From: Opitutia bacterium
GTDB taxonomy: Bacteria; Verrucomicrobiota; Verrucomicrobiia; Opitutales; Opitutaceae
Assembly: GCA_016217545.1 (NCBI GenBank)
Contig: JACRHT010000012.1
Coordinates: 248,001-312,000, forward strand
DNA: 64,000 nucleotides
Reading direction: 5' to 3'
Shown: piece after piece, positions 1-64,000 of the stretch
Layout of the letters: each line of letters begins with the position of its first letter
Position numbering within the stretch: position 1 is the stretch's first letter
Made by a program: the position numbers and the translations under genes
Notes under the pieces: model-generated
What the model was told of the DNA's origin: nothing
Seen by the model: only the letters and a program-made list of their open reading frames with translations
The model's database searches: none

Positions 1-1374
<1,374 letters not shown>

Positions 1375-1394
1375 GGCGGCAACCTACGTGCCAT

Positions 1395-1428
1395 GCCCCG
1401 ACTGGCAATGCGCAACGCGCGTCGGGGC
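1395..1428. other. Stem-loop between mscS-like gene and mgtE
   Basis: GCCCCGAC at 1395-1402 pairs with GTCGGGGC at 1421-1428. It lies downstream of the MscS gene and upstream of mgtE on the minus strand. No T-run follows, so I do not call it an intrinsic terminator. Confidence 0.35.
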
Positions 1429-1446
1429 GCGAACGTTGCGCAGGCG

Positions 1447-2709
1447 TCAGGCTTTGACCGACGGGATGGGCAGCGAGGCGACGTGCACGGTCTGCGTCGG
1501 GAACGCAAAGGAGAGACCGCGCGCCTCGACGACGCGCATGATGCCGAAGTTGATTCGCTGGCGCACCTGCATGTGTTTCGCGAAGTCAGCGTCCTTGATC
1601 ACGTAGACGATCCAGACGTCGAGCGATGACGCGCCGTAGTCGCGGAAGTAGACGTGCGTATCGGGTGCGTTGACCGCCGGGTCACTCTCGATGAGGCGGC
1701 GGATGTCGGCGACGACGCCCTCGAGCTGCTCCGGGTGCGCTTCGTAGGCGACGCCGATGATCTGCTCGACGCGGCGGGCGGTGAAGCGCGAGAGGTTGAC
1801 GATGGATTCGTTCGCGACGGTGCGGTTCGGGACGGTGACGAGCGAGCGGTCGACCTTGCGGATCTTCGTCGAACGCAGGCCGATGTCCTCGACCGTGCCG
1901 GTGTGCGCGCCGACGGTGACCGTTTCGCCAATGCGGAACGGTTGATCGGTCGCGACGACGACGGAGCCGAAGATGTTGGCGATGGTGTCCTGCGCGGCGA
2001 GGGCGAAGGCCAAGCCACCGATGCCGAGGGCGCCGAGAGCAGCCTTCACGTCGTAGCCGAGGCTCTGGATCGTCACGAGGATGCCGATCAGCACGAAGAT
2101 CGTGATCAGGAATTTCTTGATCCACGGCATGAACGCCGCGACGCCCATCTGCTTTTCGCGCGCGACTTCATGCGCGTGCTCCAGCACGGCGTCGAAGGCG
2201 CGATAGAGGCCCCAGAAGATCGCGGCGGAGAACGCGATCGTCGACCCCATCGCGATGTAGTGGTCGGTGTTCTCGGAGAGCTTCAGCACCTTCAACGAAG
2301 CGAAAATGCCGAGCAGCATGACGAACGTCGCCGTCGGCTGCTCCATGGCCGGGAAGAGTTTGTCGTCGAGCGTCGTCTCGGTCTTCGAGGCCAGCTTCTT
2401 CAGGTAGTGGAAGATGATGTTCGTGACGACGTGGCGGAGGAGCACGCCGCAAACGAGGAACGCCGCCGCGATGCCGTAGTGCGTGAGCGTGTTGGATCCG
2501 TCGCTCGGCACATGGAGCGCGTGCAGAATCACGTCGACGAGATGTTCGAGGAGATCGGGGGCACGCTCGGCGGGGGCGACGACGACAGCGGTCGTCGCGG
2601 CGGCCGCGGTCTTTTGCGCGGCGTCGGGGTTGGCGGCGGCTTGGGCGAGCGCCAGCACGGGCGCGGCGAACGGAGCGAGGCCAGCGAGAAGTTTGCGGGA
2701 GAAATTCAT
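1447..2709 (-). CDS. MscS-family mechanosensitive ion channel
   Basis: 420-residue small-conductance mechanosensitive channel family protein, expected to open under membrane tension at osmotic downshock. A signal-like hydrophobic N-terminus (1-23, ending ALAQA) is followed by an Ala-rich linker and about five membrane segments between 75 and 250. The glycine/alanine-rich pore helix and beta-domain start are seen in ALGIGGLAFALAAQDTIANI, followed by GETVTV and the VPNRTVAN motif of the MscS beta domain. It is longer than E. coli MscS (286) because of the extra N-terminal segments, like YnaI/YbdG-type members. It stands upstream of mgtE on the same strand with a 72-base gap. Confidence 0.92.
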   Translation of the reverse strand: MNFSRKLLAGLAPFAAPVLALAQAAANPDAAQKTAAAATTAVVVAPAERAPDLLEHLVDVILHALHVPSDGSNTLTHYGIAAAFLVCGVLLRHVVTNIIFHYLKKLASKTETTLDDKLFPAMEQPTATFVMLLGIFASLKVLKLSENTDHYIAMGSTIAFSAAIFWGLYRAFDAVLEHAHEVAREKQMGVAAFMPWIKKFLITIFVLIGILVTIQSLGYDVKAALGALGIGGLAFALAAQDTIANIFGSVVVATDQPFRIGETVTVGAHTGTVEDIGLRSTKIRKVDRSLVTVPNRTVANESIVNLSRFTARRVEQIIGVAYEAHPEQLEGVVADIRRLIESDPAVNAPDTHVYFRDYGASSLDVWIVYVIKDADFAKHMQVRQRINFGIMRVVEARGLSFAFPTQTVHVASLPIPSVKA

Positions 2710-2823
2710 GGTGGGGTTCCCTAGAAAGCCCCGCGCCGGCTCTTGTCAAAGCGGAAGCCCGGGCGCGCGCGGCATGTTTCGCCGCTTGCCGAGCCGGGGG
2801 TCTGTCCCACACTTTGCGGCCCA

Positions 2824-3789
2824 ATGTCACTGCCGCTCGCGCTTTTCGATTCGATGCCTTGGTGGGCCTGGACCGGCTTTCTCGGCTTTGTTGCCGCGAT
2901 GCTCGCGCTGGATCTCGGCGTGTTCAACCGCAAGAGCCACGAGGTCACGCTCAAGGAGGCGCTTGTGTGGTGCGTCGTGTGGTTCGCGCTCGCGATGGGT
3001 TTCTACGGCCTGATCGCGACCGGCACCCTCGGCAACGGTCTCGGCCGGAAAGAGGGGCTGGAGTTCCTGACCGGCTACATCGTCGAGCTGTGCCTGAGCG
3101 TCGACAACGTCTTCGTCTTCATCGTCATTTTCCAATACTTCAAGGTCGAGCCGCGCTACCAGCATCGCGTGCTCTTCTGGGGCATCCTCGGCGCCGTGAT
3201 CATGCGCGCGCTGTTCATCTTCGCCGGCATCAGCCTGATCAACGCCTTCCACTGGGTCATCTACGTCTTCGGCGCGTTCCTCGTCTACACGGGCGTCAAG
3301 CTGGCGATGCCCAAGAACGAGGAGGGGCTCGAGCCCGAGAAAAATCCCGCCGTGAAACTCGCGCGGCGCTTCCTGCCCGTCACGCCGAACTACCACGAGG
3401 GTCACTTCTTCGCGCGCATCAACCACCGGCGCTACGCCACGCCGATGTTTCTCGTGCTGCTCGTGGTCGAGACGACCGACGTGATGTTCGCGCTCGATTC
3501 GATCCCCGCGGTCATCGCGATCACGCGCAATGAGTTCATCGTTTTCACGTCGAACATCTTCGCGATCCTTGGCCTGCGCTCGCTCTATTTCGCGGTGTCA
3601 GGCGTGATGCAGCTCTTCCGCTACCTGAACATCGGCCTCGCGGTCATCCTCGTCTTCGTCGGCCTGAAGATGCTCGCGTCGCACTACGTCGACGTCTCGA
3701 TCCAACTCTCGCTCGGCATCATCGGCACCGTGCTGGCCGCCTCGATCCTCGCCTCGGTGCTCATCCCGCAGGCGCGCAAGGAGGACTGA
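2824..3789 (+). CDS. TerC/Alx family integral membrane protein
   Basis: 321-residue TerC-family protein with about nine membrane segments. It has the two conserved acidic membrane motifs ELCLSVDNVFVF and FALDSIPAV, the second preceded by VVETTDVM. Family members are linked to manganese or other metal export (Alx, MeeF/MeeY) and tellurite resistance; the substrate here is unknown. An upstream in-frame extension to 2743 is possible, but ATG 2824 begins directly with the conserved MPWWAWTGF-type N-terminus. Another TerC paralogue of a shorter type is at 52679-53416. It converges on the next gene with no spacer. Confidence 0.9.
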   Translation: MSLPLALFDSMPWWAWTGFLGFVAAMLALDLGVFNRKSHEVTLKEALVWCVVWFALAMGFYGLIATGTLGNGLGRKEGLEFLTGYIVELCLSVDNVFVFIVIFQYFKVEPRYQHRVLFWGILGAVIMRALFIFAGISLINAFHWVIYVFGAFLVYTGVKLAMPKNEEGLEPEKNPAVKLARRFLPVTPNYHEGHFFARINHRRYATPMFLVLLVVETTDVMFALDSIPAVIAITRNEFIVFTSNIFAILGLRSLYFAVSGVMQLFRYLNIGLAVILVFVGLKMLASHYVDVSIQLSLGIIGTVLAASILASVLIPQARKED

Positions 3790-4419
3790 TCAGCGCGGCG
3801 TCCGGGCCGCGCAAACGTCCGCCACGTCGGCCAAGTCGATCAGGACCGGCAGCGCCGATTCCAGATGGGCGACCGCCATCGAGCGCGAAAACGAACCCGG
3901 CTCCACGAAGGTAACCCAGCCGTCTTTCCGGGCAAACACGCCATGTGCTCCGGCCGCGCGCGCGGCGTTGAGCTTCAGTTGGATTTCCGGCAGCAACGCG
4001 GCCGCGAATTCGACCGGCCGGTTCGTCACGATGAACCACTCGGCATCGAAGCGCGGCTCGCCGATCCGGATTTCCTTCGCACCGAACAGCTCGCTGAGCT
4101 TCGTCAGCACGCCCTGCGCGCGGAGCTCGAACACCACGTCGCTCGCAGCCGGTGTCGCGACGCCCGCGGCGATCCATTGCTTCCGGCTCTTGCCTGTGCC
4201 GGTGGTGTAGGTCCAGACGCGCACCTGTCGACCTTGCAGGCGGCCCTCGAGCCGGTGCTGCTCCCAGCCGAGCACGCGCTTGCCCCGCACCACCTGCAGA
4301 CCGATGCGATCGGCGAGCGCAGCGAGATTCGCCAGTCCCTGCCGGTGCGCGCGAATGCTCAGCATGATGAAACCCGCCATTACGCCAAGGCCGAGAACGA
4401 CGATCACGAGCGCTTCCAT
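3790..4419 (-). CDS. Hypothetical membrane-anchored protein
   Basis: 209 residues, not recognised. One N-terminal membrane segment (about 4-22, EALVIVVLGLGVMAGFIML) is followed by a soluble, probably cytoplasmic, domain with alternating hydrophobic strands and the short motifs VWTYTTGTGKSRKQW and FDAEWFIVTNRP. The start at 4419 places the hydrophobic helix at the N-terminus; an open frame continues upstream to 4536 but gives a basic, low-complexity extension. It ends one base from the stop of the convergent TerC gene. Confidence 0.7.
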   Translation of the reverse strand: MEALVIVVLGLGVMAGFIMLSIRAHRQGLANLAALADRIGLQVVRGKRVLGWEQHRLEGRLQGRQVRVWTYTTGTGKSRKQWIAAGVATPAASDVVFELRAQGVLTKLSELFGAKEIRIGEPRFDAEWFIVTNRPVEFAAALLPEIQLKLNAARAAGAHGVFARKDGWVTFVEPGSFSRSMAVAHLESALPVLIDLADVADVCAARTPR

Positions 4420-4480
4420 GCCGGCAGCAAATCCCCGCGCCTCCCGCCGCGCGAGCGCGAACCCGTTCCTCTCTCCCCCG

Positions 4481-4521
4481 AAAAATAAAGCCGCCGGGCC
4501 CGCTAAGCGGACTCCGGCGGC
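4481..4521 (-). terminator. Intrinsic terminator of the hsp20 pair
   Basis: GCCGCCGG at 4490-4497 pairs with CCGGCGGC at 4514-4521, with a smaller inner CCGC/GCGG stem. On the minus strand the hairpin is followed by TTTATTTTT (4489-4481). It lies 51 bases after the stop of the second hsp20 gene. Confidence 0.8.
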
Positions 4522-4572
4522 AACTCGGACGCGCACACACGCACGTGCCGAGCGTTACCCCTAAAAGGTGGT

Positions 4573-4986
4573 TCAGTTCACCGCGATCTTGCGCGGCTTC
4601 ACGGCCTCGGCCTTCGGCAGCGAGACGCGGAGCACGCCGTCCTTCAGCTCCGCGTGGATCTTGTCCACGTCGACCGAGTTGTCGTGCTCGAACGACAGCG
4701 CGTAGGGCGCGTCGACCGTTTCGCGATAGAGCTGCGTCCAGCCTTCCGGCTTCTGCCAGGCGCGGCGGCCGTGGATGCTGAGCACGCCGTCCTCGGCCGA
4801 CAGCTCGAGGCCGTCCTTCGCGACGCCGGGGAGCTGCACCGTCAGGCCCCACGCCTCGTCGGTCTCCTTCAGCTCGTAGACGGGCTTCAGGGTGAATTCC
4901 GATTCGGAGCTGGCGGTGCTGTCGTTTGCCTCGCGGCGCGCGAGAGCGCGCGAGAGACGCGGAACGATTTGATTGAAGAGAGTCAT
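4573..4986 (-). CDS. Small heat shock protein, Hsp20 family
   Basis: 137-residue alpha-crystallin-domain chaperone expected to bind unfolding proteins in the cytoplasm. The alpha-crystallin domain spans about 35-135 with QLPGVAKDGLELSAEDGVLSI and the C-terminal DGVLRVSLPKAE (G-x-L and LPK) motifs. It has a short, polar N-terminus. It is the second gene of a pair, 29 bases after the Hsp20 gene at 5016-5447, and likely shares its promoter and the terminator at 4481-4521. Confidence 0.92.
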   Translation of the reverse strand: MTLFNQIVPRLSRALARREANDSTASSESEFTLKPVYELKETDEAWGLTVQLPGVAKDGLELSAEDGVLSIHGRRAWQKPEGWTQLYRETVDAPYALSFEHDNSVDVDKIHAELKDGVLRVSLPKAEAVKPRKIAVN

Positions 4987-5015
4987 GGTGGGTTTTTCTC
5001 CGTGCTGAAAGGTGA

Positions 5016-5447
5016 TCAGTTGACGTTGATGGCGATCTTGCGCGGCTTCGCCTGCTCCTGCTTCGGGAGCGTGACGGTGAGCACGCCGTTCTCGAGCGCG
5101 GCGCTGACCTTGTCGGCCTGCACGCTCTCGGGGATCGAGATCGAGCGGCTGAAGTTGAACGACTGCTCGCCCTCCTTGCGCGTGGCGTTGATCGTCAGGT
5201 AGTCCTCGATCATCTCGACGGCGATATCCTCGCGCTTCACGCCCGGGAGCTCCGCGCGGACGTAGGTGTTGTCCTTGTCCTCGTAGAGATCGACCGCGAA
5301 GCGCGGCGCCGCCGGCGTCGCGGCGTCCGCCAGAGCGGTCGCGAAGAGACGATCGATTTCCGACTCCAGACCGGTCCAGGGATTCTGAAACGCGGACCCA
5401 CGAAAGAGGGTCGCGCGGGGATGGGCATAACGAACGATGCGATACAT
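5016..5447 (-). CDS. Small heat shock protein, Hsp20 family
   Basis: 143-residue Hsp20 chaperone. The N-terminus includes NPWTGLESEIDRLF, typical of class A bacterial Hsp20; the alpha-crystallin domain begins at FAVDLYEDKDNTY and ends with NGVLTVTLPKQEQ. The start at 5447 is chosen because a strong ribosome binding site AAGGAG lies ten bases upstream and the frame before it encodes a basic non-conserved stretch. It differs clearly from its downstream partner, so the pair may form hetero-oligomers as in other bacteria with two Hsp20s (inference). Confidence 0.92.
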   Translation of the reverse strand: MYRIVRYAHPRATLFRGSAFQNPWTGLESEIDRLFATALADAATPAAPRFAVDLYEDKDNTYVRAELPGVKREDIAVEMIEDYLTINATRKEGEQSFNFSRSISIPESVQADKVSAALENGVLTVTLPKQEQAKPRKIAINVN

Positions 5448-5617
5448 GGTGGTGGTTCTCCTTTTAAAACTGGGTTGTGCCACCGCAGTGCATCCCACGT
5501 GCCGCCCCTTCGCCGCGCGCAAATCGCGACCGCGCCGCCACTTGTTTTCCGCGCGCGAAATCCATTGGGAAATTCCGCCCCACCCTGTGACGCCCCACCT
5601 GCGCAACTCCGTCGCGC

Positions 5618-6136
5618 TTACCCCGCCGCCATCACATCGAACACCAACAGCGGCAGTTCGCGCGGGTGTTTTCCAAGGAGGAGATAGCGCTCCTCCCCCA
5701 CCCGGCGCGCGCCCATGCGGAGATAAAAGCCTTCCGCGTTCGGGTCGGATTTAATCTCCAGCCGCCGAACGCCAAGTTTGCGCGCGATAGCCACCGCGGC
5801 GCGAAACAACTCGCGCCCGCTGCCCTGTCCCATGTGGGCCGGCGCGATCCAAAAATGCTCCAGCCACCAAAGATCGCCGTCCCGCCGCAGGCTGAAAAAG
5901 CCGACGCGCACGGCGTCCTCCACGCGCACCGCGACGAAAACCTCTTCGCGCGCCAGCGTCCCCGATGTGATCCGCAACGAATCCGCCCACGCCTCGATCC
6001 ACTCGGGAGGATAGCCCCAGTGCGCCTTCGCCGCGCGACACAGTTCGGTCAACTCGCCGACCTCGGCTGGCACGGCGCGTCGAATCGAAAAGGTGGGCGG
6101 CAACGTCACCGGCACAGTGCACGCACGTTGTGACAC
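5618..6136 (-). CDS. GNAT-family N-acetyltransferase
   Basis: Up to 172 residues with a GNAT fold: FSIRRAVPAEVGELTELC at the N-terminus, VGFFSLRRDGDLWWLEHFWIAP as the central strands, the acetyl-CoA loop HMGQGSGRELF (Q/R-x-x-G-x-G/A), and GFYLRMGARRVGE near the C-terminus. The acceptor is unknown. The longest start is GTG at 6136; GTG codons a few residues later are equally possible, so the first 10-15 residues are uncertain. It is divergent from the C-S lyase gene and the two share a short promoter region. Confidence 0.85.
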   Translation of the reverse strand: MSQRACTVPVTLPPTFSIRRAVPAEVGELTELCRAAKAHWGYPPEWIEAWADSLRITSGTLAREEVFVAVRVEDAVRVGFFSLRRDGDLWWLEHFWIAPAHMGQGSGRELFRAAVAIARKLGVRRLEIKSDPNAEGFYLRMGARRVGEERYLLLGKHPRELPLLVFDVMAAG

Positions 6137-6193
6137 GCCGTCAATTTTCCCGTGGCCAGCGCCGCACCGCCTGCCTCACCCTGCGATTTTCCG

Positions 6194-7351
6194 ATGAGCT
6201 TCGACTTCGACACTCCGATCGACCGCGCCCGCAGCGACAGCCAGAAATGGCAAAAATACGCCGGCAAGGACATCCTGCCGCTCTGGGTCGCAGATATGGA
6301 CTTCGCCGCGCCGCCGGTCGTCGTCGATGCGCTGCACGCACGCGTCGCGCACGGCGTGCTCGGTTACGCAAAGCCGTTGCCCGCGCTCGCGGAGGCGACG
6401 GTCGCCTATTGCGCGCGCCGCTACGGCTGGCAGGTCGACCCGGCGTGGCTCGTCTGGTTGCCCGGCCTCGTCACCGGCCTGAACGTCGCCGCTCGCACGC
6501 TCGGTGAAGAAGGCGACGAAATCCTCTGCACCACGCCGGTCTATCCGCCGTTCATGAGTTCGCCGGCCAACCAGCGCCGACGCACCGTGGCCGTGCCGAT
6601 GACGAAGAACGGCGCGCGCTGGGAAATGGACTTCGCCGCGCTCGAGCGGGCAATCACACCGCGCAGCCGCGCGTTCTTCCTCTGCAGCCCGCACAACCCC
6701 GTCGGCCGCACCTTCACGCGCGCGGAGCTGGCGCAACTCGCCGACTTTTGCGTGCGGCACAATCTCACGCTCGTCTCCGACGAGATCCATTGCGACCTGA
6801 TCCTCGACGACGTCGCGCACATCCCCACGGCGACGCTCTCGCCCGAAATCGCCGCGCGCAGCATCACGCTGATGGCGCCGAGCAAAACTTACAACGTGCC
6901 CGGCCTCGGCACTTCGCTCGCGATCATCCCCGACCCCGCGCTCCGCGCCGCCTTCACGCGCGCCGCCAGCGGCATCGTGCCCGACGCCAACGTCCTCGGC
7001 CTCGTCGCGTGCGAGGCGGCCTTCCGCCATGGCGAACCGTGGCGCCAGGAATTGCTCGCCTATCTCCGCGGCAACCGAGACCTGATCGAGCAGACCGTCG
7101 CCAGCGGCCAGTTGCCCGGCGTGACGATGACGCACGTGGAGGCGACCTACCTCGCGTGGCTGGACATCTCCGCGCTGCGCCTGCCTAACGCGCACGCGTT
7201 CTTCGAGCAACACGGCCTCGGCTTCTCCGACGGCGCCCCTTTCGGCGCCGCCCCGAACACGCACGTCCGCCTGAACTTCGGCTGCACCCGCGCCACGCTC
7301 CGCGAAGCCCTCACCCGCCTCACCCGCGCCGTCGGTGCCGCCCCACGCTAA
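6194..7351 (+). CDS. PatB/MalY-type PLP aminotransferase (C-S lyase)
   Basis: 385-residue fold-type I PLP enzyme of the MalY/PatB group, expected to cleave cystathionine or related C-S bonds (or act as an aminotransferase). Signatures: LPLWVADMDF near the N-terminus, SPHNPVGRTFTRAEL, SDEIHCDLIL (PLP-binding Asp), and the Schiff-base lysine in APSKTYNVPGLG; ARG of the carboxylate site is in HVRLNFGC near the C-terminus. ATG 6194 is preferred over a start at 6152 because the homology begins with the FDFDTPIDR-type motif. It stands alone; no partner gene is obvious. Confidence 0.9.
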   Translation: MSFDFDTPIDRARSDSQKWQKYAGKDILPLWVADMDFAAPPVVVDALHARVAHGVLGYAKPLPALAEATVAYCARRYGWQVDPAWLVWLPGLVTGLNVAARTLGEEGDEILCTTPVYPPFMSSPANQRRRTVAVPMTKNGARWEMDFAALERAITPRSRAFFLCSPHNPVGRTFTRAELAQLADFCVRHNLTLVSDEIHCDLILDDVAHIPTATLSPEIAARSITLMAPSKTYNVPGLGTSLAIIPDPALRAAFTRAASGIVPDANVLGLVACEAAFRHGEPWRQELLAYLRGNRDLIEQTVASGQLPGVTMTHVEATYLAWLDISALRLPNAHAFFEQHGLGFSDGAPFGAAPNTHVRLNFGCTRATLREALTRLTRAVGAAPR

Positions 7352-7405
7352 GACGCTCGGCCCCCGCAGCACCGGTCGCTCCGCCCCTTTTCGCCTCCCG
7401 GCACG

Positions 7406-7422
7406 GTCACCTAATAGGTGAC
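7406..7422. repeat. GTAACC-type palindrome, copy 1
   Basis: GTCACCTAATAGGTGAC: two perfect 7-base arms around AAT. It differs from copies 3-5 by a symmetrical A to C / T to G change, which keeps the palindrome. It lies 55 bases after the C-S lyase stop and 70 bases before the start of the HTH gene. Confidence 0.85.
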
Positions 7423-7472
7423 TTCCTTCTCATCTTTTTAGAGGACACAGACTCAGTGCCTCCGCGCGCTGG

Positions 7473-7489
7473 GTCACCTATTGGGTTAC
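7473..7489. repeat. GTAACC-type palindrome, copy 2, at the HTH gene start
   Basis: GTCACCTATTGGGTTAC. One half matches copy 1 (GTCACC), the other half copies 3-5 (GGTTAC). It ends two bases before ATG 7492 and therefore covers the ribosome-binding region of the HTH gene. A role as autoregulatory operator or translation-masking hairpin is inference. Confidence 0.8.
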
Positions 7490-7491
7490 TC

Positions 7492-7851
7492 ATGAGTATC
7501 CCAAATCATCCACGACTCAGAATCTGGCTCGATATCGGAGGCGAAATGTTCGAGCTGGGCGAGCAACTGGTTGACGAAGCGCGCAAGCACGCCCGACGCC
7601 GACGCACCGCCTCCTATTCGACGGTCCGGCCCGGGCCGGCCACTCCGTTGTGGAACTTGCTCGCAGAGCATCTCCGCCGGGAGCTGCACCCCATCGGCGC
7701 GAAAGTGCGACTCGCACGTTACCTCGGGGTCCCGAAGCAGCGCTTGCACAATTTTCTGAAGGGCGGAGATCGCATGCCCGACGCGGAGTTGACGCTGCGG
7801 CTGCTCCACTGGTTGGCCGAGAAGCGCGGCGGTCGCGACCTTTCCCTCTGA
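7492..7851 (+). CDS. Small helix-turn-helix DNA-binding protein
   Basis: 119 residues. The C-terminal half carries an XRE/Cro-like helix-turn-helix at about 68-92: GAKVRLARYLGVPKQRLHNF, followed by PDAELTLRLLHWL. The basic stretch KHARRRR (32-38) may aid DNA binding. The N-terminal 60 residues are unrecognised. ATG 7492 is used; an in-frame start at 7456 would translate through palindrome copy 2. The stop codon TGA at 7849-7851 is itself part of palindrome copy 3. The gene is thus flanked by two palindromes on each side, which suggests that the protein binds them or that gene and repeats move together (inference). I do not recognise a named family. Confidence 0.8.
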   Translation: MSIPNHPRLRIWLDIGGEMFELGEQLVDEARKHARRRRTASYSTVRPGPATPLWNLLAEHLRRELHPIGAKVRLARYLGVPKQRLHNFLKGGDRMPDAELTLRLLHWLAEKRGGRDLSL

Positions 7852-7870
7852 GTAACCTAATAGGTTACTC
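7850..7870. repeat. GTAACC-type palindrome, copy 3, overlapping the HTH gene stop
   Basis: 21 bases with perfect 9-base arms GAGTAACCT and AGGTTACTC around AAT. The first two bases are the last two of the HTH stop codon. Confidence 0.9.
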
Positions 7871-7907
7871 GGGCGCGGAGTTTCCGAGGAAACGGAGAGC
7901 AGGAAGT

Positions 7908-7942
7908 CGGATTCGTGTAACCTATTAGGTTACTCGAATCCG
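7908..7942. repeat. GTAACC-type palindrome, copy 4, extended to 35 bases
   Basis: The core GTAACCTATTAGGTTAC is flanked by CGGATTCG (7908-7915) and its perfect complement CGAATCCG (7935-7942), so arms of 16 bases carry a single T/T mismatch at 7916/7934. It lies 80 bases before the dihydrouridine synthase start. A further small palindrome GTTTCC/GGAAAC lies between copies 3 and 4 at 7880-7893. Confidence 0.9.
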
Positions 7943-8021
7943 AGGTGGTGGCGATGGAAGCGATGGGGGCGAGCGCGGCGTTCTGATTTGCGCTCGGGCT
8001 CGACCGGCCAACCATCGCGGC

Positions 8022-9134
8022 GTGCGCATCGGGCCGTATGAATTTCCGTCGAATCTGTGTCTCTCGCCGCTGGCGGGTTACACGAACCTGCCGTTCCGGC
8101 TCGTCGTGCGCGAGATCGGCGGGCTCGACTGGGTCACGACCGACCTGATCAACGCCCGCTCGCTGCTCGAGCGAAACCACAAGGCGCTCCAGCTCGCTCA
8201 GACTGCACCGGCCGAGAAACTCCTCTCCGTCCAGCTCTTCGGCTCGGTGCCGGAGGAGATGCGCGACGCGGCGGCGATGGTCGAGGCGATGGGCATCGCC
8301 GCCGTCGACATCAACATGGGTTGCCCCGTCCGCAAGGTCGTGGGCGTGGGCGGCGGCTCGGCGATGATGACCGAACTCAAGAAAACCCAAGCGCTGGTCC
8401 GCGGCATGGTCGAGGCGGTGAAAATTCCGATCACCGCCAAGATGCGGCTCGGCTGGGACGAGAACAATCTCACCGCGCCCGACCTCGCGCGCGCGCTCGA
8501 GGACGTGGGCGTCGCCGCGATCTTCGTGCACGGCCGCACGCGGGCGCAGGGGTTTTCCGGCACGGTCAACCTCGCGGGCATCCGCAGCGTGGTGCAGGCG
8601 GTGAAGACAGTTCCGGTGATCGGCAACGGCGACGTCACGACGCCCGACGCCGCGAAGAAGATGTTCGACGAAACCGGCTGCGCGGGCGTGAGCATCGGTC
8701 GCGGCGCGTTCTACAATCCGTGGATTTTCCGGCACACGCTCGACTTCATCCGCACCGGCGCGATGCCACCGGAGGCGAGTTACGCCGAGCGCGTGCAGGT
8801 GATGCGACGACACCTCGAGCTGGCGTGTGAGGTCTTCGGCGAGGAGTTGGGCTGCCGGCTGTTTCGCAAGCCGGCGGCGTGGTATGCGAAGCGGCTCGGT
8901 CCGGCGAAGGAGTTCAAGAAATCCGTCGTGGGCCTGCGCACGCGCGCGGAGTTCGACGAGATTCTGGCGCGCTACGAGAAGTGGCGCGCGCAGTTCTGCG
9001 ACGAGCGCGGCGAATTGCTCCCGCGCTTCCAACCCGACCCGATGGTGGCGTCGTTCATGCGCGAGGAGGACGATCCGGCCGTCACGCGCCGCGAATCGAT
9101 TCCCGTGCCCAAGGGTCCGGTGGACACCTGGTGA
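8022..9134 (+). CDS. dus: tRNA-dihydrouridine synthase (DusB-like)
   Basis: 370-residue FMN enzyme reducing uridine to dihydrouridine in tRNA. TIM-barrel motifs: LSPLAGYTNLPFR at the N-terminus, the catalytic-cysteine loop INMGCPVRKV, KMRLGW, FVHGRTRAQGFSG, IGNGDVTTPD and the phosphate-binding SIGRGAFYNPWIF. The C-terminal helical tRNA-binding domain follows from about residue 250. The start is GTG 8022 (VRIGPYEF). The loop after the catalytic cysteine reads GVGGGSAM where many Dus proteins have a similar G-S/A-A motif, so it appears intact. Confidence 0.93.
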   Translation: MRIGPYEFPSNLCLSPLAGYTNLPFRLVVREIGGLDWVTTDLINARSLLERNHKALQLAQTAPAEKLLSVQLFGSVPEEMRDAAAMVEAMGIAAVDINMGCPVRKVVGVGGGSAMMTELKKTQALVRGMVEAVKIPITAKMRLGWDENNLTAPDLARALEDVGVAAIFVHGRTRAQGFSGTVNLAGIRSVVQAVKTVPVIGNGDVTTPDAAKKMFDETGCAGVSIGRGAFYNPWIFRHTLDFIRTGAMPPEASYAERVQVMRRHLELACEVFGEELGCRLFRKPAAWYAKRLGPAKEFKKSVVGLRTRAEFDEILARYEKWRAQFCDERGELLPRFQPDPMVASFMREEDDPAVTRRESIPVPKGPVDTW

Positions 9135-9185
9135 TGCAGGCTCGCGTCACGCCGCGCCCGACCGCAACCTCCGTCCGCTTCCCGC

Positions 9186-9860
9186 ATGTCCAACCTCATC
9201 CATCTTTGGGGCATCTTCCTCGGCACCGTCGTCGGCCTGCTGCCGCTGATCAATCCGCTGGCGGCGGCGCCGACATTCCTCGCGATCACCGAAGGCGACA
9301 CGGAGCAACGGCGCCGCGAGCAGGCGTTCAAGGGCTGCCTCTACATGGTGGGCATCCTCGTGAGCTTCCTCGTGGGTGGCACGTTCATCATGAATTTCTT
9401 CGGCATCTCGATCCCGGGCCTGCGCATCGCGGGCGGGATCATGCTGACCGGCATCGGCATGAACATGCTGGCGACGCACCGCACGACCGACGACGAGAAG
9501 GAGGAGCGGGAAGCCGCCCGCAAGAAAATGGACGTGTCCTTCTCGCCACTGGCGATGCCCATGCTCGCGGGCCCGGGCTCGATCGCGGTGACGCTCGGGT
9601 TCACGTCGCTCGCGACGCATCCGATCGACTACGTGGCGATCATCGCCGGCATCGGTGTGGTGGCGTTCATCACGTGGGTGACGCTGCGGCTTTCGGGCAA
9701 GATCGTGACGTTCATCGGCGTCGTCGGCGTGAACGCGATGACGAAGATCATGGGTTTCCTGATCATGTGCATCGGCGTGCAATTCGTGGTGAACGGCATC
9801 CTTGGCATCGCGACGGATCCGGAAGTGTTGCGCGGGATCAAGCATACGCTGTCGCACTGA
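9186..9860 (+). CDS. MarC family membrane protein
   Basis: 224 residues with six membrane segments, the MarC/UPF0056 family. Typical features are LLPLINPLAAAPTFLAIT in the first segment, FFGISIPGLRIAGGIMLTGIG, and MPMLAGPGSIAVTLG in the middle. The family was once linked to multiple antibiotic resistance, but the function is unproven. It follows the dihydrouridine synthase after 51 bases and may be cotranscribed. Confidence 0.92.
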   Translation: MSNLIHLWGIFLGTVVGLLPLINPLAAAPTFLAITEGDTEQRRREQAFKGCLYMVGILVSFLVGGTFIMNFFGISIPGLRIAGGIMLTGIGMNMLATHRTTDDEKEEREAARKKMDVSFSPLAMPMLAGPGSIAVTLGFTSLATHPIDYVAIIAGIGVVAFITWVTLRLSGKIVTFIGVVGVNAMTKIMGFLIMCIGVQFVVNGILGIATDPEVLRGIKHTLSH

Positions 9861-9890
9861 AGCGCGCCGGCGAACGACGCGCGCGGTGCG

Positions 9891-9922
9891 CAAAAGAAAA
9901 GCCCCGGCGTGCGGCCGGGGCT
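9891..9922 (-). terminator. Intrinsic terminator of TonB-dependent receptor 1
   Basis: AGCCCCGGC at 9900-9908 pairs with GCCGGGGCT at 9914-9922. On the minus strand it is followed by TTTCTTTTG. It lies 33 bases beyond the receptor stop, between the convergent MarC and receptor genes. Confidence 0.8.
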
Positions 9923-9955
9923 TGAAGGAGGAGGAGGCGCAAGGCGCGCCGGCGG

Positions 9956-12805
9956 TCAGAATTTTTTTGTGAGCTGGGCGTAGACGAAGCGGCCGCGGTT
10001 GCTGTGCGTCGTGACGTCATAGCTGTCGTTGAAGGCGCCCGCGGCGAAGGGCGCGGACTCGTCGGTGACGTTGGCGGCGCCGAGGCGGAGCGTGGTATCG
10101 GCCAGCCACTTTCTCCAACCAGCGCCACCGGTGAAATCGTGCTGCACCTGGACGTCGAGGGTGGTCCAAGGCTCGATGTAGCGGATGGCGTTGCCCTGAG
10201 TGAAGGCGGGGTTGTCCTGGAGTTTGCTGATGTGGTTGGCCGTGACGACCGCGGCCCAGGAGCCTTTTTCCCAGAGCAGCGAGAAGTAGCCTTTGTGGCG
10301 CGGGATGGAGCCGGGGGAGATGGCGTTCTGTTGGACGTCGATGAAGGTGCCGAGGAAGCTCTGCTTCGGAGCGCCCGGATTGGGCGTGAGCGTCCAGGTG
10401 AGCGCGGTGTTCCATTCGGCTTTGGTGGTGAACTTGCCCCAATCGCCGCGGGGCCAGACGTAGGTGACGGCCCACTCCACGCCGGTGGTCTCGCGCGCAG
10501 AGATGTTGAACTGGGTGGAGTTGATGGTGGTGACGCTGCCGGTGACGGGATCGCGCACGATGAGGTTGGCGAAGGGCGCGTTCGGGTTGATCGTGGCGGC
10601 GTTGCCGCGGACGAAGCCGGAGCCCTGGCCGGCGGCATTGACGTTGAGGATGAACTGCGAGCCCTCGCCGACGAGGCCGTTGATGGTGCCGTAGTAGTAG
10701 TCGACGGTCACGCTGAGGCCGTGGATCTTCTTCGGCGACCAGACGAAGCCGGCGGAGTAGGTGGTGGATTCCTCGGGGGAGAGCTGGGCGTTGCCGCCGG
10801 TGGTGATCTGCGTCTGGTTCGGGATGGCGAAGCCGAGAGGATCGACGAGCGAGGGGAACGAAGTGCCGGGCGCGCCGAAGAGCTGGCTGAGACTCGGCAG
10901 GCGGAAGCCGGTGCCCCAGGTGCCGCGAACGAGCAACTCGTCGGTGGGCTGCCATTGGAGGCCGAGCTTGGGATTGTGCGCGGTGAAGCTGCGGCCGATC
11001 TGGGCGCCGGTGGTGCCGTTCTGGAAGCCCTCGACGGTCTGGTAGTCGTAGCGGCCTTCGAGCTGGAGCTTGAGCGAGCGCACGAGGGGGATTTTCTGGT
11101 GCTCGCCCACGATGGGAACGTGCAGCGCGGCGAAGGCGCCGGTGCCGTAGGCGCGGGAGATGGAGGGGTTGGAGCCGTTCAGGCCGAGCAGGTCGCCGGT
11201 GAAGAAGATGGGCTCGGGAAGGTTGGCGAGGTCCACGCGATAGTAGTCGGCGCCGAAGCCGAGTTTCACGTCGCCGCTGGGGAGGGAAAAGGCGGAGCCG
11301 TTGGCGGAGAAATCGAAGCCGCGATTCTGGCTGTTGATATCGGTGCGGCCTTTGGCGGCGGATTCGGCGAGGGCCTTGCGGTTGTCGAAGGCGACTCCGG
11401 TCGGACCGACTCCGGCGACGTCGTCGAGCGCCCAGGGGTTGTAGGCACCGCTGAGGATGCGCTGCACGAGGGCGGCGCGGCTGGGGGCGCCGCTCTGGTC
11501 AACATCGCGGGCGAAGGCGTCGTAGATGTAGTTGAGGCTCCAGTTCCAATCCTGGCCGAAGTGGCCGTTGAAGCCGCCGTGGGCTTCGTAGGAGTCGCGG
11601 ATGTTGGTCTGGAGTCTGGGTCCGAGGGTGATGGTGCGGAAGGGCACGGTGCCGTTGGTGAGCGCGCCGGGCGAGGTGGCGTTGTCCGCGATGAAGAAGC
11701 CGACCGGGATGTGCGGGCTGAGGCGGGCGGCGGTGCGCAGCGCGGTGCCGGCGGAGCCGCCGGTGGGCATGGGCGAGGGCGCGAGACCGTTGAGGAACTC
11801 GTCGTGGGCGTAGAGCAGGTAGGCGTAGAATTCGACCTGCTCGTTGAAGAGCTTCTGGTTGAGGCGCGCGTAGAGGTTGCGGCGTTTCTGCTCGGGGATG
11901 GAGGGCGTGAAGCGGCGGAAATTCAGCATCTGGTTCGACGTGGCCGAGTTCGTGTCCATGGGGATGAAGTCGGCGGCGCTGAGGCCGATGGTCTTGCCGG
12001 GGGCGAGGACGAGGTCCTGCACGGGGGCGGTGGCGCTGCCGACACGGGCGGTGGCGCGACCGGAGAAGGAGGGGCTGCCGCCGTTGACGCCGCCGCGGAA
12101 ACGCTGGTCGGCCTGGTCGGAGGGCTCGCGATCGATGCCGTGGAGGGCGTTGCGCGAGTAGGATTCGACGGCGACGACGACGTTGGTCTTGCCGAGCGTG
12201 TAGCCGGCGATGGCGCTGGCACGAATGACGCCGGCGTCCTTGTCGGTCGTGTTGCCGTAGTAGAAGTCGGCTTTGGCGCCCTCGTAGCGGTCGGTGAGCA
12301 TGACGTTGAACACACCGGAGAGGGCGTCGGAACCGTAGATGGAGCCGGCACCGTCCTTCACGACCTCGATGCGCTTGATGGCGATCTGGGGGATGAGATT
12401 GAAGTTCTGGTAGCTCTGCGTCTTTTTGCCGTCGAGGAGAGTGAGGGTGCCGGCGAGGCCGCGGAGATTGACGCCGGAGGAGCCGGTGCCGCCGTTGGTG
12501 CGCTGCTCGGTGGCGACGGAGCCGGTGTAGCCGGGCAGGTGACGCACGACTTCGATGGGGGTGGCAGCACCGAGGCGGGCCATCTCGGCTGGCGCATAGA
12601 TGGTGACGGGGGAAAAGGTCTCGCCCTCGGCCGTGGGAATGGCGGAACCGGTGACGACGAATTTATCGAGCTTGAAGGTTTCTTCCTCGGGGGCGGAGTT
12701 GTTTTGGGCGAGGAGGAGCCCGGGAAGGGCGAGCAGGGCGGCGAGCGCGCGGGTCCAACGGCGCGGGCGATCCGCATGCGAGGTGCTGGTGGATTGAGGG
12801 ATCAT
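9956..12805 (-). CDS. TonB-dependent outer-membrane receptor 1 (tandem paralogue)
   Basis: 949-residue outer-membrane active transporter. A signal peptide (about 1-35, RALAALLALPGLLLAQN) is followed by a TonB-box-like FKLDKFVVTGSAIP, a plug domain with IEVVRHLPG, NLRGLAGTLTLLDGKK and KRIEVVKDGAGSIYGSDAL, and a 22-strand beta-barrel ending in VYAQLTKKF with the C-terminal Phe expected for BAM recognition. ATG 12805 is chosen because the signal peptide starts there; frame upstream to 12856 is non-conserved. The substrate is unknown. It closely matches the next receptor (13209-16178) in leader and upstream DNA. The barrel ends with AAGAFNDSYDVTTHSNRGRF, also shared with the paralogue. Confidence 0.95.
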   Translation of the reverse strand: MIPQSTSTSHADRPRRWTRALAALLALPGLLLAQNNSAPEEETFKLDKFVVTGSAIPTAEGETFSPVTIYAPAEMARLGAATPIEVVRHLPGYTGSVATEQRTNGGTGSSGVNLRGLAGTLTLLDGKKTQSYQNFNLIPQIAIKRIEVVKDGAGSIYGSDALSGVFNVMLTDRYEGAKADFYYGNTTDKDAGVIRASAIAGYTLGKTNVVVAVESYSRNALHGIDREPSDQADQRFRGGVNGGSPSFSGRATARVGSATAPVQDLVLAPGKTIGLSAADFIPMDTNSATSNQMLNFRRFTPSIPEQKRRNLYARLNQKLFNEQVEFYAYLLYAHDEFLNGLAPSPMPTGGSAGTALRTAARLSPHIPVGFFIADNATSPGALTNGTVPFRTITLGPRLQTNIRDSYEAHGGFNGHFGQDWNWSLNYIYDAFARDVDQSGAPSRAALVQRILSGAYNPWALDDVAGVGPTGVAFDNRKALAESAAKGRTDINSQNRGFDFSANGSAFSLPSGDVKLGFGADYYRVDLANLPEPIFFTGDLLGLNGSNPSISRAYGTGAFAALHVPIVGEHQKIPLVRSLKLQLEGRYDYQTVEGFQNGTTGAQIGRSFTAHNPKLGLQWQPTDELLVRGTWGTGFRLPSLSQLFGAPGTSFPSLVDPLGFAIPNQTQITTGGNAQLSPEESTTYSAGFVWSPKKIHGLSVTVDYYYGTINGLVGEGSQFILNVNAAGQGSGFVRGNAATINPNAPFANLIVRDPVTGSVTTINSTQFNISARETTGVEWAVTYVWPRGDWGKFTTKAEWNTALTWTLTPNPGAPKQSFLGTFIDVQQNAISPGSIPRHKGYFSLLWEKGSWAAVVTANHISKLQDNPAFTQGNAIRYIEPWTTLDVQVQHDFTGGAGWRKWLADTTLRLGAANVTDESAPFAAGAFNDSYDVTTHSNRGRFVYAQLTKKF

Positions 12806-12942
12806 GGGTGATCTTAGGTTTGTCTGGTGTGATGCGCGGCGCGGTCGCCGGCGCATCGGAGTCGCGCGAGCAGGCCGGAAGGGACGGGCGCGGCAAGGGA
12901 GCGGCGACGTCTTCCTAGTCGCGCGCGCCGAGCTTCTAGCCC
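12701..12942. repeat. Duplicated leader and upstream segment, copy 1
   Basis: About 240 bases covering the receptor 1 signal-peptide coding start and its upstream region. Read side by side it matches 16074-16315 with scattered substitutions and few indels, including the ATG context and the CTAG-containing direct repeats. The match ends sharply just after the CTTCTAGCC sequence. Confidence 0.85.
12910..12939 (-). promoter_or_regulatory. Candidate LytTR-type direct repeat upstream of receptor 1
   Basis: On the minus strand CTAGAAGCT, 12 bases, then CTAGGAAGA. Two similar 9-base units with a 12-base spacer is the arrangement known for LytTR regulators such as AgrA and ComE. It lies about 105-135 bases before the receptor start. 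The link to the LytTR regulator at 16562-17341 is inference. Confidence 0.4.
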
Positions 12943-13140
12943 GCTACTTGATCCCGCCCGGTCGGGCGCACCGGTCGGGATTTCGCGGCTCTCAGCGGGA
13001 TCTTGCGCCTCGGCTCGTCGCTTTGCTCCACGCTGTTTTTCAGATGCGCCTTCGCCGACACACCCGCGTGGCTCGCCACCCTTCGCCTTGATCGAGCTGG
13101 GACTCAGGCTTCCACGGTGCCGAGGGGATGACTTGCCCTG
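12943..13140. other. Intergenic stretch upstream of receptor 1
   Basis: Beyond the duplicated segment, this stretch up to the receptor 2 terminator shows only short palindromic bits such as CCCGGTCGGGC near 12958. I see no gene. Part of it may hold the receptor 1 promoter. Confidence 0.5.
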
Positions 13141-13179
13141 CCTACAACAAAACGGCCCTGCCGGGAAAGTGGCAGGGCC
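13141..13179 (-). terminator. Intrinsic terminator of TonB-dependent receptor 2
   Basis: ACGGCCCTGCC at 13150-13160 pairs with GGCAGGGCCGT at 13169-13179 (11 base pairs, 8-base loop). On the minus strand TTTTGTTGT follows. It lies 30 bases after the receptor 2 stop. Confidence 0.88.
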
Positions 13180-13208
13180 GTGAAACGGTTCAGGTTTCCG
13201 TCAGGAGA

Positions 13209-16178
13209 TCAGAATTCCTTGCGGAGCTGGAGATACACGAAGCGCCCGATGTTATTGTGGGTGCGCGTGTCGTAGCTGTCGTTGAACGCGCCCGCGGCGA
13301 ATGGGGCGAGTTTGTCGAACACGTTCGTGGCGCCGAGGGTGACGGTCAGGCCTTTGAGCACGAGGTTGTCGCTCTTGAAGGCGTAGCTCGTCTGCATGTC
13401 CACGGTGTTGAACGAGCCGATGCGGCGGTAGCCGCCGACCTTGGGCTCGACCGAAGCGGGCGCGCTAAGGAAGGCTTGATAGATGGGATCGGTGAAGCGG
13501 TTGGCTCCGGCGTTGAAGAAGGCCTGCATCTTCGGGGTGAGCACGAAGAGCGGATCATCTTGGTAGGACTGGATGTAGTTGAACGTGACGTTGGTCGTCC
13601 AGTTGTGCCACTGCCAGTTGGTGGAGAAATTGCCTTTCCAGCGCGGAATCGAGCCGGGGGAGAGCGGGTCGCCGACGGTGCTGACGAACTTGCCGAGGTA
13701 GCTCTCGGTCGGGAGGCCGGGGCCGGCGTTCTGGTCGAACTTGAGGAACTGGTTGGCTGCGGCGGTGAACTTAAAGCGACCCCAGTTCTGCGCGTTGTAG
13801 GCGTAGGTGGCGGTGTATTCCATGCCCTGGACCTTGCGGGAGCCGATATTGAGGAAGTCGGACAGGACGGCGCCGCGCTGCGAGATACCGAAGGCGGAGG
13901 AGAACGAGCCGTTGCTGTTGAGGCCGCCGGCACCGTTGCGGCGGATCAGGCTGGCGAAGGGCGCATTCGGGTTGATGGTGGCGGCATTGCCGGGCACGAA
14001 GCCGGGCCCTTGGCCGGCGGCATTGGCTGCGAGGATGGCTCGGGCGTTGTTCGCCACGATGCCGGAGACGTCGATGGCGTAGAAGTCCGCCGAGAAGCTG
14101 AAGTTCTTCACGAGTCCCTTGGGCGTGCCAACCAGGCCGACAGAGAAGGCCTTGGAGGTGGCGGGCTGCAGGTCGGGATTCGCACGCACGACGACGGTCG
14201 TCTGGGCGCTGTAGGGGAAGCCGAGCGGGTCCACCAGCGTCGGGTTGTTCTGGGCGGGCGAACCGAAGGCAGAGTTCGGATTGGGAGCGAGGAAGCCCTT
14301 GCTCCAGCTGGCGCGCACGAGGTAATCGGCCGTTGGCGCCCAGTGCAGGTTCACGCTGGGGTTCACCTTCTTGTAGGTGCGGAAGCTGGTGCCGTTGCCG
14401 GCCTCCTGATCTTCGCGGCGGGCGATGGCGCCGAGCGAGAGGCTGTGGAGCCAATCGCGGCGGTTGCTGTCGCCGAAAATCGGAACCTTCACTTCGACAA
14501 ACTCCGACTTGCTGGTGAGCTGGTTGTAGCTGTCCGTGAGGGAATTCAGGCCGAGCGCGCTACCGGAGGCGTAGAGGTCGTCGTAGTCGCTGGTGTTCTT
14601 GTTGGTGTAGACCTCGTAGCCCGCGGCGATGCCGAGATCTCCCGCCGGCAGCTCCGCGAGCGAACCGGTGACGCGGAAATCGTAGAAGCGATTGCGCACG
14701 GGCGCGTAGAGACGGGCGTGGGTCTCGGCGAGCTTGAGCGCCGTGGCGTTGTCCCAAGCGTAGGTGGTGCCGCCGATGGTGGCGGTGCCCTTGGAAAAGG
14801 CGGAGGCGAAGGGATTGAAGCGCCCGGCCTGGATCTCGGCGTCGAGGATCGGGAGCGACGGCACGCCGGCGTCGGTCTGGACGTAGTCCTCGCGCTCGAC
14901 GGTCATCGCGGCTTCCCAAGACCACTTGCTGGTAATCGCGCCGCGCAGGCCGACCTGCCACCGGTAGTCGGTGTAAACCTGCTCGTTGGTGCGGTTGCCC
15001 AGCTCGACGGAACGGTAGCGGAAGAAGTCTCCGGCCGCCGCATCGAGGATCCCTTGATTGAAAGGGCCAAAGGTCGTGACGGCACCGGCGGCGGCGCCGG
15101 CCGGATCGGCGGAGAGCGCGAAGGGTGACGGGGCGAGGCCGTTCTCCGTGCGCAGGCGCGAGTAGAGGAAGCCGCCGAAGAGCTTCAGCTTGTCGCCCAT
15201 GATATCGTGCTCGATGTTGACCATGAAAGATTCGCGGGACTGGCCCGGAGCGGAGGGCGAGAATTGCCGGAAATTGAACAGCTGGTTCGAGCTGAAGGTA
15301 TTCGTGTCGAACGGAATGAAGTCCGCCGCCGTGGCCAGGCCTCCGGCGGGAAAATCCGGCCGCAACACGCGCGGCGTGCCGCCGCCGTTGATCGCGACCG
15401 CGCCGGCGAAGGTGGGCGAGCCTCCGTTGGTGCCGCCACGGACGCGGTTGTCCGACACGGCGCTGTTGGGGCGCTGGGAGGAGTAGATGGTGCGGTTCTT
15501 GAAGATCGAGCCGGTGGCGATGATGCTCGTCTTCTCCGTGGCAGCACCGGTGGCGAAGGAAACCTGATAGGTCTCACGGGAGCCGGGCGTGCGGGTGGCG
15601 CCGCCGAAGGTAGCGTTGAGCACCGAGCCGGTGTAGTTCTTCTTCAGGATCACGTTCACGGCGCCGCCGATGGCCGCGGAGCCGTAGATGACGCCCGCGC
15701 CATCGCGGAGCACCTCGATGCGCTCAACGGCCTCGATGGGAAGCAGCTGGATGTTGGCGAACTGGAGCGTGACGCGGCCGTTGATGAGCACGAGCGTCTG
15801 GCCGTTGCCGAGGCCGCGGAGGCTGACTGCGGTCGCGCCGGTGCCGCCGTTGGAGTCGTTCTCGTTCGAGCCTGGATTGCCGACGAAAGACGGCAAACTA
15901 CGGAGCGCTTGAATGGGCGTGAAGGCGCCGGTCGCGCGAATCTCGGCTTCGGTGAAGACGGCCACGGGGCCGACCGGTTCGGAGCTGGCCTGCGGGATGA
16001 AAGAACCGGTGACGACGAATTTATCGAGCTTGAGGGTCTCCTCTTTTTTGGCGGCTGAGTCGTCGCCGGAGGTGTTTTGAGCGAGGAGCAGTCCGGGGAG
16101 GGCGAGCAGGGCGGCGAGCGCGCCGGTCCAACGGCGCGGGCGATCCGCTTGCGGGGTGCTGGTGGATTGAGGGATCAT
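13209..16178 (-). CDS. TonB-dependent outer-membrane receptor 2 (tandem paralogue)
   Basis: 989-residue receptor. The signal peptide and TonB-box region (LKLDKFVVTGSFIP) are nearly those of receptor 1. The plug has VSLRGLGNGQTLVLINGR and VERIEVLRDGAGVIYGSAAIGG; the barrel ends with YLQLRKEF. ATG 16178 heads the conserved MIPQSTST leader; the open frame upstream to 16493 is non-conserved and crosses the regulatory region. Middle barrel regions differ strongly from receptor 1, so the two copies probably take different ligands. It has its own terminator and probably its own promoter. Confidence 0.95.
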   Translation of the reverse strand: MIPQSTSTPQADRPRRWTGALAALLALPGLLLAQNTSGDDSAAKKEETLKLDKFVVTGSFIPQASSEPVGPVAVFTEAEIRATGAFTPIQALRSLPSFVGNPGSNENDSNGGTGATAVSLRGLGNGQTLVLINGRVTLQFANIQLLPIEAVERIEVLRDGAGVIYGSAAIGGAVNVILKKNYTGSVLNATFGGATRTPGSRETYQVSFATGAATEKTSIIATGSIFKNRTIYSSQRPNSAVSDNRVRGGTNGGSPTFAGAVAINGGGTPRVLRPDFPAGGLATAADFIPFDTNTFSSNQLFNFRQFSPSAPGQSRESFMVNIEHDIMGDKLKLFGGFLYSRLRTENGLAPSPFALSADPAGAAAGAVTTFGPFNQGILDAAAGDFFRYRSVELGNRTNEQVYTDYRWQVGLRGAITSKWSWEAAMTVEREDYVQTDAGVPSLPILDAEIQAGRFNPFASAFSKGTATIGGTTYAWDNATALKLAETHARLYAPVRNRFYDFRVTGSLAELPAGDLGIAAGYEVYTNKNTSDYDDLYASGSALGLNSLTDSYNQLTSKSEFVEVKVPIFGDSNRRDWLHSLSLGAIARREDQEAGNGTSFRTYKKVNPSVNLHWAPTADYLVRASWSKGFLAPNPNSAFGSPAQNNPTLVDPLGFPYSAQTTVVVRANPDLQPATSKAFSVGLVGTPKGLVKNFSFSADFYAIDVSGIVANNARAILAANAAGQGPGFVPGNAATINPNAPFASLIRRNGAGGLNSNGSFSSAFGISQRGAVLSDFLNIGSRKVQGMEYTATYAYNAQNWGRFKFTAAANQFLKFDQNAGPGLPTESYLGKFVSTVGDPLSPGSIPRWKGNFSTNWQWHNWTTNVTFNYIQSYQDDPLFVLTPKMQAFFNAGANRFTDPIYQAFLSAPASVEPKVGGYRRIGSFNTVDMQTSYAFKSDNLVLKGLTVTLGATNVFDKLAPFAAGAFNDSYDTRTHNNIGRFVYLQLRKEF

Positions 16179-16315
16179 GGGTGATCTTGGGTTTGTCTGG
16201 TGTGATGCGTGGCGCGGCCGCCAGCGTATCGGAATCGCGCGAGCAGGACGAAAGGGGGGGGCGCGACAAGGGAGCGGCGACGTCTTCCTAGTCGCGCGCG
16301 CCAAGCTTCTAGCCT
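16074..16315. repeat. Duplicated leader and upstream segment, copy 2
   Basis: Partner of 12701-12942. It covers the receptor 2 leader codons and about 137 bases upstream. Sequence identity is high in both coding and non-coding parts, which points to duplication of gene plus promoter followed by divergence of the barrel. Confidence 0.85.
16283..16312 (-). promoter_or_regulatory. Candidate LytTR-type direct repeat upstream of receptor 2
   Basis: Minus strand CTAGAAGCT, 12-base spacer, CTAGGAAGA; identical half-sites to the copy at 12910-12939 with one change in the spacer. It is about 105-135 bases before the receptor 2 start. Because the two regions are duplicates, their agreement is not independent evidence. 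Confidence 0.4.
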
Positions 16316-16416
16316 GCGCCGGCCAGCCGGACGGCGTGGTTGAGCAGGCCGGGCAGACCGAGCAACGCCAAGGCGAGCCGCAGTCCCCGCCGCGCGGGCG
16401 TGTGGGTGTTGTGCAT
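16309..16416 (-). pseudogene. Remnant signal-peptide ORF of a TonB-receptor-like gene
   Basis: A 35-codon frame with ATG 16416 and TAG at 16311-16309. It starts MHNTHTPARRGLRLALALLG and continues with a hydrophobic leader, like the start of receptor 3 (MNHPHTSSRRALARAGALL). It stops just after the leader, inside the CTAG half-site upstream of receptor 2. Most likely it is the 5' relic of a receptor gene whose body was lost when receptor 2 was inserted or duplicated. A real leader peptide cannot be excluded. Confidence 0.5.
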
Positions 16417-16561
16417 GGGTTGCTGTGGGTGGGCACCTCGGCGTGGGCAGCCGGGGCGCGGCACCAGCAACGTGAGTCCAGCCGCGGCGGCAAAAGCGCG
16501 GCGACGCACGTCTAGCCGGATCGGGCGAACAACCAGCCGCCCGCCGCGAGACGGGTGCGGC

Positions 16562-17341
16562 CTACAGCAAGCGTTCCATGGCGCCGCGGTAACTGCGGCT
16601 GATGTTGAGCTTGGTGCCGTCGTCGAGTTCGAGCGGACGTCCCCACGCGGTCGTCGGCCACAGGCGCCGGACGAAGCTGAGGTTGACGATGCAGGATTTA
16701 TGGATGCGGACGAACTGGTCGGAGGACAGCTGCGCGAGGGCGTGGACGAGCGTCATGCGGGAGAGCAGCTTGCGCTGCGTGGTGTGCACGAGGATGTAGT
16801 CGCCCTGCGCCTCGATCCAGCGGATGTCGTGGTGGGCGACAAAGTGGTGCTCGCCGTCGACCTTGAGCACAAACATGGCGTCCTTGGCGGCCGGCGATCG
16901 GGCGCGCGTCATGGCTTGGTCGAAATGATCGAGCAGCGTGGCGACGGCGCGTTGGGCGGATTGCAGGAGGTCGCCCTGCAGGCGGCGTTTGGCGCGCTCG
17001 AGCGCCTGCGCGAAGCGCGAGTCGGAGAAGGGCTTCACGACGTAGTCCACGGCGTAGAGATCGAAGGCGCTGATCGCGTGCTCGTCGTAGGCGGTGACGA
17101 AAACCACCTCGGGGCGCTCGGCGGGCTTGAGCCGCTGCAGCGCCTCGAAGCCGGACATGATCGGCATGTGCACGTCGAGGAACACAAGCGCGGGGCGAAG
17201 GAGTTCGATCTGCTGGAGCGCGAGTTCGCCGTCGCTGGCTTCGCCAACCACTTCGATTTCCGGGTCGAGGGCGAGAAGATCGCGCACGGTGCGTCGTGCG
17301 ATGGTTTCATCGTCGACCACGAGGGTTCTGATCTTGTTCAT
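16562..17341 (-). CDS. LytTR-family response regulator
   Basis: 259 residues. A CheY-like receiver domain (1-120) has acidic residues DDE at 10-12, the phospho-acceptor D56 in FLDVHMPIMSG, T/S in FVTAYDEHA and the conserved lysine in VVKPFSD. A LytTR DNA-binding domain covers about 155-259 (DIRWIEAQGDYILVHT, FVRIHKSCIVNL). LytTR proteins bind paired 9-base direct repeats with about one helical turn of spacer. It starts 7 bases after the stop of the sensor kinase gene, forming a two-gene operon. Confidence 0.95.
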   Translation of the reverse strand: MNKIRTLVVDDETIARRTVRDLLALDPEIEVVGEASDGELALQQIELLRPALVFLDVHMPIMSGFEALQRLKPAERPEVVFVTAYDEHAISAFDLYAVDYVVKPFSDSRFAQALERAKRRLQGDLLQSAQRAVATLLDHFDQAMTRARSPAAKDAMFVLKVDGEHHFVAHHDIRWIEAQGDYILVHTTQRKLLSRMTLVHALAQLSSDQFVRIHKSCIVNLSFVRRLWPTTAWGRPLELDDGTKLNISRSYRGAMERLL

Positions 17342-17348
17342 GGGAGAA

Positions 17349-18497
17349 TCATGGGGTGGGTGCCGGTGGCAGCGGCTGGCGCTGGAAGGGAAGCTCGAAG
17401 CGCACGACGGTGGCGGCCGGCGCGCGCACCTCGAAATCGAGGCGGAAGTCGGTGCCGTAGGTTCGGAGCATCCGCTCGCGCGTGGTGGTGAGTCCGACGC
17501 CGTGGCTCTCCGGGGCGGCGGTGCCGGCGGCGCCCTCCGCGGGATCGTTGCTCACGACGACTACGAGCCGATCGTCGCGGAGCGTCGCCTCGACGCGCAC
17601 CCAGCCGGGATTCCGGCGCCGCGCTATGCCATGCTTGATGGCGTTCTCGACCACGGGCTGGAGCAGCAGGGTCGGCACCTCGGCGGCCAGCGTCTCCGGG
17701 GCGGCGTCGATGGAGAAATGCAGCCGCTGATCGAAGCGCAGTTTCTCAATCTCGAGATAGGTGCGGCAATAGCCCAGCTCCTCCCCCAGGAGGACGACCG
17801 GCCGGCCCGAACTGCCGATCAGCGCGCGCAGCAACGAGGAGACGCGGGCCAGCGCCTCGACCGCCTGCGTGTTCTCGCCGATGCGCACGAGCCCCGCCAC
17901 GGCATTGAGCGCGTTGAACAGGAAATGAGGATGGAGCTGCTGCTTCAGCGCCTTCAGCTCCGCCTGCGTCACAGCCGCGCGCAGTTGCTCGCGCTGGAGT
18001 TCGGTCACGGCGAGTTGCGCGCGCAACTCGACCTCGCGCCGCATCACCTCCGTCCTCTCATGGTAGAGATCGAAGATGTATCCGCCCCCCAGCGTGCCAA
18101 AGTAGAGCGCGACGTCGATGAGCAGACGCGGGGCGATGCGCTGAAAAACCTGCTCGTGGCCCATGAACGGCAGGCTCCACGGCTCCGGCAGCGGCAACAG
18201 CGCCCAGATCCACGAGCGAACCAATATCACCCAGGCGAGAAGTGCCCCGCAAAACGCGAGGTGCAGCACGATCCCCGCCGGGAGCCAGACCCCGCGCGCG
18301 GGAATGCGGCGACGTAGTTCGAACACGAGTGGCGTGAGCAACGCCCAAAGCCAGGCCCGCGCCATTTGGGAGTAGACCAGCCAGGCCTGATAGTAGTTCG
18401 AGACGTCGGCATCATCCCCGGTCTGCGGGTGGGTCGCCATGGTCTGCACCGCCAGAATCGCGCCGATCGCCGTCCAAATGGCGAACAGGGGGAGCAT
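17349..18497 (-). CDS. LytS/YpdA-type sensor histidine kinase
   Basis: 382-residue membrane sensor kinase of the His_kinase (PF06580) type. Several N-terminal membrane segments (about residues 3-160) precede a coiled coil (EVMRREVELRAQLAVTELQ) and the phospho-acceptor region LHPHFLFNALNA. The ATPase domain shows VENAIKHG (N box) and GVGLTTTRERM (G box). ATG 18497 is preferred, since it begins at the first membrane helix; the frame is open to 18599. It is the upstream partner of the LytTR regulator and lies between receptors 2 and 3. No extracellular ligand domain of size is present. Confidence 0.93.
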   Translation of the reverse strand: MLPLFAIWTAIGAILAVQTMATHPQTGDDADVSNYYQAWLVYSQMARAWLWALLTPLVFELRRRIPARGVWLPAGIVLHLAFCGALLAWVILVRSWIWALLPLPEPWSLPFMGHEQVFQRIAPRLLIDVALYFGTLGGGYIFDLYHERTEVMRREVELRAQLAVTELQREQLRAAVTQAELKALKQQLHPHFLFNALNAVAGLVRIGENTQAVEALARVSSLLRALIGSSGRPVVLLGEELGYCRTYLEIEKLRFDQRLHFSIDAAPETLAAEVPTLLLQPVVENAIKHGIARRRNPGWVRVEATLRDDRLVVVVSNDPAEGAAGTAAPESHGVGLTTTRERMLRTYGTDFRLDFEVRAPAATVVRFELPFQRQPLPPAPTP

Positions 18498-18849
18498 TCG
18501 AATTGTGGCGCGCGCGGGCACGAAATGGGCGTGTTCGACCGGGCGGAAAATGCAAGCCCGGGCGTCGAGCGCCGACCACTGCCAATCGCACCCCGCCACC
18601 GGGCCATCGAAACCACTTCACCCCTGGTCGGACGCGACTAGACGTTGGTCGCTTTTCGGCCGGTGACACGAAAAAGCGGCCGCGTCGCCGCGGCCGCCGG
18701 ATTGCCCTTCCAATTCCGTTTCCTCCACCTGGTCCGTCATCGCGAGGGGCGCGCGAGCGCACCGTGGCGATCCAGCCGAAACTCCGCTGGATCGCTTCGG
18801 CGCTCCGCAACCCGGGGCTCTTCGCGATGACGGGTCCGGGAGTGGCGAC
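18498..18849. other. Intergenic region between sensor kinase and receptor 3
   Basis: About 350 bases. It holds the receptor 3 terminator (18671-18697) and, closer to the kinase, the probable promoter of the kinase/regulator operon. A single CTAGACG-type half-site (GACTAGACG at about 18639) is seen but no paired repeat. Nothing that looks like a gene. Confidence 0.5.
18671..18697 (-). terminator. Intrinsic terminator of TonB-dependent receptor 3
   Basis: GCGGCCGCG at 18676-18684 pairs perfectly with CGCGGCCGC at 18689-18697 with a TCGC loop. TTTTT follows on the minus strand (18675-18671). It sits about 150 bases past the receptor stop and separates it from the kinase operon. Confidence 0.82.
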
Positions 18850-21642
18850 TCAGAACTTGTAGGTCGCGTCGATGAAGAAGAAGCGTCCGAACGCGCCGTA
18901 GAGACCGGTGTCGGCCGGCGGATCGGTGAAGACGTTCGGATCGGTCGGCGGGTAGCGGTCGAGGATGTTGTTCACGCCGACCGTGACCTTGAGCCCGGCG
19001 AGGCGCGGCCACACGGCGGCGAGATCGACGCCGAATTGCGCGTCGAAGGAAACGTAGCCGGGAATGTGCGAGCCGTCGCCGGCGCTCGTGACGCCGCGAA
19101 TGTAGGTGTTCGCAAGCATGGCGTTGTAAGCGCCCTTCTGCCATGTGAGCGTTGTCCGTCCGTGCCACTTCGGGAGCGTGCCGAAGCCGTTGGTCGCGGA
19201 GTATTCCACGGGGTCGATGTCGGGCGAGGCGACGATCACGAAGCTCTTGAGGTAATTCCACGAGGTGGTCGCGCTCCACGCACCGAGCGTGTCGGTCCAG
19301 TCGTAGCGGACCATGACGTCGATGCCGCTTTGGTTTTGTTTGCCGATGTTCACGGCGAACTGATCGACGTAGACGTTCGATGGGTTCGGATGCAGCTGGC
19401 CGGGCGCGGTGACCTGCGTGCCGCCGAGCTGGCCGAAGTTGCCGAGGTGAACGTAGGGCGAGTAGATCGACGCGGCGCCGAACTGCTCAACGTCCTGGAT
19501 CATCACCGTCGTGGCGGCGAGCGTGCCGACGATGTCGGTTTCCTTGATGTTCACATAGTCGACGGAGAGGGAGAGACCCTTCACCGCCTTGGGCGAGTAG
19601 ACGAAACCGACGGTGTAGTTCTTCGAGCGCGAGGGCGAGAGGTTGGGATTCGAGCCGCCCTGTTGGTTGCCTTGGATGTTCACGAACGGACCGATGGGCT
19701 GGCCGGCGGAGTTGTAGGCGGTGAGCCCGGCGAGCGTCGGCGTGGCGCCGGAGTTGGTGGGACCGTAAAGGCCGTAGAGCGTCGGCGCGGCGAAGGACTT
19801 CGAGTAGGTCGAGCGGATCACGAACTCGTCGTTGAACGGCAACCAGCGCAGCGCGACCTTCGGCACGGTCGGCTTCTCCTCGCTCGACTTGTAGATCTCG
19901 TGACGGAACGCGACGTCGAGATCGGCGGTGTGCAGGCCCGGGAGATTGTTGCTCGGCTGCGTGAGGGGAATTTTCACCTCGGCGAACTGCGACGTCACGG
20001 AGCGCGTGGCGTCGAAGGGATTCAGCGTGACGCCGTTGTTCCACGCCGAGCCGCCGGTGGCGGGATCGATGATGCTGTTCTTGTCGGCGCGGGCGTTGAG
20101 CGCCTCGTGGCGGTAGCCGACGCCGAACGCAGTGTAGACGCTGCCGCCGGGCAGGTCGAAGAGCCGGCCGTTCACGCGGGCGTTGTAGGAGATCAGCTTG
20201 CTCTCGAAGAGGCCGAGCGAGTCGCCGAAGATGTTCGCTTCGGCGATTTTTGCCGCGTCCTGCTTGATCGCGGTGAGGTTGATGAGGCCGGAGGCGATGC
20301 CGGCTTGCAGCGCGGAATCGAGGATCTGGTTCGACGCGATCGAGTCCTGCTGCGCGCGGTTGAAGAGCGCATCGACGGTCCAGCCCCAGTCGGCGTTGAG
20401 CTTGCCGTTGAGCGCGAGCGTGCCGCGGATCGAGTGGCCGTCGGTGATGTAGACGCGGTTGCCGGCGTCGACGAAACGGTTGCGCACCTGCGCGCGGACG
20501 TCGGTGAACGGGATGCCGGGCAGGCCGGTGTTGCCGGCGGTGGAGTTGATGCGGAAGACGATCGGCTGCGGGTTGAGGTTATACTGGCTGCGCGTGCGCG
20601 CGTAGAGGATCGTGGTCTGCAGATCGAGGGCGTCGGAGAACTTGTGCTGCAACGCGAGCGTCGCGATCTGCTTGCTCAGCGCGGCGGAGAACGTCGGGCG
20701 CGACGACAGGTCGAAGCCGAGCGGCACGTCGTTGGCGCTGACGGGAACGTAGACACCTTGCGCGGCCCATTGCGCGAGGGTCTGCGCGGGACCGGCGGGC
20801 GCGGCGTTCAGGCCGGGCTTGAGTTTGTAGAAGTTGCCCGCCGCATCGTTGACGATGCCGGCGTAGCTCGCGGTGAGGAAGACCGGCGACGTGTAGTTGT
20901 AGTCGCGCTCGTAGAGCGGGTCGGTCTTCGTCCACTCGGCGGAGAGCGTGAGGCTGGTCTTGTCGGTCGCGGCGCCGCCGACGAGCCGCAGGGATCGGTC
21001 GCGGTAGTAGGCGCCGGTTTTGTCGGCTTTGGAGAAGCCGAAGTAGCCGCCGATCTCGAAGCCCTGGTAGTTCTTTTTCAGGATGATGTTGATCACGCCC
21101 GACACGGCGTCGGAGCCGTAGATGGCGGACGCGCCGTCGGTGAGGACTTCGATGCGCTCGATGGCGGAGACGGGCACGACGTTGAGGTCGACGAACTGGA
21201 AGCCGCCCGAGCTGGCGACGGGCGAGAAGGCCACGCGCATGCCGTCGATCAGCACGAGCGTCGCGGTGTTGCGCAACGCGAGCTGCGAGCCGCCGTTGGT
21301 GGCGCCGCCGTTGATGTTGCCGTTCTCGATGCCGATGTTGTTGCCGCCGACGATCTGCGGCACGGATTTGCGGAGGACGTCGAGGACGCTGGACTTGAGG
21401 CCGGACGCCTCGATGTCCTTGGCGGTGACGACGACGACGGGCGAGGCGTTCGCCTCGTCGGCCGCGGCGGGGATGTAGGAGCCAGTGACGACGTATTTCT
21501 CGAGTTTGACCGCTTCGTCGGCGGCGGCGCCGGTCGACGAGGGGGATTGGGCGGCGGCCGGGAGGCCGAGCAGGCAAGGCAGGACGAGCAGCGCGCCGGC
21601 GCGCGCCAGCGCCCGCCGCGAGGACGTGTGTGGGTGGTTCAT
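18850..21642 (-). CDS. TonB-dependent outer-membrane receptor 3
   Basis: 930 residues. Signal peptide about 1-31 (ending LPAAAQ), TonB-box-like VKLEKYVVTGSYIP, plug with VLDVLRKSVPQIVGG, RNTATLVLIDGMR and IERIEVLTDGASAIYGSDAVSG, and a beta-barrel ending FIDATYKF. It is of the same Oar-less class as receptors 1 and 2 but has a different leader and no shared upstream DNA. The substrate is unknown. It is followed by its own terminator and then by the LytS/LytTR genes on the same strand. Confidence 0.95.
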   Translation of the reverse strand: MNHPHTSSRRALARAGALLVLPCLLGLPAAAQSPSSTGAAADEAVKLEKYVVTGSYIPAAADEANASPVVVVTAKDIEASGLKSSVLDVLRKSVPQIVGGNNIGIENGNINGGATNGGSQLALRNTATLVLIDGMRVAFSPVASSGGFQFVDLNVVPVSAIERIEVLTDGASAIYGSDAVSGVINIILKKNYQGFEIGGYFGFSKADKTGAYYRDRSLRLVGGAATDKTSLTLSAEWTKTDPLYERDYNYTSPVFLTASYAGIVNDAAGNFYKLKPGLNAAPAGPAQTLAQWAAQGVYVPVSANDVPLGFDLSSRPTFSAALSKQIATLALQHKFSDALDLQTTILYARTRSQYNLNPQPIVFRINSTAGNTGLPGIPFTDVRAQVRNRFVDAGNRVYITDGHSIRGTLALNGKLNADWGWTVDALFNRAQQDSIASNQILDSALQAGIASGLINLTAIKQDAAKIAEANIFGDSLGLFESKLISYNARVNGRLFDLPGGSVYTAFGVGYRHEALNARADKNSIIDPATGGSAWNNGVTLNPFDATRSVTSQFAEVKIPLTQPSNNLPGLHTADLDVAFRHEIYKSSEEKPTVPKVALRWLPFNDEFVIRSTYSKSFAAPTLYGLYGPTNSGATPTLAGLTAYNSAGQPIGPFVNIQGNQQGGSNPNLSPSRSKNYTVGFVYSPKAVKGLSLSVDYVNIKETDIVGTLAATTVMIQDVEQFGAASIYSPYVHLGNFGQLGGTQVTAPGQLHPNPSNVYVDQFAVNIGKQNQSGIDVMVRYDWTDTLGAWSATTSWNYLKSFVIVASPDIDPVEYSATNGFGTLPKWHGRTTLTWQKGAYNAMLANTYIRGVTSAGDGSHIPGYVSFDAQFGVDLAAVWPRLAGLKVTVGVNNILDRYPPTDPNVFTDPPADTGLYGAFGRFFFIDATYKF

Positions 21643-21864
21643 GGTTTGCGTGTCGAATGCAGCGGCGAGATGCCGCCTGGTTCGCCCAGCGGTGGTTCAG
21701 GCCCCGGGCTTGCGCGCATCGAAGCCGCAGCTGCCGCTCCGTCGCAAAACGAGCACGACCGGCCCGCATGAGGTCGCGCCGGGACGCTGAAAAAGCCGCC
21801 CGGGCGCCAGCGCGGCGAGGTGCGGCGCGGCGCGTGAAAACGCCGGTCCGCTCCGCGGGCTACA

Positions 21865-23184
21865 TCAGTTGCGACGCTCGACGATGGCGCCGGTCGCGTC
21901 CTTGAACACGAGCATGCGCGTGTCGGCGTTGTAATTCTCGAACCGGATGCCGAGCTGCGGATTCACGAGGTCGCCCGGCGCGTAGGCCGTGCGATCGATG
22001 AACACGCGGGGACTCGCGCCGCCGCGCACGCCACTGATCTTGAGATTCTGCACCCACGAACGGAACATCGCGCTCGCCACGAGCGCGGGCCGGGGCGCGG
22101 CAGGCGTCGGGTCAACAGAAGTGTTGGCGGGGGAAACGGACGCCGGCGCGGGCGCAGCGGAGACGGCGTTCGCGGGAGTCGGCGACGCGGTGTTCGTCGG
22201 AGTTTTCGTCGCGGCGGCGGACGGCTGGTCGGCGTCCAGAACTTCATTCGTCGCGGCGGTTTGGCCGGCGGCGACTGCCGCGGAGACACTCTTCGCCTTC
22301 GCGACGGCCTTGCCGTAACCGGTGGTCGGCTCCGCGGGCTTCGGCTGCGGCGGCGCGTCGGCTTTCGGGGTCGCTGCGGCGGGCTTCGCCGGCGTGGCGA
22401 CCGGGCGGGGCTTGGGCGGCGGCGGTGGCTCCGGCCGGGTGAGGAAGAAGAACGCGACCGCGCCGAGCGCGAGCACGCCGCCACCGATGCCGGCGAGGAG
22501 GAAGATTTTTTTGCGCGGGTTGGTCGCCGTGGCGGCGGCTTTCAGCTCCTTGGCTTCGGCGTCGCTCGGCGGCTCGATGGGAGGGGCCGATTTTTTGAGT
22601 CCCGGCGGGGGCGGAAACTTGGCAACGCCCGGCGGCGGCGGAAACGCGGCGACCGGAGGCACGGGCGCGGCGGACGCGGGAGGCGCGACCGGTGGCTCGA
22701 TCGACGGCAAGGGCGGTGGCGTGTCCGGCAACGCGGCGGCAGGCGCGGCGGCATCGGCGACCGACGGAGTCGAGGGCGCGGAGACAGGCTCGCGCGGCTT
22801 GAAGGCGATTTTGGGGCGCGTCGGTTCTGCGGCGGGCGCAACGGGAGCCGGTGCCGTCGGCTCCGGCGGCGGCGCGATCAGCGGTGGATTTTCGGCCAGC
22901 GGCGGAGCGGCGGGCGGCTCCGCCGGGGCGTCGATCGGCGACGGCGCCGATGCGGAGGCGGGTGCAGGTGCAGAAGATTCGGTGCTGACGGGCGTCGCTT
23001 CCGCCGAGGTCACCGTCAGTCGGGGCTTGAGTCGAACGGGAGCCGCCTCGGTGGCTTGCGATGCTGCGGACGCAGGCGGCGGTTCCGAGGCCTCGGGCGG
23101 CGGAGTCCCCGCTGCGGGTGCCGCCGGAGTTTCGCCGGCCAGACGCGGCTTCAGGCGGAGCTTCGGGGCGTTTTCTTCGCTCAT
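21865..23184 (-). CDS. Proline/alanine-rich single-pass membrane protein
   Basis: 439 residues from ATG 23184 (an open frame continues to 23277). The N-terminal 225 residues are Pro/Ala-rich and probably disordered and cytoplasmic; they hold two copies of RLKPRL (near 10 and 51) and a related KIAFKPRE (near 126). A membrane segment follows KKIFLLAGIGGGVLALG (about 227-249). The outer part is again Pro/Ala-rich and ends in a compact domain of about 75 residues (ASAMFRSWVQNLKISGVRGG and YAPGDLVNPQLGIRFENY). Not recognised; TonB-like in layout but without a TonB C-terminal domain. The C-terminal domain may handle cell-wall or secretion contacts, which is speculation. Confidence 0.7.
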   Translation of the reverse strand: MSEENAPKLRLKPRLAGETPAAPAAGTPPPEASEPPPASAASQATEAAPVRLKPRLTVTSAEATPVSTESSAPAPASASAPSPIDAPAEPPAAPPLAENPPLIAPPPEPTAPAPVAPAAEPTRPKIAFKPREPVSAPSTPSVADAAAPAAALPDTPPPLPSIEPPVAPPASAAPVPPVAAFPPPPGVAKFPPPPGLKKSAPPIEPPSDAEAKELKAAATATNPRKKIFLLAGIGGGVLALGAVAFFFLTRPEPPPPPKPRPVATPAKPAAATPKADAPPQPKPAEPTTGYGKAVAKAKSVSAAVAAGQTAATNEVLDADQPSAAATKTPTNTASPTPANAVSAAPAPASVSPANTSVDPTPAAPRPALVASAMFRSWVQNLKISGVRGGASPRVFIDRTAYAPGDLVNPQLGIRFENYNADTRMLVFKDATGAIVERRN

Positions 23185-23275
23185 CACCGTTGGGGTTAAC
23201 GATTTTGCCTGCCGGCGAAACACAAAAGATTTCCGGGAGCGTGACAAAATCCGCTGAACTTCGTTGGCTGGGGCC

Positions 23276-23752
23276 ATGGCGACCGGGCCGCATTTTCCTT
23301 CGCGTGTGGATCGGTGGTATGCCGGCCTCGTGTTCGCGGCCGCCGCGGCCCCACTCGTCGGCGCGGGCTGGCTGGCGGCGCAGGGTCGGTTCTCGGGAGT
23401 GGCGCTGCTCGCTGCGTGGGGGGTGGCGATGGTGATCTTGACGGCGTGGCTGGGGTTTCCCTGCGGCTACACGTTCGGCGCGGATGGCATCGAGGTGCGC
23501 AGCGGCGCGCTGAAGTGGACCGTGCCATACCGGGCCATCCGGGGCGCGACACCGACCTGGGTGCCGCTGCCGGGGCCGGCTTGGTCGCTCCGGCGCGTGC
23601 GGCTGGATTTTGCAGATGGCTTCATCCTCGTCTCGCCAGACGCCCGGGAAGTGTTCATATCGGAACTCGCCGAGCGCTGCCCGCACTTGCTGCGACGCGG
23701 CGCCGGTTTGGCGACGAGACTACCCCTGCCTCATGAAAAAGCTGCCCGCTAA
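23276..23752 (+). CDS. PH-like domain membrane protein
   Basis: 158 residues. Two hydrophobic helices (about 15-60) are followed by a PH-like beta domain: YTFGADGIEVRSGALKWTVPYRAI, then VRLDFADGFILVSPDAREVFISEL. This matches the layout of bacterial PH proteins such as the SunI/bPH_4 group. Function unknown. It is divergent from the proline-rich protein gene (91-base gap) and its end overlaps the next gene by 20 bases. Confidence 0.65.
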   Translation: MATGPHFPSRVDRWYAGLVFAAAAAPLVGAGWLAAQGRFSGVALLAAWGVAMVILTAWLGFPCGYTFGADGIEVRSGALKWTVPYRAIRGATPTWVPLPGPAWSLRRVRLDFADGFILVSPDAREVFISELAERCPHLLRRGAGLATRLPLPHEKAAR

Positions 23753-24293
23753 GATCGCCGGCATCACCACTCTCGCGGTGGAGAAGGCGACGGGACGTTC
23801 GTGGGTGGGATGGATCGAGTTGCTCGACAAGGCCGGCGCGAAATCCTGGCCGCACGCCGAGATCGCGCAGTGGTTGCAGAAAAAACACCTGGTCAACGAC
23901 TGGTGGTCGCAGATGGTCACGGTCGGCTACGAGCAAACCACCGGCCGCCGCGTGAAGAACCAGAAGAACGACGGCTTCGAGATCAGCGTCAGCAAGACCA
24001 TCGCCGCGCCCGTCGCCGTCGCCTTCGAAGCATGGAAGGACGCCGCCATCCGCGAGCGCTGGCTCCCGCGCACTCCCCTCTCCGTCCGCAAGGCCACGCC
24101 GCACAAATCCATCCGCATCCTCTGGCCCGACGAGACGACGCTCTCCGTGAACTTCTGGCCGAAAGGCCCGCTCAAGTGCCAAGTCGTGCCCGAGCACAGC
24201 AAGCTCCCCGACGCCGCCACCGCCGAGCGCATGAAGACCTACTGGACCGTGCAACTCGACGCGCTCTGCGCGTTCCTCGAGCAAAAAGCCTGA
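23733..24293 (+). CDS. DUF4287 / SRPBCC-domain protein
   Basis: 186 residues. The N-terminal 65 residues (KATGRSWVGWIELLDKAGA, WLQKKHLVNDWWSQMVTVGYE) match the DUF4287-type small domain; the rest is an SRPBCC/START-like fold (ISVSKTIAAPVAVAFEAWKD, LPRTPLSVRKATPHKSIRI). Such fusions are found in many soil bacteria; the ligand is unknown. ATG 23733 lies within the end of the preceding frame, so translation may be coupled. Confidence 0.8.
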   Translation: MKKLPAKIAGITTLAVEKATGRSWVGWIELLDKAGAKSWPHAEIAQWLQKKHLVNDWWSQMVTVGYEQTTGRRVKNQKNDGFEISVSKTIAAPVAVAFEAWKDAAIRERWLPRTPLSVRKATPHKSIRILWPDETTLSVNFWPKGPLKCQVVPEHSKLPDAATAERMKTYWTVQLDALCAFLEQKA

Positions 24294-24380
24294 CGCGCCC
24301 TCGCGCTTGCGCGGAAACCTCGCGCGCCGCGGCGCGTTTTCCCGCTTGCTGGCCCCGCGTCGACGCGGCGCAGTAAAAGG

Positions 24381-25076
24381 ATGCGTCTCAGGCACCGCAT
24401 CCTCGTCGCCGCTCTCGCGGCGCTGCTCCTCCCCGTCGTCGTTCACGCGCAGGAAGTGCAGGCCCACGGACTCGCCTTCGAACGCTGGGTGCGCGACACG
24501 TTTTTCGACGGCTACAAGCCCGCCAGCTACACGCAGCGCTGGGACATCCCCGCCGACGCGAACAAGGACCACGGCGGCATCCCCGTGAACCCGAAGGCCG
24601 TGAAATTCGGCACGCCCGTCGACCTCGGCGACGCGTTCCGCCAATACGAGATCAACGAGCCGTTCATCCTCGTCCTCGGCTTTTGGGAACAGGACGGCGA
24701 CGAGAAGCGCTTCGTCAACATCGTCGCGCCCCGCATCGATCCGGAAAAATGGAAATCGCTCTGGGGCGACGTCACCTACGCCGACCTCCTCAAACTCGAC
24801 GACCTGATCAAGGACCCCGCGCGCCCGATCGAAGAGATCCGCAAACTCGCCCTCAAAACGAAAGCCTCGCCGCCGTTCACCACCGCCGTGATCCAGGTGA
24901 ACCCGAAGATCGACGCGCGCCAGCGCCGCCTCCAGTGCTCGCTGCGTTTCGCCGACGTGTTCAAGCACCTCGCGCCCGGCATCGAGCCGCGGCCCGCCGA
25001 CGGAGCCGTCCTCTGGGGCGTCCCCTTCCCCGGTCCGCTCGCCTCGCCCGCGCGCGAATTTCCCGCAAAGCCGTAA
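24381..25076 (+). CDS. Exported hypothetical protein
   Basis: 231 residues. Signal peptide about 1-23 (LRHRILVAALAALLLPVVVHA, cleavage near HAQ). The mature part begins HGLAFERWVRDTFFDGY and has WDIPADANKDHGG, PVNPKAVKF and ILVLGFWEQDGDEKRFVNI. The order Glu...Asp...x-K in the first 70 residues recalls a PD-(D/E)XK nuclease core, but this is a weak pattern and I do not assign a function. It has its own start region 87 bases after the previous gene and ends close to a convergent gene. Confidence 0.65.
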   Translation: MRLRHRILVAALAALLLPVVVHAQEVQAHGLAFERWVRDTFFDGYKPASYTQRWDIPADANKDHGGIPVNPKAVKFGTPVDLGDAFRQYEINEPFILVLGFWEQDGDEKRFVNIVAPRIDPEKWKSLWGDVTYADLLKLDDLIKDPARPIEEIRKLALKTKASPPFTTAVIQVNPKIDARQRRLQCSLRFADVFKHLAPGIEPRPADGAVLWGVPFPGPLASPAREFPAKP

Positions 25077-25082
25077 GCCCGC

Positions 25083-25874
25083 TCAAGGCTGCGCTCGCGG
25101 CGCCGTTTTCAACGCCGCCGCCACCGCGCCCACCGCGATCTCGCGCGGCACGACCAGCCGCCAGCTCCCCTCCACCCGTCGGAACGCCAGCACCGCGTCC
25201 CGCGCCAGCCCGCCGCCGCGCTCCGTGCGCGTGCGCAACGCGACGTCGCCGTTGTTCAACGTCAGCGCCGCCACCGGCCCGATCGCGCTCAAATCCTGCG
25301 GCACCTGCACCGCGATGAGCGTCGCCAGCATGTTTTCCGGCGAACCGTAGCTCGCGCGCGCCTCGTCCGACAGCTGCGCGAACGCCGCCGCCAGCTCCTT
25401 CCGCCCCGCCGCGTCGATCGCCAGCAGCGTCGCGAGCTTTTCCGTCTCCCCCCGCGTCGCCGCCCACACGAAACTCTCCAGCGCCGCCTCCGGCGCCGCC
25501 GCACCCGCATCGCGCCAGTCCGCGCTCTTCACCATCGGCCCGCGGAGCGGCGGCAGGTTCTCCTTCGCGGGCGATTTCCCGGGCGCGGATGCGATCAACT
25601 CGCCGCTTTCGCTCGCGAGCGCCCGCTCGATTTTCGCGAGATCCTCCCGCGCTCGCAGCCATTCCTCCTGTTGCCGGCGCAGCTGCGCGAGCTCGTCCGC
25701 GGTCGCGGACGAACGCAGCGCCGGTGTCGCGCGCGACCGTGCGAGTTGCCGCGCGATGAGCCGGTCGCGTTCGGCGCGCAGCGCGACCGCACGCGAGTGC
25801 TGCCACATCCCCAGCGCGCCGAACACGCCGATGCTGCCAGCCAGGCAAAGCCACATGAATGCGCGCGGATTCAT
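25083..25874 (-). CDS. Membrane-anchored coiled-coil protein, partner of the sigma-TonB fusion
   Basis: 263 residues, unrecognised. One N-terminal membrane segment (about 6-24), an Arg/Glu-rich coiled coil (about 27-90) and a C-terminal domain (about 120-255) with APEAALESFVWAATRGETEKL and a final VLAFRRVEGSWRLVVPREI, which resembles small NTF2/SnoaL-like folds in layout only. It starts 4 bases after the stop of the sigma-TonB fusion and is surely cotranscribed. The topology (TM then coiled coil then periplasmic domain) mirrors that of the fusion protein, so the two may pair in the periplasm (inference). Confidence 0.75.
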   Translation of the reverse strand: MNPRAFMWLCLAGSIGVFGALGMWQHSRAVALRAERDRLIARQLARSRATPALRSSATADELAQLRRQQEEWLRAREDLAKIERALASESGELIASAPGKSPAKENLPPLRGPMVKSADWRDAGAAAPEAALESFVWAATRGETEKLATLLAIDAAGRKELAAAFAQLSDEARASYGSPENMLATLIAVQVPQDLSAIGPVAALTLNNGDVALRTRTERGGGLARDAVLAFRRVEGSWRLVVPREIAVGAVAAALKTAPRAQP

Positions 25875-25878
25875 CGCT

Positions 25879-27183
25879 TCAAAACCAGTCGTCGGTGTCG
25901 CGCTGCACCGTGAAGACGAGCGCCATCTCCGCCCGCGTGTTCACCGGCATGCCCGCCTTCTGGCCCGGCGCGAACTTCCACTCCGCCAACGCCGCCAGCG
26001 CCGGCTCGTCGAACGCGCCGTGCGTCGACGACAGCACCTTCGCATCCGCGACCGCCCCGTCGGACCCGATGACAAAACTCACCACGGCGTGCCCCGTGAT
26101 GCCGAACTCGAGCATCACCGCCGGATACGTCGGCGGCACCTGTTTCAGAGGACGCGGCTTCAAGTCCAGCTCCGCCAACGGCAGCACCGGACCGGCGGGC
26201 GCCGCCTTGCGCGGCCGCACCGGCACCGTCGCCGCGCGAGACGCCTGCCTTTTCTGCAGCTCGTCGAACCGCTCGCGCACGCGTGCCTGCAATCCCGGCA
26301 ACTCCGCGGCCGCCGCGCGCAACCGCTCCAGTTCGTCGCTTCCGGCCGGCGGCGCGTGCAGCCGCCGCTGCTCGGCCGCGACGTCGTCGGCCATCGTTCG
26401 CAGCTGCGCGACATCTTGCGCCAGCGCCGCGTTGGCGCGGTATTGCACCACGCCGGTCAACGCGCCGGCCGCCAACACCGCCGCGCCCACCGTCCACTGA
26501 AGTTTCGTCACAGCCATAAAAAATCCGCTCACTCCGATTGCCGCCGCCGGAGCGCCGGCCGCGATCGCGCCCGCGAGCCCGCTCGGCGCCGCGCCGACCG
26601 CATTCGCCGCCAATGCCGCGCCGAGCGCCGTCGCGCTGGAGCCGACACCGCGCCGCGCGAGTGCGGCATGCAGCTTGTCGAGCGCGCGCTCCACGCGCAT
26701 CCGCGCGCCGTTTTCGCCGATCCGCAACCGGGCACCGATCTCCGCGAAGCCGCGGTTTTCAAAAAACCGGAGCAAAACCGCCTCGCGATCCCGTTCCGCC
26801 AGATCCCGCATCGCGTCGTCGATGACGGGCCGCAGCACCGTCCAGTCGGCCGCCGGCTCGTCATTCCGCGTCAGCTCGTCCATCGCATGCGCCTCCTGCT
26901 CGCGCCATCGCCGGCGTTGCTCCCCGCGCACCGCCTTGGCCGCCGCGTAGCCCGCGCTCGTGTAGAGCCAGCCGCTGAGCGACTCGCGCCCGGCGAGCAC
27001 CGCGGCCTTGCGCGCGAGATCGGCGAACACTCCTTGCGCCACGTCGCGCGCGAGATGGACATCGCCGCCGACCTGCCGGAGCGCCGCCGAGTAAACCAGC
27101 GGCAGCCGCCGCGCGACCAACTCGGCGAATGCCGCCTGATCGGCGGACTGGGCATAACGGCGGAGCAGATCGGCATCTTCCAT
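25879..27183 (-). CDS. ECF sigma factor fused to a membrane segment and TonB C-terminal domain
   Basis: 434 residues. Sigma-70 region 2 covers about 5-75 (YAQSADQAAFAELVARRLPL, GDVHLARDVAQGVFADLA, SGWLYTSAGYAAAK) and region 4 about 112-180 (MRDLAERDREAVLLRFFENR, AEIGARLRIGENGARMRVER). A glycine/alanine-rich hydrophobic stretch (183-223) and a membrane helix (about 229-248) follow, then a coiled coil (250-315) and a full TonB C-terminal domain at 341-430: QVPPTYPAVMLEFGITGHAV, VLSSTHGAFDEPALAALAEW and KFAPGQKAGMPV. Sigma regions would be cytoplasmic, TonB-C periplasmic. GAGGAAAA precedes ATG 27183. How the sigma part is released or used at the membrane is unknown. Confidence 0.9.
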   Translation of the reverse strand: MEDADLLRRYAQSADQAAFAELVARRLPLVYSAALRQVGGDVHLARDVAQGVFADLARKAAVLAGRESLSGWLYTSAGYAAAKAVRGEQRRRWREQEAHAMDELTRNDEPAADWTVLRPVIDDAMRDLAERDREAVLLRFFENRGFAEIGARLRIGENGARMRVERALDKLHAALARRGVGSSATALGAALAANAVGAAPSGLAGAIAAGAPAAAIGVSGFFMAVTKLQWTVGAAVLAAGALTGVVQYRANAALAQDVAQLRTMADDVAAEQRRLHAPPAGSDELERLRAAAAELPGLQARVRERFDELQKRQASRAATVPVRPRKAAPAGPVLPLAELDLKPRPLKQVPPTYPAVMLEFGITGHAVVSFVIGSDGAVADAKVLSSTHGAFDEPALAALAEWKFAPGQKAGMPVNTRAEMALVFTVQRDTDDWF

Positions 27184-27262
27184 CGCGGTTTTCCTCTAGC
27201 ACCCGCCCGCGCGCAAAGCGCACAAAATTCCCCGCCCACCATACCGCGTCGGCTACCGAGCT

Positions 27263-27283
27263 GAGTAACCTATTAGGTTACTC
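27263..27283. repeat. GTAACC-type palindrome, copy 5, in a divergent promoter region
   Basis: 21 bases with perfect 9-base arms GAGTAACCT and AGGTTACTC around ATT; the same sequence as copy 3 except for the central base order. It lies 80 bases upstream of the sigma-TonB fusion and 120 bases upstream of the kinase gene, about 19 kb from the other four copies. Confidence 0.9.
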
Positions 27284-27402
27284 GTTCCGAGCGCGCGCAT
27301 TCCAATCCCCGCTCTGGCCGCGGGTTCTCGCGCGCGTAAACTACGCTTGCGGCGGAGCGCGTCGCCCGTCGCGCAACGTCAACCGTTTCTCCCCCTCGTG
27401 CC

Positions 27403-28146
27403 ATGACCCCGCACACCTACCTCGAACACGGCCTCTCCGTCCTCCACGCACGCCTGCGCACGCCGCGCCAACCCGGCCAACCCGGCTCGCGCGCCGGCGT
27501 CCGTCCGTTCGTCACGCTCTCGCGCGAGAGCGGTGCCGGCTCCACCACGCTCGGCCGGGAACTCGTGACGCTGCTCGATCGCGAAGCCGCGAACGACGGC
27601 ACGCGCTGGGTTCTGCTCGACCGCGATTTGCTCGACCAAGCCCTCAAGCACCACAGCCTGCCCGCCACGCTCGCGGAATTCCTGCCCGAGGATCGCGTCT
27701 CCGAAATCCGCGCCACCATCGGCGAACTCGTCGGTCTGCACCCGTCACTCTGGCAACTCGAGCAGAAGGTCGCGGAGGCGGTCCTTCAACTCGCGCATGT
27801 CGGCCACGTGATTCTCGCCGGCCGTGCGGCTCATCTCATCACCCGCGCGCTTCCCGGCGGCGTGCACGTGCGTCTCGTGGCCTCGCGCGACGTCCGCATC
27901 GCCCGCACCGCGCAGAGCCTGCATTGCAATCACGCCGACGCCGCGCGCCACGTGGATCAGCAGGACGAGGCGCGCCGTCGGTTTGTCCGCGCCAACTTCG
28001 ACGCCGATCTCGACGATCCGCACGCCTACGACTTGGTGCTCAACACCGACCGCCTCAGCGCCCGCGCCGCCGCCGAAATTGTCGTCGCCGCACTGCTCCA
28101 GCGCAACGCGCACGAGCACGAGGCGCACGTTCCCGCCATCGAGTAG
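27403..28146 (+). CDS. Cytidylate-kinase-like family protein
   Basis: 247 residues of the cytidylate kinase-like (PF13189) P-loop family. The nucleotide loop is in TLSRESGAGSTTLGREL, LLDRDLLDQAL follows as in the family, and VILAGRAAHLITRALPGGVHVRLVAS is the second core motif. The DQQDEARRRFVRANF lid region is typical. The true substrate in this family is mostly untested. It is divergent from the sigma-TonB gene across a 219-base region containing palindrome copy 5. Confidence 0.88.
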   Translation: MTPHTYLEHGLSVLHARLRTPRQPGQPGSRAGVRPFVTLSRESGAGSTTLGRELVTLLDREAANDGTRWVLLDRDLLDQALKHHSLPATLAEFLPEDRVSEIRATIGELVGLHPSLWQLEQKVAEAVLQLAHVGHVILAGRAAHLITRALPGGVHVRLVASRDVRIARTAQSLHCNHADAARHVDQQDEARRRFVRANFDADLDDPHAYDLVLNTDRLSARAAAEIVVAALLQRNAHEHEAHVPAIE

Positions 28147-28415
28147 CGCGGTCCAGGCGCGCCAAGCGGGTTTCTCGCTCCGGGCCTTCGCGAAGGCGCG
28201 ATTCGCGCGGCATGGTCGCGGCGCACCGCACAAGCCCACCGTCGTTGTGCGCCGAAGGAATCGGGCGATCGGCCGGACTCACGCCACCGGTTCCGACTGC
28301 TGCCTGATGCCGCGCATGTCCACTCGCGGGAACGCAGCTTGTCGCATAGCCGTCGCCAAGACCCGGTCTGCTGCGTCCGTTCGCATGTCTCCGCAGCGTC
28401 CTATTTCCACGTTCC
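28147..28415. other. Intergenic stretch before the metalloprotease gene
   Basis: About 270 bases. A 14-base perfect palindrome GCCTTCGCGAAGGC lies near 28182. I see no gene or clear terminator; the protease promoter is probably in the last 80 bases. Confidence 0.4.
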
Positions 28416-30554
28416 ATGAGGACAAAACTCTTCTTTGTCGGCGGCGCGGCAGCGCTCGCTCTTGTTGTTTTGGCCGGGCTCCGGCTTCGCGCTCCGCAGG
28501 TCGTCTCCAAGTTCCCCTCCGCGGCACCTGAACCACCCGCCGTCCACCCGCCGCCGGCTGCAGCGCATCGGCCGCCAGCGCCCCGTCCGCCCTCGCGCCC
28601 CGACATCGATCCCGCTGACGTGGCGGTTGCCGGCGCCTCCTTTGCCGCGGTCTTCCCGACTCTTCAGGGGCGGCCCGCCGATTGGCACGAGTTCAATCGC
28701 CGCGAAAACTCCCTCACGGTCGCCGTCCACCCCGATCTGTCGCTGACCTTCCAACGGGAATATCTCAAGGAAGACGGCGGCTATGCGACCTGGGTCGGCC
28801 GCGTGCCCGGTTGGCGCGACGCCACCGCCATCGCCACCGCCACTCCGCACGGCACCTACGACGTGCTCGTCAATCTGCCCGGCACCGGCGAGTTCACCGT
28901 GCACACTGACCGCGCGGGACAAACCTTCATCCGCGAAAGCGAACTCACCGGCGTGGACTGCGGGAGCGACCCCGCCGCCTCGACCCACGCGCTGGCCACA
29001 CTCGCACATCGCCCGCTCCCGCTCGCGTCCAAGGCCGCGCTGGCGTCCGCCCCCTACGCCGCGCCCGATTCCGGTGCCGCTCCCGCGAGTCCAGACGCCA
29101 GCCCCACCACCGCTGCCCAGCCGGAGCCACCCAAGAACGCTTTCGCGGGCCGCTACGTCGACGTGCTGTTTCTCTACGACCCGCAGTCGCTCGACCCGAA
29201 CGAGCTGCAAACCTCGCTGCTGTTCCGCAACCGCGGCGTGCCGGCCGACATCCCGGTTTTCCTCGACGGCATGTCGCACAACCAAATCGAAATGGGCAAC
29301 GTCGTCCTCGCCAACAGCGGCGTGCTCGATTTGCAGTGGCGGCACGTGGGATTGATCCAGTGCCCGGATTTTCAGTTCTCCCCCGGCACATCGGGCAACG
29401 GACCGCTCACCGCCATCGGACCCCAAGGCGTCCTCGGCGCGTGGACCGCGAGGCGTGCGGCGGAAGCCGGAGCCGATGCCGTGCACCTCTACATCGGTTC
29501 GCGCCATGGCACCCAGGACACCTGGGGCGGCCTCGCGTGGGGCGCCGGAAGGCCTCAACCCGTCGGCACCGCGCGATCTGTCAGCGTGGTGAACGCCGCG
29601 TGGACGGTGACCATCCATGAATTGGCCCACGTGATCGGGGCGAACCACGACCGCGCGACGGCCCAGAAACTCGAAGGAGACGGCTACGGTTACGGCATGT
29701 TCTGGCGTGACCCGACACCGTTTGCGGAGACCGTCACCATCGCGGCGAATTCCAAGCGGGAAGATTTCTTCAACGGTGCCACGGTCTGGACCCAACCCGA
29801 CGGAAAGACCGTTCTGACCTATTGGCGCTATGCGCCCTACGCGGACCCGTCCGTCATCGTCACCAACGCCGATGGCACCCGCACGGCCACCACCCACAAC
29901 TATTGGACGGCGATCACGATCATGGCCTATGGGGCGGACATCCTGCCGTATTTCAGCAATCCGGACCTCGTGATCGACGTCGACGCGACCACCCTGACGA
30001 CCGGCCACCCACACAACGCCAGAAACATTGGACGCCGGGCGCTCGGCGTGCCCGTCAGCGATCCCGCCGCCGCCAACAACGCCCGATTGCTGCGCGAAAA
30101 CGGCCCCGTGCTGTCCGACAACCACCCTGAGATCCAAGTCGCGCCCACCATCATCAGACATCCCACCGGCGGCTCCTTCGCCGCCGGCCAATCGATGACC
30201 CTCACCGTCGCGGTAAACGCAGGTGGCTCCTATCAATGGCTCAAGGACGGCACTCCGATCCGGCATGCCACCTCCGACACCTACACTCGCGAACTGAGCA
30301 CCGCCGATGCCGGCGCGTATTCCGTGATCGTCAGCAACCGCCACGGTTCTGCGACCAGCAACAGCGCCACCATCAGCGTGCAATCCAACGGCGGCACGCC
30401 ACCGCCCAGCAATCCTCCGCCGAACAATCCCGCCCCGACACCCGGCTCCGGTGGCGGCGGTGGCGGTGGCGGCGGCGGCGCACCCTCACTCTATTTTCTC
30501 GTCCTCACCGCCGCCCTCGTGTCCAGCCGCCTGCTGCGCCCCGCGAAACGATAG
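28416..30554 (+). CDS. Secreted zinc metalloprotease with Ig-like domain and Gly-rich C-terminal anchor
   Basis: 712 residues. N-terminal membrane/signal helix (about 5-22), a Pro-rich stretch (33-65), a propeptide-like region, then a reprolysin-type zincin catalytic domain with HELAHVIGANHD (H401, E402, H405, H411). An Ig-like domain follows at about 585-655 (SYQWLKDGTPI, STADAGAYSVIVSNRHGSAT). The C-terminus is Pro/Asn-rich linker, a run of ten or so Gly, APSLYFLVL, a hydrophobic helix and LLRPAKR. This end looks like a sorting signal of the CTERM kind (motif, helix, basic tail). Base use is somewhat less extreme than its neighbours. Substrate unknown. Confidence 0.88.
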   Translation: MRTKLFFVGGAAALALVVLAGLRLRAPQVVSKFPSAAPEPPAVHPPPAAAHRPPAPRPPSRPDIDPADVAVAGASFAAVFPTLQGRPADWHEFNRRENSLTVAVHPDLSLTFQREYLKEDGGYATWVGRVPGWRDATAIATATPHGTYDVLVNLPGTGEFTVHTDRAGQTFIRESELTGVDCGSDPAASTHALATLAHRPLPLASKAALASAPYAAPDSGAAPASPDASPTTAAQPEPPKNAFAGRYVDVLFLYDPQSLDPNELQTSLLFRNRGVPADIPVFLDGMSHNQIEMGNVVLANSGVLDLQWRHVGLIQCPDFQFSPGTSGNGPLTAIGPQGVLGAWTARRAAEAGADAVHLYIGSRHGTQDTWGGLAWGAGRPQPVGTARSVSVVNAAWTVTIHELAHVIGANHDRATAQKLEGDGYGYGMFWRDPTPFAETVTIAANSKREDFFNGATVWTQPDGKTVLTYWRYAPYADPSVIVTNADGTRTATTHNYWTAITIMAYGADILPYFSNPDLVIDVDATTLTTGHPHNARNIGRRALGVPVSDPAAANNARLLRENGPVLSDNHPEIQVAPTIIRHPTGGSFAAGQSMTLTVAVNAGGSYQWLKDGTPIRHATSDTYTRELSTADAGAYSVIVSNRHGSATSNSATISVQSNGGTPPPSNPPPNNPAPTPGSGGGGGGGGGGAPSLYFLVLTAALVSSRLLRPAKR

Positions 30555-30670
30555 ACCCACGCTTCGCGACGGAGACGGGCAACGGAAACCGAAGCAGCCT
30601 TTCCCGTCGCGCGCGCGCACCAGCGCGCCCCGTTGACTCCGGCGCGTGCGCCGCGCAACTTCGCGCCCGC

Positions 30671-31957
30671 ATGACGAACCCCGCGTCGCCCCCGCTCGTC
30701 CGCGCGCTCGGCCGCTGGACCATGACGGCGCTCGTCGTCAACGGCGTGATCGGCTCCGCGATCTTCGGCCTGCCCGACGACATTGTGCGCCTCGTCGGCG
30801 ACGCCGCGCCGCTCGCCTACCTGCTCGCCGCAGCCGCGATGCTCGTCTTCATCGCGGTGTTCGCCGAACTCAGCTCGCAATTCACCGAGCCCGGCGGCCC
30901 CTACCTTTACGCGCGCGAGGCGTTCGGCCGTTTCTGGGGCGTCGAGATGGGCTGGTTCACCTGGCTCGTGCGACTCACCGCCGCCGCGGCGAACGCCAAC
31001 CTCTTCGTCATCTACCTCGGCGAATTCTGGCCCGAGGCCACGCAACCGCTCCCGCGCACGCTGCTGCTCGCCGGCCTGATCGGCACGCTCACGTTCATCA
31101 ACTATCTCGGCGTCACCGGCGCCGCGCGGCTCTCGAATCTCTTCACCGTCGCCAAGCTCCTGCCGCTCGCGCTGCTCATCCTCGTCGGCTTCGCCTTCTC
31201 GCGCATTGTCCCGGCACCCGCGCCACTGCCGCCGCTCGCCGAGACGAAATGGATGAGCGCGTTCATCATCCTGCTGTTCACCTACGGCGGCTTCGACATG
31301 GCGCTGATTCCCGCTGGCGAATGCCGAGACACGCGCCGCGACCTGCCGTTCGCGCTCTTCACCGGCCTCGCGGTCATCACGACCATCTACGTGCTGCTGC
31401 AACTCGTCGCGATGCGCACCGTGCCCAATCTCCCCGACAGCGCGCGCCCGCTCGCCGATGCCGCGCGGTCGCTCGTCGGCCCGATCGGCGCCTCGCTCAT
31501 CGCCATCGGCGCGATGGTGTCCACGTCCGGCTATCTCAGCGCGCAACTCATCGGCGTGCCACGATTGACCTTCGCGCTGGCGCAACGCGGCGATTTCCCG
31601 GCGGCGTTCGGCGCCGTGCACGCGCGTTTCCGCACGCCGCATTTCTCGATTCTCGCTTGGGGCGTGCTGACGTTCGCGTTGGCGCTCTACGGCAACTTCG
31701 CGTGGAACGTCGGCCTGTCCGGCGCTGCGCGCCTGCTGACCTACGGGCTGTCCTGCGCCGCGCTGATCAATCTCCGCCGGCTGCGGCCCGAGATCTCCGC
31801 GCTGCGCCTGCCCGCCGGCAATCTCATCGCCGGCCTCGGCATGCTGCTCTGCGTCGTGATGGCCAGCGGCATGGAGCTCGGCCACGTGTGGGCCATCGCG
31901 CTCGTGGCGGCGATCGCCGCGATCAACTGGGCGCTGGCGCGGAGAGTTCCCCGGTAG
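30671..31957 (+). CDS. APC-family amino acid permease
   Basis: 428 residues, about 12 membrane segments. The first segment has VVNGVIGSAIFGLPDDI, the substrate-binding G-S-x-I-F/G loop of APC transporters; FAELSSQFTEPGGPYLYARE is the second conserved region. ATG 30671 is chosen since it starts at the conserved N-terminus. Amino acid substrate unknown. The final 35 bases overlap the convergent MFS gene. Confidence 0.92.
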   Translation: MTNPASPPLVRALGRWTMTALVVNGVIGSAIFGLPDDIVRLVGDAAPLAYLLAAAAMLVFIAVFAELSSQFTEPGGPYLYAREAFGRFWGVEMGWFTWLVRLTAAAANANLFVIYLGEFWPEATQPLPRTLLLAGLIGTLTFINYLGVTGAARLSNLFTVAKLLPLALLILVGFAFSRIVPAPAPLPPLAETKWMSAFIILLFTYGGFDMALIPAGECRDTRRDLPFALFTGLAVITTIYVLLQLVAMRTVPNLPDSARPLADAARSLVGPIGASLIAIGAMVSTSGYLSAQLIGVPRLTFALAQRGDFPAAFGAVHARFRTPHFSILAWGVLTFALALYGNFAWNVGLSGAARLLTYGLSCAALINLRRLRPEISALRLPAGNLIAGLGMLLCVVMASGMELGHVWAIALVAAIAAINWALARRVPR

Positions 31958-33236
31958 CGCGCGTCGCGGACGATTGCAGGCGAAGCGTGAGCCCGAACGC
32001 CGCCGACAGCATCGCGACCTCGAAGGCGAACAACGCCGAATACGCCGCGAGCGCGCTGCCCGTGGCGAGCCGCATCGCGTCGACCACGATACCGCCCATC
32101 AAGCTGCCCGCGGCATGGCCGAGCATGTTGGCCACGCCCCACACGCCCATGAGCAGCCCCGCGCGCACCGGCGTCGTGAATTCCACCACGCTGCCCAACA
32201 TGCCCGCGCCCGCGAGTCCCGTGCCGAAACCCATCACGAGCACGAGCCAGCGAAACGCCTCGGGCGCACCGGCTAATCCGACCGCCGCCACCGCGCTGAA
32301 CACCACGATGCTCACGCCGAGCCCGATGCGCATCAGCCGCAACGCCCCGAGCACGCGCAACAGCCACAGCCCCGACAGCAACATCGCCGCGAGCACGCCG
32401 AGTCCCCAGAACATCGTCAGCCGCGTCGTCGCACCGACGCTCATTCCCAGCACGAGCGCCCCGTAAGGCTCGAGCAACACATCCTGCGCGAGCGTCCCGA
32501 TGAACGTGCAAATCACCACGACGAACAGTCGCCGCACCTGCGGATCAGCCCAGACGTAGTCGCGCACGACTTCGCCGAACGGCTTGCCGCGCGCCGTCTC
32601 GGCGTTCGCTGCTCCAGTCGCGTGCGCCTCCTGTCCGGGCACCGCGACGCACGCGAGCGCCACGACAATGAGCGCGACCGCGTTCGCCACCGTCACGAGT
32701 CGCGCCGGATCGTAGTGTTCCAACGCCTTGCCGAGCGCGCCCGCGCCCATCACAGAGCCGAGCAGCGTCACGACTTCGTAGAGCGTCACCGCGCGCGCCC
32801 GCGTCGTGCCGCTGAACTTCTCCGCGAGCAGTGCCTGATAACTGTTGTGCGCGAGATTGCGCCCGACGCCGTAGAGCAGGAACGCCAGCACTGCTCCCGG
32901 CACGAACACCGCCGGAGTCGCCGCCGCGCGCACCGTCCAGTTGGCGATCGCTGCCACGCCGCCGCCGATCAACAGCGCGCCGAGGATCAGGTAAGGTTCG
33001 CGCCGCCGCCTGAAGATCGGAAAACCGTCCGAGCGGTAGCCGAACCACAGCCGCAGCGGCGAGACGAGCAACGGCAGGGCGAACAGCAGCGCCACGAGCG
33101 TCGCGGGGAGCTTCAGCTCCGCGATCATCACGCGGTTCAACGTCCCGCCGATGAGCACGCCGCTCAGCCCATAGGCGACCGGAAACGCGCCGAGCCGGAC
33201 GTGATTCGCGATGCGATTTAGCGAGAATGAGTTCAC
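31923..33236 (-). CDS. BCD/PucC-family MFS transporter
   Basis: 437 residues with 12 predicted helices. The N-terminus has the PucC/LhaA (PF03209, bacteriochlorophyll-delivery) signature: YGLSGVLIGGTLNRVMIAEL, ALPLLVSPLRLWFGYRSDGF and RRREPYLILGALL. Members help light-harvesting complex assembly or move tetrapyrroles in phototrophs. No photosynthesis gene is in this window, so either such genes lie elsewhere or the transporter has another substrate. It overlaps the convergent APC permease by 35 bases at its 3' end. Confidence 0.85.
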   Translation of the reverse strand: MNSFSLNRIANHVRLGAFPVAYGLSGVLIGGTLNRVMIAELKLPATLVALLFALPLLVSPLRLWFGYRSDGFPIFRRRREPYLILGALLIGGGVAAIANWTVRAAATPAVFVPGAVLAFLLYGVGRNLAHNSYQALLAEKFSGTTRARAVTLYEVVTLLGSVMGAGALGKALEHYDPARLVTVANAVALIVVALACVAVPGQEAHATGAANAETARGKPFGEVVRDYVWADPQVRRLFVVVICTFIGTLAQDVLLEPYGALVLGMSVGATTRLTMFWGLGVLAAMLLSGLWLLRVLGALRLMRIGLGVSIVVFSAVAAVGLAGAPEAFRWLVLVMGFGTGLAGAGMLGSVVEFTTPVRAGLLMGVWGVANMLGHAAGSLMGGIVVDAMRLATGSALAAYSALFAFEVAMLSAAFGLTLRLQSSATRATGELSAPAPS

Positions 33237-33264
33237 AGTGGGATTCTCCTCCTTAGCGCAATCC

Positions 33265-33777
33265 TTACTCGATCCACAGCGTCACGTAGAGCGGTTCGCC
33301 CTGGAGCCGATGCAGCGATCCAAACGAACGCGGACAAGCCATCGGCTCTCGCGAGAGGAAACATCCGGAGCGCGTGCTTCCGAACTGCACGCCGATCAAT
33401 CGATCCTCGGCATCGTAATAGGCGAATACATCGGGCGGCCGCACCATCAGCTCTGATGAGTCGGTGCCCCAATCTTTGGCAAAACGTGGCGGAAGCCACG
33501 CGCGAGGAATGCGGCGGGATTTCCCACGGACCGGCGGAAAATGCGTCACGGCGCGGAGAGCGTCGTCATGCGGGGCGGCTTCGATCTTTGAGTAGAACGC
33601 AGCCAGATCCGTCAGCGCTTCAGGTGTGCCGAATACTTCCCGTTCCGTTGTCTCGTAGGTAAGAGCCAATTTCACCGCAGCGAGGACGATCGGGACAAAA
33701 ACCACCGCCAGCGCGCCAATCACCGCCATCAAGGCGGTCAAAATTTCCCGCGGGTCGCCGTCGCGAAACGGCTTCAC
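33265..33777 (-). CDS. Hypothetical membrane-anchored protein
   Basis: 170 residues, unrecognised. One N-terminal membrane helix (about 13-38, LTALMAVIGALAVVFVPIVL) and an extracytoplasmic domain with YSKIEAAPHDDALRAV, VFAYYDAEDRLIGVQFGST and GEPLYVTLWIE. Start GTG 33777 overlaps the TGA stop of the preceding gene in the sequence GTGA, so the two are translationally coupled. Confidence 0.7.
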   Translation of the reverse strand: MKPFRDGDPREILTALMAVIGALAVVFVPIVLAAVKLALTYETTEREVFGTPEALTDLAAFYSKIEAAPHDDALRAVTHFPPVRGKSRRIPRAWLPPRFAKDWGTDSSELMVRPPDVFAYYDAEDRLIGVQFGSTRSGCFLSREPMACPRSFGSLHRLQGEPLYVTLWIE

Positions 33778-35009
33778 GTCGCCACAACGGCCGCGTTCTT
33801 ACGACCGAAACCCAGCGCCTCCTTCAGCCAGCTCCAGGCCTTGCGCAGGCCGACTTCGCAGGTGCCGTTGATGTGATACGTGCGGGCGAAAAGTTCCTCG
33901 TGGCCGAGGTAACGCGGAGGGAGCAGCAGCAAGGTTTCGTTTTTGTCGGTCGCCGGATTATGGCCGAGCACCTCGGAGTAAAACACGCCGCGCCCGACCA
34001 CCATGCCGTCGCGCGGAACCGCGATCTCGCGCTCCGCGAGCACGAGCCACGGCTTGAACTTGAAGGTCAGCGCGCCGTCCTTCGCCTGATAGAGCCGGCC
34101 GTAGGTGCGCAGCGGCACGCCCTCAAGCTTGCGCCCGAGGAAGAGCTTGTTGCCGTCCGCGAGCAGCTCGAAGCGCTTGCGACGCCCGGTGAAGAAATCC
34201 CAGCAGAAAATCGTGCCGAAGGTCGTCAGCCGGAACGCCCAGCCGGAGAGGAAATACGCGAGGATGATGATCGCGACCGACAGCGTCGCGCCCACGACTG
34301 GATCGATGAACGCCAGCCCCGTCACGAGCCCGAGCAGCGCCGTGCGCGCGCCCTTCAGCGCCGCGTCGACCGCGCCCCACGGGCTGAGGAGAATGAGAAC
34401 ATTGATCGCGTGCGACGCGATCCACACCACCGCGTGCACTGCGATCGCGAGCGGCACCATGAGGATCGTGAGCAGCCACGAGAAATCCATCGCGCCGAGG
34501 TGCACCATCGCGAGGTTGCCGAGATGCAGGTCGAGCCCGGCCGTCGGCGTGCCGCGCGCGGCCATGACTTTCGAAGCGGCGGCCACGAGCACCGGCACGA
34601 CCGCACCGGTGGCGACGAGGCCGCTGACCTTGTTCTCCACGGTCTCAAGCACATCGAGAGGCTTCTTCATGCCCGGCGGCACGGCGGCGCCAAAGGCGTC
34701 CTTGGCCGCGCAACCGCCCACGAGCAGGAAGCCGCAAACCCACACCAGCGGGTTCGCGAACCACGGCAGCGCCGCCTTCTCGGCCGGCGTGCTCGCGCGG
34801 AACCAGTCGTAGGCACCGATCGCGCTCACGCCCAGCAGCGGTGAAATGGCGACGCCGGTGATCTGCGTGGCGGTCTTCGCCAACTCGAGGCCGGCGCTCG
34901 GCACGTCGCCGTCCTTGCCCTTCGGCGCGGAGTTCGAAGCCGCCCAGAGTGGCACGGCAAAAACGCACAGCACGCACACCAACGCAACGAGAGGGGCGAA
35001 ACGTTTCAT
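33774..35009 (-). CDS. Multi-pass membrane protein of unknown function
   Basis: 411 residues from ATG 35009, where a signal-like helix begins (KRFAPLVALVCVLCVFAVPL). Several membrane segments follow (about 80-100, 140-160, 180-260). The C-terminal 120 residues are soluble: FCWDFFTGRRKRFELLADGN, then VPLRTYGRLYQAKDGALTFKF and LLLLPPRYLGHEELFA. I do not recognise the family with certainty. The stop overlaps the next start by four bases. Confidence 0.72.
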   Translation of the reverse strand: MKRFAPLVALVCVLCVFAVPLWAASNSAPKGKDGDVPSAGLELAKTATQITGVAISPLLGVSAIGAYDWFRASTPAEKAALPWFANPLVWVCGFLLVGGCAAKDAFGAAVPPGMKKPLDVLETVENKVSGLVATGAVVPVLVAAASKVMAARGTPTAGLDLHLGNLAMVHLGAMDFSWLLTILMVPLAIAVHAVVWIASHAINVLILLSPWGAVDAALKGARTALLGLVTGLAFIDPVVGATLSVAIIILAYFLSGWAFRLTTFGTIFCWDFFTGRRKRFELLADGNKLFLGRKLEGVPLRTYGRLYQAKDGALTFKFKPWLVLAEREIAVPRDGMVVGRGVFYSEVLGHNPATDKNETLLLLPPRYLGHEELFARTYHINGTCEVGLRKAWSWLKEALGFGRKNAAVVAT

Positions 35010-35062
35010 GGTGCGGGCAACATACCCGCTGCCACCCGCATGAAAAGCCCGCAGATGCACGT

Positions 35063-35136
35063 GGTAGGGCGGGACCGCTGGGCCCGCCGGGAGCGTGTTG
35101 CCGCCTTCGCGGCGGGCCCAGCGGGACCGCCCTACC
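35063..35136. repeat. GGTAGG-type long inverted repeat, copy A
   Basis: Arms of 27 bases: GGTAGGGCGGGACCGCTGGG... at 35063-35089 and ...CAGCGGGACCGCCCTACC at 35110-35136, with two mismatches and a 20-base loop. The stop codon TAG of the phytase fusion (35134-35132) lies in the right arm. A related copy is at 56346-56419. Confidence 0.85.
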
Positions 35137-36802
35137 TTAAATCCGCGCCGGCTATCTGCTCCCAGCCGTAGAGATGGAACACTTGGCCGTTGGACATCGC
35201 GACGAAGAGGCCGTGGGGAAATTGCTCGCCGAGCGGTTGCGCGGTCACGTCGCTGCCGTCGCTTTCGATCGTGGCGACGTCGACGATCTTCACCACGCGG
35301 TGCTCGTGCGGATGGCCGGGCGCGCCCTCGCGCGGGAAGAGCCAGAACTTGTTCGCCTGCTGATCCGACACGAGCAAGTAGCCGGTGCCATCAGGGCGTT
35401 TCCAGATCGAGATGCCTTCGTGGTCGCCGGCGAATCCGCTCTTCGCAAAACACGCGAGCTCGCGGTCGGCGTCGGGCGCGTCGGAGTCGGCGGCGTATTT
35501 GCGGACGCCGAATTGCTCGTCGGAATAGTAGACGTAGCCGAGCTCGGCATCGACGGCGATGGCCTCGATCTCCTTCTTGCCGCTGTAGGCGCCGAACTGC
35601 CGCACGAGCGTCATCTTCACGTGGCCGGTGCCGTCGTCCTCCAGCCGGTATTGGCCGATGTAGCCTTGCGCGGGGCCCGACTTGCCGCCGACGAAAGCGA
35701 AGAGCGCGCCATCGCGCGGACGGCGATAGAGCGCGACGCCCATCGGAGCGCGGTTCGGGTCGCCGTCGAAGACCACGAGGTCGCCCTTATCGACGCAGAT
35801 CATCTCGGGCAGCGTGAACACGCGCAGGCGTTTCTCCTCGCGCTCGGTCGTGACCGCGATCGCGACGTCGCGGCCGCCGAGGCGAAAGCCCGTGGCGATG
35901 TCGACGTTGTTGGGTCGTTTCAAGCCGGGGACGGTGCGCACGATCTTGCCGTGCAGATCGAAGACGTAGAGCGCGCCGTCGGTATCCTTGTCGGTGCCGA
36001 CGATGAGGCTTTGGGCGGGATCTGCGGGATTGATCCAGATCGCGGGGTCGTCGGTGTCGTGCTTGACGGGCTCGGTGACGACGCGCGGCTGGAGCACGCC
36101 GGCCTTCCAACCGGGCAGCGCGGCAGCCGCCGGCGTGGCGGCGAGTTGCTTGGCCTCGGCGAGCGCGCGGGCGAAGTCGGCCTCGGCGGCGTCGTTCCAT
36201 TTCACGCGATCGCGCAGGAAGTCGGCCCAGCTGAACTCCTGGAAGAACACGCCTTTCAGTTCGGTGAACGCGCCGGCGTTCATCAGCGCCCAGGCGAGGC
36301 CGCGGCAGGGATCGAGTTGCATCTCTGCGAGCGTGGCGGGCAGCTGCGCGGGTGCGGCGGGCTGGCCGGCGGCGTCCTTCAGGTAGGCATAATTGCTCGC
36401 CGACATGCGCGCCCAAAATTCGGCGGGCGCGAGCGCGGACCAGTTGGCGAAGACGTGCCCGTAGACGGTCTTGTCGGCGTGCTTCGACTCGAGCAGCGCG
36501 CGGATCGTGTGATGACCGTCGGTCATGAACGGCACGCCGCCGGGTCCGATGACGACAGGCACGTCCTTGTCCTGCAGGTAGGCGGCGAGCGCGGCGGGGG
36601 TCATGGCGTCGATCTTCGCGCGCTTGAAAAGCACCTCGCGCCAGCCGAGCGCGAATTGCGTCGGGTGCAGCGCGCGCGCGTCGACGGTGAGTGCGTCGCC
36701 CGCCTGCATGTCGGCGCGGAACGGCGCATAGGTCGTCGCGGCGTGCGCGGCGGCGCCAATGCCCAACGCGACGAACAGGAGACGGAGAATGGTGATTTTC
36801 AT
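35132..36802 (-). CDS. ParB-like (ParBc_2) / beta-propeller phytase fusion, exported
   Basis: 556 residues. Signal peptide about 1-21 (LFVALGIGAAAHA). Residues 40-200 form a ParB-like/Srx-type domain of the PF08857 kind: LHPTQFALGWREVLFKRAKI, PVVIGPGGVPFMTDGHHTIR. From 248 on the protein is a 3-phytase/beta-propeller phytase: DTDDPAIWINPADPAQSLIV, KRPNNVDIATGF, GDPNRAPMGVALY, KEIEAIAVDAELGYVYYSDE and DHEGISIW (Ca2+-binding acidic loops). It should hydrolyse phytate or inositol phosphates in the periplasm. It follows TonB-dependent receptor 4 by 84 bases on the same strand. Confidence 0.9.
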   Translation of the reverse strand: MKITILRLLFVALGIGAAAHAATTYAPFRADMQAGDALTVDARALHPTQFALGWREVLFKRAKIDAMTPAALAAYLQDKDVPVVIGPGGVPFMTDGHHTIRALLESKHADKTVYGHVFANWSALAPAEFWARMSASNYAYLKDAAGQPAAPAQLPATLAEMQLDPCRGLAWALMNAGAFTELKGVFFQEFSWADFLRDRVKWNDAAEADFARALAEAKQLAATPAAAALPGWKAGVLQPRVVTEPVKHDTDDPAIWINPADPAQSLIVGTDKDTDGALYVFDLHGKIVRTVPGLKRPNNVDIATGFRLGGRDVAIAVTTEREEKRLRVFTLPEMICVDKGDLVVFDGDPNRAPMGVALYRRPRDGALFAFVGGKSGPAQGYIGQYRLEDDGTGHVKMTLVRQFGAYSGKKEIEAIAVDAELGYVYYSDEQFGVRKYAADSDAPDADRELACFAKSGFAGDHEGISIWKRPDGTGYLLVSDQQANKFWLFPREGAPGHPHEHRVVKIVDVATIESDGSDVTAQPLGEQFPHGLFVAMSNGQVFHLYGWEQIAGADLR

Positions 36803-36813
36803 CGGTGAAAGGA

Positions 36814-36841
36814 CCAGGCTGCCCCACTCGGGGCAGCCTGG
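36814..36841 (-). promoter_or_regulatory. Perfect 12-bp stem-loop between receptor 4 and the phytase start
   Basis: CCAGGCTGCCCC (36814-36825) and GGGGCAGCCTGG (36830-36841) around ACTC. On the minus strand the stem ends 11 bases before the phytase ATG and is followed by TCCTTTCA, too few T for a good terminator. It may lower readthrough or mask the ribosome-binding region. Confidence 0.7.
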
Positions 36842-36886
36842 CGTCAGCTCACTTTACAGACACAATTGGTTCAGTCGCGCGGCGGC

Positions 36887-39661
36887 TCAGAGCTTCCAGC
36901 GGACGCCGAAGTTCGCGCTCCAGCCGTATTCCTCGAACTGGCGGAACCGGGCGCGCGCCGACGTGAAGGCGACGCGGAACGGCTCGTTGGTGAGATTCAG
37001 AACCTCGCCGAACAGCTCCCAGTTGTGGTTCAGCCGGTAGCTGGCGTTGAGGTCCCACTGCTTGAAGTTGTCGATGTAGATGTCGTTCGCCGCGATGTCG
37101 CCGATCGCCTCGTCTTCGCGCAGGTGCGAGCTGCGGTAGTTGAACGACAGGCGCAGGAACAAGCCGTGCGCCTCGTAGCTGAGCGCGGCGTTGGCGTTGC
37201 GCGGCGACTGGCCGATGAACGGCGCCTTCTCGAACGTGTTCGTCGCGGTCCGCCAATAGGTCGCGCTGCTGTGCGTGAGCGTGTAGTTGGTGAGGAACGT
37301 CACGTTGCCGAGTTCGCCGGGCAGGAAATCGAGGCGGCGCGTGAAGGCGAACTCGAGCCCGCTGACGTCGCCGTCGTTGCCGTTCACGTAGGTCGTGAGC
37401 AGGTAGCCGGGATTCGCCGGATCGCCGTTGGGCACCGAGGTGCGATAGGTGAAGTTGGAGATTTTCTTGTAGAAACCGGCGAGCGAGACAACGCCGAGGC
37501 CCTTGAAGTAGTGCTCGGCCGAGGCGTCCCAGTTGACGGACTCGAGCGCCTTCAGGCTGGGATTGCTCTCGGTGACGGTCTTCGCGTCGTCGTTGACGGA
37601 GCGGATGAGCGCGCTCTCGGAAAATGCCGGGCGGGCGACGCTGTTCGTCCACGAGGCGCGCAGCACGGTCTGCTTGTCGAGGTCGTAGCGGACGTAGGCG
37701 CCGGGGAGAAAATTGTTGTAGCTGCGCTCGCGCGTCGCGCGCGTGAAGCTCGTGACGCCGCCGACGACGCGTTGCTCGTTGCCGCTGGCGGCGAACTCCG
37801 TGCGCTCGTAGCGCGCGCCGCCGGAGAGGTTGAGCGCGCCGTAGGTCACGCCGCCCATCGCGTAGCCGGCGAGCACATCCTCGTCGGAGGACCAATCCTC
37901 CTGCTCGCTCGACACGACGTCGCGCGTCTCGGTGAACGCGCCCTTGTTGTTCACGAACTGCTGCGTGAAGGCCTCGGCGTTGACGCGCGGGCCGCGGAAG
38001 AAGGCGTAGTCGCCCTCGCCCTGTGTCTCGGCGAGCGAAGCGAACGTGAAGGTCGCGGGCGCGGCGAAGTTCGACTGCTCGCGGTTCTGCGCCTTGGTCT
38101 TCTGGCGGAGCTGGGCGCCGAACTTCGCGAACGCGCGGTTGCCGGCGCCGGTGGCGAAATCACGGCGGGCGTTGAACGCGTAGTTCTGCTCGCGGTCGGA
38201 GCCCCACGCGGGCGCGGAGCGAAGGCGGTTGAGTTCATTGAACTGCGTCGGATCGCTGATATCGGTGCCGGCGGTCTGCGTGACGACCGGCGAGTAGAGG
38301 CCGGGAAACGCGTAGGTCCAGTTCGTGCCGCGAGCGCTCTTGCGGAAGATGACGGTGTCCTCGCGACGGTTTTCGTTGCCGCGGCTGAAGGCGGCGCGGC
38401 CGTCGAGGCGCCAGTCGGCGACGGTCTTCTCAAAACCGGCCGAATACGACGTGAGGTCCTGCTGCTTTTCGCGGTTGCGGAGCTGTTTGTTTTCGCGGCG
38501 GACGCCGGTGAAGGACGCGGAAGTTTCGTTCGTCACGACGGCGCTCGACGCCTCGGAAAACGGGATCGTCGTCACGTAGCGATTCTCGCGATCGGTGAAA
38601 TACGAGTAGAGCCCGCGCAGGTAGAAGATCGTCGACGGATCGGGGCGGAACTCGAGGCCGGCGTTGGCGCCGTAGCGCGTGCGGGTGATCTCGTATTCGC
38701 GGTAATTGATGTCGGGGAGCGCGAGCGCGGTGTTGCCCGACGGAACAGTCCAGTTGCCGGAAGTCTCGATGTTGTCGGAGCCGAAGCGGCGCTCCTGCCA
38801 GGTGGGCGAAAAGATGAAGCCGAGTTTGCCGTCGTTGAGGATGTCGGAGTAGGTGCCGTTGAACTTGCTGCTCAGGCGCTCGCGGAGGTTGTTCCACTGA
38901 CCCTGCGCGACGAGTTGCGCCTGACGGCCATCCGCGTCGAACGGGCTGCGCGTTTTCAGATTCACGCGACCGCCGAGGCCGTCGATGTCGAGGTCGGGGC
39001 GCGGGACCTTCGTCACCTCGAGCGCACCGAGCGCGTCGGACGGAATGACGTCGAGCGGCACGGTCCGCGCGCCGCGATCGGGCGAGGTCATCGCGACACC
39101 GTTGAGTTGCATGCCATTCAAGTCGGGCCGGATGCCGCGCACGACGAGGAAGCGGCCTTCGCCCTGGTCGCGGTAGAGCGCGACACCGGGGATGCGCTGC
39201 GCGGACTCCGCGGCGTTCTGATCGGGAAAACGGCCGATCTCGTCCGCGGCGACGACGTTCGTGAGCGTCTCGGCGGCGCGCTGCTCGTTCAGCGAGCGCG
39301 CGGTGCCGACGGTCGAGCCGGTGATGACGAACTGCGAAAGCTTCACCACGTCGCGATTGAACACGGGATCGAGCCGCGTCGTGCCCGCGGCAGCCACTTC
39401 GATCGAAAGCTGGAGCGGCGCATAGCCGACGTAGTTGATCTCGACGAGCTGCTGGCCGGCCGGCACGCCGGGCAGCGTGAACTCACCGGTGGTTTCGGAA
39501 TAGGTCTCGACCCCACCGGCGGTGACGCGAGCGCCGCCGAGGGCGAGCTTCGTGTAGCCGTCGGTGACGCGACCGGAAATCGTGCCGGCATGCAGGCCGA
39601 CAAGCGCTGCGCAGGCGAGGCAGAGAACGCTGAGGAGGCGAAGAAGGTGACGTGAGATCAT
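36887..39661 (-). CDS. TonB-dependent outer-membrane receptor 4 (with N-terminal CarboxypepD-like domain)
   Basis: 924 residues. Signal peptide about 1-25. A carboxypeptidase-regulatory-like beta domain (26-110; GTISGRVTDGYTKLALGGAR, TTGEFTLPGVPAGQQLVEI) precedes the TonB-box-like LSQFVITGST and the plug (IGRFPDQNAAESAQRIPGV, LDIDGLGGRVNLKT). The barrel ends in NFGVRWKL. This is the TonB-receptor subtype of the TIGR01782-like kind (IGRFPD motif). ATG 39661 starts the signal peptide. Position just before the phytase gene suggests uptake of inositol phosphates or their breakdown products. Confidence 0.95.
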   Translation of the reverse strand: MISRHLLRLLSVLCLACAALVGLHAGTISGRVTDGYTKLALGGARVTAGGVETYSETTGEFTLPGVPAGQQLVEINYVGYAPLQLSIEVAAAGTTRLDPVFNRDVVKLSQFVITGSTVGTARSLNEQRAAETLTNVVAADEIGRFPDQNAAESAQRIPGVALYRDQGEGRFLVVRGIRPDLNGMQLNGVAMTSPDRGARTVPLDVIPSDALGALEVTKVPRPDLDIDGLGGRVNLKTRSPFDADGRQAQLVAQGQWNNLRERLSSKFNGTYSDILNDGKLGFIFSPTWQERRFGSDNIETSGNWTVPSGNTALALPDINYREYEITRTRYGANAGLEFRPDPSTIFYLRGLYSYFTDRENRYVTTIPFSEASSAVVTNETSASFTGVRRENKQLRNREKQQDLTSYSAGFEKTVADWRLDGRAAFSRGNENRREDTVIFRKSARGTNWTYAFPGLYSPVVTQTAGTDISDPTQFNELNRLRSAPAWGSDREQNYAFNARRDFATGAGNRAFAKFGAQLRQKTKAQNREQSNFAAPATFTFASLAETQGEGDYAFFRGPRVNAEAFTQQFVNNKGAFTETRDVVSSEQEDWSSDEDVLAGYAMGGVTYGALNLSGGARYERTEFAASGNEQRVVGGVTSFTRATRERSYNNFLPGAYVRYDLDKQTVLRASWTNSVARPAFSESALIRSVNDDAKTVTESNPSLKALESVNWDASAEHYFKGLGVVSLAGFYKKISNFTYRTSVPNGDPANPGYLLTTYVNGNDGDVSGLEFAFTRRLDFLPGELGNVTFLTNYTLTHSSATYWRTATNTFEKAPFIGQSPRNANAALSYEAHGLFLRLSFNYRSSHLREDEAIGDIAANDIYIDNFKQWDLNASYRLNHNWELFGEVLNLTNEPFRVAFTSARARFRQFEEYGWSANFGVRWKL

Positions 39662-39825
39662 GGCGTGCGAGAGCGAGGTCGCGTGCACCCGAGCGGTCGC
39701 ACCCAGCGCGGTCAACGGGCGACCGGTCGCGTTGCCGAGATGTTACCGGCGCGACACATCGCCGTCACAAAACGCGCCGAAAACGCGGATTTGCGCCCCG
39801 CGCACGCAGCCGCTCTGCTCCCGCC

Positions 39826-40602
39826 ATGCCGCTCACCAAGGCCGACATCGCCCGCCTCCGCTCGCTGCAGGACAAGAAGCACCGCGAGGCGCTCGGCTTG
39901 TTCGTCGTCGAGGGAGAGAAGGTCGTCGGCGAATTGCTGGCGGCGAGATTCCCCTTCGTCGAACTCTACGCAACCGACGCGTGGCGTGGTAGGGCGAGTC
40001 GTCCCGACGAGCCACGGCTCACCGAGGACGGTTCGCCCCACCTTTCGATCACCACCATTTCCGCGGCCGAGATGGAGCGCATCAGCCACTACCCGACCCC
40101 GTCCGCGGTGCTCGCCGTCGGCAGGATCGCGCGTGCGCCGCTCGCGCCGGGCGCCCTCGATCGCGGCCTCACGCTCGCGCTCGACGGCATTCAGGACCCG
40201 GGCAACGTCGGCACGCTGCTGCGCGTCGCGGACTGGTTCGCGTTCGACCGCGTCGTGCTCTCGCCGGATTGCGCCGACCTGTTTTCGCAGAAGGTCATCA
40301 ACGCCAGCATGGGCTCGTTCGCGCGCGTCGCGGCGCACACCGCTCCGCTCGCCGACGCGCTCGCCGGCTGCGCTGCGCCCGTGCTGGGCTGCGACCTCGC
40401 GGGCGACGACGTGCATGCGTTGCCGCCGCTGCGCGACGCCGTCGTGGTGATCGGCAGCGAAGGCCGTGGACTTTCGCCGGCCGTGGCGGCGTGCGTGACG
40501 CGCCGCGTGACGATCCCGAAATTCGGCGGCGCCGAATCGCTCAACGCCGCCGTCGCCGCCGCCATCGTGTGCGACAATCTGCGGCGCGGCGCCCGCGCCT
40601 GA
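39826..40602 (+). CDS. TrmH/SpoU-family RNA 2'-O-methyltransferase
   Basis: 258 residues with a SPOUT knot fold. The N-terminal substrate-binding domain begins RLRSLQDKKHREALGLFVVE; catalytic motifs are GIQDPGNVGTLLR (motif 1), VVIGSEGRGLS (motif 2) and GGAESLNAAVAAAI (motif 3). The target is rRNA or tRNA, not predictable here. Residues about 54-73 (RGRASRPDEPRLTEDGSPHL) are encoded by a hairpin repeat (39988-40042) and look like an insertion into the linker before the ITTISAAEMERIS motif. The frame is kept through it. Confidence 0.92.
   Translation: MPLTKADIARLRSLQDKKHREALGLFVVEGEKVVGELLAARFPFVELYATDAWRGRASRPDEPRLTEDGSPHLSITTISAAEMERISHYPTPSAVLAVGRIARAPLAPGALDRGLTLALDGIQDPGNVGTLLRVADWFAFDRVVLSPDCADLFSQKVINASMGSFARVAAHTAPLADALAGCAAPVLGCDLAGDDVHALPPLRDAVVVIGSEGRGLSPAVAACVTRRVTIPKFGGAESLNAAVAAAIVCDNLRRGARA
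39988..40042. repeat. GGTAGG-type hairpin repeat inside the trmH coding sequence
   Basis: GGTAGGGCGAGTCGTCC (39988-40004) pairs with GGACGGTTCGCCCCACC (40026-40042) allowing G/T and two mismatches; an inner GAGCC/GGCTC stem lies between. The outer edge GGTAGGGCG is the same as the intergenic copy at 35063. Confidence 0.75.
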
Positions 40603-40663
40603 GCCGAAAGCGCCAAGCTGCGCGCCTTGACTTTCGCCGGCGCGCGCGAATCTTCCCGCGGCA

Positions 40664-41062
40664 GTGCGCCGCGTCCGTCAATTCTCGCTCGCCTGTCTCG
40701 CCCTCGTCTTGTGGCTGTGGGGCACGCAGCATTGCACGCTCGAAGCCGCGGGCATCCTCGACGGCGTCGGCCTCACGGCGCCGTGCCAATCCGATGAAAG
40801 CGGTCATTGCGCGGGCGACGGCTGCGACACGCTCGAGAACGGCGCCTATCGCACCGCAGAGGCGTCGATCTGCGTCCCCGCGCCCGAGGCCGTCGGCCCG
40901 GACTGCTGCCTCTGCCTCGCGCTTCTCGCCCCGCGCGCCGAGGATACGGTTTGCTTCGCGACGGCTGAGCCCGTCGTTTCCGACCTGAGCTGGGTGCCCG
41001 TGTGGCATTTCGCGCGCCGGATGGCCCCGCCCTCGCGCGCCCCTTCCCTGCGGCTCGCCTGA
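40664..41062 (+). CDS. Small Cys-rich exported protein before the metal efflux operon
   Basis: 132 residues from GTG 40664. N-terminal hydrophobic leader (SLACLALVLWLWGTQHC) followed by ten cysteines overall, including CQSDESGHCAGDGC and DCCLCLALLAP. Not recognised. The cysteines and its place 122 bases upstream of the CzcCBA genes suggest metal binding or sensing (inference). Confidence 0.65.
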   Translation: MRRVRQFSLACLALVLWLWGTQHCTLEAAGILDGVGLTAPCQSDESGHCAGDGCDTLENGAYRTAEASICVPAPEAVGPDCCLCLALLAPRAEDTVCFATAEPVVSDLSWVPVWHFARRMAPPSRAPSLRLA

Positions 41063-41184
41063 TCCGTTCCGTCGCGAACGGATAGGCTGAACCTCGCGCC
41101 CGCGCTGCGGGCTTTCACTTCCACCGCTTGGCTGGGCCGTGCCCGCATGCCGCGGTCCATCCCTCACGTCCCTGCATTCCTTTC

Positions 41185-42450
41185 ATGAAAAACTCTTTTC
41201 TCCTGTTCGCTCTCTTCGTCGCGTCCGCCGTCGCGCGCGCCGAATCGACTCCGCCGCGCACGGTCGGCGATCTCGTGACCGAGATTCTCGACCGCAATCC
41301 CGAACTCGCGATCTACACCGCCGAGATCGACGCTGCGCGCGCCACCGCCGCCGCGGCCGACACCCGGGACAATCCCGTCCTCTCCCTCGAAACCGGACGC
41401 AAGCGCGTGCACGACTCCGCCGGCCTTCTCGCCGGCGAAGGCGCCGTGTGGTCCGCGTCCATCGCACAAACTTTCGAATGGCCCGGCCGCCTCGCGCTGC
41501 GCAAGGCCGTCGCCAACCGCCACGTCGCACTCGCCGAGCTCGGCCTCGCGCGTTTCCGCGCCGCCCTCGCGCAACGCGCCCGCGTGCTGACGTTCTCCCT
41601 CCACGCCGCCCAGGAACGCGCCGCCGCCACGGCGGAAGTCGCCGCGCGTTACCGGGCACTGCGCGATCTCTTCCTCGCGCGCGATCCCGGCGGCATCACT
41701 CCGCTCCTGGAAACACACGTCATCGAAGCGCAGGAGATTGCCCTGCAGCGTCGCGCGACAGACGCGCAACTGGCGCTCCACGCGGCCCTCGCCGAACTGA
41801 ACCAGTTGCGCGGCCAACCCGCCGACGCCCCGCTCACGATCGCGACCAACCCGCAACACTTCACCGCCGCGCCGGAGACAGACGCTCTGCTCTCCGCCGC
41901 GCGGGAGAACAACTTCGAGTTCCGCTCCGCCAAACTCGAACTGGAGCAGCAAGGCTTCGCCGTCTCGCTCGCACGCCACGAGCGCCGCCCGAGCTTCACC
42001 GTCAGCCCCTACATCACGCAGGAAAGCGCCGGCGACCGCGAGCGCACCGTGGGCATCGGCCTCTCGCTGCCGTTGCCCGCGAGCCGCCGCGCCACCGCCG
42101 GAGTGGCCGCCGCCGAGGCGCGGCGCCGCCAGGCGGAAGCGGCCGTGCTCGTCGCGCAGCGCAACCTTGAGCGCGAGGTCCTCACTGCCGCGCGACGCTA
42201 CGCCGCCAAGACCGCCGAGGCGGCCGACTGGACGCCCGACGCCGCCAATAAATTTCGCGACGCCGCCGATCTCGCTGATCGCCACTACCGGCTCGGCGCC
42301 GTGCCGATCGCGACCTATGTCGAGCTGCAGAATTCCTACCTCGAGGCGATCGACGCGCTTTGCCAGACGCGGCTCGACGCGCTCGAAGCCGCCGGCGCGC
42401 TCGAATTGCTCACCGGCACGCCGTTGGTCGACGCGGAGGCCCGCCCGTGA
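41185..42450 (+). CDS. czcC: Outer-membrane efflux protein, TolC family (CzcC-like)
   Basis: 421 residues. Signal peptide about 1-19 (LLFALFVASAVARAES). Two TolC/OEP repeats with long coiled coils: EILDRNPELAIYTAEIDAAR, DNPVLSLETGRKR, and in the second half RQAEAAVLVAQRNLEREVL and YRLGAVPIATYVELQNSYLE. It forms the outer-membrane channel of the tripartite metal exporter. Its TGA stop overlaps the next start (GTGA). Confidence 0.92.
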   Translation: MKNSFLLFALFVASAVARAESTPPRTVGDLVTEILDRNPELAIYTAEIDAARATAAAADTRDNPVLSLETGRKRVHDSAGLLAGEGAVWSASIAQTFEWPGRLALRKAVANRHVALAELGLARFRAALAQRARVLTFSLHAAQERAAATAEVAARYRALRDLFLARDPGGITPLLETHVIEAQEIALQRRATDAQLALHAALAELNQLRGQPADAPLTIATNPQHFTAAPETDALLSAARENNFEFRSAKLELEQQGFAVSLARHERRPSFTVSPYITQESAGDRERTVGIGLSLPLPASRRATAGVAAAEARRRQAEAAVLVAQRNLEREVLTAARRYAAKTAEAADWTPDAANKFRDAADLADRHYRLGAVPIATYVELQNSYLEAIDALCQTRLDALEAAGALELLTGTPLVDAEARP

Positions 42451-43157
42451 ACGCGCCTCTGCGACTCCTGCCGCTCCTCGCTCTGGCCGGCGTTCTCACG
42501 CTGTCCGGCTGCGGAAAGAAAGACCACGGCGCCACCGAAACCGCCGAATCCGGCCACGCGCACGACCATGACCACGACCACGAGCACGACGACGATGCCG
42601 CCGCCCGCTTCGAGGAAGGACACGGACTCACGCTCGCATCGGAAACCGTCGCCGCCATCGGCCTGACGACCACGCCGGTGGAGCGGCGCGCGCTTTCCGC
42701 GACGACCAACGTCACCGCCACGGTTTTCGAGGCCGGATCCGACGCGAAGGCGAGCACGCTCGTGCCTGTCGCGGTCGCCGACGCGTTCGCGTCCGATCCG
42801 CGAGTGCTCGCGATTCGCCGCGACACGCTGAACGCGCTCGGCCAAGTCGAACTCATCGTGAGTGTTCCCGGCCACGCTGTCGCCGGTGCGACGCTGGAGC
42901 TCACGCTGCGCGCGCCACCGCGCGACACGCTGTGCGTGCCGAGCGGCGCCGTCCTACGCACCGCCACCGGCGTCTTCGTCTATGTGCAGCGCGGCGAACA
43001 CTGGTCGCGCACCGCGGTGACCACGGGCGCCAACGCGGACGGTTTCACGGCCATCACCGCCGGACTCAGCGCCGGCGACACCATCGCGACGTCCGCCGTC
43101 GAACATCTCTGGCTCACCGAACTGCGCCTGACCAAGGGCGGCGGGCACAGCCACTAA
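42447..43157 (+). CDS. czcB: Short His-rich periplasmic adaptor lipoprotein (CzcB-like)
   Basis: 236 residues from GTG 42447. Lipobox LTLSGC with Cys22, then a His/Asp-rich metal-binding stretch HAHDHDHDHEHDDD (about 34-47). The rest resembles the barrel and membrane-proximal parts of an RND adaptor (GLTLASETVAAIGLTTTPVE, VPSGAVLRTATGVFVYVQRG, GLSAGDTIATSAVEHLW), but the alpha-hairpin and lipoyl halves usual in CzcB/CusB (about 380-500 residues) are missing. It joins the inner pump and TolC channel, or acts mainly as a metal chaperone. Confidence 0.85.
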   Translation: MNAPLRLLPLLALAGVLTLSGCGKKDHGATETAESGHAHDHDHDHEHDDDAAARFEEGHGLTLASETVAAIGLTTTPVERRALSATTNVTATVFEAGSDAKASTLVPVAVADAFASDPRVLAIRRDTLNALGQVELIVSVPGHAVAGATLELTLRAPPRDTLCVPSGAVLRTATGVFVYVQRGEHWSRTAVTTGANADGFTAITAGLSAGDTIATSAVEHLWLTELRLTKGGGHSH

Positions 43158-43176
43158 AACCCTCTCACCCTTCTCC

Positions 43177-46100
43177 ATGATCGACCGCATTCTGAATTTT
43201 TCCCTGCGGCAGCGCGTGTTCGTGCTGCTCGGGGCGCTCGCGCTGCTCGGCGCGGGTCTTTGGGCCGCGTTCCACCTGCCGGTGGACGCCACGCCCGACG
43301 TCACCAACGTGCAGGTGCAAGTGAACACCGAGGTCAAAGGCCTCGCGCCCGAGGAAATCGAAAAACTCGTCACCTTCCCGCTCGAGATGGAAATGAGCGG
43401 CGTGCCCGGCATGACCGAGCTGCGCTCGCTCTCGAAGACCGGCCTCTCACAGCTCACGCTGGTCTTCGCCGACGGCACCGACATCTACCGCGCGCGCCAG
43501 CTCGTCAGCGAACGCCTGCAAAACGCCGCCGAGGAACTGCCCGCCGGGCTCGCGCCCAAGCTCGCGCCGATCACGACCGGCCTCGGCGAGATTTTCTACT
43601 ACGTCATCGACTACGCTCCCGACGCCGCAGCAAAACCTGCGACGCGCGCCGAGCAATTGATGGAGCTGAAGCTCCTCCACGACTTCGTGGTGAAGCCCGC
43701 GCTCCGCACCGTGCCCGGACTCGCCGAGGTCAACGCCTCCGGCGGCTATGAAAAGCAGATCGTCGTGCTACCGCGTCCCGACGCGCTGCTCGCCACCGGC
43801 ATCACGTTTAACGATCTCGCCGACGTCATCGCGGAGAACGTCGAGAACGCCGGCGGCGGCGCCGTGCAGATCGGTGGCGAGCAGATCGCGATCCGCGCCG
43901 ACAGCCGCGTGCAAACCGCGGACGAAATCGCGAATCTCCCGCTGAAATTCCGCGGCGCCGCCGCGGCGCCGTTGCTCGTGCGCGATGTCGCCGAAGTCGG
44001 CATCGGCTCCAGCCTGCGCACCGGCTCCGCCACGCACAACGGCCGCGAGGCCGTGCTCGGCGCGGCGCTCATGCTCTCCGGCGAGAACTCCCGCATCGTC
44101 GCCCGGCGCGTCGCGGAGAAATTGGCCGAGATCAAACCGCGCCTACCCGCGGGCGTGACGCTCGAAACGGTCTATGACCGCACCGATCTCGTCGACCGCA
44201 CCATCGCCACGGTGGAGAAAAACCTCTTCGAGGGCGCGATCTTCGTCGTCGTCGTGCTCCTCGCGCTGCTCGGCAACTGGCGCGCGGCGCTGATCGTGTC
44301 GCTCGCGATCCCGCTGTCGTTCCTCTTCGCGATCACCGGCATGGTGCGCTTCGGCGTTTCGGGCAATCTGATGAGCCTCGGCGCGGTGGACTTCGGCCTG
44401 ATCATCGACGGCGCCGTGGTGATGGTGGAGAACATCGTGCGCCGTCTCGGCGAGCGCCAGCACGGCGCCGGTCGGCTCCTGAGTTTCAGCGAGCGACTCG
44501 AGACGGTGCTCGCCGCGGCAAAGGAAGTCGGTCGGCCGACCTTCTTCGGCGTGTTCATCATCACCATCGTCTACGTCCCGATCCTCAGTCTCACCGGCAT
44601 CGAGGGGAAAATGTTCCAGCCGATGGCGCTCACGGTGATCTTCGCCCTCGTCGGCGCACTCATTCTGGCACTCACGCTCATGCCCGTGCTCTGCGCCTAC
44701 CTGCTGCGCGGTCGCATCGCGGAGCACGACAACTTCGCGATTCGCGGCGCCAAGGCCGTCTATCGTCCCGTGCTGGCGTTCGCGTTGCGCGCGCGCTGGT
44801 TCGTCGCCGGCGGCGCCGTGGCGCTGTTCGCACTCGCGGTCGTGGTCTTCACGCGCCTCGGCGCGGAGTTTGTGCCGCAACTCGACGAGGGCTCGTTCGC
44901 CGCGCACATGATCCGCACGACCAGCATCGGCCTCGATGCCGCCGTCACGATGCAGGAGCAAACCGAGCGCGTGCTGCGCGAGAAATTCCCCCAGATCACG
45001 CACACGTTCTCGCGCATCGGCACCGCCGAAGTCGCAACCGACCCGATGGGCGTGAACGTCGCCGACACTTACATCTTCTACCGCCCGCTCGCCGAGTGGC
45101 CGAAAGACGAACACGGTCACACCCCGACGAAGGACGAGCTCGCGACGCGCATGGCGCTCGAACTGGGCAAGCGCTTCCCGGCGCAGGCCTACCTGTTTTC
45201 CCAGCCGATCGAGATGCGCTTCAACGAAATCCTCGAAGGCACGCGCGCCGACATCGCCGTGAAGGTCTTCGGCGACGACTACACCGAAATCGAACGCATC
45301 GCCTCCGAAGCGCGCGAAATCCTCGAGCGCGTGCCCGGCGCGGCCGACGTCGAGTTCGATGCGTTGGGCAAGGCGCCGATGCTGGAAATCAAACTCCGCC
45401 GCGACGCCATGACGCGCTACAACGTCCACGCCAGCGAAGTGAACGCGACGGTCGCTGCCGCGCTCGCCGGTCACGAGTCAGGCGTGATCGTCGACGGCAA
45501 CCGCCGTTACCCGATCGTCGTGCGGTTGCCCGAGCATTTGCGCGCGGCCTTCGACGAGCTGAAGCACCTGCCGCTGCGCTCGCTGCACGCCGAGGGTGTG
45601 ATCACGCTCGGTCAGGTCGCGGACTTCGTGATCACCGAGAAAGTGAACTCCATCTCGCGCGAGTCCGGCCAGCGCCGCGCCGCGATCATGGTCAACCTGC
45701 GCGGGCGCGATGTGGAGAGCTTCGTGAACGAGGCGAAGGCCAAGGTCGCCGCGGAGATCAAGCTTCCGCCGGGCTACACGATCGAATTCGGCGGGCAGTT
45801 CAAGAACCTGCAGGAAGCCCGCGCGCGCCTCGCCGTCATCGTGCCGGCCGCACTCGCGGTGATCTTCCTGCTGATCTTTGCCGCCTTCGGCAGCCTGCGG
45901 CAGGCGCTGCTGATCTTCACGGGCATCCCGCTCGCGGTGACGGGCGGCGTCTTCGCGCTGTGGGCGCGCGATCTACCGTTCTCGATCTCGGCCGGCATCG
46001 GCTTCATCGCGCTCAGCGGTGTGGCCGTGCTCAACGGCCTGATGCTCGTCAGCACGTTCAACCAGCTGTGCGAAGCCGGCCACAGCGTCCACGATGCCGT

Positions 46101-46329
46101 CGTCGAAGGCGCGCTGACGCGGCTGCGTCCGGTGCTGATGACCGCGCTCGTTGCCTCGCTCGGCTTCCTGCCGATGGCACTCGCCAGCGGCGCGGGCGCC
46201 GAAGTGCAGCGCCCGCTGGCAACGGTCGTCATCGGCGGAATCGTCAGCGCCACCTTCCTCACCCTCGTGCTCCTGCCTGCGCTCTACGAGCGGCTCGAGC
46301 GCAACCAGGCCCAAGAACCCTCCGCATGA
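43177..46329 (+). CDS. czcA: Heavy-metal efflux RND pump (CzcA/CusA family)
   Basis: 1050 residues, full-length HME-RND inner-membrane pump driven by proton flow. First helix near FSLRQRVFVLLGALALLGAG, pore and docking domains with VQVQVNTEVKGLAPEEIEKL, and the proton-relay motif DFGLIIDGAVVMVEN from D405 in TM4, which fits the HME1 (Co/Zn/Cd) group more than the Cu/Ag group. ALALMPVLCAY-like and GVAVLNGLMLVSTFNQ motifs mark later helices. It sits directly after czcB (19 bases). Confidence 0.95.
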   Translation: MIDRILNFSLRQRVFVLLGALALLGAGLWAAFHLPVDATPDVTNVQVQVNTEVKGLAPEEIEKLVTFPLEMEMSGVPGMTELRSLSKTGLSQLTLVFADGTDIYRARQLVSERLQNAAEELPAGLAPKLAPITTGLGEIFYYVIDYAPDAAAKPATRAEQLMELKLLHDFVVKPALRTVPGLAEVNASGGYEKQIVVLPRPDALLATGITFNDLADVIAENVENAGGGAVQIGGEQIAIRADSRVQTADEIANLPLKFRGAAAAPLLVRDVAEVGIGSSLRTGSATHNGREAVLGAALMLSGENSRIVARRVAEKLAEIKPRLPAGVTLETVYDRTDLVDRTIATVEKNLFEGAIFVVVVLLALLGNWRAALIVSLAIPLSFLFAITGMVRFGVSGNLMSLGAVDFGLIIDGAVVMVENIVRRLGERQHGAGRLLSFSERLETVLAAAKEVGRPTFFGVFIITIVYVPILSLTGIEGKMFQPMALTVIFALVGALILALTLMPVLCAYLLRGRIAEHDNFAIRGAKAVYRPVLAFALRARWFVAGGAVALFALAVVVFTRLGAEFVPQLDEGSFAAHMIRTTSIGLDAAVTMQEQTERVLREKFPQITHTFSRIGTAEVATDPMGVNVADTYIFYRPLAEWPKDEHGHTPTKDELATRMALELGKRFPAQAYLFSQPIEMRFNEILEGTRADIAVKVFGDDYTEIERIASEAREILERVPGAADVEFDALGKAPMLEIKLRRDAMTRYNVHASEVNATVAAALAGHESGVIVDGNRRYPIVVRLPEHLRAAFDELKHLPLRSLHAEGVITLGQVADFVITEKVNSISRESGQRRAAIMVNLRGRDVESFVNEAKAKVAAEIKLPPGYTIEFGGQFKNLQEARARLAVIVPAALAVIFLLIFAAFGSLRQALLIFTGIPLAVTGGVFALWARDLPFSISAGIGFIALSGVAVLNGLMLVSTFNQLCEAGHSVHDAVVEGALTRLRPVLMTALVASLGFLPMALASGAGAEVQRPLATVVIGGIVSATFLTLVLLPALYERLERNQAQEPSA

Positions 46330-46760
46330 AAACGCTTCGGCTCTCCCTGCTCTCGCTCGGACTCGCGCTGCTGGCCGGCTGCGCCACGCCGTTCCGCGCG
46401 CCGTCCGACGTCGCCCACCTGAAACTCGCACGCGCCGATTCCGAGTCCGTGCTGATCGACAAGATCTGGCTCGAACGCGACGCCGGCGCGCTCGTCGTGC
46501 GCGGCTACGTGCACCGCAAACTCGACGCCACCACCACCGCTGCCACGCATCTCGACGTGACGCTGCGCGACGGCGCGGGACGCATCCTGCGCACGCAAGC
46601 CGCGGGCTTCACGCCGGGCGAGATTCCGCTGCACAACCGGCCGCCGGCAGCCGCGAGTTACCGCGTGCCGCTCGATCCGCTGCCGCCGACCACGGCGCAG
46701 GTCGAGGTTCGCGCGCACGACGGCGCGTGCCCGCACTGGCCGCAGCACGGCGCCTCGTAG
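46326..46760 (+). CDS. Lipoprotein of the metal efflux operon
   Basis: 144 residues. Signal peptide with lipobox LLAGC (Cys19). The mature domain (APSDVAHLKLARADSESVLI, GYVHRKLDATTTAATHLDVT, GEIPLHNRPPAAASYRVPLD) looks like a small beta-sandwich and ends with DGACPHWPQHG. Not recognised. The start overlaps the czcA stop in ATGA, so it belongs to the operon. Confidence 0.78.
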   Translation: MKTLRLSLLSLGLALLAGCATPFRAPSDVAHLKLARADSESVLIDKIWLERDAGALVVRGYVHRKLDATTTAATHLDVTLRDGAGRILRTQAAGFTPGEIPLHNRPPAAASYRVPLDPLPPTTAQVEVRAHDGACPHWPQHGAS

Positions 46761-46783
46761 CCATGCGCACATTCTGACGCTTC

Positions 46784-46851
46784 AGGTAGCCCGCGACCTC
46801 CGGGCGCGCGCGGGTGCATTGAACCCGTCCTCGGAGAGGTCGGGCTACCTG
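46784..46851. repeat. GGTAGCCCGC-type inverted repeat
   Basis: CAGGTAGCCCGCGACCTCCG (from 46784) and CGGAGAGGTCGGGCTACCTG (to 46851) pair over about 19 bases, with an inner CGGGT/ACCCG stem. It lies 23 bases after the metal operon and probably ends or marks it. A half copy is at 63766-63792. A separate small palindrome GGCCGGCGCCGGCC lies at about 46894-46907. Confidence 0.8.
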
Positions 46852-46911
46852 CGATTTCAAAGCAAGACTGTGCGCCGCATCGTGGCGTTTTGGGGCCGGC
46901 GCCGGCCGACC

Positions 46912-48717
46912 CTACTTCTGGCGTGCGATCCAGGCGCGGACGTTTTCCTCGAGGAGGTCCATCGGCAGCGCGCCGTCTTTCAGCACGAGGTCGTGGTAGT
47001 CACGCAGGCTGAATTTCGGACCGAGTTCCTTTTTCGCGAGTTCGCGCAGCTCGAGGATCTTCAGCATGCCGACCTTGTAGGCAGTGGCCTGGCCGGGCCA
47101 GACGATGTAGCGGTTGGTCTCGGTGAAGATGTCGCGCTCGGGATTCGGCGTGTTCTGCCGGAAGTAGTCCATCACCTGTTCGCGCGTCCAGTGCTTCGCG
47201 TGCAGGCCGGTGTCGACCACGAGGCGCACGGCGCGCAGCAGCTCGTCGTAGAGGCGGCCGAAGTCCATCATCGGGTCCTGGTAGAAGCCGAACTCCTTCG
47301 GAAAATATTCCGCGTAGAGCGCCCAGCCCTCGGCGTAGGCGGTGTTGCCGCCGAAGCGACGGAAACGCGGGATGCCGTCCAGCTCCTGCGCGATGGCGAT
47401 CTGCATGTGGTGGCCGGGAATCGCCTCGTGGTGCGCCAGCGTCTCCATCTCGAAGATCGGCACGCCGCGCATGTCGATCGTGTTGACGTAATAGACGCCG
47501 GGGCGCGAACCGTCGGGCGCGGGCTCCTCATAGAAGGCGCCGGCCGAGCCTTTTTCGCGGAAAGGCTCGACGACCTTCACGAGGAGCGGAGCCTTCGGCT
47601 TCACGCCGAAGAATTCGTCGAGGCGCGCGCGCATGGCGTCGATGATCTCGTTGGCGCGTTTCATGTAGGCGGCTTTGCCCTCGGGCGTGGTCGGATAGTA
47701 ATACTGGTCGTCGCTGCGGAGGTGCGCGAAGAAGGCCTGCAAATCGCCTTGGAAGCCGACGCGCTGCATGATCGCGCGCATCTCGCCGTGGATGCGCGCC
47801 ACCTCGCGGAGGCCGAGTTCGTGCACCTGCTCGGGCGTCATGCGCGTGGTCGTCGATTGCCGCAGCATGAAGGCGTAGTATTCGCCGCCGTCGGGCAGCT
47901 TCCACACGCCGTCGTCGGTCGTGGCGATTTTCTCGTGTCGCTCGAGCAGCGCGATGAGCTTGGCGTAGGCGGGTTGAACGGATTCGAGGAGCGCCGCGCG
48001 CGCCTCGGCGACGAGCTGGTCCTTGGTCGCGGTGTCGGCGTTCTTCAACGCGCCGATCTTCGCCTGCGCGTCTTCCCACAGCGCGCTGGCCTGGGCCGAG
48101 CCATCGAAGGGCGCGCCGTGGATCACCTCGCGGCAGGACTCGATGACGAGACCGAAGACGAATTTCGGCGGCATGATGCCTTTGGCCGCGCGCGTCTCGA
48201 CGTTGGCAGCGAGCTGGTCGAGGAGTTTCGCCATGCCGCGCAGGCGCGCGATGTAGGCGCGCGCGTCGGCGACCGAGTCGACGCGGTGGAAATTGATCAG
48301 AAACGCCGGCGCGCCCGAGTGGAGGCCCGACATTTGGTTAAGCGGATAGCCGTGGTAACGCCAGCGCCAGCCCTCGATCGCGTCCTCCGCCTGCCGCACG
48401 TAGAGGCGGTAGCTGGTCTTCGTTTGGTCGTCGAGCGACTCGAAATCGACCGAGCGTTTCAGCTCCGCCAGCTGCTGCACGCCGAGCAGGAAATCCTCCA
48501 GCGCCTTCTGCTCCGAGAGGTCGTCCCACTGGTCGTAGTTGGTCTTGAGGCCGAGCTGCGTGGCCATCATCGGGCTGCGCGCGACGCCTTCGTCGAAGAA
48601 GCGCTCGAACAGCGCGTTGGCCTTGGCCGACTCGGCCTTGATCTGCTCGGGCGTGGGGGCGGCGGTCGCGCTCGTGGCGGTCAGCGCGGCGGCCAGGAGG
48701 ATCGTGGGGATTCGCAT
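46912..48717 (-). CDS. DUF885-family exported protein (putative metallopeptidase)
   Basis: 601 residues, the usual length of DUF885. A signal peptide (1-20) precedes an alpha-helical body. The zinc-type motif is HHEAIPGHHMQIAIAQE with the family G-H-H, and YAEGWALYAEYFPKEFG follows. The DUF885 fold is like M32/M3 peptidases and some members act on peptides; activity here is untested. It is monocistronic, ending near a palindrome. Confidence 0.9.
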   Translation of the reverse strand: MRIPTILLAAALTATSATAAPTPEQIKAESAKANALFERFFDEGVARSPMMATQLGLKTNYDQWDDLSEQKALEDFLLGVQQLAELKRSVDFESLDDQTKTSYRLYVRQAEDAIEGWRWRYHGYPLNQMSGLHSGAPAFLINFHRVDSVADARAYIARLRGMAKLLDQLAANVETRAAKGIMPPKFVFGLVIESCREVIHGAPFDGSAQASALWEDAQAKIGALKNADTATKDQLVAEARAALLESVQPAYAKLIALLERHEKIATTDDGVWKLPDGGEYYAFMLRQSTTTRMTPEQVHELGLREVARIHGEMRAIMQRVGFQGDLQAFFAHLRSDDQYYYPTTPEGKAAYMKRANEIIDAMRARLDEFFGVKPKAPLLVKVVEPFREKGSAGAFYEEPAPDGSRPGVYYVNTIDMRGVPIFEMETLAHHEAIPGHHMQIAIAQELDGIPRFRRFGGNTAYAEGWALYAEYFPKEFGFYQDPMMDFGRLYDELLRAVRLVVDTGLHAKHWTREQVMDYFRQNTPNPERDIFTETNRYIVWPGQATAYKVGMLKILELRELAKKELGPKFSLRDYHDLVLKDGALPMDLLEENVRAWIARQK

Positions 48718-48769
48718 CCCGCGACCGTGTCGCGCGGGGCCGCGCTCGGCAAGCGCGCGTCGACCAACC

Positions 48770-49816
48770 TCAATCGTAGCTCACGCCGACCTGCGCGAGC
48801 CAGTCGTCGAGCACCGCGGCGTTGCCGAGACTGTCGGCGTGCGACATGGCGGGCACTTCCCGCGCGCCGGCGGCGATGGCGGCCGCCACCGCATCGGCTT
48901 CGAGCGCGTAGAGTTTTTGCGTCGTCTCCGAGCGGACGACCTCCGGATCGCGCCCGGCGCGGTGCAGCGTGAACGTGTCCGCGCCTTCCCAGCCGCCGGG
49001 ATGATACGGCGCCGGCACGTCGATCCAGCCGGCTTCGCCGTGGAGGCGCACGGCGACTTCGCGGCGCAGCGTCGTGCCGCAGCAGAGTTCCGCCACGACG
49101 TCGCCCGGGAAAGTCGCGACCGCGGTCGCGTAGTCGTCCACACCGGTCGCCGCGAGACGGTGGCCGACGGCCTTGAATTGCTCCGGTTCGGCGAAGTGCC
49201 GGCCGAGCGCCGCGCCGGCCATGCGCCGCGAGTAGGAAACCGGGTAGCAACCGATGTCGAGGATGCCGCCGCCGCCGAGCGCCCGATTGAAAAGCCGGTG
49301 GGCCGGATCGAACGCGCGGTCGAAGCAGAACGCCGCCCGAATGAGCCGCAACCGGCCGATGGCTCCGTCGGCGAGCAGCGCCGCGATCCGGTCGGTCTGC
49401 GGGTGACAGCGATACATGAACGCCTCCATCAGGCACACGCCGCCGGCGCGCGCCGCGGCGATCGCGCGCTGCGTGTCGGCGAGGCGCAGCGTGAGCGGTT
49501 TTTCGCACAGGATGTGTTTGCCGGTCGCCGCCGCGCGCTCGACCCACTCGAGATGCGCCGGGTGCGGCGGACTGATGTAGACGGCCTGCACCTCCGGATC
49601 GGCGAGCAGCGCGTCGTAGCTGCCGTGGGCGCGCACGCCGCCGAAGTCCGCGGCGAATTTCTCCGCCGCCGCCGGCGTGCGACTGCCGACCGCGACGAGT
49701 TCGCCCGTGCGCGAGGCGGGCAGTTGCTCGGCGAATTTGCGGGCGATGCCGCCCGTGGCGATGAGTCCCCAGCGGAGTTTCGCGGGCTGTGCAGATGTGG
49801 GCGCCGCCGGGCTCAT
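48770..49816 (-). CDS. Gfo/Idh/MocA-family oxidoreductase
   Basis: 348 residues. An N-terminal Rossmann domain has GLIATGGIARKFAEQL and the conserved EKP of GKHILCEKPLTLR; the C-terminal domain has GGGILDIGCYPVSYSR with the catalytic-type D-x-G-x-Y/H. NAD(P)-dependent, sugar or related substrate unknown. Its ATG at 49816 overlaps the TGA of the TOPRIM-like gene (ATGA), an unusual link between a metabolic enzyme and a probable defence pair. Confidence 0.9.
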   Translation of the reverse strand: MSPAAPTSAQPAKLRWGLIATGGIARKFAEQLPASRTGELVAVGSRTPAAAEKFAADFGGVRAHGSYDALLADPEVQAVYISPPHPAHLEWVERAAATGKHILCEKPLTLRLADTQRAIAAARAGGVCLMEAFMYRCHPQTDRIAALLADGAIGRLRLIRAAFCFDRAFDPAHRLFNRALGGGGILDIGCYPVSYSRRMAGAALGRHFAEPEQFKAVGHRLAATGVDDYATAVATFPGDVVAELCCGTTLRREVAVRLHGEAGWIDVPAPYHPGGWEGADTFTLHRAGRDPEVVRSETTQKLYALEADAVAAAIAAGAREVPAMSHADSLGNAAVLDDWLAQVGVSYD

Positions 49817-50421
49817 TCCAGCTCGGAAACAAAGGCCCGCAACGACGCGAACGTGGGCGAGGCCCAGTCGAAGTAGCTCTGGCGGGCAGCGGCACCGACT
49901 TGCGGGTTGCCCACCCCGGCGATGGCGAGCAGCGCCTGCATCGTTTCCTTGTCGCCCGCCGCTGGTGCACCTTGGGCGGCCATGCAGGCGGCAAATTGCC
50001 CGACGCATCCACGGTGGGCGGCGGTTTCCGCAGAAAGGCACAGAGTTTCGATCATACCGGGAGCGAGATTGTCGGGCAGTATGAAGACGCCGATGGACAG
50101 CGCGCCCCCGGTCCATGAGCCCGGCGCGGCCGGCGCAGTGAGCCCCGATTTCTCCAACGCGTGAGCAACGCTCTGAAAGGCGCCCGTCGCATCTGTCTCC
50201 GCATCGCGGACGACAGCGAGTCGGCGACCAGTTTGACGGAAGCGCGGATCGGTGCCCACACGAACGATCATGCCGGCGAGCTGGGAAACACCACCGAAGT
50301 CCACGATTTGCGTGCCATTGCGCCCGAGATGTCCGAGCAGGCTCTGGAAGAACCATTCGCCGGTCTTCCCTTCTACGAGCAAAACGGAGGGGCGGTCGAT
50401 GGATTTGAGCAGACCGGCCAT
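49813..50421 (-). CDS. TOPRIM-like DUF3226-type protein, partner of the AAA ATPase
   Basis: 202 residues from ATG 50421. VLLVEGKTGEWFFQSLLGHL with E17 matches the TOPRIM first motif; VVRDAETDATGAFQSV (D73, E75, D77) matches the second acidic motif. IGVFILPDNLAPGMIETLCL is typical of DUF3226. It starts 8 bases after the stop of the AAA gene. In OLD-family nucleases an ABC-type ATPase is followed by a TOPRIM nuclease; here the two are separate chains. Function as nuclease or toxin is inference. Confidence 0.78.
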   Translation of the reverse strand: MAGLLKSIDRPSVLLVEGKTGEWFFQSLLGHLGRNGTQIVDFGGVSQLAGMIVRVGTDPRFRQTGRRLAVVRDAETDATGAFQSVAHALEKSGLTAPAAPGSWTGGALSIGVFILPDNLAPGMIETLCLSAETAAHRGCVGQFAACMAAQGAPAAGDKETMQALLAIAGVGNPQVGAAARQSYFDWASPTFASLRAFVSELE

Positions 50422-50429
50422 GCGCAGGA

Positions 50430-51434
50430 TCAACGGACGTCGATGAGCCCCTTGATGGACGCTTCCAAGGCTTCTTTGCCCAAGGTCTGGACGGACACAT
50501 CGCCCTCGACTTCGACCATCCGGTGCAGCGCAAAATCGTAATCTAGTGTCTCGGCGTAGGTCTCGTGCGCAGCGACCACGCATTCCCAACTGTGTGTCGT
50601 GGCGAACACCTGGATGTTTTCGGATTCGGCGAGTTCGCGGATGCCCTTCCACACGTCGGGCAGGATCTCGTGGTGAATGCCGTTCTCGATCTCGTCAATC
50701 AGCAGCACGTTGCTGCCGGAGGCGAGAATCTCGGAGTAGATCGCGAGCAAGCGGTTGAAGCCCTGGCCGAGGTGCACAGCGGGGATTTTCTCGTCGAGAC
50801 CGAGATCGACGTAGATGAGCGACGCGCCGTGGGGCTTGATCGAGCGGACGGAGAGCAGGCGCGGCTCGAGTTTGCGGAGGAGCTTTTCGAGACGGGCCTC
50901 GGCGCCTTTTTTCAGGACGACGCGGTCGTAGTTGGCGGCGTCTTGCTGCGGGTCGCTCGGGCGGGTGGAGAGGGCGGAAACGCGGTGGCCGGAGTCGGGA
51001 AGATGAAAGGATGGGACTCCGGAAACCTCCTGTTGCGCGATTTGAAATTCAATGGAACCATTGCTGCTCGCGCGATCGAAAATTCTGAATGTGTCTCTCT
51101 CTGGCCACAAAAACTTGGAGCCGAGCAACCCAACCTCATATGGCTCAGAAAATCCGTCCAGTTGCCCTCCAAGGATTGCACCCAAACTGAGATTCTTGTC
51201 CGGCAACAACCACCGCCAGAAATTCTCGTTGGCGTTTCCCAACTCACCGCCCATGCGGAAAATATTCGGCAGATTGCTGAACTTGTTCTGCCCATCCAGC
51301 AGCAGCATGATCGCCTCGAGCAGCGCGGTCTTGCCGGTGTTATTTCGGCCGGAAATGAGATTCACCCGCTTGAGTTGCGGGATATCGAGTGAGCGGAAGC
51401 GCTTGAAATTCTCGATGCGGAGCGACCGGAGCAT
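50430..51434 (-). CDS. AAA15/OLD-type ABC ATPase
   Basis: 334 residues. Walker A GRNNTGKT (29-36), Q-like region near 49, signature-like HLGQGFNRLLAI (221-232), Walker B LLIDEIENGIHH (244-255) and H-loop TTHSWE (279-284). It lacks a TOPRIM domain, which is supplied by the next gene. Base composition in the middle (near 51000-51250) is lower in GC than neighbours. Related pairs occur in anti-phage modules (PARIS, split OLD), so defence is the likely role (inference). Confidence 0.88.
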   Translation of the reverse strand: MLRSLRIENFKRFRSLDIPQLKRVNLISGRNNTGKTALLEAIMLLLDGQNKFSNLPNIFRMGGELGNANENFWRWLLPDKNLSLGAILGGQLDGFSEPYEVGLLGSKFLWPERDTFRIFDRASSNGSIEFQIAQQEVSGVPSFHLPDSGHRVSALSTRPSDPQQDAANYDRVVLKKGAEARLEKLLRKLEPRLLSVRSIKPHGASLIYVDLGLDEKIPAVHLGQGFNRLLAIYSEILASGSNVLLIDEIENGIHHEILPDVWKGIRELAESENIQVFATTHSWECVVAAHETYAETLDYDFALHRMVEVEGDVSVQTLGKEALEASIKGLIDVR

Positions 51435-51517
51435 GGCGCGGGATTGTCACGATAGGCCGAGCGAAGTAAATGGCGGAAACCGCGAGTGGTCCCTTCATCG
51501 CGCTACGCTCGGATAGC

Positions 51518-52021
51518 TCAGCGGTCCCATTTTTCGTTCGTGTCGTTCACGAGCGTCTGCAGCACGTCGAAGCGAACTTCGCCGTAGTTGAGCGCGTAAC
51601 GGAGCTTGCCGGCGCGGAACACCCACGTCGTCGGCAGCCACGTGACGGGCAAACCGAGAAAGGTGTTCATGCGCTCCGGACCGGATTTGGACGTCGCGTT
51701 GGGATGAGTGAGCAGCGTGAGGTTCGGCTGCGCGCCGAGTCCGCCGGCGGCGAGCGCGGGCGCGGGGTCTTTGCCGCGACTCCACACGTTGAGGAAGACG
51801 AACTTCACGCTGGGGTTCGCACCGATGAATTTCGCCCAGCCATCCGGCACCATCTCCGCGCGGCAATTCGGGCACCACGGGGCCCAAAAATGCACGACGG
51901 TGACCTGCGGCCCGGCCACGATCTCGCCGACTTCCTTCTCGAGCGGCGGCGACGGAGCGGTTTCGGCGCGGAGCAGCGCGGCCACGGAGAGGAACAGGCA
52001 GGTGATCAGGGGGCGGATCAT
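51518..52021 (-). CDS. Exported thioredoxin-like protein (TlpA/ResA type)
   Basis: 167 residues. Signal peptide about 1-19. The thioredoxin fold shows VTVVHFWAPWCPNCRAEMVP with a WCPNC redox pair and the cis-Pro in GLPVTWLPTTWVF. It would act as a periplasmic thiol reductant, perhaps for cytochrome maturation. No cytochrome gene is adjacent. Confidence 0.88.
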   Translation of the reverse strand: MIRPLITCLFLSVAALLRAETAPSPPLEKEVGEIVAGPQVTVVHFWAPWCPNCRAEMVPDGWAKFIGANPSVKFVFLNVWSRGKDPAPALAAGGLGAQPNLTLLTHPNATSKSGPERMNTFLGLPVTWLPTTWVFRAGKLRYALNYGEVRFDVLQTLVNDTNEKWDR

Positions 52022-52212
52022 GCGGCCAAGATGCGCGAGCGGCCCGTTTCCGCCAGCGTCGAGTTAAGCCCGAATTTGCCACAAACCCCGACTAGCAGAG
52101 GCTCCGCTTTTCGGCATCAGCGAGCCTTGAATCACCGGGCGACCTTGTAATTTCGTGCCCGTGCGAACGTGAGTAGTGTCTAATCCCTTCACTCCCCCCC
52201 AACCCAAAAATC

Positions 52213-52569
52213 ATGAACGACAAAATCCACGTTCGCGGAATCCACCTCACGCTCACCCCCGCCCTCACCCAGGCGATGCACGAAAAGGCCGAGCGTCTCC
52301 TTCGCCACAACTCGCACATCATCCGCATCCGGCTCGACCTCGAGTTTCACGATACGAAGACGCCCGAGCAACGCTTCATCGCGAAGGCCCAGGTGGAAAT
52401 CGACGGCCCGGATCTGGTCGCCTCCGCCACGAGCGAGGACGGCTACAAGTCCGTCGACCTGCTCGTCGACAAGCTCGACAAACTCCTGCGCGAGCGTCAC
52501 GCGAAGCGCGTCCATGTCCGCAACGACGCCGGCCGCCAGGCGCCCGACGTGTTGCACGGCAAGGTCTGA
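52213..52569 (+). CDS. hpf: Ribosome hibernation promoting factor (HPF/RaiA), short form
   Basis: 118 residues with the HPF/YfiA fold: HVRGIHLTLTPALTQAMHEK, IRIRLDLEFHD, AKAQVEIDGPDLVASATSED and YKSVDLLVDKLDKLLRERH. It binds the 30S subunit and prevents translation during slow growth. It lacks the long C-terminal dimerisation domain. It has its own terminator at 52606. Confidence 0.92.
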   Translation: MNDKIHVRGIHLTLTPALTQAMHEKAERLLRHNSHIIRIRLDLEFHDTKTPEQRFIAKAQVEIDGPDLVASATSEDGYKSVDLLVDKLDKLLRERHAKRVHVRNDAGRQAPDVLHGKV

Positions 52570-52605
52570 GCGCACCGCAGCGAGCGGTGCTCGCCCGAAA
52601 AAACG

Positions 52606-52631
52606 AAGCGCGGCCCACGGCCGCGCTTTTT
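52606..52631. terminator. Bidirectional terminator between hpf and terC
   Basis: AAGCGCGGC (52606-52614) pairs with GCCGCGCTT (52620-52628). On the plus strand TTTTTG follows; on the minus strand CGTTTTTTC follows. It can serve both convergent genes. Confidence 0.85.
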
Positions 52632-52678
52632 GTTTGGCTGGCTGCCTACGCCTCCAGCGGTGAGACTCGCCGCGCACC

Positions 52679-53416
52679 TCAGCGATACGGCTGATGCAGC
52701 GCGACCGGCTGCGCCTTCTTGCGCAGCTTGAGGTTCAACATCTCCACGCCGAACGAGAACGCCATGGCGAAATAGACGTAGCCCTTCGGGATGTGGAAGC
52801 CCATGCCCTCGGCGATGAGCGTCGTGCCGATCAACAGCAGGAACGACAGCGCGAGGATCTTCAGCGTCGGATGCTTGTTCACGAAATCGCTGATCGAGCC
52901 CGCCGCGAGCAGCATCACGCCCATCGCGAGAATGACCGCCGCGATCATGACCGTGAGGTGCTGCGCCATGCCCACGGCCGTGATGACCGAGTCGAGCGAG
53001 AACACGACGTCGAGCAGCATGATCTGCACGATCACCTTGGCGAATGAGGCCGCGACCTTGGCGGACGCGTGGCCTTCCTCGCCCTCGAGCTTCTCATGGA
53101 TCTCGTGCGTGCTTTTGAAAATCAGGAACAGGCCGCCGATGATCAAAATCAGGTCGCGGCCCGAAATGCCGTGTCCCAACAGACTGAAAAGCGGATTCGT
53201 GAGCTTCGCGATCCAGGCGATGCTCGCGAGCAGGGCGATGCGGGTGAGGAGCGCGAGGCTCAAGCCGAGCTTGCGCGCCTTCGGCTGTTGCTCGACCGGC
53301 AATTTGCCGGCGAGGATCGAGATGAAGATTACGTTGTCGATACCGAGCACGATCTCGAGCCCGGTCAAGGTGAGCAGGCTGATCCACGCCTGCGGGTCGC
53401 TGAGCCATTCGAACAT
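52679..53416 (-). CDS. TerC-family membrane protein (YgdQ/YoaE-type short form)
   Basis: 245 residues with about seven membrane helices. Conserved LEIVLGIDNVIFISILAGKL and LLDVVFSLDSVITAVGM contain the two acidic metal-type sites of TerC proteins. Length fits the YgdQ-type short form rather than the Alx-type paralogue at 2824. Probably metal transport; unproven. Confidence 0.92.
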   Translation of the reverse strand: MFEWLSDPQAWISLLTLTGLEIVLGIDNVIFISILAGKLPVEQQPKARKLGLSLALLTRIALLASIAWIAKLTNPLFSLLGHGISGRDLILIIGGLFLIFKSTHEIHEKLEGEEGHASAKVAASFAKVIVQIMLLDVVFSLDSVITAVGMAQHLTVMIAAVILAMGVMLLAAGSISDFVNKHPTLKILALSFLLLIGTTLIAEGMGFHIPKGYVYFAMAFSFGVEMLNLKLRKKAQPVALHQPYR

Positions 53417-53519
53417 AGTGCCGGCGAGTCAGCCGCACGGCACCCCGCGCGTCAACGCGACACCCGGCGGAAGGATCGACTCGTTCGCCGCCGGCGCCAG
53501 CGCCCGCCGCCGCGAGGCC

Positions 53520-54035
53520 TCAGGCTTTCGGCGCGCGCAGAGCCGACACGATCAGCGCCAGCGCGACCACGATGAGCGCGTAGGGCCAGAAATGCTGCAT
53601 GTTCCGCAGGAATTCGCGCATCTCCGGGCCGCCGCCCACGACGAGGCCGGCGAAGATCAGGCCGCCGGCCGGGAACACGGTCCAGCCGTTGCGGGTTTTC
53701 GGCCCGAAGATCAGCACCGATAGCAGCGAAATCAGCAGGAAGCCGCCCGCGAGCGAGAACAGGAATGCCGCCGGGCCGTAGCTCGCCTGCAGCCAGGCGC
53801 CGATGCCCACGCCCAGCAACACGCCGCCCGGGACCAGCAGCCCGCATTTGCGCGAGAGAGCCGCCCAGAGGATGAAGGCCACGCCGAGGAACGGCACGAA
53901 CGCGCGGCCCGCGAAACCCGGCGGCAGATACGGCGCCGCGAGCGCGGCCAGCGCCACCGCGAGCAACACGCCGCCGGCCACCAAGCGACCGCGGCGGATT
54001 TCACCGGAGGAGGAAGTCGGAGCGCTTTCGTTCAT
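53520..54035 (-). CDS. Hypothetical multi-pass membrane protein
   Basis: 171 residues, four or five membrane helices (about 17-34, 44-62, 66-84, 90-108, 148-165). Gly-rich loops such as GRAFVPFLGVAFILWAALSR and RKCGLLVPGGVLLGVGIGAW. Resembles small LiaI/DUF-type bacterial membrane proteins only in layout. Not recognised. Confidence 0.65.
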   Translation of the reverse strand: MNESAPTSSSGEIRRGRLVAGGVLLAVALAALAAPYLPPGFAGRAFVPFLGVAFILWAALSRKCGLLVPGGVLLGVGIGAWLQASYGPAAFLFSLAGGFLLISLLSVLIFGPKTRNGWTVFPAGGLIFAGLVVGGGPEMREFLRNMQHFWPYALIVVALALIVSALRAPKA

Positions 54036-54204
54036 GGTGCCTCAGCCTACACAGCCACGCGCATCCCGACCAGTGTCGAAAGTCATGGCCGAAGTCACGG
54101 CCCCCCTCCGGACACTGCATGTTCCAGCCGACCACACACCAAGGCGCCGCGGCACCACACCCGACGCAGGGGCATGGTCCCTTCAGGATGAGCGCGCTCC
54201 CAAC

Positions 54205-54753
54205 CTATCCGCGCACTAACACCAAAGCGGCCGCCATCGCCGGCCCGAAATCCGTGCGCGAGCCGCTGAAATTAGTCACAAAAAAGTGCCTCGGACGCAC
54301 CACCGGTCCCACATTGTTTTCCAGCTGAAGCCCTAGCACCGATTCCGTCGAAGGTTTGATCAGCGAAATCCGACCCACATAGCGCACTGCACTCGGATTG
54401 TTTTCCACCGGCTGAGCTGTCAGACGAACCACCAAGGTGCCTAGCTCAGATTCTTCCTGAAGATCCAACCCCGCTGCCAGCTGCTGCTCACTCCACGTTT
54501 TCAGCACCACGACAAACGGCTTCTCGCCGCGCAACAGCGAGACGAAGAGCAACCGGACTTCACCCGCCTTGCGATGCTCGCGGATCGAACGAAGGAACGG
54601 ACCGACCGCCGCGGCGATATCTTTCTCTTCGAACATACCGAGGGTTTCCGCGGCACGGGGATCGTTGCTCGGGGCATCCGTCGGCACGCCTTGAAGTGCC
54701 GAGGCTAACGCCATCGTCAGGACGGTGCAAATCACAGCATGGGTCGTTTTCAT
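54205..54753 (-). CDS. Exported hypothetical protein
   Basis: 182 residues. Signal peptide about 1-20 (HAVICTVLTMALASALQG). Mature part has LGMFEEKDIAAAVGPFLRSI, VRLLFVSLLRGEKPFVVVLK and RHFFVTNFSG. Not recognised. Codon and base use are less GC-rich than neighbours, as in the next small gene 17 bases upstream. Confidence 0.65.
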   Translation of the reverse strand: MKTTHAVICTVLTMALASALQGVPTDAPSNDPRAAETLGMFEEKDIAAAVGPFLRSIREHRKAGEVRLLFVSLLRGEKPFVVVLKTWSEQQLAAGLDLQEESELGTLVVRLTAQPVENNPSAVRYVGRISLIKPSTESVLGLQLENNVGPVVRPRHFFVTNFSGSRTDFGPAMAAALVLVRG

Positions 54754-54770
54754 ATGGAAAGAATGGGAGG

Positions 54771-55238
54771 CTATTCCGGAGGGATTGGGATCTCTGAGCC
54801 ACCGCTACTGACGACATTTAGCACAAATCCCCACAGGGCTGGTGCCACTTCGGTTCCGCTCGACATAAGGCTGCCACGCACCGAATTCGTGGTCGTGCCG
54901 GAATCCGAATGGGTCGTCTTGACCGTCTCTTGGATGGTTTTTGTCTGACCAGCTTGCAGCGCTACCTGTTGAGAACTCGCGCTAGTCACCGTGTGGCCGG
55001 TTTCGCTGCGTGTGACTTGCACTCGGATGGAGACCCATTGTTGAGTTTGCGTATTGTTCGTGACGGTGAAGCTAACGGTGTGATTGAGCACTACACCGTC
55101 TGCGCCCGTGGTGGCCTGCACGATCAACGTGGCGCCCATTGTGTTGTTTGTTTGCTGCGCGGACACTTGCGCCACGGACTGCGCAGTGAAGGCTAACGAG
55201 GCGACAACCAGACTGAGCTTGAGCACCACGAATTTCAC
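54771..55238 (-). CDS. Exported Thr/Ser-rich beta-structured hypothetical protein
   Basis: 155 residues from GTG 55238. Signal peptide about 1-23 (ASLAFTAQSVAQ). The rest is rich in Thr, Ser, Val and Gln with alternating beta pattern (VSFTVTNNTQTQQWVSIRVQ, SASSQQVALQAGQTKTI), like a single beta-sandwich or surface domain. Lower GC than the window average. It heads a two-gene pair with the exported protein downstream. Confidence 0.65.
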   Translation of the reverse strand: MKFVVLKLSLVVASLAFTAQSVAQVSAQQTNNTMGATLIVQATTGADGVVLNHTVSFTVTNNTQTQQWVSIRVQVTRSETGHTVTSASSQQVALQAGQTKTIQETVKTTHSDSGTTTNSVRGSLMSSGTEVAPALWGFVLNVVSSGGSEIPIPPE

Positions 55239-55302
55239 CGGCTGAAACTATCCGTGCTTTCATCATCAAACTCGCAGAAAAACCACCTAAATTCAGGTGG
55301 TC

Positions 55303-56253
55303 CTATTGCACGCCGACCCACGCCAGCCCGGTCTGAATCCAGAAGGGAATCGTGAACAGCCCCACCGCCGTCGTTCCGAGCACGATCTGCACCGCGACGA
55401 GCGGCTGCCCGCCGTAGACCCGCGCAATGATGATCGGAATCACCGCCGAGGGCATGGCCGCCTGGATGACGAGGATGCGCTTCAGCTCCGGCGAAAACGG
55501 CCCGAACTTCGCCACCGCGAAAAACAACAGCGGCAAGACCAGCAAGCGCACCGCCGCCGCGCCGAGCAGCACGCGCGGCGCGACGAGCTTCCCCAGCTCG
55601 CCCACGTGCGGCTGGATGCTGACGCCGGTCATGATCAACCCGAGCGGAATCATGATCAACCCGACCGCGTGCACCGCGCTCATCACCGGCCCCGGGATCA
55701 GCGGACCGAGACCCGTGAGATTCACCGTGAGCGCCGTGAGCAACGCGAACAGCGGCACGTTCAGAATCCGCCGCCAACCCTCGCGCAAGCCGAGGCCGCT
55801 CACGATCAGCACGCCACCCGTCCAGATCGCGGCCTCCACGCCCATGTTGTGCGTCAGCAGCAAGCCGCGCGCTTCGCCGCCCCACATCGCATCGACGATC
55901 GGCAGCGGCAGGTAACCGTAGTTCGCCAGCCCCGCCGTGATCGCGAACGTGCGCAATCCGGTGCCGACGTGCAGGCCGATCGCCCGCGCTGCGAGCAGCG
56001 CGAGGCCGAAGCTCGCCAGCGTCAGGGCAAAACCCGCAAGCGGCGCGAGCAGGAGATTGCCCGGCTCGCGCAGCGCGGCGTTGCCCACGACCGAATCGAA
56101 AATCAGGCACGGCGTCGCGACCTTGATCACGAGGTTGAACAAACTCTCCTCCGCCTCCGCCTTCACCCACCCTGCGCGCCGCAGCCCGATGCCGAGCAAC
56201 ACGACCAGGAACACCGGCAGCACGGTCGCGAAAAGTTGGGCGTAGCTGGTCAT
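55303..56253 (-). CDS. AEC-family (auxin efflux carrier-like) transporter
   Basis: 316 residues, about ten membrane segments. Features of the family are FVVLLGIGLRRAG-type start, NLVIKVATPCLIFDSVV, AITAGLANYGYLPLPIVDAM and the C-terminal IQAAMPSAVIPIIIARVYGG. Members move organic anions such as malate or malonate. ATG 56253 starts at the first helix. Confidence 0.9.
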   Translation of the reverse strand: MTSYAQLFATVLPVFLVVLLGIGLRRAGWVKAEAEESLFNLVIKVATPCLIFDSVVGNAALREPGNLLLAPLAGFALTLASFGLALLAARAIGLHVGTGLRTFAITAGLANYGYLPLPIVDAMWGGEARGLLLTHNMGVEAAIWTGGVLIVSGLGLREGWRRILNVPLFALLTALTVNLTGLGPLIPGPVMSAVHAVGLIMIPLGLIMTGVSIQPHVGELGKLVAPRVLLGAAAVRLLVLPLLFFAVAKFGPFSPELKRILVIQAAMPSAVIPIIIARVYGGQPLVAVQIVLGTTAVGLFTIPFWIQTGLAWVGVQ

Positions 56254-56481
56254 GGCGGAGGACTGAGGACGGAATACTGGAGGACAGAGAACGAGGGATG
56301 GGAATTCAATCGCGCTGTGCGTGCAGTAGCCGAAAGCGGTTCGTCGGTAAGGCGAGACCGCTGGGCTCGCCGCGGGCGCGGCATCACGTTCTCGGCGGAC
56401 CCAGCGGTCCCGCCCTACCTCACGCAACGCCGCTCCGTGCTCGGGGCTCCGTCCTCAGTTCTCGGTCCTCCGTCCTCCGAT
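56254..56481. repeat. Nested inverted-repeat region
   Basis: The outer left part GGAGGACTGAGGACGGA (from about 56257) and outer right part TCCGTCCTCAGTTCTCGGTC (from about 56448) are rough reverse complements; the GGAGGAC motif recurs in both. Inside lies the GGTAGG-type copy at 56346-56419. No gene seen. Confidence 0.6.
56346..56419. repeat. GGTAGG-type long inverted repeat, copy B
   Basis: GGTAAGGCGAGACCGCTGGG... at 56346-56372 and ...CCCAGCGGTCCCGCCCTACC to 56419, 27-base arms with three mismatches. The same family as 35063-35136, and of the same total length. Confidence 0.85.
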
Positions 56482-57711
56482 TCACTCCGCCATCGCGCGG
56501 CCGGCGAGCCAGCCGGTGGTCCACGCGGCTTGGAAATTAAAACCGCCCGTCACGCCGTCGATGTCGAGCATCTCGCCGGCGAAATGCAGGCCGGGCACGA
56601 GGCGGCTCTCCATGCGCTTGAAATCCACCTCGCTCAACTTCACGCCGCCGCAGGTGACGAACTCGTCCTTGAACAAACTTTTCCCCTTCACCGCGAATTC
56701 CGCCTCGGTGACCTGCGCCGCGAGCGCGCGCAGCGCGGGATTGCCGACGGTGGTCCACGGCGCGTTGGCCGCGATGCCAGCCGCAACGACGAGCCGTTCC
56801 CACAGGCGCAGCGGCACGCCGAGCGGGCTCCACGTCGTGACCTGCTTGCGCGGCTCGGCGCCGCGCGCGCGCTCGAGCTCGGCGCGTGCGGTCTCGGCGT
56901 TGAACTTCGGCGCCCAGTTCACGCGCAACGCGAACTGGTATTCGCGCTCCGCGAGCAGCCGCGCGCCCCAAGCGGAAACCTTCAGCACCGCCGGACCGCT
57001 CAGGCCCCAATGCGTCACGAGCATCGGCCCGCGTTCCTTCAGCGCCGTGCCTGCGACCGCGGTGGCGGCGTCCTCGACCGACACGCCGGCGAGATCCTTC
57101 AGGCGCGGATCGTCGATGTGGAACGTGAACAGCGATGGCACGGGCGTCTCGAGGTGGTGACCGAACGACTGCGCGATCGCGAAGCCGGCGTTTGATTTGT
57201 TGCCGCCGGTGGCGAGCAGCAGGCGATCGGTCGTCATCTCTTCGCCCGTGGTCAGCTCGAGGTGAAATCCGCCGCTGGTCGGCACGCGCAGCGCGCTCTT
57301 CACTCCGCATTGCGTGCGCACGACGACACCCGCCTTGCGCGCGGCGCCGAGCAGCGCGTCGATGATCGTCTGCGAGTTGTCCGTGACCGGAAACATGCGG
57401 CCGTCGTCCTCGGCCTTCAGCGTGACGCCGCGCGCGGCGAACCACTCGACGGTATCGCGCGGCTGGAAGCGGCTGAAGGCGCCGGTCAGCTCGCGGCCGC
57501 CACGCGGGTAGCGCTTCGCGAGTTCGCGTGGCTCGAAGCAGTGGTGCGTGACGTTGCAGCGGCCGCCGCCGGAAATCTTCACCTTGGCGAGCGTGTGCGC
57601 CGTGGCCTCGTAGAGCGTGACGCGGCAAGCAGGATTCGCCTCGGCGCACGCGATGGCGCCGAAGAACCCGGCTGCGCCGCCGCCGACCACGCTGACCTGC
57701 CGCTCGTTCAT
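56482..57711 (-). CDS. BaiN/HI0933-family NAD(P)/FAD-dependent oxidoreductase
   Basis: 409 residues. FAD-binding VVGGGAAGFFGAIACAEANP at the N-terminus, the family hallmark KVKISGGGRCNVTHHC, LATGGNKSNAGFAIAQSFGH in the middle and GLHFAGEMLDIDGVTGGFNF at the C-terminus. The reaction is unknown for most members. ATG 57711 starts at the Rossmann motif. Confidence 0.92.
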   Translation of the reverse strand: MNERQVSVVGGGAAGFFGAIACAEANPACRVTLYEATAHTLAKVKISGGGRCNVTHHCFEPRELAKRYPRGGRELTGAFSRFQPRDTVEWFAARGVTLKAEDDGRMFPVTDNSQTIIDALLGAARKAGVVVRTQCGVKSALRVPTSGGFHLELTTGEEMTTDRLLLATGGNKSNAGFAIAQSFGHHLETPVPSLFTFHIDDPRLKDLAGVSVEDAATAVAGTALKERGPMLVTHWGLSGPAVLKVSAWGARLLAEREYQFALRVNWAPKFNAETARAELERARGAEPRKQVTTWSPLGVPLRLWERLVVAAGIAANAPWTTVGNPALRALAAQVTEAEFAVKGKSLFKDEFVTCGGVKLSEVDFKRMESRLVPGLHFAGEMLDIDGVTGGFNFQAAWTTGWLAGRAMAE

Positions 57712-57754
57712 GGGGCCGGCAGCGTGCGGAGCGCCGGCCGGGTTGTCCAAGGCG

Positions 57755-57797
57755 AAAAAAAAAGAGGCGCCGCGACCCACCCCTGGATCGCGGCGCC
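57755..57797 (-). terminator. Strong intrinsic terminator of the Spy-like gene
   Basis: GGCGCCGCGA (57766-57775) pairs with TCGCGGCGCC (57788-57797). The minus strand continues CTC then nine T (57763-57755). It lies 60 bases past the Spy-like stop. Confidence 0.92.
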
Positions 57798-57857
57798 CAC
57801 TGCACACACTAGCAAACCTACCGCATGTTTCGCGTGTTGGTAGGAAGCGGGAAAAAC

Positions 57858-58295
57858 TTACTTGCCCTCGGGCGGCGGCGGCGGGCCGTCGTGGTCGGGG
57901 CCACCGTGACCTTTGCGATCCTTCATGCGCTCCTTCATTTTCTCGCGCATGGCCTGCGCCTTGGTGCGCTGTTCGGGCGTGAGGACGGCATCGACCTTGG
58001 CTTCGCGCTCCTTGTTCAGCGCCTGCGCCTTCTCGTGCTTCTGGTCGCGGGAGAGATTTTGGTCTTCGCGGACCGCTTCAAGCTGCGGGCGATACGACTC
58101 GTTGATGGCTTTGATCTGCTTCTCCTGGTCTTCCGAGAGACCGAGTTCCTTGGCCATCCGCGCGCCGAACATTTCGCCGCGCGGCGGGCGATCTCCGCGG
58201 GGACGTTTCGTGCCGTCTTGCGCGTTGAGGCTGGGAACGAGGGTGGCGACCGCGAGAGCCGCGGCGAATAACAGAACTTCGGTGGAACGTTTCAT
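57858..58295 (-). CDS. Spy/CpxP-like periplasmic protein
   Basis: 145 residues. Signal peptide about 1-25 (ending SLNAQ). The mature part is helical, Glu/Lys/Arg-rich: LGLSEDQEKQIKAINESYRP and VLTPEQRTKAQAMREKMKER, the L-x-L-T/S-x-x-Q LTxxQ motifs of Spy-like chaperones. It ends with a His/Gly/Pro-rich tail (GHGGPDHDGPPPPP) that may bind metal. Confidence 0.82.
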   Translation of the reverse strand: MKRSTEVLLFAAALAVATLVPSLNAQDGTKRPRGDRPPRGEMFGARMAKELGLSEDQEKQIKAINESYRPQLEAVREDQNLSRDQKHEKAQALNKEREAKVDAVLTPEQRTKAQAMREKMKERMKDRKGHGGPDHDGPPPPPEGK

Positions 58296-58474
58296 GAGTT
58301 TGGGTTCGTTGAATTGGGCTACAGCGGCAAAGACGCGCGCGGCGCCGAGTCGTTTCAGCAGCCGGCATTTTTTCGGCCGGAAAATTCGCGCTGTCCGCGT
58401 AACCGCACGCGCCCGCCCAGCGTAGCCCGCCCTCCACCATTGCGCCGGCGAGCGTTCGACGCTTCATTGTCGGG

Positions 58475-58849
58475 GTGCAATTTCCCGCCCTCGTCCGCAT
58501 CGCCCAAGAGACCGTGGCCGCCGCGCAGCGCCGGCTGCCGGCCGAGGTGCGGAACGTCGCGGCTGCGGTGCCGGTGTGCTACGAAACCGTGCCGAACGAC
58601 GCCATCCTCGCCGAGGGTTGGGAGCCGGATATCCTGGGGCTTTTCGTTGGCCACGAGCACGGCGGGGAGTTGCGCGACGACCATGCGCCCCTGCCGCCGC
58701 AAATCCTGCTCTTTCTCGAAAATCTCTGGGACTATGCCGAGGGCGACACCGGTATCTTTCGCGACGAGGTGCGCCTGACCTACCTGCACGAACTGGGGCA
58801 CTATTTGGGCTGGGACGAGGAGGAGGTCGCGCAGCGCGGCCTGGAATAG
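58475..58849 (+). CDS. Zincin-like metallopeptidase family protein
   Basis: 124 residues from GTG 58475. The zinc motif HELGHYLGWDEEE sits near the C-terminus, as in the small PF06262 zincin family (TTHA0227 type). GLFVGHEHGGELRDDHAPLP and DEVRLTYLHELGH support this. Activity in the family is unproven. Confidence 0.85.
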   Translation: MQFPALVRIAQETVAAAQRRLPAEVRNVAAAVPVCYETVPNDAILAEGWEPDILGLFVGHEHGGELRDDHAPLPPQILLFLENLWDYAEGDTGIFRDEVRLTYLHELGHYLGWDEEEVAQRGLE

Positions 58850-58951
58850 TGCTTTCACTCGGGAACACCGCCCAATCTTCGCTTTCATTCCTTCTGCGAT
58901 TATGTTTAACCCTCCGTCGTCCGGCCGCATAGGCCGCCCCGACCAAGCAAC

Positions 58952-59644
58952 ATGAAGAAGCTCCTCAACGCCTTTGTCCTCCTGGCCACGCTCGCCGCCG
59001 CCGTCGGCGCCCACGCCGTCACGATCAAGCGCGAGACGCTCATCGAGCGCCTCGATACGTGCGAGGCCATCCTCCAAGACCTGCAATCGAGCACGAAGAC
59101 CGCCATCCCGGCCGACATCCTGCGTCGCGCGCAAGGCATCGTGATCGTCAACCAAGTGCAGGCCGGCCTGCTCCTCGGCATCAAGGACGGCTACGCGGTC
59201 GCCCTCGTGCGCCGCCCGAATGGCAAGTGGTCGATCCCCGTTTTCCTCCGCGCGGGCGAAGCCTCGTTCGGCTTCCAGGCCGGCGTGAAGGCCGTCAACA
59301 CCGTCATGGTGCTCCTCGATGACGCTACCGCTCGCCTGCTCCTCAAGAGCCGCTTCAACTTCGGTGCCGAGGCCAAGGCCATGGCCGGCGTCCGCGGCGG
59401 CGAGCGCGAGGCGGTGAACAAGCAGCTGGTCGAGGGCGCCAACGTCCTCGTTTACTCGCTCCAAGAAGGCTACTACCTCGGCGCGGCCGTGAAGACCGGC
59501 TTTATGCAGCCCAACGACGAGGCGAACCGGATTTTCTACAACACGAACAATCGCCTGCCCGAGCTGCTCTTCTCCGACTGGACCACGCCGCCGGCCGAGA
59601 CGCGGTTCATCATGGACTACGTGGCGCGCCTCACGAGCCGCTGA
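58952..59644 (+). CDS. SYLF (Ysc84) lipid-binding domain exported protein
   Basis: 230 residues. Signal peptide about 1-20. SYLF features: ILRRAQGIVIVNQVQAGLLL, NGKWSIPVFLRAGEASFGFQ, MVLLDDATARLLLKSRFNFG and GANVLVYSLQEGYYLGAAVK. The domain binds phosphoinositides in eukaryotes; bacterial forms probably act at membranes. It is followed by a clear terminator. Confidence 0.9.
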   Translation: MKKLLNAFVLLATLAAAVGAHAVTIKRETLIERLDTCEAILQDLQSSTKTAIPADILRRAQGIVIVNQVQAGLLLGIKDGYAVALVRRPNGKWSIPVFLRAGEASFGFQAGVKAVNTVMVLLDDATARLLLKSRFNFGAEAKAMAGVRGGEREAVNKQLVEGANVLVYSLQEGYYLGAAVKTGFMQPNDEANRIFYNTNNRLPELLFSDWTTPPAETRFIMDYVARLTSR

Positions 59645-59671
59645 GCGCCGCGAGCATCCCGAACAATTTCA

Positions 59672-59700
59672 AACCCGCCGGACCACCGGCGGGTTTTTTG
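59672..59700 (+). terminator. Intrinsic terminator of the SYLF gene
   Basis: AACCCGCCGG (59672-59681) pairs with CCGGCGGGTT (59686-59695) around ACCA, followed by TTTTG. Confidence 0.92.
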
Positions 59701-59748
59701 TTGGGTGCGTCCCGGGAGGTGCGATCGGCGCAATCATCTCTCGCCCGG

Positions 59749-60258
59749 TTACTTCGCCGCGTCGAGCGACTCCAAGTAGGCCACGAGCATGCCGACGACC
59801 GACTCGGCGATCTTCTGCTGCGCCTCCACGCGCGACGCGCCGATCAACTCCACCGTGCCGGACACCGCCGCCACCTTGCCGCCCCGCTTCACGTGCACGA
59901 GCGCCCACCACGCCATCGGATGCTTGATCCGGTGCTTGGCCGACGGCTCGGCGTAGCCGGTCGTCGCCACCGCGAGGTCGGCATCGAACAACTGGCACGC
60001 CCCGATCGCCATCTCCACGGCGACCTGTTGCGAAACGCAGTTAACGGCCTTCGCGTGCCGACGCGTCACGCCCAGCTGCCGCACTTTCTCGTCCAGCGTG
60101 TAGGCCGTGATGCCGCCCACGAAATAATCCGACGCCCCGCTCACGCTCGTGATCAGCGCCTGCACGTTGCCGCCGGTGAGGCTCTCCGCCGCCGCGAGCT
60201 TCAGGCGGGGCTTCTTCGCGAGCAATTTCTTCAGCTGTTCCGCACGAGCGATGTTCAT
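59749..60258 (-). CDS. pncC: CinA C-terminal-domain protein (nicotinamide-nucleotide amidase type)
   Basis: 169 residues, stand-alone CinA C-terminal domain. LAAAESLTGGNVQALITSVS and SDYFVGGITAYTLDEKVRQL are the core motifs; AVATTGYAEPS follows. The enzyme deamidates NMN in pyridine nucleotide recycling. ATG 60258 starts the protein at its expected length. Confidence 0.88.
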   Translation of the reverse strand: MNIARAEQLKKLLAKKPRLKLAAAESLTGGNVQALITSVSGASDYFVGGITAYTLDEKVRQLGVTRRHAKAVNCVSQQVAVEMAIGACQLFDADLAVATTGYAEPSAKHRIKHPMAWWALVHVKRGGKVAAVSGTVELIGASRVEAQQKIAESVVGMLVAYLESLDAAK

Positions 60259-60302
60259 GCGCTTCACGGTGGCATCGCCGCACCGCGACGCAACCGCGCG
60301 CT

Positions 60303-60818
60303 TCAAGCCTTTGGCGCCCGCCGCAGCCGCCAGCGCTGCGCTCGCGAGACGATGAAGCCCGCGCACTCCGCGGCGCCACAGCGACACGGGTGCCGCCGCG
60401 CTTCGGCGAGCGCGAAACCGTAGTCGTAGGTCAGCTCCTCGCCGGGCGCGAGATCGCGGCGCGCCACGATCCAGATGCGGCGGCCGTCGGACTGCGCCTC
60501 GCAATTCGGCGCGCACGAGTGGTTGATGCGCCGCGCGGGATTGCCCGGCACGTCGCCGTCGAGATCGAAGACGCGGTTGAGCTCGAAAATATAGACGCAC
60601 GCATCCGCCGCCCCGGCCTCGGCGCGGGCGCGACGGCGTTCCTCGCGGCGCGCCGCCTCGGCTTTCGTGATGCGCTCGCCGACGTATTCGAGCAACCGCT
60701 CGCCCTGCGGGATGAAATCGCGCGCGAACACGCCGACGCCGTGCAGCGCCGAGCGTTCGAACCGGAGCGCCGCCGGCAGTTTTGCGCGCGGCGCGCTCTT
60801 TCCGCCCCGCGACTTCAC
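60303..60818 (-). CDS. SET-domain protein (lysine methyltransferase type)
   Basis: 171 residues from GTG 60818. SET motifs: RSALHGVGVFARDFIPQGER, the NHSCAPNCEA catalytic motif, LAPGEELTYDYGFA and the post-SET-like zinc Cys cluster CRCGAAECAG. It should transfer a methyl group from SAM to a lysine; the target is unknown. GTGA overlap with the exonuclease III gene means coupled translation. Confidence 0.88.
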   Translation of the reverse strand: MKSRGGKSAPRAKLPAALRFERSALHGVGVFARDFIPQGERLLEYVGERITKAEAARREERRRARAEAGAADACVYIFELNRVFDLDGDVPGNPARRINHSCAPNCEAQSDGRRIWIVARRDLAPGEELTYDYGFALAEARRHPCRCGAAECAGFIVSRAQRWRLRRAPKA

Positions 60819-61573
60819 GCCAGCTCCAACCCCACCGGACAATGGTCGCTGCCCAGCACGAGCGGCTCGATCCACGCGCGCTTCAGGCGCTTTTGCAGCT
60901 GGGTCGAGGCGACGAAGTAGTCGACGCGCCACCCGATGTTCCGCGCGCGGCAGTTCATCATCTGGCTCCACCACGTGTAGTGATCGGGCCCCTGCTCGAA
61001 CTCGCGGAACGTGTCCACGAAGCCCGAAGCGAGCAGCGCGGTGAAGTTCGTCCGCTCCTCGTCGGTGAAGCCGGCGTTGCGACGGTTGCTCTTCGGGTTC
61101 TTCAGGTCGATCTCCTGGTGCGCGACGTTGAGGTCGCCGCAGAACACGACGGGCTTTTTCTTCTCGAGCTTCTTGAGAAATTTCAGGAACGCCGGATCCC
61201 ACTCCTTGGTGCGGTAGTCGAGCCGCGTGAGCCCGCGCTGCGAATTCGGCTGGTAGACATTGACGAGGAAAAAGTCCGCATACTCCGCCGTGATCACGCG
61301 CCCCTCCTGGTCGTGCTCGTCGAGGCCGATGCCCTCGCTGATCTTCAGCGGCGCCTCGCGCGAGAAGACCACCGTGCCCGAGTAGCCCTTTTTCAGCGCC
61401 GAGTTCCAGTGCGCCTGGTAACCGGCCGGCCAGGCGACGTGCTGCACATCGCCGGGATGCGCCTTGGTTTCCTGAAGACAAATGATGTCGGCCCGCGACG
61501 CTTCCATCCACTCCAACAACCCCTTCTTCATGGCCGCACGCACGCCGTTCACGTTCCAAGAAAGCAATTTCAT
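60815..61573 (-). CDS. xthA: Exodeoxyribonuclease III / AP endonuclease
   Basis: 252 residues of the ExoIII/APE family. MKLLSWNVNGVRAAMKKG start, ICLQETKAHPGDV (catalytic Glu), NVYQPNSQRGLTRLDYRT, VVFCGDLNVAHQEIDL and C-terminal GSDHCPVGLEL (catalytic Asp/His). It repairs abasic sites. It is first in a two-gene unit with the SET protein. Confidence 0.95.
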   Translation of the reverse strand: MKLLSWNVNGVRAAMKKGLLEWMEASRADIICLQETKAHPGDVQHVAWPAGYQAHWNSALKKGYSGTVVFSREAPLKISEGIGLDEHDQEGRVITAEYADFFLVNVYQPNSQRGLTRLDYRTKEWDPAFLKFLKKLEKKKPVVFCGDLNVAHQEIDLKNPKSNRRNAGFTDEERTNFTALLASGFVDTFREFEQGPDHYTWWSQMMNCRARNIGWRVDYFVASTQLQKRLKRAWIEPLVLGSDHCPVGLELA

Positions 61574-61702
61574 GCCGCTAGGCTCGCGACCGTCGCGCGC
61601 CGCGCAAACCGTTTCCCGCCGCGCGGCGCGGTTTTTCGGCTGCCCCCGCGGAAAAATCCGGTAACTGTGCCGCCGCCGCCCGTGTTCTCGGATTCATCCA
61701 CG

Positions 61703-62566
61703 ATGCCTCCTCGCCGCCTGCTCCCCGCCCTCGTCGTGTTCGCGCTGGCCGCGCCCGCGCTGTTCGCGGCCCAGCCGCCGAACGAGATCACCGTTTCCGC
61801 CGCCAACTACGCGCACACCCCGCCCGACGTGCTGGAAAAAATGTTCCGCCGGCCCGCCGACCTCACCGAGGCGCCGCCGCCGCCCGCAGGCGAGCGCCCG
61901 CTGCAACACTACCAGTTTCTCCGCGGTGAGGTGTTCGAGGCCGACCTCAGCTACGAGGAAGTCTGCAAGCTCCTCGTCCCCGCGCTCGCGACCAAGAACC
62001 TCCGCAACACCTTCGACCTGACAAAGGTCGATCTCGTGCTCCGCCTCAGCTTCGGCGGCCGCCGCTGGCGCGATCCGTTCGTGCGCGAAGGAAATCTCGA
62101 GTGGAAACACGGCCTCGTCCCGCGCAAACGCGGCAGCTCGCTCGCCGCCGCGACCGCGTGGGATGATCGCGCCGGAGGCGACGAGGGCGCGTTGCGCCAG
62201 ACCGAGCAGACGCTGACCGAAATGTATCCCAACGGCGATGCCGAGGGCATGGCCGACCGCCTCATCGGCGGCATGCCGACCGACGACTACTTCCTCGTCG
62301 TGGTCGATGCGTTCGAAGTCGCGACCCTGAAGGCGAAGGGCAACAGCGCACCGCGCGCGTGGACCACGTTCATCGCCGTGCCTCAGCGCGGGCACGCGAA
62401 ATTTTCCGCCATCGCCGCGCAGATGATCGCGAAGGCCGCGCCATATTTCGGCGAGACGCTGCCGGGCAAGGCGCGCTTCCTCGACCGCGACGCCAAGGTC
62501 ACGCCCGGCGAGCTGCGCGTCGTCGAGGAAAACGTCCCTGCGCCCGCACCGGAGCCGAAGAAATAA
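61703..62566 (+). CDS. Exported hypothetical protein
   Basis: 287 residues. Signal peptide about 1-23 (ALVVFALAAPALFAAQP). The mature part has VLEKMFRRPADLTEAPPPPA, VEADLSYEEV-like region and WKHGLVPRKRGSSLAAATAW, then TDDYFLVVVDAFEVATLKAK and FSAIAAQMIAKAAPYFGETL. Not recognised. Probably periplasmic or surface. It lies alone in plus orientation. Confidence 0.7.
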   Translation: MPPRRLLPALVVFALAAPALFAAQPPNEITVSAANYAHTPPDVLEKMFRRPADLTEAPPPPAGERPLQHYQFLRGEVFEADLSYEEVCKLLVPALATKNLRNTFDLTKVDLVLRLSFGGRRWRDPFVREGNLEWKHGLVPRKRGSSLAAATAWDDRAGGDEGALRQTEQTLTEMYPNGDAEGMADRLIGGMPTDDYFLVVVDAFEVATLKAKGNSAPRAWTTFIAVPQRGHAKFSAIAAQMIAKAAPYFGETLPGKARFLDRDAKVTPGELRVVEENVPAPAPEPKK

Positions 62567-62603
62567 TTCCGCCGCCGCGCCGCGCGGCCGATCTTCCGGG
62601 CCC

Positions 62604-62643
62604 CAAAAACAAACAGGCCGCCTCCGGTGAGGGAGGCGGCCTG
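62604..62643 (-). terminator. Intrinsic terminator of the TonB-C gene
   Basis: CAGGCCGCCTCC (62614-62625) pairs with GGAGGCGGCCTG (62632-62643). The minus strand then reads TTTGTTTTTGG. It lies 12 bases past the stop of the gene at 62655. Confidence 0.88.
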
Positions 62644-62654
62644 GGGGAAGGGTA

Positions 62655-63038
62655 TCAGCGCTGCGCAACCGAAGACGCAGCGTCCGCGCTTTCGACGCGG
62701 ATCGGCAGGATCACGCGAGTGCGCACCACGGCACCGTCACGCGTCAGCGGCTTGAACTTCCACTGCGCCACGGCGCTCGCGAGCTGCTTCACCAAATCGC
62801 GATCGGCATCCGCAGGAGCATAAATCTCCTTCGGCGTGCCGTCCGCTTCGATGATGAAGCTCAAACGCACGGCAGCGCCTTCGAAGCTCGGGTCGATCAC
62901 CGGTTTCACAACCGAGATCGGCACGGGCACATCGGCGCGTCCCACGTAGGACTCGACGTAAGCCTGTTCGTTCGACTTCGCCCAAGCGAAACCGGCGAGC
63001 AGGCTGCTAACGAGGATCAGTTTGATCACGTTTTTCAT
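62655..63038 (-). CDS. Exported TonB C-terminal-domain protein
   Basis: 127 residues. Signal peptide about 1-20 (LILVSSLLAGFAWA). The rest is a TonB-C-like domain: PVPISVVKPVIDPSFEGAAV, VRLSFIIEADGTPKEIYAPA and AVAQWKFKPLTRDGAVVRT. There is no ExbB/ExbD-binding membrane anchor, so it may be a periplasmic helper rather than a full TonB. It has a long leader with a hairpin. Confidence 0.8.
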   Translation of the reverse strand: MKNVIKLILVSSLLAGFAWAKSNEQAYVESYVGRADVPVPISVVKPVIDPSFEGAAVRLSFIIEADGTPKEIYAPADADRDLVKQLASAVAQWKFKPLTRDGAVVRTRVILPIRVESADAASSVAQR

Positions 63039-63419
63039 GGTAGGGTGTCTTTCGTTGTTTTGTTTTTTCTCTGTTCAACTGCACCCGGCGGCGCCGGGTG
63101 TTTGCGCCACGCCAGCCGCTCCGGCCGCTCGTGCGCGAAAGCCGCGTTTTGGGGACGCGGGGTAGTGATAACACCATGACTCTGACTCCTCGACTGACTG
63201 CCAAAGAACTGCCCGCCTAAATGCAGCCGCCGTGCCAACCCCAGGTGACGAAAGGGTCTCACGTCACTGCGAAATTTCGCGCGTTCACTATGACATTTTT
63301 TCGCCTCAATTCGGGGAAACCCCCACTGCGCGCGGACTTAGTCTCGTTGCGCACCCGCCGCCTCGCGGCGCGAAGCGGAGCTTGCGGCCAGCGCTGACGC
63401 GCTCCACGACTCGAACGCG
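63039..63419. other. Intergenic region upstream of the TonB-C gene
   Basis: 380 bases without a gene. CACCCGGC/GCCGGGTG stem at 63082-63100 would be in the TonB-C leader. A 12-base perfect palindrome GCGAAATTTCGC is at 63269-63280 in an AT-richer stretch. Both could be regulatory; no regulator can be named. Confidence 0.5.
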
Positions 63420-63713
63420 ATGGCCGCTCCCGCGCCCCGCCCTTCGCCACCGAGCTGCACGCTCGAAATCAAAGCCGTGCCCAACGCGCCACGCAGCGCC
63501 GTCGTCGGCTGGCTCGGCGACGCGCTCAAGGTGAAAGTCCACGCGCCCGCCCTCGAAGGCCGCGCCAACGAGGAACTCTGCGAATTCCTCGCCGACACGC
63601 TGCAAGTGCCGCGACGCGCCGTGACGCTCCTGCGCGGCGACAAGTCGCGCCAGAAGGTCGTGCGCATCGACGGCCTCGACCTCGCCGAAACGAAGCGCCG
63701 GCTCCACGTTTGA
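63420..63713 (+). CDS. DUF167 (YggU) family protein
   Basis: 97 residues of the DUF167/UPF0235 family. CTLEIKAVPNAPRSAVVGWL, LKVKVHAPALEGRANEELCE and LLRGDKSRQKVVRIDGL are its hallmarks. Function unknown. It starts at ATG 63420, just after a GC-rich leader. Confidence 0.9.
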   Translation: MAAPAPRPSPPSCTLEIKAVPNAPRSAVVGWLGDALKVKVHAPALEGRANEELCEFLADTLQVPRRAVTLLRGDKSRQKVVRIDGLDLAETKRRLHV

Positions 63714-63765
63714 ACCGGCGCGCCCCGCCGAACGCGTCGACTTTGAGGCGCCAGCATCCACGCAA

Positions 63766-63792
63766 GGTAGCCCGCGACCTCCGGGCGCGGGT
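63766..63792. repeat. GGTAGCCCGC-type half repeat
   Basis: GGTAGCCCGCGACCTCCGGG followed by CGCGGGT, the same left arm as at 46786. The right arm is missing, but the GCGATTTCA tail found next to the 46784 copy is also here at about 63810. It lies between the DUF167 gene and the flavoprotein end. Confidence 0.7.
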
Positions 63793-63815
63793 CGACACTC
63801 CGTAGCGGCGCGATT

Positions 63816-64000
63816 TCAGCGCGCGAGCGCCAGCGCGGGATAGTCGTTGTAGCCCTTCGAACCCGGAGCGTAGAGCGTCGCCATGTCGACGGAGTTGAGC
63901 GGCGCGCTCGCGGCGAAACGCGCGGGCAGATCCGGGTTCGCGATGAACGGCATGCCGAACGCCACCGCGTCCGCGAGACCGGCCTTCACGTCCGCCTCCG
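63816..64000 (-). CDS. Old yellow enzyme family flavoprotein, C-terminal fragment
   Basis: The last 61 codons of an NADH:flavin oxidoreductase/old-yellow-enzyme (NemA-like alkene reductase); the gene continues past the window. GLADAVAFGMPFIANPDLPA is the conserved C-terminal phosphate-binding motif, followed by GYNDYPALA before the stop at 63818-63816. Confidence 0.88.
   Translation of the reverse strand, partial: EADVKAGLADAVAFGMPFIANPDLPARFAASAPLNSVDMATLYAPGSKGYNDYPALALAR

Follow-up and report, generated by a model that had tools for sequence, protein, structure and literature searches.

How might a sigma factor that is joined in one chain to a membrane helix and to the C-terminal domain of TonB sense the envelope and reach a promoter? 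The question is raised by a gene within the window, the 64,000-nucleotide stretch of DNA analysed here, which a first-pass annotation had described as encoding sigma regions 2 and 4, a membrane helix, a coiled coil and a complete TonB_C domain in a single polypeptide. We found that this description holds. The gene is translated without a stop into one chain, and the open reading frame, Pfam, NCBIfam and AlphaFold agree on its content (Table 1). The domain search that the annotation had named, for both sigma regions and TonB_C on the same chain, returned every one of these above the Pfam gathering cut-offs. The NCBIfam profiles for sigma70-ECF (TIGR02937, 60.8 bits) and tonB_Cterm (TIGR01352, 44.6 bits) also scored above their cut-offs. 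With regions 2 and 4 in one chain according to Pfam, TIGR02937 and a fold match to sigmaE, the fusion has the domain content of an ECF (group 4) sigma factor; against TIGR02989, the profile of a Rhodopirellula/Verrucomicrobium sigma family, it scored 40.1 bits, below the curated cut-off of 124.55. The annotation's reading of a protein that connects envelope and promoter directly is plausible.

Table 1. Features of the fusion gene and of the partner gene downstream of it (window positions)
Feature	Position	Strand	Basis and remarks
Fusion gene, 434 aa	25879-27183	-	ECF sigma, membrane helix, coiled coil, TonB_C and WF tail; single ORF, Pfam, AlphaFold, Foldseek
Sigma region 2, aa 22-91	26911-27120	-	PF04542 (Sigma70_r2), 27.2 bits; Pfam cut-off 24
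Sigma region 4, aa 121-171	26671-26823	-	PF04545/PF08281 (Sigma70_r4/r4_2), 33.9 and 32.3 bits
Conserved linker after region 4, with Pro200, aa 182-204	26572-26640	-	P200 invariant in the 57 family members of alignment A2
Predicted membrane helix, aa 228-247	26443-26502	-	Hydropathy; inside model helix 228-276
Coiled-coil stalk, aa 250-319	26227-26436	-	Model helices 228-276 and 283-319; homologous to the partner stalk
TonB_C domain, aa 350-425	25909-26136	-	PF03544, 56.3 bits, E 4.6e-15; fold match 6i97_D
C-terminal Trp-Phe, aa 433-434	25882-25887	-	-WF ending
Partner gene, 263 aa	25083-25874	-	4 nt downstream of the fusion; membrane helix, coiled coil, predicted NTF2-like domain
Partner membrane helix and coiled coil, aa 1-95	25590-25874	-	Profile-profile match to the sigma stalk
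Partner NTF2-like domain (predicted), aa 126-243	25146-25499	-	AlphaFold pLDDT >90 over most; VIA-align fold match

An AlphaFold model of the fusion, built on an alignment of 31 sequences, had a mean pLDDT of 82 and a pTM of 0.37, so the relative placement of its domains is unreliable. The model comprises two helical sigma domains, a continuous helix (residues 228-276), a second helix (283-319) and a TonB_C domain (333-424); pLDDT is low in part of the linker that follows region 4, and the last four residues are disordered. Foldseek matched the model to Escherichia coli sigmaE (1or7, 6jbq) and to TonB C-terminal domains, the best of which was the FoxA-bound domain 6i97_D (TM-score 0.91 on the target, rmsd 1.4). 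The cores of both sigma regions and of TonB_C are intact and conserved among the fusions, with the PxYP/G/W residues of the TonB_C core invariant or almost invariant. By hydropathy there is a membrane segment close to residue 228, preceded by a weaker stretch rich in Ala and Gly (residues 183-222). If the weaker stretch spanned the membrane, TonB_C would be cytoplasmic; the model gives it no confident helix and has one confident membrane helix only.

The architecture recurs in other genomes. After pooling and deduplication, we counted 43 distinct full-length fusions with the same domain order in Opitutaceae and related Verrucomicrobia. A comparison of the window's genome with 56 relatives found it at 88% identity in G007, at 69% in G006 and at 39-50% in other genera. 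It is present in several single-contig genomes (G015, G016, G025 and G032) and in Opitutaceae bacterium EW11 (L168), whose genome bears no MAG label, and a contig scan added many further fusions, labelled almost all as Opitutaceae, Opitutia, Opitutae or Verrucomicrobia MAGs. Across 388 genomes of the phylum, scored on four candidates per genome and so giving a lower bound, matches that extended to the TonB_C end at E <1e-50 came, among the matches listed, only from the window's own family. The annotation had called for a survey of homologues and had raised the prospects of a frameshift or assembly error and of an architecture missing from all relatives, both of which this recurrence excludes. 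An artefact of any kind, be it two genes wrongly joined or a chain with a degenerate sigma domain, is extremely improbable, given so many distinct fusions, several of them from single-contig genomes, and sigma regions that exceed the Pfam cut-offs and match sigmaE structures.

Two features of the surrounding DNA were recorded in their own right. The palindrome GTAACCTANTAGGTTAC lies at window positions 7852-7868, 7917-7933 and 27265-27281, the last of these upstream of the fusion. We considered it as an operator of the sigma gene and rejected this, because it is a REP-like repeat found genome-wide: the window's genome holds about 51 copies and two congeners 32-39, many copies are paired about 45-67 bp apart, and between G000 and G007 the outer bases show symmetrical differences. 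Elsewhere in the window, positions 35132-36802 encode one chain in which a ParB-like nuclease domain is joined to a phytase domain.

Directly downstream of the fusion lies a gene for a second anchored protein, which we call the partner. A gene of this type occupies the same place in 42 of the 43 fusion loci, and its product usually ends in an NTF2-like domain. Partners lie within 160 nt of 41/43 fusions and of 18/90 other sigma paralogues (p 1e-17, uncorrected for relatedness); the 42nd, at L047, follows a gap of 307 nt, and L053 is the sole fusion locus at which none was detected. The anchor and coil of the partner are homologous to those of the sigma protein (99 columns, probability 99.1, E 5.5e-19; reversed-profile control, 1.7). 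At about ten loci the partner consists of anchor and coil alone (about 95-112 residues), which marks the coil as its constant part. On the strength of the stalk homology and the gene adjacency, we read the partner as a sigma-less paralogue whose coil most likely mediates pairing with the sigma protein. Its folded domain matched no Pfam family. The AlphaFold model of the partner is confident over most of residues 110-250, and VIA-align placed it on the NTF2-like chain 3k7c_A (Z 9.7 over 102 residues) and, at lower Z, on many other NTF2-like chains; Foldseek matches were weak (E 4e-3 or worse). As modelled, the C-terminal domain is NTF2-like at the level of fold. For the partner at L165 an ExbD-like domain was suggested by eye alone, and Pfam gave no match. 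The notion that sigma paralogues bearing an NTF2-like domain themselves do without an NTF2-type partner is unsupported, with no association (p 1.0) in data from a detector that missed partners.

Small TonB_C-like proteins were also seen around these genes. One at L044:6311-6880, downstream of the partner, shows weak resemblance to TonB_C and begins with a lipobox-like sequence, and TonB_C-like reading frames of similar size lie near fusions at L143, L147, L150, L158, L162, L163, L173 and L185. Separately, G000:C12:682851-685135 holds two reading frames with several tandem TonB_C domains, with like matches in other genomes of the family.

The half of the fusion that comprises sigma and anchor places it in a wider family. 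Alignment A2 has 57 members, every one with both sigma regions; the distal part matches TonB_C in 13, ExbD in 3, NfeD in 2, SLBB in 1 and DUF4878 in 1, the rest being mostly without a Pfam match. At further loci the distal part is Poly_export plus SLBB or is TPR-like, and on 15 sigma paralogues we detected an NTF2-like domain. Mapped onto a tree built from the sigma part, TonB_C requires seven changes, at least three of them forced by well-supported branches, so the distal domain was swapped more than once; a single origin of the sigma-TonB_C fusion was rejected on the same counts. TonB_C has been gained or lost repeatedly, and TonB_C, ExbD, SLBB/Poly_export, NTF2-like, NfeD and TPR-like domains are interchangeable on the one sigma-anchor base. 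Among the paralogues, those ending in SLBB are encoded at L145:3384-4883 (which also has Poly_export), L050:11219-12505 and L186:2446-3624, so that domains of polysaccharide-export channels are found here on putatively tethered sigma factors. Others end in an ExbD-like periplasmic domain (L055:2626-3837, L060:2884-4101 and L065:2667-3872, the last with a match below the Pfam cut-off).

The annotation had also pointed to four TonB-dependent receptors within 16 kb of the fusion. Domain matches confirm them (9956-12856, 13209-16493, 18850-21642 and 36887-39715), but the weight placed on this neighbourhood was too great. The window's genome has 70 Plug domains, and a home-made Plug profile found a receptor in the examined flanks of 5/47 fusion loci and of 3/69 other sigma-paralogue loci; the neighbourhood therefore carries little weight, and we rejected a conserved receptor linkage. 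None of the four window receptors gave an STN match, so the adjacent STN-type receptor of a FecIR-type system is lacking at the window fusion, and neither the fusion nor the partner matched FecR. Nor can the fusion be said to replace FecIR, since 12 FecR domains, together with STN-type receptors, are encoded elsewhere in that genome. Of the five fusion loci with a receptor, four were scanned for STN and one has it: at L051:8624-11356 in G032, the receptor is divergent from the fusion gene and 60 nt from it, the sole such arrangement confirmed. The partner, the family of interchangeable domains and the -WF tail, none of which the annotation contained, tell more about mechanism than the receptors do.

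The TonB_C domain may not contact receptors at all. It could be a structural domain, or one that binds peptidoglycan or another part of the envelope, so that the protein would monitor the state of the envelope, a reading compatible with proteolytic release and one that we regard as a serious possibility, if short of an even chance. It would fit the lack of conserved receptor linkage, the lack of an SxxxH motif in the anchor and of a Pro-rich spacer, the placing of ExbD and polysaccharide-export domains at the same position in relatives, and the 23-36 TonB_C matches per genome in these genomes, many in tandem repeats. It fits less well with a fold closest to a receptor-bound domain, with the near-invariance of the PxYP/G/W core and with the STN-type receptor beside the G032 fusion.

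The extreme C-terminus offered a second clue. The -WF ending is found on 25/43 fusions, 0/44 stand-alone TonB_C proteins and 4/93 other sigma paralogues (Fisher, 1e-10 and 5e-12 for the two comparisons, uncorrected for relatedness), after a non-conserved linker of about 4-27 residues. Among the 396 predicted genes in the loci checked, 11 encode proteins that end in -WF, all of this sigma family (0/385 others). When TonB-type fusions with a readable partner were divided by their ending, the partner was NTF2-type in 23/23 with -WF and in 6/17 without (p 5e-6, uncorrected). The four other -WF sigmas and the fusion at L047 likewise have an NTF2-type partner, and no -WF sigma among those with readable partners has a partner of another type. 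On well-supported branches, tail and NTF2 partner change together in about three independent pairs and oppositely in none; with relatedness considered, a sign test gives p 0.06 at best (median 0.25), from too few pairs to reach 0.05. The six TonB-type fusions with an NTF2 partner but no -WF indicate that the tail is not required. We take docking of -WF into the NTF2-like domain of the partner as a lead, one noticed while exploring the data and not preset. Instead, a PDZ-type site-1 protease (Prc or DegS-like) might recognise the ending as a tag, which we consider rather doubtful. Its position beyond a non-conserved tail, its disorder in the model and the recognition of C-termini by Prc (PMC5411451) would suit such a tag; yet a general tag would not predict a tail confined, among readable partners, to sigmas with an NTF2-like partner, and 18/43 fusions lack it.

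We think it somewhat probable that the fusion is an ECF sigma factor tethered to the membrane and serving as its own transmembrane receptor, held by its partner and freed by membrane proteolysis as in IutY of Pseudomonas putida. With the sigma domains in the cytoplasm and one helix as anchor in the inner membrane, the coiled coil would carry TonB_C into the periplasm. This predicted topology rests on the single confident membrane helix and on the kinds of distal domain: most of the recognisable swapped ones (TonB_C, ExbD, SLBB and Poly_export) are extracytoplasmic, which supports a periplasmic C-terminus. The partner, in which an NTF2-like domain replaces sigma and TonB_C on a homologous anchor and coil, would most likely lie alongside, and the -WF tail, where present, would most likely dock into it. 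A ligand bound by TonB_C or by the partner would change the complex; the periplasmic part would be trimmed, and an RseP-type site-2 cut at the membrane would free the sigma part to join RNA polymerase. RseP (240 bits) has a gene in the window's genome, as do five S41 C-terminal proteases; their presence proves nothing specific because, to our knowledge, both are near-universal in bacteria. More tentatively, the family may form a modular class in Verrucomicrobia, of single-chain sigma receptors with swappable periplasmic domains, in which the NTF2-like domain of the partner grips Trp-Phe and release of the tail frees the sigma part.

Alternatively, the fusion might work uncut in the membrane, as ToxR and CadC do, recruiting RNA polymerase there while the partner and TonB_C set its conformation or oligomeric state. 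A tether could be provided by the roughly 50 residues that separate region 4 from the membrane helix, and a regulatory hinge by the conserved Pro200 linker. We nevertheless judge this unlikely, since entry into the polymerase core, which a sigma factor has to achieve, would be harder from a fixed anchor, and since IutY, the known single-chain sigma-membrane protein with data, needs release (PMC5411451). If the fusion does act as a sigma receptor, envelope sensing and promoter choice would reside in one polypeptide, and domains of the Ton and export machineries would have been reused as sensor heads of sigma factors. With a shared base and differing heads, the family would then offer ready comparisons of how tethered sigma factors are activated.

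The annotation had contrasted the fusion with known pathways, in which sigma factor, anti-sigma factor and TonB are separate proteins. The fusion is indeed one chain, but single-chain proteins have a precedent in IutY (ECF243), a sigma/anti-sigma hybrid activated by Prc and RseP (PMC5411451, PMC9249621). Like IutY, the fusion has, by prediction, a cytoplasmic ECF sigma, a single membrane helix and a periplasmic domain; unlike it, the fusion has a coiled coil and TonB_C where IutY has a FecR-like part, and it has an adjacent second anchored protein with a homologous stalk, none being mentioned for IutY in the available parts of those papers. No description of a sigma-TonB_C fusion was found in the literature searched, which left much ECF work, including the 2021 reclassification, outside it. 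ECF48, ECF52 and ECF53 (for example SCO4117 of Streptomyces coelicolor) resemble the fusion in that the sigma factor has C-terminal membrane and extracytoplasmic extensions, and other sigma factors are thought to be released by proteolysis (PMC8999054). Those groups are actinobacterial and have a zinc-finger anti-sigma and, in ECF52, a carbohydrate-binding domain, none of which Pfam detected in the fusion. With FecI-FecR-FecA the fusion shares the tie between an ECF sigma and the periplasmic side, and possibly TonB-dependent receptors; there, however, sigma factor, regulator and TonB are separate, and FecR and the STN domain of the receptor are needed. In TonB energy transducers, SxxxH in the membrane anchor serves coupling to ExbB/ExbD. 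The fusion has the same TonB_C core and fold (PF03544, 6i97_D), but its anchor region has this motif in 0/43 cases, and in place of the Pro-rich spacer it has a modelled helical coil (228-319), with sigma domains in front. The SnoaL_2 domain of ECF41 sigma factors has an NTF2-like fold. It is fused to the sigma factor itself in ECF41 (PMC3426412); the system described here likewise seems to hold an NTF2-like domain within its regulatory unit, but behind a membrane anchor and as part of the partner and of certain paralogues.
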